Assembly (NCBI GenBank): GCA_025356715.1 | Contig: JANXRU010000016.1 | Span: 1 to 24,391 of the forward strand | From: Bacteroidota bacterium | Lineage (GTDB): Bacteria; Bacteroidota; Bacteroidia; B-17B0; B-17BO | Length of the DNA: 24,391 nucleotides | Reading direction: 5' to 3' | In this document: positions 1-24,391 of the stretch, in pieces | Numbering within the stretch: the stretch's first letter is position 1 | Layout: each line of letters begins with the position of its first letter | Notes under the pieces: generated by a model | What the model saw: the letters and a program-made list of their open reading frames with translations, nothing else | The model's database searches: none | Told to the model about the DNA's origin: nothing | Program-made: the position numbers and the translations under genes

Positions 1-270
1 AAATATTTTTAAATTATTTTTTTATTTTTATTCCTCTAATTCTCCCAAAACCCCAATTATCAAACCATCTATACTTAGCCTCCTTTATACTAACACGCAA
101 TTGTTAATAGATATCAAAACCAAAAATAATTAGAGAAAACAACTGTAGATGAAGATATAGGGCGTTTTTTCGTAATTTAATAAAAGCAATTTTAGTTTTC
201 AATTCATTTAAATACTAATATCAATATTCCTAAAAATACTTAAACAAAAAAAATGTAATGATATTTAAAT

Positions 271-292
271 TAGTGTGTTTAACCTCACACTA
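271..292. repeat. 7-bp inverted repeat ahead of the gpmA promoter
   Basis: TAGTGTG (271-277) and CACACTA (286-292) are perfect reverse complements separated by 8 bases. No T-run follows, so this is not a typical terminator. It lies 13 bases before the -7-like box at 306-313, where an operator would be expected. Function as a regulator site is inference. Confidence 0.35.
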
Positions 293-305
293 TTAAGGTA
301 TTTTG

Positions 306-313
306 TATATTCG
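306..313 (+). promoter_or_regulatory. Possible -7 box of the gpmA operon
   Basis: TATATTCG matches the Bacteroidota -7 consensus TAnnTTTG at seven of eight positions. No clear TTG -33 element sits at the usual 17-23 base spacing. It would give a 5' untranslated region of roughly 50-55 bases before the ATG at 374. The same octamer occurs upstream of the DUF4476 gene on the minus strand. Confidence 0.3.
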
Positions 314-373
314 CAATCCTAATATTTTAATGAATTAGGTTTATCATTATTAACTACAGAAATTTTATATTGT

Positions 374-976
374 ATGGCTACACTAATTATCTTCCGTCAT
401 GGACAAAGCGTTTGGAATTTAGAAAATAAATTTACGGGTTGGATTGATGTTGAATTAACTGAAAAAGGAATACAAGAGGCGAAAAATGCTGGCGAAAAAT
501 TAAAACCGTTTGAATTCGATTTGGCATATGCTTCGGATTTAAAACGCGCTCAAAATACTTTGAAATTAGCATTAGATGTTGCAGGAAAAACAGTTCTTAC
601 AATTTACAACAAAGCTTTGAATGAGAGAATGTACGGTGATTTACAAGGATTAGACAAAACAGAAACCGCCAATAAATATGGTGAAGACCAAGTTAAAATA
701 TGGAGACGAAGTTTTGATATTCCACCTCCAAATGGAGAAAGTTTAAAAGACACTGCAGCGAGAGTTATTCCTTATTTCCAAACTGAAATTGAACCAAAAT
801 TGAAAGCAGGTAAAAACATTATTATTGTTGCTCATGGAAACAGTTTAAGAGCATTAATCATGTATTTAGAAAATTTATCGCCTAAAGAAATTTTAGAATT
901 CGAAATAGGAACTGCTGTACCGAGGTTATATCAATTAGACAAGGATTTAAAAGTATTAAAAGCGGAAAATATTTAG
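374..976 (+). CDS. gpmA: 2,3-bisphosphoglycerate-dependent phosphoglycerate mutase
   Basis: This cytoplasmic enzyme interconverts 3-phosphoglycerate and 2-phosphoglycerate in glycolysis and gluconeogenesis. The histidine phosphatase signature RHG is at residues 8-10 (phospho-acceptor His9). NERMYGDLQG follows near residue 83 (proton donor Glu84). The tandem arginines at 111-112, the PPPNGES stretch and the second catalytic His in VAHGNSLRAL (His154) are all present. At 200 residues it is shorter than the roughly 250-residue E. coli GpmA, as is common in Bacteroidota, but no motif is missing. The ATG at 374 places the RHG motif where the family has it. It is the first gene of a same-strand run with the HAD hydrolase (31-base gap) and map (11-base gap), probably one transcript. 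Wider phosphatase activity in this family cannot be excluded, but the whole motif set favours the mutase. Confidence 0.95.
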   Translation: MATLIIFRHGQSVWNLENKFTGWIDVELTEKGIQEAKNAGEKLKPFEFDLAYASDLKRAQNTLKLALDVAGKTVLTIYNKALNERMYGDLQGLDKTETANKYGEDQVKIWRRSFDIPPPNGESLKDTAARVIPYFQTEIEPKLKAGKNIIIVAHGNSLRALIMYLENLSPKEILEFEIGTAVPRLYQLDKDLKVLKAENI

Positions 977-1007
977 TAATTACATTTATAAAATACTTTA
1001 CATAAAA

Positions 1008-1469
1008 ATGGATCAGCAATTTATTAGTAACAACGAAAGTAAAACTATAGCCATTGATTTTGATGGTACTATTGTAGAACATGATTATCCGCGCATCGGT
1101 AGAGAAATGTTATTTGCATTTGCAACTATAAAAGAACTTCATAAAAAAGGTCATCGTTTAATTTTATTTACATATCGCACGGGTGAATTACTAGACGAGG
1201 CAGTAGAATATTGCAAACAAAATGGAGTAGAATTTTACGCAGTCAATAAAAATTATCCAGAAGAGGAATACAATGCAAATTCGCCTAGAAAATTAAATGT
1301 AGATATTTTTATTGATGATAGAAATATTGGAGGTTTCCTTGGCTGGAGTAACGTTTGGCAAATTTTACATCCAGATGGAGGCGAATTTAATCATGTGGTA
1401 AAAAACCCAGAAGCTCATAATAATTATAAACAAGGAAAGGGTTTTTTTCAAAAATTATTTAGTAAGTAA
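1008..1469 (+). CDS. Small HAD-superfamily hydrolase (BT0820-like)
   Basis: A 153-residue HAD-fold protein. Motif I, DFDGT, lies at residues 17-21, with Asp17 the expected nucleophile and Asp19 the acid/base. Motif II is the Thr in LILFTYR. The Lys in SPRKLNVD is a plausible motif III, and IDDRN carries the motif IV aspartates. There is no room for a large cap domain. The family typically hydrolyses phosphate monoesters in the cytoplasm with Mg2+; the substrate cannot be told from the sequence. It resembles the compact BT0820-type hydrolases of Bacteroidota. It sits between gpmA and map with short gaps, so it is probably co-transcribed with them. No signal peptide is seen. Confidence 0.85.
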   Translation: MDQQFISNNESKTIAIDFDGTIVEHDYPRIGREMLFAFATIKELHKKGHRLILFTYRTGELLDEAVEYCKQNGVEFYAVNKNYPEEEYNANSPRKLNVDIFIDDRNIGGFLGWSNVWQILHPDGGEFNHVVKNPEAHNNYKQGKGFFQKLFSK

Positions 1470-1480
1470 AAAGTTAAATT

Positions 1481-2254
1481 ATGATTATTTTAAAAACTCG
1501 AGAAGAAATTGAATTAATGCGCGAATCCGCATTATCTGTTTCTAAAACATTAGGAATGCTAGCAAAAGAAATAAAGCCTGGAGTAACTTCTTTATATTTA
1601 GATAAATTAGCTGAGGAATTTATTAGAGATAATGGTGGAGAACCAGGATTTAAAGGGCTATATGGATTCCCAAACACTTTATGTATGTCTTTAAACGCAG
1701 CAGTTGTTCATGGAATACCAACAGACATACCAATGGAGGAAGGGGATATTATTTCGGTTGATTGTGGTGTTTTAAAAAACGGATATTACGGTGATCATGC
1801 TTATACGTTTGGAGTAGGTGAAATAAAACCTGAAGTACAAAAGTTATTAGATGTAACTAAAGAAAGTTTATACATTGGGATAGAACAATTTAAAAATGGA
1901 AACAGAATTGGTGATATTAGTTGGGCCATACAAAATCATGCGGAAAAAAATGGTTATGGTGTTGTAAGAGAATTAGTAGGGCATGGTTTAGGAAAAAAAA
2001 TGCATGAAGATCCAGAGGTACCTAATTACGGTAAGCGTGGAGATGGCCCAAAATTGAAGGATGGAATGGTTATAGCAATTGAACCTATGATTAATATGGG
2101 GACAAGAAATATTAAACAATTAAAAGATGGTTGGACCATATTAACTGCTGACAGAAAACCATCTGCACATTTCGAACACAATGTTGCATTAATTGATGGC
2201 AAGCCTGATATATTATCTACATTTAAATATATTGAAGAAGCGTTAGGTATTTAA
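1481..2254 (+). CDS. map: Type I methionine aminopeptidase
   Basis: Removes the initiator methionine from nascent proteins in the cytoplasm. The pita-bread fold signature is complete. Metal ligands are Asp94 (SVDCG), Asp105 (YGDHAY), His168 (VGHGLG), Glu201 (AIEPM) and Glu232 (FEHNVAL). The substrate-binding histidines are His77 (VVHGIP) and His175 (MHEDP). At 257 residues it has the normal length for the bacterial type I enzyme without an N-terminal extension, and it lacks the insertion of type II enzymes. The ATG lies 11 bases after the HAD hydrolase stop, so the two are likely co-transcribed. Nothing is odd about it. Confidence 0.97.
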   Translation: MIILKTREEIELMRESALSVSKTLGMLAKEIKPGVTSLYLDKLAEEFIRDNGGEPGFKGLYGFPNTLCMSLNAAVVHGIPTDIPMEEGDIISVDCGVLKNGYYGDHAYTFGVGEIKPEVQKLLDVTKESLYIGIEQFKNGNRIGDISWAIQNHAEKNGYGVVRELVGHGLGKKMHEDPEVPNYGKRGDGPKLKDGMVIAIEPMINMGTRNIKQLKDGWTILTADRKPSAHFEHNVALIDGKPDILSTFKYIEEALGI

Positions 2255-2350
2255 ATAAAGAGCTGTTTATTAACTTTTAAAATATTATTTGGCTATTTCA
2301 TTAAAAAGTATTTACTTGCATAGGTTATTTTAACAACAAATGAATTAATT

Positions 2351-3268
2351 ATGACGATGAATTACACAAAACTCAAGTTAAATACAAAAGTGATTGCTTT
2401 AGCTTTAGCTACGGCATTAATTTACTCTTGTGATGATAAACCAAAAGGAAATGAAACTACTGGTGATGATTTACCAGACACAGACACTGTAAAAGCAGTA
2501 GCTTTAAATGTGGGCGGACAATTATTTTCCGTGCCATCACCAATGCAAACCGCTTTATTAATTCAAAAATCAGGGGTAGCTTATGATAAAGCCATTTTAA
2601 ATGCTGGTAATAAAAATGGGCAATACGCATCCGATTATACTAAAGCGTTAAATCTTGGCATTTATGGTGCTGATTTAGGTTATGTAAGTATGTATAATCA
2701 AACTCAAGACGCCTTAGGATACTTAGGAGCTGTTAAGCAATTAGCAGATAAATTAGGGGTTACCGCTGCTTTTGATCAATCTACTATGAAGCGCATTAAC
2801 GATAATATTTCTAATAAAGATAGTATGTTAATGTTGGTAGGCGTTGCTTATAGAGCGAGTGATGCTTATTTAAAAACCAACAAGCGTACAGAAATTAGTA
2901 GTCTAATCTTAACTGGTGGGTGGATTGAAAGTATGCATTTTTCAATTACAGCATACAAATCTAAACCAACTGAAGAAATTAAATACCGTATTGCTGAGCA
3001 AAAACAAGCATTAGGAAGTATTATTAAGTTAATCACATCTCATAATTTAGCTACAACAACTGAATTATTAAAGCAATTAGAAGATTTAGCTAAAATTTAT
3101 GAAGGTATTACTACTAAATATAATTATATCGAACCAACAACAGACGAGGCGAAAAAAGTTACTTATATAAATAGTACTACTGAAATTACTATTAGTAAAG
3201 AACAAATAGAACAAATAGCTGGAAAAGTTTCAGCTATCCGTGATAAAATTGTAAATGCAAAATCATAA
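2351..3268 (+). CDS. Uncharacterised exported lipoprotein
   Basis: I do not recognise a characterised family. The N-terminus has a basic stretch, a hydrophobic core and a lipobox ending in IYSC, with Cys27 as the lipidation site, followed by an acidic Asp/Glu/Thr-rich linker. The rest (about residues 50-305) looks mainly alpha-helical and has no cysteines. It carries regularly spaced Ala/Leu/Lys patterns and no obvious catalytic motif. Similar uncharacterised lipoproteins are common in Bacteroidota. ATG codons occur at 2351 and, in frame, at 2357; either leaves the lipoprotein signal intact. It is followed 15 bases later by a small secreted protein, so the two are probably expressed together. 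The location is the periplasmic or outer face of a membrane; which membrane is not clear. Confidence 0.8.
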   Translation: MTMNYTKLKLNTKVIALALATALIYSCDDKPKGNETTGDDLPDTDTVKAVALNVGGQLFSVPSPMQTALLIQKSGVAYDKAILNAGNKNGQYASDYTKALNLGIYGADLGYVSMYNQTQDALGYLGAVKQLADKLGVTAAFDQSTMKRINDNISNKDSMLMLVGVAYRASDAYLKTNKRTEISSLILTGGWIESMHFSITAYKSKPTEEIKYRIAEQKQALGSIIKLITSHNLATTTELLKQLEDLAKIYEGITTKYNYIEPTTDEAKKVTYINSTTEITISKEQIEQIAGKVSAIRDKIVNAKS

Positions 3269-3283
3269 TAAAAGTTTATTCAA

Positions 3284-3718
3284 ATGAAAAAAAATATCTA
3301 TAAAAGCTTATTAGTATTAGTAATTGCAAGTTTCAGTAATACTGCTATTAAAGCACAATGTGATTCAATTGCGAATTTATGTTCTAAACATATTATTGCA
3401 CAGTTTATTTCAGATGGTCAATCATATCGTTCATTACTATTAAATTCTGAAGAAACAGCTGAGTTTCACACAACATTTTTTGGTGAAACTACTTATCGCT
3501 TAGCTGCTTGTAGCGGTAAATCAGATGGTAATTTAATATTTAGTATATATGATCAAGATCGTCATTTATTATTTACAAATAAAAATTACGCAAATGCACC
3601 TTATTGGGATTTTAAAGTAAAATCAACTTTAGAATGCGTTATTGAAGGGCAATTAGATGCAAGTAAAAATGCTGGTTCAGGTTGTGCCGTTATATTGATT
3701 GGATTTAAGCAAAAATAA
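3284..3718 (+). CDS. Small cysteine-containing secreted protein
   Basis: A 144-residue protein of unknown function. A Sec signal peptide (residues 1-24, ending AIKA before QCD) leaves a mature chain of about 120 residues with five cysteines (26, 33, 76, 118, 134). At least two disulfides are therefore possible in the periplasm or outside. The pattern TTYRLAACSG, then NLIFSIYD, then a Trp-Asp-Phe stretch and VIEGQLD resembles the beta-sandwich of pre-peptidase C-terminal (PPC-like) domains, but this is a pattern impression and not a firm match. It lies 15 bases after the lipoprotein gene and is closed by a strong terminator, so the two form a two-gene unit. Partnership with the lipoprotein is inferred from position only. 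Confidence 0.75.
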   Translation: MKKNIYKSLLVLVIASFSNTAIKAQCDSIANLCSKHIIAQFISDGQSYRSLLLNSEETAEFHTTFFGETTYRLAACSGKSDGNLIFSIYDQDRHLLFTNKNYANAPYWDFKVKSTLECVIEGQLDASKNAGSGCAVILIGFKQK

Positions 3719-3733
3719 ATCGCTTATTTTCAT

Positions 3734-3741
3734 TAATTTTG
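3734..3741 (+). promoter_or_regulatory. -7 box match overlapping the start of a terminator
   Basis: TAATTTTG fits TAnnTTTG exactly and points toward the FG-GAP gene at 3792. I see no TTG at the proper distance upstream. If used, transcription would begin inside the hairpin at 3742-3768. In AT-rich DNA the match may be chance. Confidence 0.25.
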
Positions 3742-3774
3742 AAGGATAAAGTTTACTACTTTATCCTTTTTTTT
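3741..3774 (+). terminator. Rho-independent terminator after the secreted protein
   Basis: An 11-bp perfect stem, AAGGATAAAGT (3742-3752) with ACTTTATCCTT (3758-3768), encloses a 5-base loop and runs into eight T residues (3767-3774). It ends the lipoprotein/secreted-protein unit. The following gene begins only 17 bases later. Confidence 0.85.
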
Positions 3775-3791
3775 ATTTACAAAAATACATA

Positions 3792-6014
3792 ATGAGAAAA
3801 ATAATCATCATATACTACTTATCAATATTAACATTAAACGCTCAAACAAACGTTTACAGAGATACTTTGACTGTATTTGAGAATGGAGCAAGGCTACTGA
3901 GCCCTTGGGCAGGAGGCTTAAACTATAGCTCTTTTACCCAAATTGATTTAAACTTTGATGGTAAAGACGATATTGTTGCCTTTGATAAGATTTGTAATTC
4001 GGGTGGGAAGTTAAGAGCATACTTAAATATTGGTTCCCCTGGAGTAGCAAAATATAAGCACTCTCCTGAATATCAAGAAAAATTACCCGTTGTCATAGAA
4101 TGGGCTTTGTTTTTTGATTACGATTTAGATGGAAAATCTGATATTTTCACCTATACTACTGGAGGCATAAAAGTATTTAAAAACAACAGTACAGCCTCCT
4201 CAGTTAGCTTTAGTTTAGCAAGCACTTTATTGGTAAGTGATTATAATCCTGGTGGTACTCCTAGTGTTTCAAACATACCATGTAATCCTGTTGGGTTGCC
4301 TGGTATAAGTGATATTGACGGAGATGGTGATTTAGATATACTGACCTATTCTGTATTTGGAATAAAAATGGAATACCATAAAAATATGAGTGTTGAATTA
4401 CATGGAAATTCTAATTTTCTTGAATTTAATATGGTTGATGATTGCTGGGGAGATTTGCAAGAAAACAGTTGCCAAGTTTATTTATTTCAATGTCCTTATC
4501 CAAAACTTTTTCATAAAGCAATTACAGAAAGCACTCATAAAATAGCGCATTCTGGCTCCTGTATTATGTGTTTTGATAATGATGGTGATGGCGATAAAGA
4601 TTTAGTTTTAGGTGATGTTTCTTGTACAACGGTTGAATATGTAGATAACATAGGTTCAGCCAGTAATGCACACATTGGTGATACAACTAAATTATATCCA
4701 AATTATCCAATTAAAGGGAGTACAACTGTTATAAAAATGAATTCATTTCCTTGCACTTATAATTTAGATGTAGATAACGATGGCAAAAAAGATTTAATAG
4801 CGAGCCCTAATATTGTTGCAGGAGCAGAAAACTATCAAAGTGTATGGTATTACAAAAACACGTCCCCTACTCCAACTGTTAACTTTGTGATTCAGAAAAA
4901 AAACTTTTTACAGGAAGATATGATTGAGGTTGGAGAAGGCGCATATCCAGCTTTATTTGACGCAGATGCTGATGGGAAAATGGATTTAATAGTTGGAAAT
5001 TTAGGCTATTATAATGTTAACACAAATAAATCGAGATTGGCTTATTACAGAAACATTGGTACAAATACAACTCCCTCTTTTTCGTTGATTACCAAAGATT
5101 ATCAAAATTTATCGAGTTATAATTTATATTCTATGGCGCCAACTTTTGGTGATATAGATAACGATGGAGATAAAGATTTAATTGTAGGTTCAACAAGCGG
5201 TAGGGTCCACTATTTTGAAAATACTGCGGGCGCAGGAAATCCAGCTATTTTCACAACAGTTGTTACTAATTATCAAAATATATTAGGAAGTAATTTTATT
5301 TATCCTCAATTGGTTGATGTTGACAAAAATGGAACTCTTGATTTATTATTAGGTTCGCAAAATGGTAGAATTTCTTATTGGAAAAATAATGGAACGATCT
5401 CTTCGCCTTCATTTACGCAGCAATCTGTTTATTTAGGAAATGTGGACGTAAAACAATATGGGTATTCTACAGGATATGCCATGCCATACATGTTTGTAGA
5501 TGCTGGTGTAACCAAATTAATTGTGGGAAGCGAAATTGGAAACCTTTATTTATATGATAATATTGACGGTAATGTATTAGGCACATACAACAGAGTAGAC
5601 ACAACTCTTTTTAAAATTAACGAAGGAACGCGCTGTGCTCCCGTGTTTGAAGATATTACCAATGATGGTAAACGTGATTTATTTATTGGAAATCAAGCAG
5701 GAGGATTAGCCTTTTTTAATTCAACCAATGTTTATGGTGTTGGAATTAATGAATTAAACGATAATGAGCCAAACATTACTATTTATCCAAACCCTTGTCA
5801 TGAAAAATTAATGATTTCAATTAATGATAATACATTTGAAGAGCATGCCATTAATATAGTAGATTTACTTGGTCAAATAGTATACTCTGTCAATTCCTTT
5901 AATAAAACAATTGAAATAAATAGTTTAAATTTTAGTAAAGGGGTTTATTTTGTTACACTTATCTCTTTAGAAAATAATTCCAGAAAACTCACTAAAAAAA
6001 TAATTATAAACTAA
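3792..6014 (+). CDS. FG-GAP/VCBS repeat protein with T9SS sorting domain
   Basis: A 740-residue exported protein. The signal peptide is residues 1 to about 18 (ending LNAQ). The body is a run of FG-GAP/VCBS-type beta-propeller repeats. I count nine calcium-loop motifs of the DxDxDGxxD type, beginning at Asp52, Asp109 and Asp174 and continuing to about residue 630 (for example DNDGDGDKD, DADADGKMD, DIDNDGDKD). The last about 75 residues start at NITIYPNPCHEKL, the hallmark of a type A T9SS C-terminal sorting domain. The protein should therefore cross the outer membrane and be surface-attached or released. Such propellers often bind ligands or surfaces; the ligand is unknown. No catalytic domain is visible. 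Its stop codon overlaps the stop of the convergent kinase gene. Confidence 0.92.
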   Translation: MRKIIIIYYLSILTLNAQTNVYRDTLTVFENGARLLSPWAGGLNYSSFTQIDLNFDGKDDIVAFDKICNSGGKLRAYLNIGSPGVAKYKHSPEYQEKLPVVIEWALFFDYDLDGKSDIFTYTTGGIKVFKNNSTASSVSFSLASTLLVSDYNPGGTPSVSNIPCNPVGLPGISDIDGDGDLDILTYSVFGIKMEYHKNMSVELHGNSNFLEFNMVDDCWGDLQENSCQVYLFQCPYPKLFHKAITESTHKIAHSGSCIMCFDNDGDGDKDLVLGDVSCTTVEYVDNIGSASNAHIGDTTKLYPNYPIKGSTTVIKMNSFPCTYNLDVDNDGKKDLIASPNIVAGAENYQSVWYYKNTSPTPTVNFVIQKKNFLQEDMIEVGEGAYPALFDADADGKMDLIVGNLGYYNVNTNKSRLAYYRNIGTNTTPSFSLITKDYQNLSSYNLYSMAPTFGDIDNDGDKDLIVGSTSGRVHYFENTAGAGNPAIFTTVVTNYQNILGSNFIYPQLVDVDKNGTLDLLLGSQNGRISYWKNNGTISSPSFTQQSVYLGNVDVKQYGYSTGYAMPYMFVDAGVTKLIVGSEIGNLYLYDNIDGNVLGTYNRVDTTLFKINEGTRCAPVFEDITNDGKRDLFIGNQAGGLAFFNSTNVYGVGINELNDNEPNITIYPNPCHEKLMISINDNTFEEHAINIVDLLGQIVYSVNSFNKTIEINSLNFSKGVYFVTLISLENNSRKLTKKIIIN

Positions 6015-7069
6015 GCGTCGGCTCTCTTTAATGTAAAGGTAATAACAGTTCCTTCATTAACTTTACTTGTAACATCAATTGTTTCTCCGTGAGCTTCAAT
6101 AATATGTTTTACAATAGCTAATCCTAGTCCAGTTCCTCCTTGTTCACGACTTCTTCCTTTATCTACACGATAAAACCGTTCAAATAAGCGAGATAAATGC
6201 TTTTCTTCAATTCCAATTCCATTATCTTTTATTTCAAGAATTACCTGATCGTCAAATAAATTAATAGATATAACCGTTTTACCTTTAACAACGCCATATT
6301 TAATACTATTAGAAATTAAGTTTACTAAAACTTGCCTTATCCTATATTTATCAGCTTTAACATAAATAGATTTCTCATTTTTTTTCGCTAAAAGCAATTT
6401 AATATCTTGTTTTTTAGCTTGCAATTCTAAGGCTTCAAGTACATCTCTTAATTGTTGAGCTATATCATATTTTTCTATATCAAGTTCTAATGTCCCAATT
6501 TCTAACTGAGAAATAGTTTCTAAATCATCAATAATTTGAATCATTCTATCAACACTTTTATCAGCGCGCTTTAAGTATTCTATATTAATAGTTTCATCGT
6601 AAATCCCCCCATCAATCAATGTTGAAATATACCCTTGTATATTAAAAATAGGTGTTTTTAACTCGTGAGAAACATTTCCTAAAAATTCTTTTCTGTAACT
6701 ATCTAAGTTTTTATGCTGTTCTGCTTCCTTATATCTTTCAACAGCTAATTTCTTAATTTCTTCATCCAAACGAGTAATAGAATCAACTTCTTCCAATTGA
6801 AATACGGTATTTGGTATCTCTTTTAATTGCTGAGATTTTACTCTTAAATACATTTCATCAATTTTCGAAAAAATAATTGAATTATAAATAAAGTATATAA
6901 CTAAAAAACTAATTACAAATGCAATAAAAAAGGTTAATAAACACACTGAAAAATTAAATTGACTAGATATTTTAAATGAAATATAAGAAACCACTATCGT
7001 TTGAATAAGAGCAGAAATGCTACAAAGCAATAGTATAAGTGTAGGGTTTTTTAATTTATTCACTAACAT
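6011..7069 (-). CDS. PhoR-like sensor histidine kinase, orphan in this window
   Basis: An inner-membrane two-component kinase of 352 residues. Two transmembrane segments (about 9-31 and 42-64) enclose a loop of only about ten residues, so there is no periplasmic sensor domain. A helical linker follows. The H-box FLGNVSHELKTP carries phospho-acceptor His135. The N-box LVNLISNSIKYG is at 248-259 (Asn254), the G1 box DNGIGI at 282-287, the F-box RLFERFYR near 294, and the G2 box GGTGLGLAI at 311-319, all intact. The layout matches PhoR-type kinases of Bacteroidota, whose response regulator is usually adjacent; here 279 non-coding bases lie upstream and none is present. A TTTATTTG stretch at 7099-7092 is a weak -7 candidate. 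The signal sensed cannot be told. The gene is convergent with the T9SS protein, and their stop codons share four bases. Confidence 0.93.
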   Translation of the reverse strand: MLVNKLKNPTLILLLCSISALIQTIVVSYISFKISSQFNFSVCLLTFFIAFVISFLVIYFIYNSIIFSKIDEMYLRVKSQQLKEIPNTVFQLEEVDSITRLDEEIKKLAVERYKEAEQHKNLDSYRKEFLGNVSHELKTPIFNIQGYISTLIDGGIYDETINIEYLKRADKSVDRMIQIIDDLETISQLEIGTLELDIEKYDIAQQLRDVLEALELQAKKQDIKLLLAKKNEKSIYVKADKYRIRQVLVNLISNSIKYGVVKGKTVISINLFDDQVILEIKDNGIGIEEKHLSRLFERFYRVDKGRSREQGGTGLGLAIVKHIIEAHGETIDVTSKVNEGTVITFTLKRADA

Positions 7070-7227
7070 TAAATTTTACAAAACGAAAGTGCAAATAAAT
7101 ATTGAGGTTTTAATATTAAATTTTTGAATTGCTATTAAATACGATTACACTTAGCACAAATAAACTACCTGTAATCAAATTAATCCTACCACTTATCTTA
7201 TACCAAAAAAAAAGAGGTTATTACCAA

Positions 7228-7277
7228 AATAATTGAGGTGAAAAAATGAGTTGGAATTCAATAATACTCAAATTATT
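7228..7277. repeat. Imperfect inverted repeat upstream of the persulfide dioxygenase
   Basis: AATAATTGAG (7228-7237) pairs with CTCAAATTATT (7267-7277) with one bulged base. The 29 bases between include a GGAATTC segment. It lies about 70 bases before the start codon at 7349 and could be an operator or part of the leader. No T-run follows. Confidence 0.25.
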
Positions 7278-7348
7278 CAATGATATATTAAGAATTAGAT
7301 AAGTTTTAGGGAAAATAAATGATTAAATTCGTTGAATAAATAAACAAG

Positions 7349-8755
7349 ATGTTAGTTCAACAATTATACACTAGTTGCTTAGCGCAAGGCGCATATTATA
7401 TTCAATCAGAAGGCGAAGCTGCCATTATTGATCCACTAAGAGAATATAAGCCTTATACTGATTTGGCATTAAAAAATAATGCTAAAATAAAATACATTTT
7501 CGAAACTCATTTTCATGCAGATTTCGTTTCAGGGCATTTAGATTTATCAGCTCATACAGGTGCCGAAATTGTTTTTGGTCCAAATGCTCATACCGATTTT
7601 AAAAGCACTGTTGCAACCGATAATCAAGAATTTAAAATTGGTAAACTAACTATTAAAACGCTTCATACTCCAGGCCATACACTTGAGTCAGCAACTTATT
7701 TATTGTTAGACGAAAACCAAAAACCACATTGTATTTTTTCAGGAGATACGCTATTTATTGGAGACGTTGGTCGCCCTGATTTAGCCATTAAATCAGATTT
7801 AACACAGAATGATTTAGCAGGTATGTTATATGATTCACTTCATAATAAAATAATGCCATTGCCAGACGATGTAATCGTATATCCGGCTCATGGAGCTGGT
7901 TCTGCCTGTGGAAAAAACATGAGTAAAGAAACGTTTGATACTTTAGGAAATCAAAAGAAAGTGAATTACGCCCTAGGTAATTTAACAAAAGAAGAATTTA
8001 TCAAAGAATTAACGACTGGTATTTTACCAGCTCCACAATATTTTGCAAAGAATGCAAGTTTGAACAAAAATGGTTACGGTAATTACGATAAAATAACATC
8101 TAATGGTTCAAGGCCATTATCAATTATAGAAACTCAAGAATTATTAAAAACAACTAATGCTATTGTTTTAGATATAAGAAAACCACAAGAGTTTGTGCAA
8201 GAACATATACCACATTCTATCTATATTGGAATAGATGGGCAATTTGCTCCTTGGGTTGGCGCTTTAATTACTGATTTAAAACAAGCAATTATATTAATTA
8301 CTCCAGAAGGCAGAGAAGCCGAAGCTGTGATGCGATTAACACGTGTTGGATACGATAATTGTATTGGATATATAGAAGGTGGAATAGAGGCTTGGAAAAA
8401 AACCGGGAACCCTGTTTCGTCTATAACATCTATTGATGCTACAGAATTTGCAAAAGCCTATAATACAACAACCATCAATGTTTTAGACGTTCGTAAACCT
8501 GGCGAATATGAATCGAGTCATTTAGAAAATGTATGTTCTAAACCGCTTGATTTTATTACTGATTGGGAAGACACTTTGGATAAAAACAAAGAATATCACA
8601 TTCATTGTGCTGGTGGCTATAGAAGTATGATAGCAGCTTCCTTATTAAAAAGAAAAGGATTTGCTAAACTTATTGATGTAGCAGGTGGTTTTGGAGCCAT
8701 AGCGCAAACGGATGTAAAGACCATTTCGAAAACTTGTACCGCAACTAAAAGTTAA
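7349..8755 (+). CDS. CstB-like persulfide dioxygenase-rhodanese fusion
   Basis: A cytoplasmic sulfur-detoxification enzyme of 468 residues with three domains. Residues 1 to about 235 are an ETHE1-type metallo-beta-lactamase fold. The motif THFHADF at 53-59 (His54, His56, Asp58), His110 in TPGH, Asp133 in FSGD and His181 in YPAHG mark the mononuclear iron site. Residues about 257-352 are a rhodanese domain whose active-site loop reads ITPEGREA without cysteine, so it is a pseudo-rhodanese. Residues about 363-462 are a second rhodanese with the active loop HCAGGYRS (Cys420). This order, dioxygenase, dead rhodanese, live rhodanese, is that of Staphylococcus CstB, which oxidises persulfides to sulfite and passes sulfur on to make thiosulfate. 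The position after Asp58 is Phe where ETHE1 has His. No sulfide sensor gene is next to it. Confidence 0.9.
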   Translation: MLVQQLYTSCLAQGAYYIQSEGEAAIIDPLREYKPYTDLALKNNAKIKYIFETHFHADFVSGHLDLSAHTGAEIVFGPNAHTDFKSTVATDNQEFKIGKLTIKTLHTPGHTLESATYLLLDENQKPHCIFSGDTLFIGDVGRPDLAIKSDLTQNDLAGMLYDSLHNKIMPLPDDVIVYPAHGAGSACGKNMSKETFDTLGNQKKVNYALGNLTKEEFIKELTTGILPAPQYFAKNASLNKNGYGNYDKITSNGSRPLSIIETQELLKTTNAIVLDIRKPQEFVQEHIPHSIYIGIDGQFAPWVGALITDLKQAIILITPEGREAEAVMRLTRVGYDNCIGYIEGGIEAWKKTGNPVSSITSIDATEFAKAYNTTTINVLDVRKPGEYESSHLENVCSKPLDFITDWEDTLDKNKEYHIHCAGGYRSMIAASLLKRKGFAKLIDVAGGFGAIAQTDVKTISKTCTATKS

Positions 8756-8805
8756 TACTTGACATTAATCACTTTTATTTAAATTAATTTTTAGCATTAA
8801 GTTGT

Positions 8806-8813
8806 TACTTTTG
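8806..8813 (+). promoter_or_regulatory. -7 box directly abutting the DUF983 start codon
   Basis: TACTTTTG matches TAnnTTTG exactly and ends four bases before the ATG at 8818. Transcription from it would start at or next to the ATG, giving a leaderless message. No clear TTG -33 element is found at 17-23 bases. The same geometry recurs at 21716-21723. Confidence 0.5.
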
Positions 8814-8817
8814 ATGC

Positions 8818-9192
8818 ATGCTCAAAAAAACGAAACTATACTCGATTCTTAATAATAAATGCCCTAAATGCCACAAAGGTGATTTTTTTATAGACAATCA
8901 TGTTTACAATTTAAAAACCTTTGTTAAAATGAATAAACGTTGCGAATACTGCAATGAATCATTAGAAAAAGAAATTGGGTTTTACTACGGAGCCATGTAT
9001 ATTAGTTATGGCCTAAATATTGGTTATGGAATTGCTCTATTTTTATTGATGGTTTTGGAATTAAACTTAGATGTATTATTTTTTTTATTTGCATTTTTAG
9101 TTTTAGTTGTCGCTATTTTTCCATGGACAATGCGCATTTCTAGATTAATTTACATCAATTTATTTGTAAGATACGACGATTCTATAAAATAA
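8818..9192 (+). CDS. DUF983 family membrane protein
   Basis: A 124-residue inner-membrane protein. The N-terminal cytoplasmic part carries two CxxC pairs, CPKC (Cys15, Cys18) and CEYC (Cys42, Cys45), spaced as in a zinc ribbon. Two hydrophobic helices follow at about 56-80 and 85-103, then a short basic tail. This is the DUF983 layout; the family has no firmly established role. The alternative ATG at 8814 is in another frame that stops after 12 codons, so 8818 is the start. The -7 box lies immediately upstream. The gene ends 21 bases from the convergent MBL hydrolase, and no terminator is visible between them. Confidence 0.9.
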   Translation: MLKKTKLYSILNNKCPKCHKGDFFIDNHVYNLKTFVKMNKRCEYCNESLEKEIGFYYGAMYISYGLNIGYGIALFLLMVLELNLDVLFFLFAFLVLVVAIFPWTMRISRLIYINLFVRYDDSIK

Positions 9193-9213
9193 ACACTTGT
9201 AATTATCTTCGCT

Positions 9214-9975
9214 TTAAATCGTAATTTTCAAACCATCGTAAGCGAGTTCTATAAACGAAGGCAGTTCTTTTTCAACAGCGCTATGAAGCCCTAATTGATG
9301 GGAAATATGAGTAAAATAAGCTTTTTCGGGCTTCAATTCCAACATTAAATCTATTGCTTGTTGAAATGTGAAATGAGACACGTGTTCTTCACGACGTAAT
9401 GCATTCACTACAATAATTTTTGAACCCTTTATTTTTTCTTTTTCAGATTCAGAAATAAAATTAGCATCGGTAATATATGTGAAATCATTAATGCGGTATG
9501 ATTTTACGGGCATTTTATAATGCATTACATTAATTGGCTGCAAAGTAATATTTTTAATGGTAAATGGGTTTTCACTAATGGTATATAAATCTATTTCAGG
9601 AATTCCAGGGTAATTATCTCCAGAAAAAATATACGAAAATTCTCTTTTTAAGGCTTGTTGAACTCTTTCCGTTGCGTACACGGGCATTCGCATTTTATTA
9701 ATAAAATTAAACGATTTTACTTCATCTAATCCTGCAATATGATCTTTATGTTCGTGAGTAAACACAACTGCATCCAGCGTTTTTACTTTTTCTCGTAAAA
9801 GTTGGTATCTAAAATCTGGGCCTGAATCTATCACTATTTTCGCGTCGTTACTTTCTATTAAAATAGAAGATCTAAGACGTTTGTCTTGTGAATTATGTGA
9901 ATGACAAACTTCGCATTCGCAAGCTATAATAGGAACGCCCTGAGATGTGCCTGTTCCTAAAAATGTAACTGTCAT
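9214..9975 (-). CDS. PhnP-like MBL-fold phosphodiesterase/hydrolase
   Basis: A 253-residue cytoplasmic metallo-beta-lactamase-fold hydrolase. The N-terminus has the PhnP-type signature GTGTSQGVP, then CECEVC (Cys19, Cys21, Cys24), then RLRSSILI, which in PhnP includes a structural zinc site. The core motif THEHKDH gives His74, His76, Asp78 and His79. Further metal ligands are likely His152 (VMHYK), Asp170 (ITDAN) and His224 (FTHISH). The relatives PhnP and YcbX-like proteins act on phosphodiesters or cyclic phosphates, but no phosphonate genes are nearby, so the substrate is open. It is the last gene of an operon and starts four bases after the rhomboid gene ends. Confidence 0.88.
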   Translation of the reverse strand: MTVTFLGTGTSQGVPIIACECEVCHSHNSQDKRLRSSILIESNDAKIVIDSGPDFRYQLLREKVKTLDAVVFTHEHKDHIAGLDEVKSFNFINKMRMPVYATERVQQALKREFSYIFSGDNYPGIPEIDLYTISENPFTIKNITLQPINVMHYKMPVKSYRINDFTYITDANFISESEKEKIKGSKIIVVNALRREEHVSHFTFQQAIDLMLELKPEKAYFTHISHQLGLHSAVEKELPSFIELAYDGLKITI

Positions 9976-9979
9976 TTTA

Positions 9980-10621
9980 TTAATTAATTATTTTAGAAAT
10001 AAAATCAGTAAATAATTCCGGTTTTAAAATACCTGTAAAAACAATACCGAATATAGCACCCCAAAAATGAGCCTCATGCCCTATTCTATCCACTGACTGA
10101 GATCCAGTTTTTCGTTTGCTTAAGTAGTAAGTAACACCTAAAAATATAATACCAAATACCCAAGCGGGCATCGGAATAAAAAAGAATCCTAATTGTGCGG
10201 TTGGCGCAAATAAAATAAAACTAAATACTAACGCATTAATTGCCCCACTGGCGCCTAATGACATATAATTTGGATTGTCTTTGTTTTTGAAATATTCGGA
10301 AATAGTAGAAGCGTAAATTCCACCAGTATATAATAAAATATAATATAAGCTTCCTAATTTATGGTTTGGTTCTATTTCACTTCCTGCAATTATTGGATAA
10401 ATAGCATCTTCGATGACTGTTCCAAAAATATAGAGTGCATACATATTAAACGCTAAGTGTATATAATCGCCATGTAAAAAAGCATGAGATAAAAACCGAT
10501 AATGCTGTTTATAACGCTTTATAGAATAAGGATGAAATAAATATTTAAATTTCATATCTGGCTTTTCCATGGCATACACAGAAAATCCAATGGTAAGTAC
10601 AAGAAGTGCAATTGTTATCAA
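9980..10621 (-). CDS. Rhomboid-family intramembrane serine protease
   Basis: A 213-residue polytopic inner-membrane protease that cleaves transmembrane substrates within or near the bilayer. The N-terminal half has the conserved HxxxN of HLAFNMYAL (His55, Asn59). The catalytic serine is Ser125 in LGASGAI. The catalytic histidine is His185 in HFWGAIFG, which fits the HxxGxxxG helix pattern. Several hydrophobic helices (about 1-18, 53-75, 90-108, 125-140, 150-168, 183-200) fit a six-helix core. The substrate is unknown. The gene lies 20 bases after the DUF4476 gene and four bases before the MBL hydrolase, so these three are likely one transcript. Confidence 0.92.
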   Translation of the reverse strand: MITIALLVLTIGFSVYAMEKPDMKFKYLFHPYSIKRYKQHYRFLSHAFLHGDYIHLAFNMYALYIFGTVIEDAIYPIIAGSEIEPNHKLGSLYYILLYTGGIYASTISEYFKNKDNPNYMSLGASGAINALVFSFILFAPTAQLGFFFIPMPAWVFGIIFLGVTYYLSKRKTGSQSVDRIGHEAHFWGAIFGIVFTGILKPELFTDFISKIIN

Positions 10622-10641
10622 ACTAATTAAATTATTAGGGT

Positions 10642-11631
10642 TTATTTTATAGAATTATTTAATTCTTCAACAGATGATGAAAAGTTAAAAGCATCATTTA
10701 ATAAAAAATAATTGTTTTTATCTACACAACGAGAATGAGCGTCTTTAGCTAATTCTAAACGTGTTTCTTCAAAACTAAACAACAACATTAATTCCTTTAT
10801 TTGAGCAGCTGTTAAGCAATTAGAGCTAACAATTTGTTTGGCAGTCGATAATTTTGTCTCATCAAAAGATTGCTTAGAAATGGTATTTTTAGCAGCCGAA
10901 AAATTGGAAGCTGACATGGCATAACTTCCATTACAATTACTGTTACTGTTACTTTGTTGCTGATTATTATAATTAGCATTATTGTTATTATAATTACCTG
11001 TTGTTGTTGTCGTATTATAAGATGTAGTAGTGGTTGTAGTTGTTTGGTTATAATTTGGGTCATTTACATTAACGTTCATATTAATACCCATTCCATTAGT
11101 ACCTATAGAAACATTCGTATTATTTGTATTAACTCCGTTAGAACCAATAGTAACGTTCGTATTATTACCATGAGAAGTAGTTGTTGTTACTTGTTGAGTC
11201 ATAACAGTTGTGGATATTTCTGGCATAGGAGTGGTGTTATATTGTATAACTGGAACCTGCGGATTATTAGGTGCTGCTTGTGCTATAGGAACACCACTGA
11301 AATAGCGTAGCACATTTTGTCCTTTAGAATTCTTTTTAATTTTATAAGTCACTTCTAATGGTGATTTGTCATTTAAATCCGTCACATTTAAAAATTTCTT
11401 TTCAATAGATGGATGAATTTTGTCTTCAAAAATTATAAGAGCCGAATAATACGGTTGATTTAAACCCATTACTTTAACATTCGTTTGTGCAACTTCATTT
11501 TGACGAATACCATTCAATATGATAAAAAACTTATACCCGTCTTCCGAAAAAATAACCAAATTTGAGGTTGATTGTGCTATAATTATACTTGTTATAAAAA
11601 AGCAAACAAGGGTAGATATCAATTTTTTCAT
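10642..11631 (-). CDS. DUF4476 secreted protein with Asn/Thr-rich low-complexity linker
   Basis: A 329-residue exported protein of unknown function. A Sec signal peptide spans residues 1 to about 19 (ending IIAQ). A beta-rich N-terminal domain follows (about 20-115), then a long Asn/Thr/Gln-rich region (about 140-235) with near-repeats of the type NNTNVTIGSNG / NNTNVSIGTNG and runs of Thr and Asn. The last about 90 residues are the helical DUF4476 domain, with conserved NCLTAAQIKELMLLFSFEETRLELAK and two cysteines. The low-complexity part also opens other frames on both strands, which are not genes. The gene heads an operon with the rhomboid and MBL genes, with a likely promoter at 11668-11675. 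Confidence 0.88.
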   Translation of the reverse strand: MKKLISTLVCFFITSIIIAQSTSNLVIFSEDGYKFFIILNGIRQNEVAQTNVKVMGLNQPYYSALIIFEDKIHPSIEKKFLNVTDLNDKSPLEVTYKIKKNSKGQNVLRYFSGVPIAQAAPNNPQVPVIQYNTTPMPEISTTVMTQQVTTTTSHGNNTNVTIGSNGVNTNNTNVSIGTNGMGINMNVNVNDPNYNQTTTTTTTSYNTTTTTGNYNNNNANYNNQQQSNSNSNCNGSYAMSASNFSAAKNTISKQSFDETKLSTAKQIVSSNCLTAAQIKELMLLFSFEETRLELAKDAHSRCVDKNNYFLLNDAFNFSSSVEELNNSIK

Positions 11632-11667
11632 TATTTAAAAAATTATAGATTTGTTATGACGAATATA

Positions 11668-11675
11668 CAAATCTA
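11668..11675 (-). promoter_or_regulatory. -7 box of the DUF4476-rhomboid-MBL operon
   Basis: On the minus strand TAGATTTG matches TAnnTTTG exactly, giving a 5' untranslated region of about 28 bases. A second, weaker box TATATTCG follows directly (11667-11660 on the minus strand). No TTG is at the ideal distance. Confidence 0.4.
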
Positions 11676-11727
11676 AATGTTAAGGATAGTGTTAATTTTT
11701 GTTTTTAATAGGCAAATCAATAACAAA

Positions 11728-12012
11728 CTAAATACCTTTCAAACTCCATGCTTCTGGCTTATCATCAAACAACAACTTCGTACTTGCCCACACACCTTTA
11801 AATAATTCGGAATTACGATATTGCTCAATATAATCGGTATTTTGCCAAATACTAAACGTAAAAAAAATACACTTATTGCTTGCATCTTGTAATAGCTCTA
11901 CATGTGAACAACCATCTACAGAAGCTATCAGCTCTTTTTTAGAGTTAAATAAAATAATAAAATCCTGAATATGTTCAGGCTTAAAAGTCATTTTCACAAA
12001 ACGTTTAATCAT
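11728..12012 (-). CDS. Antibiotic biosynthesis monooxygenase (ABM) domain protein
   Basis: A 94-residue single-domain protein of the ABM/dimeric ferredoxin-like barrel group. Visible features are the N-terminal strand IKRFVKMTFKPEHIQDF, the central VDGCSHVELLQD strand-turn, the FSIWQNTDYIEQYRNSELF helix pair and the C-terminal WSLKGI. Family members are small dimeric cofactor-free monooxygenases or quinol and heme oxygenases; the substrate cannot be assigned. Its start codon lies eight bases inside the end of the upstream SAM-enzyme-like gene, so the two are translationally coupled. It is likely the last gene of that two-gene operon. Confidence 0.85.
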   Translation of the reverse strand: MIKRFVKMTFKPEHIQDFIILFNSKKELIASVDGCSHVELLQDASNKCIFFTFSIWQNTDYIEQYRNSELFKGVWASTKLLFDDKPEAWSLKGI

Positions 12013-12823
12013 AAATATCTATTATTATTCTATCAATTTTATATTTACCTAATACTTTTTTATTAAACGCAATTTTAGATGCTGATTGACCTAACGTTGC
12101 TATTTCTAATAAATCCATTGAATTAAAAAATGCAACCACATCACCTATCTTCACATCATCGTAGGTATTAGAAATTTTTTGTATTTTAAAGGATGGGAGC
12201 TGTAAAGCAAACCTCTTTTTACCAACTATTTTTTCAAATTCTTGCTTGGTGATACTGGTTATTAAATTCCCAAAATCATCCTCATACAACACCATTCCTT
12301 GTAAATTACTGGGCGTTGAAAAACTCTCGAACGCAAATATCTTACAATAATCTTCTGTCAAAGAACAAAAATCTTCTAATGGAATTTTTAATGCTAATTT
12401 AGAAGCAACCTCTGTAAAAATATCTCTTAAATAAAAAGGATGGTGTTTTTCATTATCAAACATTAATTGATACACAGGCGCATTAAATTCTTTATCAATA
12501 AGCGTTAATGCACCATTATCAGGGCATACTATGTATTGGTTTTTGTATTTCGTTAATAAATAACGTGTATTATCAACAGATAAATTAGAAATTGTTTCGG
12601 AAGAATTTAAAAACTTAATAGCAAATAAATGAATGGTATTATCCGGAAAATAAGGTAAAGCGCTTCTTAAAGCAAAAGCCCCTTCGCTATGAGCGTGCGG
12701 TTTTACACTACAGGCTAAATCAATAATTTGAGATTGTGGTAACTTTGAGTACAAGATGCCTTTTACCATAGCCAAATATGGGTCACGATAGCCCAAATCA
12801 GTAGTAATGGTTATTATAGACAT
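12005..12823 (-). CDS. SAM hydroxide adenosyltransferase-like (DUF62) protein, divergent
   Basis: A 272-residue cytoplasmic protein of the SAM-dependent halogenase/hydroxide adenosyltransferase family. Recognisable parts are the N-terminal TTDLGYRDPYLAMVKG (Asp9, Asp14), IIDLACSVKPHAHSEGAFALR, the ICPDNG-like VCPDNGALTLI, and the C-terminal-domain entry YEDDFGNLITSI. Well-studied members hydrolyse S-adenosylmethionine to adenosine and methionine with an Asp-Arg-His triad. Here the segment where DPGVG is expected reads HLFAIKFLNSSE (about 65-76), and the usual FHGRD reads FYLRD, so two triad residues seem replaced. Bacteroidota relatives are generally divergent, so activity is uncertain. The gene overlaps the ABM gene by eight bases and diverges from phoH. 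Confidence 0.85.
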   Translation of the reverse strand: MSIITITTDLGYRDPYLAMVKGILYSKLPQSQIIDLACSVKPHAHSEGAFALRSALPYFPDNTIHLFAIKFLNSSETISNLSVDNTRYLLTKYKNQYIVCPDNGALTLIDKEFNAPVYQLMFDNEKHHPFYLRDIFTEVASKLALKIPLEDFCSLTEDYCKIFAFESFSTPSNLQGMVLYEDDFGNLITSITKQEFEKIVGKKRFALQLPSFKIQKISNTYDDVKIGDVVAFFNSMDLLEIATLGQSASKIAFNKKVLGKYKIDRIIIDIYD

Positions 12824-12847
12824 ATTGAAAACTTTTTAAATCTTAGT

Positions 12848-12855
12848 CAAATGTA
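12848..12855 (-). promoter_or_regulatory. -7 box of the DUF62-ABM operon
   Basis: On the minus strand TACATTTG matches TAnnTTTG exactly, with 24 bases to the ATG at 12823. A TTG (12884-12882 on the minus strand) lies 26 bases upstream, slightly beyond the usual spacing. Confidence 0.45.
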
Positions 12856-12892
12856 AATAATATTTTAGGCTTAGATTTACTCAACAAACGAA

Positions 12893-13885
12893 TTGATTAA
12901 CACGATTATTAACAAAAAAAACATTTTGATAGAAAAAATAATAAGCATTGATAGTATAGAGCCTGTTGAAATATACGGAGTAAATGATGTGAAACTCAAC
13001 GTTATAAAAAAATATTTCCCGAAATTAAAAATTGTAGCTCGGGGCTATTCTATTAAGGTGATAGGTGAAGAGGCAGAAATAACTCATTTCGAAAAAAAAT
13101 TAAATATGATGGTAGATTACTATCATAAAAACGGCTTATTAACCGATACGGTTATAGAACGTTTATTGGGGCAAACAGGCGACAACCTACTACATGCTAA
13201 AGAAGAGGCTACTGGTTCTGATATTATTTTATTTGGCAATAGTGGCTTGGTTATTAAAGCACGTACTGATAATCAGCGTAAAATGATGCAAGCAGTTAGT
13301 ACAAATGATATGATATTTGCTGTTGGTCCTGCGGGAACAGGAAAAACTTATACCGCCGTTGCATTGGCTGTAAGAGCCCTCAAAAACAAAGAAGTTAAGC
13401 GTATTATTTTAACCCGACCCGCAGTAGAGGCTGGGGAAAATTTAGGTTTTTTACCTGGAGATTTAAAAGAGAAACTGGATCCTTATATGCAACCGTTATA
13501 CGATGCCTTGTATGATATGATTCCTATTGACAAACTCAACCAATTAATTGAAGCGAAAATCATCCAAATTGCTCCATTAGCTTTTATGCGTGGGCGTACA
13601 CTTGATAATGCTTTTGTTATTTTAGATGAAGCGCAAAACACCACTGAAAGTCAAATGAAAATGTTTTTGACTCGAATGGGCGCTAATGCCAAATTTATTA
13701 TTAATGGCGATGTAACACAAATTGATTTACCTCGCAATCAAGCGTCCGGTTTAGCTCAAGCAATTCGTTTATTAAAAAAGACAGATGGCATTGAAATCAT
13801 TGAATTGACAACACTTGATGTGATTAGACATCGTTTAGTTAAGGCAATTATTGAGAAATACGAATCGGACTCTATTAAGAAATAG
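12893..13885 (+). CDS. phoH: PhoH family ATPase, non-ATG start
   Basis: A cytoplasmic PhoH-type P-loop ATPase. Counted from 12893, an N-terminal domain (about 20-130) precedes Walker A GPAGTGKT (145-152), the conserved ILTRPAVEAGENLGFLPGDL (172-191), Walker B FVILDEAQN (Asp245, Glu246) and the sensor segment INGDVTQID. The family is linked to RNA metabolism and stress, but its reaction is not settled. There is no in-frame ATG before residue 72, inside the N-terminal domain. The frame opens with TTG at 12893, and a second TTG at 12926 would begin MIEKIISIDSIEP, which fits family N-termini better. I therefore think 12926 is the likelier start. The MazG-type gene follows 34 bases later. Confidence 0.92.
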   Translation: MINTIINKKNILIEKIISIDSIEPVEIYGVNDVKLNVIKKYFPKLKIVARGYSIKVIGEEAEITHFEKKLNMMVDYYHKNGLLTDTVIERLLGQTGDNLLHAKEEATGSDIILFGNSGLVIKARTDNQRKMMQAVSTNDMIFAVGPAGTGKTYTAVALAVRALKNKEVKRIILTRPAVEAGENLGFLPGDLKEKLDPYMQPLYDALYDMIPIDKLNQLIEAKIIQIAPLAFMRGRTLDNAFVILDEAQNTTESQMKMFLTRMGANAKFIINGDVTQIDLPRNQASGLAQAIRLLKKTDGIEIIELTTLDVIRHRLVKAIIEKYESDSIKK

Positions 13886-13919
13886 AAGGGCTTTAAGAGA
13901 AATCATTTAAACTAATAAC

Positions 13920-14246
13920 ATGACACTAACGGAATCTCAACAAGCAATTGATAATTGGATAAAGCAATATGGAGTGCGTTATTTTAGCGAACTCACCAAT
14001 ATGGCTATGCTTACTGAAGAAGTGGGCGAAGTAGCACGTATCATCGCTCGTCGTTATGGCGAACAAAGCGAAAAAGAATCGGATAAACAAAAAGATTTAG
14101 GAGATGAAATGGCTGATGTGCTTTTTGTACTGATTTGTTTGGCTAATCAAACGGGTGTTAATTTAGAAGAAGCGCTTAAAAAAAATTTAGACAAAAAAAC
14201 AAATCGTGATTCGGAACGACATATCAATAATGAAAAACTGAAGTAA
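13920..14246 (+). CDS. MazG-type nucleotide pyrophosphohydrolase
   Basis: A 108-residue single-domain all-alpha NTP pyrophosphohydrolase of the MazG/iMazG group. These enzymes hydrolyse (d)NTPs, often modified or damaged ones, to monophosphate and pyrophosphate. The metal-binding ExxE and ExxD pairs are visible as EEVGE (Glu34, Glu37) and DEMAD (Glu63, Asp66), with the helix LFVLICLANQTG after them. It is the short form, well below the two-domain E. coli MazG length, and is normal for this subfamily. It follows phoH by 34 bases on the same strand, so co-transcription is likely. A palindrome lies downstream. Confidence 0.9.
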   Translation: MTLTESQQAIDNWIKQYGVRYFSELTNMAMLTEEVGEVARIIARRYGEQSEKESDKQKDLGDEMADVLFVLICLANQTGVNLEEALKKNLDKKTNRDSERHINNEKLK

Positions 14247-14283
14247 TACCAACTGTCATATATAAATGGTCCAAAGTTTTGTT

Positions 14284-14304
14284 ACCCTGAACTAATTTCA
14301 GGGT
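14284..14304. repeat. REP-like palindrome
   Basis: ACCCTGAA (14284-14291) and TTCAGGGT (14297-14304) form a perfect 8-bp stem with a 5-base loop, followed by CTC. It resembles the CCTGAA-loop-TTCAGG palindromes repeated between genes in many Bacteroidota genomes. It lacks a T-run, so it is less likely to be an intrinsic terminator for the MazG gene. The repeat nature is from memory of the motif, since only one copy is in this window. Confidence 0.5.
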
Positions 14305-14392
14305 CTCAACAGATGCTAATTCTTATAAAAACACTTTACCTTGTTACCTATTTGGGTTATACATATTAAATACCACTAACTAAACTTATTTT

Positions 14393-17300
14393 ATGCTTAA
14401 ATCCATTTTCTATTTTTTATTCGCATTCTTTCTATTACTAAAAGCAGAAGCTCAAGAACGAGAATTTAATCCGCCTACTTCCAAAAAAATTCCAAGCCAA
14501 TTAGTTATTCATGGCGATACAGTTATTGATAACTATTACTGGATGCGTGACAAAAATTCTCCTGAAGTTATTAATCACTTATATGCCGAAAATGCTTATG
14601 CCAATAATATAATGAAGCAAAGTACTTTTTTGCAAAAGGTATTATATGAAGAATTCAAATCTCGCAGAAAAGAAACTTATACCTCTTTACCTACAAAAAG
14701 AAAAGGCTATTTATATTACACTAAAAATGAAAAAGGAAAAGAATACCCCATTCATTGCCGTAAAAAAGACACAGCCAATGCACACGAAACCATTATTTTA
14801 GATGTAAATGCCTTAGCAAAAGATCAACCCTATATTAATGTTTCGGGTTTTGCAATTAGTCCTAACCAACAGTGGCTATATTATGGCATCGATAGTAAAG
14901 GCAATAACATCTTAACCTATTATTTAAAACATATTGATAGCGACAGTACTTATCAAATTGAAAAATTAGAAAACATATTAAGTCTTAATTGGGCAGAAGA
15001 TAATAAAACGATTTATTACACTAAACCAGAAGACAAAACCCTTCGATCCTACCGTGTTTACAGGCACATGATTGGTAGGTCAATAAGCGAAGACGAATTA
15101 GTGTTTGAAGAATTAGATAAGACTTTTGCGGTTAGCCTTTCTAAATCATCATCTAAAAACTATTTATTTATTAATGTTACTAAAACAAAATCTACCGAAG
15201 AATGGTATATGCCTGCTGACGGCACTGCCCTAAAGCCAACACTATTTTTGAAACGAGAACCAAGTGTAACCTATAGTTTAGACCATATTGAAGGGGCTGA
15301 TTTTATTATTACCACTAATTTAAATGCCATTAATAATAGATTAGCAACCACAAAAATAACGCTTCCTGCAGTTACTAATTGGAAAGATATTATTCCGCAT
15401 AACGAACACGTTTTATTAGAAGGTATTGAATTCACAAAAGATTTCATGATCGTTAATGAAAAAGAAAATGCTCAACATCGCATAAAAATTGTAAATCTTA
15501 AAACCAAGGAAACAACTATTTTAAATCCTGATTTAGACATTTATGAGATAAACTTTGGCTTTGATGATTACGATTATTATACCACTAAATCCATTAATTA
15601 TAGTTATTCAAACATGGTACATCCCACCAAAACAGTAAACTATAACTTGTATACAAAGGATAAAAAAACGCTACAAGAAGATACCATTTTAGGAAACTAT
15701 AAACCCGAAAATTACGAAACCAAGCGTATTTTTGCTACCGCACGTGATGGTGCTAAAGTGCCCATTACCTTAGTGTATAAAAAAGGCTTAGTGTTAAATG
15801 GTAAAAACCCTTGCTTCCTTTATTCTTATGGCTCTTATGGTGCACCTAACTACAGTGGTTTTAACTCAAGCGCTATTAGTTATATAGATAGAGGTTTTGT
15901 GTATGCCGTTGCTCATATTAGAGGCAGTAATGATTTAGGAAATCAATGGTACGAAGATGGAAAATTGTTCCATAAAAAAAATACGTTTACGGATTTTATT
16001 GATTGCGCCGAGTATTTGATTGCTCAAAATTACACGAACTCCTCTAAATTAACGATTAATGGTGGTAGCGCTGGTGGCCTACTAATGGGTGCTGTTACTA
16101 ATATGCGTCCCGATTTATTTAAATGCGTAGTAGCTAATGTACCTTTTGTGGATGTGATTAATACGATGTTAGATGAATCTATTCCATTAACAACCTTTGA
16201 ATTTGAAGAATGGGGAAATCCAAAAGTAAAAGCGGATTATACATATATGAAATCCTATTCGCCTTACGATAATGTCGTAGCACAAAAATACCCAGATATA
16301 TTGGCTACTGCGGGTTATAATGATGCGCAAGTTGGTTTTTGGGAACCATCCAAATGGATTGCTAAATTAAGAGAATTAAAAACAGACACTAATTTAATCT
16401 TATTTAAAACTACGATGGATGGCGGCCATAATGGCTCGTCAGGGCGTTATGGGCAATATAAAGACTTAGCCTTTGATATGGCTTTTATGATGAGAAGCTT
16501 AGGGATTAAAGAAAACTATATTACCGTAAGAGGAAAAGTAGTAGATGAGTATGGCGCCACTATTCCTTTTGTAAATGTATACATCGAAGGATCTACCAAT
16601 GGAACAACAGCAAATGCGGATGGAGAATTTGTATTAAATGTAAAAGAAGGTGGCAGTTTAGAATTGAATTTTCAAACGTTAGGTTATAAAAAACATAAAG
16701 AAAAAATTGACATTAATACACAAACCTCTGATTTAACCATTAAATTAAAATCAGAAAATATGCAACTGCAAGAAGTATTAGTAAAAGCAAATGCTAAAGA
16801 CCCTGCCTTTGCCATTATGCGCGAAGCTATTAAAAGGCGCAAGAATAACATGGATTTAGTACAATCTTTTTCGGCGGATGTGTATATGAAAAGCAATGTG
16901 AAACTTTTACAAATACCTAAAAAACTACCTTTCTTTATTAATAAAAAAGATATGCCAGATAGTACCAATTTAGGTATGATGTATATGTCGGAATCCGTAG
17001 CTAAGTATTACACCCAAAAACCTGATAAGAAAAAAGAAGAAATGATAGCGAGTAAAGTAGCTGGACAAAAAACAGGCTTTAGCTGGAACCGTGTGGAAGA
17101 TGTATTTGTTAATTTTTATGAGCCGTCTATTAATATGACGGGGTACTCCGAACGCCCTTTTATATCGCCACTTGCCACAGGTTCTTTATTAAGTTATAAA
17201 TACAAATACCTTGGTACTTTTTATGTAGATAATAAACCTATTCATAAAATAAAAATAATTCCACGTCGTAAGGGAGATCCTTTATTTCATGGCGAACTCT

Positions 17301-18958
17301 ATATTAACGAAGGCGATAACTACCAAATTTATTCGAGTGATTTATTTATTACTAAAGATGCCCAAATTGATTTTGTAGATACGGTGCATATTAAGCAAGA
17401 GATGATTAACGTAAATGATAGTATTTGGGTGCCTGTGCAAATGCAAATTTATAGCCATTTAAAAGTATTTGGTTTTGCAGCTACTGATATGAGTAATGCA
17501 ACCATTTCCAATTACCAAGTAAATAGAACTTTCCCAAAGCGTTTCTTTAGTAATGAAGTGTTTAAAATAGAAGATAAAGCCAATAAAAAAGATACCACGT
17601 ATTGGTCTACTACTCGCCCATCTATTTTATCAACCGAAGAAATTAATTATTACCACAAAGGAGATAGTACCTTGAAACGTATGGAAACACCGCGTTATAA
17701 AGACTCTGTATCACAAGCAAATAGTAAATGGCATTTAGGCTTAAGTGGCTTGAGTAAACGTAATGATATTTTAGGAAATTATTTTACTACCAATCCTATT
17801 TTAAATATGGTTAGTTATAATACGGTGGAAGGCGTAAATGCTACACTAAAAGGCATTATATATAATTACGATAAAGAAACTCGAAAAATAAATGGATTAA
17901 CTGCTACTGCCCATTATGGTTTTGCAAATTACAAATGGAGTGGTGGCTTAACTGGTTATAGCTTATTTAATCCTAAACAAAGCCAAAGTATAAGTGTAAC
18001 CGCTGGTAGGTTTATGACACAATATAACCCACACGACCCTATCGGTAACTTTTTTAATATGGCTTATACCCTACTCGACAAAAGTAATTATATGAAAATT
18101 TACCAAAAAGATGTATTCGAAATAGAATATAATCAAGAATTAGCAACTGGGTTATATGTTACAGCTGATGCGCAATACAATCATCGTGAAGCCACTATCA
18201 ATCATAGTTTTTATTATTTTTTGGGCGATAGTTCAAAACATTTTACATCAAACAGAGCTGCTTTTGATGATGGTGCTTTTAACGATAAACCAGCTTTTAA
18301 CCCCGAAGACCTGTTGCAATTTAAACTAGGCTTTAAATTTATTCCGTTTGCAAAATACGAAACGTATCCAACCTTTAAACGCTTATTGGCAACCAAATGG
18401 CCTGAGTTTTCTTTTGTATACAAAAAAGGATTAACAACCAACACCACTAAATTTAATTATGACTATTTAGAACTAGCTATTGGTAAAGACCTTAATTTAA
18501 GAGCCATTGGAGAAATGAAGTTTGATGTATTAGGGGGAATCTTTTTTAATAATGCAAATATGACATTTATTGATTACAAACATTTTAACGGCAATCAAAC
18601 TCTATTTTTAATGAACAAATCCAATTCGGAAATTCCTGGAGTAAGCACTCGTAATCCTATTTCTGAATTCCATGCATTAAATTATTATACCTATAGTACT
18701 AACACCAAGTTTGTAGAATACCATGTATCGCATAACTTTAGAGGTTTTTTTGTAGGCAAAATTCCTTTATTACGTAAAACTAAATTTTATGAAATAGCTG
18801 GTATTAATGGCTTATTAACCGAAACAGGAAATTACAATGAAGTATATGTGGGCTTTGATAAGATATTACAAGTACTAAGGTTTGATGTAGGTACAGCCAT
18901 TTCTGACAGTAAAAAGATAAATTTATTTTATAGATTTGGGTTAAGGTTAAATTTATAA
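14393..18958 (+). CDS. S9 oligopeptidase B-type peptidase fused to CarboxypepD_reg-DUF5686 outer-membrane protein
   Basis: One uninterrupted 1521-codon frame. A signal peptide (1 to about 20, ending AEA before Q) is followed by a complete S9A peptidase: a beta-propeller (about 70-430) and a catalytic alpha/beta-hydrolase domain (about 440-705). The triad is Ser559 (NGGSAGG), Asp644 (GYNDAQV) and His679 (GGHNG); the 85- and 35-residue spacings are those I recall for E. coli oligopeptidase B. At residues 708-710 the chain passes without a linker into ITVRGKVVDEYGATIPFVNVYI, the usual mature start of CarboxypepD_reg-DUF5686 proteins. The regulatory-like beta-sandwich spans about 710-790, then the DUF5686 part runs to 1521, ending like a barrel strand (FGLRLNL). 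Each half has the length of a stand-alone family member. The peptidase probably faces the periplasm, tethered to an outer-membrane barrel. A vWA gene follows 10 bases later. Confidence 0.93.
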   Translation: MLKSIFYFLFAFFLLLKAEAQEREFNPPTSKKIPSQLVIHGDTVIDNYYWMRDKNSPEVINHLYAENAYANNIMKQSTFLQKVLYEEFKSRRKETYTSLPTKRKGYLYYTKNEKGKEYPIHCRKKDTANAHETIILDVNALAKDQPYINVSGFAISPNQQWLYYGIDSKGNNILTYYLKHIDSDSTYQIEKLENILSLNWAEDNKTIYYTKPEDKTLRSYRVYRHMIGRSISEDELVFEELDKTFAVSLSKSSSKNYLFINVTKTKSTEEWYMPADGTALKPTLFLKREPSVTYSLDHIEGADFIITTNLNAINNRLATTKITLPAVTNWKDIIPHNEHVLLEGIEFTKDFMIVNEKENAQHRIKIVNLKTKETTILNPDLDIYEINFGFDDYDYYTTKSINYSYSNMVHPTKTVNYNLYTKDKKTLQEDTILGNYKPENYETKRIFATARDGAKVPITLVYKKGLVLNGKNPCFLYSYGSYGAPNYSGFNSSAISYIDRGFVYAVAHIRGSNDLGNQWYEDGKLFHKKNTFTDFIDCAEYLIAQNYTNSSKLTINGGSAGGLLMGAVTNMRPDLFKCVVANVPFVDVINTMLDESIPLTTFEFEEWGNPKVKADYTYMKSYSPYDNVVAQKYPDILATAGYNDAQVGFWEPSKWIAKLRELKTDTNLILFKTTMDGGHNGSSGRYGQYKDLAFDMAFMMRSLGIKENYITVRGKVVDEYGATIPFVNVYIEGSTNGTTANADGEFVLNVKEGGSLELNFQTLGYKKHKEKIDINTQTSDLTIKLKSENMQLQEVLVKANAKDPAFAIMREAIKRRKNNMDLVQSFSADVYMKSNVKLLQIPKKLPFFINKKDMPDSTNLGMMYMSESVAKYYTQKPDKKKEEMIASKVAGQKTGFSWNRVEDVFVNFYEPSINMTGYSERPFISPLATGSLLSYKYKYLGTFYVDNKPIHKIKIIPRRKGDPLFHGELYINEGDNYQIYSSDLFITKDAQIDFVDTVHIKQEMINVNDSIWVPVQMQIYSHLKVFGFAATDMSNATISNYQVNRTFPKRFFSNEVFKIEDKANKKDTTYWSTTRPSILSTEEINYYHKGDSTLKRMETPRYKDSVSQANSKWHLGLSGLSKRNDILGNYFTTNPILNMVSYNTVEGVNATLKGIIYNYDKETRKINGLTATAHYGFANYKWSGGLTGYSLFNPKQSQSISVTAGRFMTQYNPHDPIGNFFNMAYTLLDKSNYMKIYQKDVFEIEYNQELATGLYVTADAQYNHREATINHSFYYFLGDSSKHFTSNRAAFDDGAFNDKPAFNPEDLLQFKLGFKFIPFAKYETYPTFKRLLATKWPEFSFVYKKGLTTNTTKFNYDYLELAIGKDLNLRAIGEMKFDVLGGIFFNNANMTFIDYKHFNGNQTLFLMNKSNSEIPGVSTRNPISEFHALNYYTYSTNTKFVEYHVSHNFRGFFVGKIPLLRKTKFYEIAGINGLLTETGNYNEVYVGFDKILQVLRFDVGTAISDSKKINLFYRFGLRLNL

Positions 18959-18968
18959 ATATACACTC

Positions 18969-20141
18969 TTGAGAATTATTGTTTTATATCTTCTATTTTA
19001 TAGTTTTTCTCAAAAATCTATAGCTCAAAACAGTTTGATAATTGTTGATGATGTAAACAAAGATATAGGCTTGCAAGAAAATATTTATAAAGTAAGAGCA
19101 GATTACACCATCACTAATCATCAGGCTAAAAATTTATATTTATTAAGAGCCGATGCGGAAAAAGGAATTACCATTCGTTCTTCTAAAAAAACCTTAAAAT
19201 CCAACGACACAGCCATCATTGTAGTAGAGTTTATACCAAAAAATACAGGAAAGTTTAATGAAGCTATTCATTTAATAACCAGTGCCGATGCTTTACCTTT
19301 CAAATTAAGTCTTTCGGGTACTATTAAATCCATTAAAACAAACGACAAAACAGCTTGCTTTTATTTTAAGAAACCCAATACAGCGGGCGTAAAAAACATA
19401 GAGCCAATATTGGTTCCTGAGAAAAATGAGCCTAAAGATGTAAGTAATCAAATCCCTGACAAAAATTCTAATACAAGCACTACAACATCTTTACCAACTA
19501 AAACTACTACTCCGCAACATACTATAACGCCTATTGTTACCAAAGAACCCGATAAATTAACAAACCAAACAGTTTTAGATAATACGAGTTATAAACCCAA
19601 CAATATTATTTTTTTAGTAGATGTATCGAGTTCTATGAGCGATACTTTAAAATTAAAAGTGATGCAAAGTGCCTTACATTATTTAATTTCTGCCCTCCGG
19701 CCGATGGACAAAATTTCGTTTGTAACTTATGCGGATACAGTGAAACTTTTACGAGACGGCATCAGTGGCAACCAAAAAGAAGATTTAAATGGGGTAGTTA
19801 ATAAACTAAAAGCTCGCGGAGGAACTAAAGGTAGAAAAGCTATATTATTTAGTTTAGATTTGGCTCTCAAAAACTACATTGGTAATGGGAACAATCAAAT
19901 CATTTTAGCAACTGATGGCAAGTTTCGGTTTTATAGTGAAGACCAACAAATCTACTTACAAAAACAAGGAACAAAATTAATAAAACTTAGTACCATTGCC
20001 TTTGGTAATGATAAAGATGCCATGGCAAACCTAAAAGAAATAGCAGAGATTGGAAAAGGAAACTTTATACATATTAAAAACAGGCACAAAGCGCAAGAGC
20101 AATTACTGGAAGAAATAAAAGAAAATAGCTTGATTAGGTAA
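18969..20141 (+). CDS. Secreted DUF1573-like/von Willebrand A domain protein, TTG start
   Basis: A 390-residue exported protein. The frame opens with TTG at 18969, only 10 bases after the fusion gene's stop, and a signal peptide (1 to about 20, ending SIAQ) begins right there. No ATG is in frame before the vWA domain, so TTG is the start. Residues about 35-118 form an Ig-like domain like DUF1573 (TITNHQAKNLYLL to SLSGTI). A Thr/Pro/Asn-rich linker follows (about 145-205). The vWA domain (about 211-385) has a full metal-ion-dependent adhesion site: DVSSS (Asp218, Ser220, Ser222), Thr286 in RGGTKG and Asp316 in ATDG. It should bind a divalent cation and a protein partner in the periplasm or at the surface. 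Tight spacing suggests co-expression with the peptidase-DUF5686 protein. Confidence 0.88.
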   Translation: MRIIVLYLLFYSFSQKSIAQNSLIIVDDVNKDIGLQENIYKVRADYTITNHQAKNLYLLRADAEKGITIRSSKKTLKSNDTAIIVVEFIPKNTGKFNEAIHLITSADALPFKLSLSGTIKSIKTNDKTACFYFKKPNTAGVKNIEPILVPEKNEPKDVSNQIPDKNSNTSTTTSLPTKTTTPQHTITPIVTKEPDKLTNQTVLDNTSYKPNNIIFLVDVSSSMSDTLKLKVMQSALHYLISALRPMDKISFVTYADTVKLLRDGISGNQKEDLNGVVNKLKARGGTKGRKAILFSLDLALKNYIGNGNNQIILATDGKFRFYSEDQQIYLQKQGTKLIKLSTIAFGNDKDAMANLKEIAEIGKGNFIHIKNRHKAQEQLLEEIKENSLIR

Positions 20142-20198
20142 GCAACCCGCCTCTGTTAAATTAAAGGTAATTTTAAACAAACAGATGATGTTTTAATA

Positions 20199-20217
20199 TT
20201 TATACTCCAAGTATAAA
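20199..20217. terminator. Hairpin between convergent genes
   Basis: TTTATACT (20199-20206) and AGTATAAA (20210-20217) form a perfect 8-bp stem with a 3-base loop. It lies between the convergent vWA and glycosyltransferase genes. There is no strong T-run on either side and the stem is AT-rich, so it is a weak bidirectional terminator candidate. Confidence 0.35.
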
Positions 20218-20229
20218 ATTATTTAACGT

Positions 20230-21270
20230 TTATTTTTGAACTATTTTTAATAAACTTTCAGTCCAAGTTTTTGGCGAAATAGATTTAGACAATTCATTAG
20301 ATTTTAATGACATTGCATATAATTCATTAGAATTCTTCTTCATTATTTTATTTAAGGCAAGTTTTATGGATGAAACACTACCTGCTTCAAATTCGAACCC
20401 ATTTTCTCCATCTCGTAAAAACTGCTCTTTAGCTCCAACCTCAGCACTTATTAATAAAGGAAAACCTGCCGCTGCAAATTCATGCACAACAACTCCCCAT
20501 GGTTCATAACGACTTGGCAAAACAAATACACCTGTTTGTAAAGTAAATGAAGGTAAATCTTTAGGCTGCACAAAACCAAAATGTTTAATTTTAGGATGAT
20601 CAATTGGCATAATATCTCCAATTCCTAAGCACCACAACTCCCACTCATTAGGCGCCTCTACTTGTAATTCAATAAATGCTTGCCATAATTCTTTAATGCC
20701 TTTAAACTCATAATATCTACCAACATATAAAAAACGTTTAGGGAATTCGATTCCCTTTTTTTCAATTTGAGAATTATATATTGATTCAAAATAGGGCAAA
20801 TCACAACTATAAAAACCAGTTATTATGTTTTTACTATCAAATCCTAATTTTAAAGCATACGTCTTTTGAATTTGTCCAGGCACCCATGCATATGAAAACA
20901 TTTTCATTAACGTAAATCTGCTAACCAAGGTTGCAAGTCTTTGTTTAAAAGTCCCTCTCCAATGAGTATCACAAGTCATTACTGTGGGAATTTTCTTAAA
21001 ATATGTTTTTGTGATTTTTAAATATAATTTATCAATCCATCCACTACAAATAATAATAGAAGGGTCAATTGTTTTTATTAACTCTTCTAACTGAACTGAT
21101 GAATAATTGTTTTTATCGTAAACTTTTATGTTGTTACTTATTTGAAATTGAAATGGAGCTTCCTTGTTTACTGGCCATCTAACAATATGTACCTCTCCAT
21201 GTTTAGATAATTCATTACAACAGGCTATAAAATACTCAGCAATTTCTGTATATAAAAATAAGAATTTCAT
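20230..21270 (-). CDS. GT-B fold glycosyltransferase, family 4-like
   Basis: A 346-residue cytoplasmic or membrane-peripheral glycosyltransferase. The N-terminal Rossmann half is short (about 1-165). The C-terminal donor-binding half has YVGRYYEFKG (Arg185 and Lys190 for the donor phosphate), then PSRYEPWGVVVHEFAAAG, which contains the EX7E pair Glu256 and Glu264 typical of retaining GT4 enzymes. It presumably transfers a sugar from a nucleotide donor into a surface glycan or glycolipid; donor and acceptor are unknown. No other glycan genes are adjacent, so it is a lone gene here. It is separated from the upstream L31 gene by a strong terminator, so it must have its own promoter or depend on read-through; I see no clear one. 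Confidence 0.9.
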   Translation of the reverse strand: MKFLFLYTEIAEYFIACCNELSKHGEVHIVRWPVNKEAPFQFQISNNIKVYDKNNYSSVQLEELIKTIDPSIIICSGWIDKLYLKITKTYFKKIPTVMTCDTHWRGTFKQRLATLVSRFTLMKMFSYAWVPGQIQKTYALKLGFDSKNIITGFYSCDLPYFESIYNSQIEKKGIEFPKRFLYVGRYYEFKGIKELWQAFIELQVEAPNEWELWCLGIGDIMPIDHPKIKHFGFVQPKDLPSFTLQTGVFVLPSRYEPWGVVVHEFAAAGFPLLISAEVGAKEQFLRDGENGFEFEAGSVSSIKLALNKIMKKNSNELYAMSLKSNELSKSISPKTWTESLLKIVQK

Positions 21271-21290
21271 TTTGGCTAAATTACTAAATA

Positions 21291-21326
21291 AAAAAATCCA
21301 TCCGTCTAAACGAATGGATTTTTTTT
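21291..21326 (-). terminator. Rho-independent terminator of the L31 gene
   Basis: AATCCATCCGT (21295-21305) pairs with ACGAATGGATT (21310-21320) with one mismatch around a 4-base loop. It is flanked by an A-run on the left and a T-run on the right, so it can work in both directions. On the minus strand it follows the L31 stop codon by about 20 bases. Confidence 0.85.
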
Positions 21327-21342
21327 ATTTGGTAAAAACTAA

Positions 21343-21594
21343 TTAAGATTTTTTAGCGTAACGAGTTTTAAATTTATCAATACGACCAGCTGTATCAACT
21401 AACATATGTTTACCAGTATAAAACGGGTGAGATGTCATTGAAATATCTAATTTAACTAAAGGATATTCAACACCATCTTCATGAACGATAGTGTCTTTTG
21501 TGTCTGAACAAGACTTAGTTAAAAATGAGTATCCGTTAGACATATCTTTAAATACACAAAGTCTGTAGTTTTCTGGGTGAATTTCTGCTTTCAT
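21343..21594 (-). CDS. rpmE2: 50S ribosomal protein L31, type B
   Basis: An 83-residue large-subunit ribosomal protein. The signature parts are [24 protein letters not shown] at the N-terminus and [33 protein letters not shown] at the C-terminus. It is the longer type B form without the CxxC zinc knuckle of type A; its only cysteines are Cys13 and Cys29. Bacteria with both forms often use type B under zinc limitation, but in Bacteroidota type B is commonly the only or main form, so its presence alone does not imply zinc control. It is monocistronic, with its own promoter and terminator. Confidence 0.97.
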
Positions 21595-21634
21595 TTTATT
21601 ATATTCTTATTTTATTATTCAAAAATTTGGAATG

Positions 21635-21663
21635 CAAATATAGTAAAAAACTCTAAACCGCAA
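21635..21663 (-). promoter_or_regulatory. Consensus sigma-A promoter of rpmE2
   Basis: On the minus strand TTG (21663-21661) is followed by 18 bases and TATATTTG (21642-21635), a full match to TTG-N17-23-TAnnTTTG. The predicted transcript has a leader of about 33 bases before the ATG at 21594. Confidence 0.8.
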
Positions 21664-21715
21664 CTATTTTTACCAAAAATAAAATAAAATACTACTATTA
21701 GCGTTATTAATATTA

Positions 21716-21723
21716 TAAATTTG
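21716..21723 (+). promoter_or_regulatory. -7 box directly abutting the lipoprotein start codon
   Basis: TAAATTTG matches TAnnTTTG exactly and ends four bases before the ATG at 21728, predicting a leaderless or nearly leaderless transcript. No TTG at the ideal -33 spacing is seen. The geometry is identical to that at 8806-8813. Confidence 0.5.
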
Positions 21724-21727
21724 CCCT

Positions 21728-23200
21728 ATGACTCGTTTAATTATTCTTCTTTTTACTTTTTTAGCGCTGTCTTTCGCCTTTCTTTCGTGTAAAAAAGACA
21801 AGTTACTAACTGACTCATCAGTCCAATTATCCTTTTCTAAAGACTCCGTACTTTTTGACACCGTTTTTACAACCATTGGATCTGCTACTCGGCAAATTAG
21901 AGTCAGAAATACAAATAGTCAGAAAATAAATATTTCTTCTGTTAAACTAGCCAAAGGTAGTTCTTCAAATTTTATGATGAATGTGGATGGAACTCCTGGA
22001 AAAGAAGTTACCAATGTTGAGATTTTAGCAAATGATAGCATTTTTATTTTTATACAAGTAAACGTAGACCCAACAAATAACTTAAGTCCGTTAATAATTC
22101 AAGATAACATATTGTTCGAAATTAATGGAAATGAACAATCTGTTGCACTTGAAGCTTGGGGACAGGACGCTCATTATCATTTTCCTGATAAAGCCATACA
22201 ATATAAAAATGGATTTCTTCCCTACTCTACTGTATCAACCCAAACCAATGTTACTGTAAATTGGGGAGGCGGATCAGGAGTATCTGACAATAAACCACAT
22301 GTTATTTATGGTTGGTTAGTGGTTGATTCTACTCAAAAGTTAATTATAAATCCTGGAGTAAAGGTTTATTTTCATCAAAACGCAGGCTTATGGGTATATC
22401 GTTATGGAACATTACAAGTTAATGGAGCATTGGGTAATGAAGTTACGTTTCAAGGCGATAGAAGAGAAGCCGATTATGCTGATTTACCTGGGCAATGGGA
22501 TCGAATTTGGATAAATGAAGGGCAAACCGATAATTACATTAATTATGCTATCATTAAAAATAATTATATAGGCTTGCAAGCAGAAGTTTTAATGAATTTA
22601 TCTCAACCAAAGAAGTTAAAAGTAACTAACACAATCATAAAAAATTGTTCTAAATGGGGGCTTTACACTTCAGCCTTTAATATTTGGTCAGCTAATAATG
22701 TGATAAGTAATTGTAAGGAATATTGTGCAGCTATAACTAATGGCGGGAATTGCGTGTTTTTACAAAATACCTTTGCTAATTATTTTAACAAAGATGGCGG
22801 CAGAGGGACTCAACCTTGCGTACATTTAGACAATTATGATGGCACTAATATTTGGCCTTATGATAGCTTATACTTTGGTAATTGCATTATAGATGGTTCT
22901 ATTACTAATGAGTTAGAAACAGATGTAAGAACCCCTATTTCAGCCACTAAAATTTATCAATTTAATAGCTGTTTACTTAAAACCACTGCTATTACTGGTA
23001 CAACGTCGGTTAACAATATATATAATCAAACCGCTAATTTTACGGATGTTGCAAATTATGATTTTAGCTTAAAACCAACTGGCTCTGCGGCAAAAGGTAT
23101 CGGTAATTCCTCTTATCAAACAACTTACCCTATAACAAAACTAGATATTACTGGCCTTACAAGAAGTATGACTATACCAAGTGCTGGAGCTTACGAATAA
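21728..23200 (+). CDS. Right-handed beta-helix lipoprotein
   Basis: A 490-residue exported lipoprotein. The signal ends in a lipobox AFLSC with Cys21 lipidated, followed by KKDK. An Ig-like domain (about 30-145) starts with VQLSFSKDSVLFDTVFTTIG, a pattern common at the N-terminus of Bacteroidota surface lipoproteins. The rest (about 170-490) shows short repeated strands with Asn, Gly and aromatic residues (INYAIIKNNYIGLQ, VTNTIIKNCSKWGLY, FGNCIIDGSI), typical of a right-handed parallel beta-helix (pectate-lyase-like) solenoid. No polysaccharide lyase or hydrolase active site can be named. The protein may bind or process a glycan, which is inference. The ATG is fixed by the signal peptide and by the -7 box four bases upstream. 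Confidence 0.85.
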   Translation: MTRLIILLFTFLALSFAFLSCKKDKLLTDSSVQLSFSKDSVLFDTVFTTIGSATRQIRVRNTNSQKINISSVKLAKGSSSNFMMNVDGTPGKEVTNVEILANDSIFIFIQVNVDPTNNLSPLIIQDNILFEINGNEQSVALEAWGQDAHYHFPDKAIQYKNGFLPYSTVSTQTNVTVNWGGGSGVSDNKPHVIYGWLVVDSTQKLIINPGVKVYFHQNAGLWVYRYGTLQVNGALGNEVTFQGDRREADYADLPGQWDRIWINEGQTDNYINYAIIKNNYIGLQAEVLMNLSQPKKLKVTNTIIKNCSKWGLYTSAFNIWSANNVISNCKEYCAAITNGGNCVFLQNTFANYFNKDGGRGTQPCVHLDNYDGTNIWPYDSLYFGNCIIDGSITNELETDVRTPISATKIYQFNSCLLKTTAITGTTSVNNIYNQTANFTDVANYDFSLKPTGSAAKGIGNSSYQTTYPITKLDITGLTRSMTIPSAGAYE

Positions 23201-23318
23201 AAATAAGCATCATTAAAAATTTAGGATTACTATATTTTTTGATGATCCCGCCGTTGTTTGTGTTTTCATCAACAAGCAAATTAGGGTTCGCTCAAAAAGT
23301 AATTTTATTTTTACCTTC

Positions 23319-23435
23319 TTTTTGCTTGATCAAAAATAAGCAAAAAATCAAGCACGAACGCCAACTCCCCAATTTACACGCTCAAAAAACCTTCGCACTA
23401 TTTGCTGTAAATTGCGTAGTTCGCTCCGTTCGTGC
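23319..23435. repeat. Interspersed-repeat-like element with nested inverted repeats
   Basis: Two alternative stems overlap at the left: TTTTTGCTT (23319-23327) with AAGCAAAAA (23338-23346), or GCTTGAT (23324-23330) with ATCAAGC (23347-23353). To the right is a nested pair: GCACGAACG (23352-23360) with CGTTCGTGC (23427-23435), and inside it AATTTAC (23371-23377) with GTAAATT (23407-23413). The TTTGCTTGATCAAAAA-type opening resembles intergenic repeats I associate with Bacteroidota genomes, where they create spurious small ORFs. Copy number cannot be judged from one window. Confidence 0.5.
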
Positions 23436-23592
23436 ACGCCTACCGCACCATTACTAACGTATGATAAATACTTATAATATTAATGCGTGTCTTTTTATTA
23501 ATTCTTTCGAATAATCATGCATTAATTTAAATTTATATTCTCTGGTAGTACTAATTTATTACTATTTTCAATGTACTGAGTGAATCCTATTT

Positions 23593-23629
23593 AACAACAG
23601 AGTTGTTTGTTGGAAAAAACTCCAACAAA
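23593..23629. repeat. Two overlapping hairpins
   Basis: AACAAC (23593-23598) pairs with GTTGTT (23602-23607). TTTGTTGGA (23606-23614) pairs with TCCAACAAA (23621-23629), a perfect 9-bp stem with a 6-base loop. The stems share two bases. No T-run follows on either strand, so neither is a standard terminator. Confidence 0.4.
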
Positions 23630-23691
23630 AGCGAAATCGTTTGATGATTTGATAGTGTTTATTAAACAAAGGTTTAGGTAACTTGATGGTT

Positions 23692-23859
23692 TTATCTAAT
23701 GAGTTTATGTTTTCCTTTAGTAACCTTATGAAACCATAAAGCACCTTTATGCTTCCATCTAAGTAGTTTACGCTCTGTTCTTAACCACTTAGCAGGAGAT
23801 GCACTTACACCAAACAGAGGCTCCGCTGGATTTTGTGAGTAGGAAGATGCTAGTGTCAT
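23692..23859 (-). CDS. Possible small cationic protein, 55 residues
   Basis: A short open frame that I do not recognise. It starts at ATG (23859) and ends with TAA (23692); an in-frame stop lies five codons upstream, so it is complete. The N-terminal third is neutral (MTLASSYSQNPAEPLFGV). The rest is strongly basic and rich in Lys, Arg, Trp and His (KWLRTERKLLRWKHKG, then LWFHKVTKGKHKLIR). No signal peptide or membrane helix is visible. On the minus strand TTAATTTG ends four bases before the ATG, one base off the -7 consensus and with the same spacing as at 8818 and 21728. A hairpin (23735-23751) and an inverted repeat (23773-23819) lie inside it, so the region may instead be a structured element. 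Confidence 0.35.
   Translation of the reverse strand: MTLASSYSQNPAEPLFGVSASPAKWLRTERKLLRWKHKGALWFHKVTKGKHKLIR
23773..23819. repeat. Inverted repeat within the structured region
   Basis: CTCTGTT (23773-23779) and AACAGAG (23813-23819) are perfect reverse complements 33 bases apart. A second stem, CATAAAG (23735-23741) with CTTTATG (23745-23751), lies just to the left with a 3-base loop. Both fall inside the small minus-strand ORF. Confidence 0.35.
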
Positions 23860-23889
23860 CTGGCAAATTAACTAGTATAAAAGGGCCGT

Positions 23890-23921
23890 TTGATTTATTA
23901 TAATTAAAAAAGGTATATTTG
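23890..23921 (+). promoter_or_regulatory. Consensus sigma-A promoter upstream of the last gene
   Basis: TTG (23890-23892), a 21-base spacer and TATATTTG (23914-23921) match TTG-N17-23-TAnnTTTG fully. Transcription would start near 23928, leaving a leader of about 138 bases before the ATG at 24066. It faces away from the small minus-strand ORF. Confidence 0.6.
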
Positions 23922-23994
23922 ATTGTGCCTGAGGTGGCGAAGTTGTAAAGAATTAAAAAATGAAGAAAAGCATTAAATATGTTAAAAAAAATAA

Positions 23995-24011
23995 CCGCCA
24001 TAAAATGGCGG
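23995..24011 (+). promoter_or_regulatory. Hairpin in the leader of the last gene
   Basis: CCGCCAT (23995-24001) and ATGGCGG (24005-24011) form a GC-rich 7-bp stem with a 3-base AAA loop, unusual in this AT-rich sequence. It sits inside a 20-codon frame (23960-24022, MKKSIKYV..., rich in Lys) that precedes the start at 24066. It is not followed by a T-run. It could affect translation or RNA stability. Confidence 0.35.
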
Positions 24012-24065
24012 GTATAAGCTAGTAATGCGTCAACGGACGACAATCGTTTAAAAAAAAAGACTATT

Positions 24066-24391
24066 ATGAAATTAATTTTATTCTCATTTATATTTCTTGT
24101 AGCACAAACTTTTTCAGGACAATCTATATGGGAACCTGTTAAAGTAGAAGTTTTCTTCAAATCAAAATATATTTACTCTCAAGGAAAAGAAATAAATTCA
24201 GTTAAAAGAATAACATACGACGATGCTCCTGGTAGCAATATTATTTTTGTTACAAAAACAAAAGACTTTGTTTATCCGACAGACTCAATTTGGGGTTACA
24301 AAACTTATTATTCATATCGTAATACTACTGATACAAATTTGTACAGGAGAGATCCTAAATATCGTGGTTTGCCTTGGACAGTAGGAATTTC
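24066..24391 (+). CDS. Secreted protein, truncated by the window end
   Basis: The 5' part of a gene, 108 codons seen and still open at the window end. The ATG at 24066 is followed by a clear Sec signal peptide (about residues 1-18, ending TFSG before QS). The mature start has alternating polar and aromatic residues, suggesting a beta-rich extracellular or periplasmic protein (SIWEPVKVEVFFKSKYIYS, then WGYKTYYSY and RGLPWTVG). I do not recognise the family. It is AT-rich and uses codons like its neighbours. A consensus promoter lies about 140 bases upstream, with a hairpin and a tiny frame in the leader. A longer minus-strand frame overlaps it but reads as a shadow. Confidence 0.75.
   Translation, partial: MKLILFSFIFLVAQTFSGQSIWEPVKVEVFFKSKYIYSQGKEINSVKRITYDDAPGSNIIFVTKTKDFVYPTDSIWGYKTYYSYRNTTDTNLYRRDPKYRGLPWTVGI

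Follow-up and report, generated by a model that had tools for sequence, protein, structure and literature searches.

A conserved fusion of an oligopeptidase-B-type enzyme to a DUF5686 protein with a predicted Omp85-like barrel in Bacteroidota

RESULTS

One open frame encodes an oligopeptidase-B-type enzyme and a DUF5686 protein

A gene on a Bacteroidota contig (JANXRU010000016.1; the whole stretch of 24,391 nucleotides analyzed is here called the window) raised the question of whether an S9 oligopeptidase and a DUF5686 protein are genuinely made as one chain and, if so, where such an enzyme would work. The gene (positions 14393..18958, + strand) begins with ATG and is a single ORF of 1521 aa with zero internal stops. 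Pfam placed Peptidase_S9_N, Peptidase_S9, CarbopepD_reg_2, and DUF5686 in that order, every domain over its cut-off, and so bore out the first-pass annotation, which had described a frame open over 1521 codons with both halves full-length. Together with its conservation, described below, this supports a genuine single-chain fusion of two complete proteins.

A signal peptide without lipobox was read from the sequence at residues 1 to 21 (14393..14455, +; ending LLLKAEAQ). A crude hydrophobic-run rule for signal peptides was positive in 96 of 105 fusions, this copy included, while a lipobox-like pattern was found in 3 of the 105. The β-propeller (Peptidase_S9_N, PF02897, 291.8 bits) covers residues 30 to 429 (14480..15679, +) and is followed by the catalytic α/β hydrolase (Peptidase_S9) at residues 493 to 704 (15869..16504, +). 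The catalytic triad lies where it had been placed earlier, at Ser559 (codon 16067-16069, +, in the context GGSAGG), Asp644 (16322-16324, +), and His679 (16427-16429, +), and all three residues were invariant in the 105 aligned fusions.

The combination of propeller and α/β-hydrolase fold that marks the oligopeptidase B type (S9A) is present. Since the score against the NCBIfam oligopeptidase B equivalog NF007511 stayed under its cut-off (591.5 versus 1313 bits), we filed the enzyme as oligopeptidase-B-type and not as that equivalog. Candidate S1 residues, located by their offset from the serine, are E603 and E605, the acidic residues expected to accept Arg or Lys. Across the fusions, position 605 is E or D in 84/105 and position 603 is Glu in 94/105 and His in the other 11, so that a preference for Arg/Lys may not hold in every fusion. 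Compared with oligopeptidase B itself (e.g., the Serratia structures 7ne7/7ywp), the fusion adds the signal peptide and a C-terminal barrel part of 815 residues.

The second half carries a SusC-type domain, a middle domain and a barrel

The first-pass annotation had located the junction at 16511-16540; a junction exists, slightly further upstream, at residues 705 to 711 (about 16505..16525, +). The spacing from His679 to Gly714 is 36 in 105/105 aligned fusions, but 378 of 1430 windows of 36 residues (26%) are equally free of length change, so this rigidity counts for little as evidence. The second half runs to 815 residues, of which Pfam assigns 681 to DUF5686 proper (PF18939, 610.4 bits against a gathering cut-off of 39.2); residues 808 to 1488 match the profile from 1 to 669 of 669. 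The profile is therefore complete, as had been proposed, and these lengths correct the earlier figure of an 810-residue DUF5686 part.

Directly after the junction lies a CarboxypepD_reg-like domain (PF13715; residues 712 to 797, 16526..16783, +), a relative of the SusC N-terminal extension. In profile searches against the PDB it matched the SusC homolog 8aa4 (E 1.6e-16) and the importer RagA (6sli, E 1.8e-7), and Foldseek matched it to the NTE domain 9hfj. The DUF5686 middle domain that follows (about residues 801 to 1110, 16793..17722, +) consists of long antiparallel strands in the AF2 secondary structure and is possibly LolA-like. Among 31 DUF5686 proteins, 7 gave weak LolA_like matches of unspecified position (E 0.0062 at best), and one sub-cut-off match (2.3e-5) fell in the N-terminal half of a further DUF5686 gene. 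The Pfam table of the present protein lists no LolA_like match, and hhalign gave the middle domain only 9.7% against LolA and 0.2% against DUF4292. Pfam scans of the fusion protein found no POTRA family; the structure comparison covered the barrel alone.

The C-terminal part (residues 1123 to 1519, 17759..18949, +) is a barrel in the structure model, as had been expected of the DUF5686 half, and is predicted to adopt the BamA/Sam50-type (Omp85-like) fold. By eye, the model DSSP contains 15 long strands and one short, broken first strand (Omp85 proteins have 16). Foldseek aligned the barrel with BamA (8xnb) at 8.2 Å, with TM-scores of only 0.27 (query) and 0.52 (target), and its matches also included a pilus usher, teneurins, and a further barrel protein. 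Homology to Omp85 at the sequence level was rejected, as three hhalign attempts gave nothing significant: against Omp85 proteins the DUF5686 barrel reached a probability of 2.3% (E 0.020) in an end-to-end alignment, while a positive control of two Omp85 groups against each other reached 96.8%. The Omp85 set comprised the last 420 residues from 22 of 24 loci in eight genomes, after one locus that was too short (L107) and one without a frame across its center (L122) had been dropped. No match to PF01103 was found in the fusion protein by Pfam at E values up to 10. The suggested link to Omp85 thus comes from the predicted fold.

The longest barrel loop, between the strands counted as 11 and 12, carries a conserved DYKHFNGNQT (residues 1394 to 1403, 18572..18601, +), identified from model DSSP, consensus, and invariant columns. 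This loop takes the position of loop 6 of Omp85 proteins. The Omp85 loop 6 motif is (V/L)RG(F/Y); it is absent from the strand 11/12 loop, where DYKHFNGNQT is conserved instead.

The fusion recurs across Bacteroidota

The first-pass annotation regarded this protein as an instance of two separately known families joined in one chain. The fusion is real, but it is common to many Bacteroidota and not peculiar to this genome: the database count found 104 other full-length proteins with the same domain order, including one from Fulvivirga ligni on a 6.5-Mb contig. Of the 22 loci on genome contigs that have an S9 relative, 3 cross the junction, once as one open frame (L017), once as one open frame running off the contig end (L001), and once with a single in-frame stop within the CarboxypepD_reg stretch (L018). 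That stop, and the existence of stand-alone versions of both halves, could be taken as signs of an assembly or frameshift artefact or of a one-off functionless fusion. We consider this extremely improbable, given the other full-length proteins, the invariant triad, and the placement of the fused S9 halves on one side of a branch in the S9 trees; an artefact is already refuted.

The stand-alone CarboxypepD_reg-DUF5686 proteins comprise the whole second half without the peptidase (37 to 69% identity among the complete ones listed), and several, among them the P0110, P0124, and P0126/P0128 types, nest inside the fusion clade. DUF5686 was found in 11 of 11 genomes searched (7 + 4), which had been picked for an S9 relative or a fusion and therefore form a biased sample. 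For one common origin of all fusions, FastTree gave a support of 97 and IQ-TREE only 49; the S9 trees were built without L021 and L022, whose S9 frames are broken. The DUF5686 and S9 trees place some branches (e.g., L036 and P0101/P0108) differently, so halves may have been swapped.

Another set of proteins (P0117, P0268, P0272, and others), 1153 to 1190 aa long when complete and with named members mainly from Flavobacteriales, likewise joins CarboxypepD_reg and a further module to an oligopeptidase-B-type S9 peptidase. Unlike the fusion, they have the opposite order, with the peptidase C-terminal, and no DUF5686 match. A DUF5686-like identity of their module was rejected: clear homology is limited to CarboxypepD_reg and about 35 further residues (99.1%, E 8e-19), and the remainder gave 0.6% or 7.4% against DUF5686 in hhalign. 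Grouping these proteins with the fusions was not rejected (p 0.73).

Downstream of the fusion, a gene for a DUF1573 + VWA protein (Pfam; 18969..20141, +) starts after 10 bases. The L017 locus also has this neighbor adjacent to the fusion (62% identical) and matches the gene order around the window's copy, except for an additional ORF (about 510 codons) that separates mazG from the fusion, while other genes adjoin the fusion at L034 to L036. The Pfam scan of 19 neighboring proteins in the window found no transporter family. Across the window, no Rfam family reached the gathering threshold and tRNAs were absent.

DISCUSSION

The explanation that we favor, and consider probable, is that the Omp85-like barrel anchors the oligopeptidase-B-type enzyme in the outer membrane, on its periplasmic side. 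The protein would be exported by Sec and the peptidase would fold in the periplasm, with the CarboxypepD_reg and middle domains between enzyme and barrel, at the place that POTRA domains take in Omp85 proteins. There, behind its propeller gate, the enzyme would cleave peptides of no more than about 3 kDa after Arg/Lys as they emerge on the inner side of the outer membrane. The fusion, its intact catalytic residues, its domain order, and its conservation are observed and the barrel fold is modelled; that the protein sits in the outer membrane, that the enzyme faces the periplasm, and which activity, specificity, and substrates it has are what we infer. A periplasmic peptidase is the better-supported of the predicted topologies, given the signal peptide, the kinship of CarboxypepD_reg to the SusC-type N-terminal extension, and the precedent of PlpD. 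Points against the favored explanation are the low Foldseek scores and missing sequence link of the barrel to Omp85, the equivalog score under its cut-off, the His at position 603 in 11 fusions, and the stand-alone oligopeptidase B that two genomes (G001 and G314) encode in addition to the fusion.

Like the fusion, PlpD and related patatin-like Omp85 proteins (formerly "type Vd") have a serine hydrolase at the N-terminus, a linker region in the periplasm, and an Omp85-type barrel at the C-terminus. The fusion differs in having an S9 peptidase and no patatin domain (Pfam), CarboxypepD_reg and a middle domain, without a POTRA match in Pfam, where PlpD has POTRA, and a barrel without a sequence-profile link to Omp85 (Pfam, hhalign). 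This same plan of hydrolase and barrel, once read as type Vd secretion, would suit a barrel that moves the peptidase to the cell surface. We regard such display as improbable: for PlpD, the patatin domain was located exclusively in the periplasm and translocation of the folded domain was judged unfavorable (PMC11116518), and a domain of the SusC N-terminal-extension type stands between enzyme and barrel in the fusion.

The other alternatives concern role. The enzyme might serve nutrition from the same location, cutting oligopeptides imported by SusC/RagA-type transporters for further peptidases and inner-membrane transporters. SusC-type importers, RagA among them, share the CarboxypepD_reg domain, and the propeller of oligopeptidase B is described as excluding substrates of >3 kDa (PMC8533160); the lack of transporter families among the 19 neighbors and the differing genes beside the fusion at L017 and L034 to L036 speak against this reading, which we consider rather unlikely. 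Somewhat less likely still is a quality-control role, in which the enzyme clears peptide debris from an insertase-like DUF5686 barrel, like periplasmic proteases near BAM. The predicted Omp85-like fold is in keeping with it, and quality control in the periplasm is among the possibilities that Heinz and Lithgow raised for their "Metallo" Omp85 subfamily (PMC4104836); against it, stand-alone DUF5686 proteins nest in the fusion clade, and protein insertion by DUF5686 found no support in this analysis. Degradation of cationic antimicrobial peptides crossing the outer membrane is the least likely of these roles. It has been proposed that oligopeptidase B helps bacteria to resist certain antimicrobial peptides (PMC8533160), but the neighbors scanned offer no supporting genomic context and the fusion is patchily distributed (5 of 395 genomes).

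The first-pass annotation had also suggested that the fusion could couple peptide processing to the barrel, either to transport through it or to its assembly. Tight coupling of this kind is not supported, since the nested stand-alone DUF5686 proteins show that the barrel half is retained without an enzyme on the same chain. The barrel probably serves as an anchor, or performs a function of its own for which a fused enzyme is unnecessary. More speculatively, DUF5686 might be an unrecognized Omp85-fold family of Bacteroidota with SusC-type N-terminal-extension and LolA-like domains for POTRA, and might act in the biogenesis of outer-membrane (lipo)proteins. One ancient branch would carry an oligopeptidase of its own, which would have been lost several times, so that peptidase and barrel would serve one pathway. 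We think this doubtful.

The "Metallo" and "WD40" Omp85 subfamilies described in 2014 resemble the fusion in carrying a non-POTRA N-terminal domain on an Omp85 barrel. The section of that paper on ten Omp85 subfamilies names neither S9 peptidases nor DUF5686, and "peptidase" as the start of a word occurs 0 times in the text covered (PMC4104836). Should the link be purely structural, DUF5686 would escape sequence searches that start from Omp85 barrels. Among openly licensed papers, we found none on DUF5686, on Omp85 with prolyl oligopeptidase at the outer membrane, or on a carboxypeptidase-like regulatory domain with BamA in the Bacteroidetes outer membrane.

If the predicted fold is right, DUF5686 gains a testable, Omp85-like structure and the peptidase adds to the small number of enzymes known to be carried by such a barrel. 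Were the peptidase periplasmic, as the PlpD hydrolase is, an Omp85-type scaffold would have been used more than once as an enzyme platform on the inner side of the outer membrane. Where oligopeptidase B and DUF5686 occur as separate proteins, the fusion suggests that they might be partners.

An intact and recurrent S9-DUF5686 fusion

The gene at 14393-18958 of the window runs for 1521 codons without a stop. Its product has an N-terminal signal peptide followed by the Pfam domains Peptidase_S9_N (residues 30-429), Peptidase_S9 (residues 493-704), CarbopepD_reg_2 (residues 712-797) and a complete DUF5686 (residues 808-1488, covering profile positions 1-669 of 669), confirming the in-frame S9-DUF5686 fusion proposed in the first-pass annotation. 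The closest solved structures to the first half were oligopeptidases B, with Serratia 7ne7 best (567 bits) and the trypanosomatid structures 4bp8 and 2xe4 next. The NCBIfam oligopeptidase B model was matched at 591.5 bits, hence not reaching its equivalog cut-off of 1313.

We searched for related proteins, scoring matches on residues 400-1100, and obtained 313 relatives. Among the best 120 of these, 104 were full-length fusions in the same order (43-96% identical to the window's protein over the searched stretch) and four were partial fusions, the remaining 12 being three DUF5686-only records, five S9-only proteins and four with the reversed order. The DUF5686-only record P0104, which begins partway through S9, is probably a truncated fusion. 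With so many full-length copies elsewhere, one of them (Fulvivirga ligni, among the matches listed) encoded on a 6.5-Mb contig, an assembly or frameshift artefact could be ruled out, and the check for the fusion in other genomes came out in favor of a genuine fusion. S9 relatives were also found at 22 genome_contigs loci, of which three run on into DUF5686 (L001, whose frame reaches the contig end, L017 and L018) and 19 do not. L017 has the SAM-HAT, phoH, mazG, fusion and VWA genes in common with the window, with one additional ORF between mazG and the fusion. L018, from a metagenome-assembled genome, is a fusion-like locus with a single in-frame stop in the CarboxypepD_reg stretch, reflecting either a real break or a sequence error.

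In an alignment of 105 fusions (the window's and 104 others), Ser559, Asp644 and His679, the predicted catalytic triad, were invariant (105/105), as was E606, while position 603 held Glu in 94 fusions and His in the other 11. The His679-Gly714 spacing across the junction was 36 in all 105, although this constancy is not special, since 378 of 1430 windows of the same length were equally constant.

Distribution among genomes

We surveyed 395 genomes from the class of the L017 genome, scoring the two best candidates per genome, where a fusion is expected to rank first. One half or the other was matched in 392 genomes, and the fusion was present in five (G001, G056, G093, G314 and G292, the last cut at a contig end). 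All five carried additional DUF5686 genes. A stand-alone oligopeptidase-B-grade gene accompanied the fusion in G001 and G314 (41% and 45% identical); no second gene of this grade was found in G056, G093 and G292, where the next best was 28-29% identical.

Trees of the two halves

In the S9 FastTree tree, which set 69 fusion rows against first 37 and later 49 stand-alone rows together with 11 reversed and 2 tandem ones, the fusions formed one side of a branch with support 97. All 49 stand-alone rows fell outside them; 44 of these were of oligopeptidase-B grade and five were distant, at ~27% identity. A mixture model with 56 rows retained this split, with support of only 49. In the DUF5686 trees (113 and 41 rows), the stand-alone proteins P0109/P0110, P0124 and P0126-P0128 were nested inside the fusions, and the starred branches of the 41-row tree require at least four changes between fusion and stand-alone labels. 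Grouping all fusions together in the DUF5686 tree was rejected (p 7.6e-12), as was grouping all stand-alones (p 2.4e-11). The fusions plus four nested stand-alones formed one side of a branch with support of only 73. A large stand-alone group fell inside the fusions by FastTree (113 rows) and was unresolved by IQ-TREE (41 rows).

Of the 26 fusions in the small sets, 23 made a starred clade in the S9 tree, and these 23 did so again in the DUF5686 tree, there together with the four nested stand-alones. The simplest reading of these phylogenies would be a single fusion event, after which the peptidase was lost at least three times, most clearly in P0110, which has its own signal peptide with CarboxypepD_reg after it. 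Swapping of halves is also possible, because some branches conflict between the trees. The earlier interpretation was upheld in part: the fusion is conserved, whereas a strict coupling of the enzyme to the barrel is disfavored by the DUF5686 proteins that stand alone within the fusion group.

S9 and CarboxypepD_reg are combined in both orders

With the front part of P0117 as the query, 61 proteins were retrieved. Complete reversed proteins (1153-1190 aa) comprise CarboxypepD_reg, a further module and a C-terminal oligopeptidase-B-type S9, an order shown for P0117-P0120 and taken from precomputed domains for other members; they include P0117-P0120 and most of P0237-P0282. Named hosts were mainly Flavobacteriales (Cryomorphaceae and Winogradskyella). 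Clear homology to the DUF5686 half was confined to CarboxypepD_reg and ~35 further residues. The reversed S9 parts made a group of their own in the S9 trees, possibly sister to the fusions. Together, the two orders indicate that Bacteroidota tied oligopeptidase-B-type S9 to a CarboxypepD_reg module both ways round.

Open frames with an S9 part in G347 (1171 codons) and G314:C281 (L096; 1199 codons) may encode further reversed proteins. P0286 (743 aa) joins a similar CarboxypepD_reg front to a PF00144 beta-lactamase-family serine hydrolase (Pfam), so modules of this kind are not restricted to a single type of hydrolase. P0112-P0115 are tandem S9-S9 proteins (1362-1401 aa) with two prolyl-oligopeptidase-family enzymes per chain, a layout checked by Pfam in P0112, P0114 and P0115. 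In L140 (G005:C4:306962-307183), an 864-codon DUF5686 gene, the N-terminal half matched LolA_like under the curated cut-off (E 2.3e-5), a hint as to how the middle domain of DUF5686 may fold.

Proposed topology and neighboring genes

The signal peptide, the relation of CarboxypepD_reg to SusC and the placement of the peptidase ahead of the barrel suggest that the enzyme probably sits in the periplasm, held at the outer membrane by the barrel. A studied parallel is PlpD, in which a serine hydrolase precedes an Omp85 barrel as S9 precedes the predicted DUF5686 barrel; export was once assumed for this hydrolase, which was later located exclusively to the periplasm (PMC11116518). Heinz and Lithgow distinguish ten Omp85 subfamilies, including patatin, metallo and WD40 forms, and for the metallo form suggest either periplasmic quality control or export (PMC4104836). 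On the modeled structure, the fusion would likewise be an enzyme borne by an Omp85-like barrel, with a peptidase as the enzyme and DUF5686 as its carrier. Our search of openly licensed papers found none on an S9-DUF5686 fusion.

Oligopeptidase B is described as cleaving after basic residues, with a propeller that excludes substrates >3 kDa (PMC8533160); by analogy, the enzyme would be expected to digest short peptides, not whole proteins. Nutrient peptides, protein-assembly debris and cationic peptides are all candidate substrates, among which the sequence does not discriminate.

A Pfam scan of 19 neighbors in the window found no transporter or related system. A DUF1573 and VWA protein (18969-20141) starts 10 bases past the fusion; its gene also adjoins the fusion in L017 (62% identity), not in the loci L034-L036. 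The FG-GAP protein at 3792-6014 carries a Por_Secre_tail, making a type IX secretion system probable in the source organism. One protein at 7349-8755 combines a metallo-beta-lactamase-fold domain with two rhodanese stretches.
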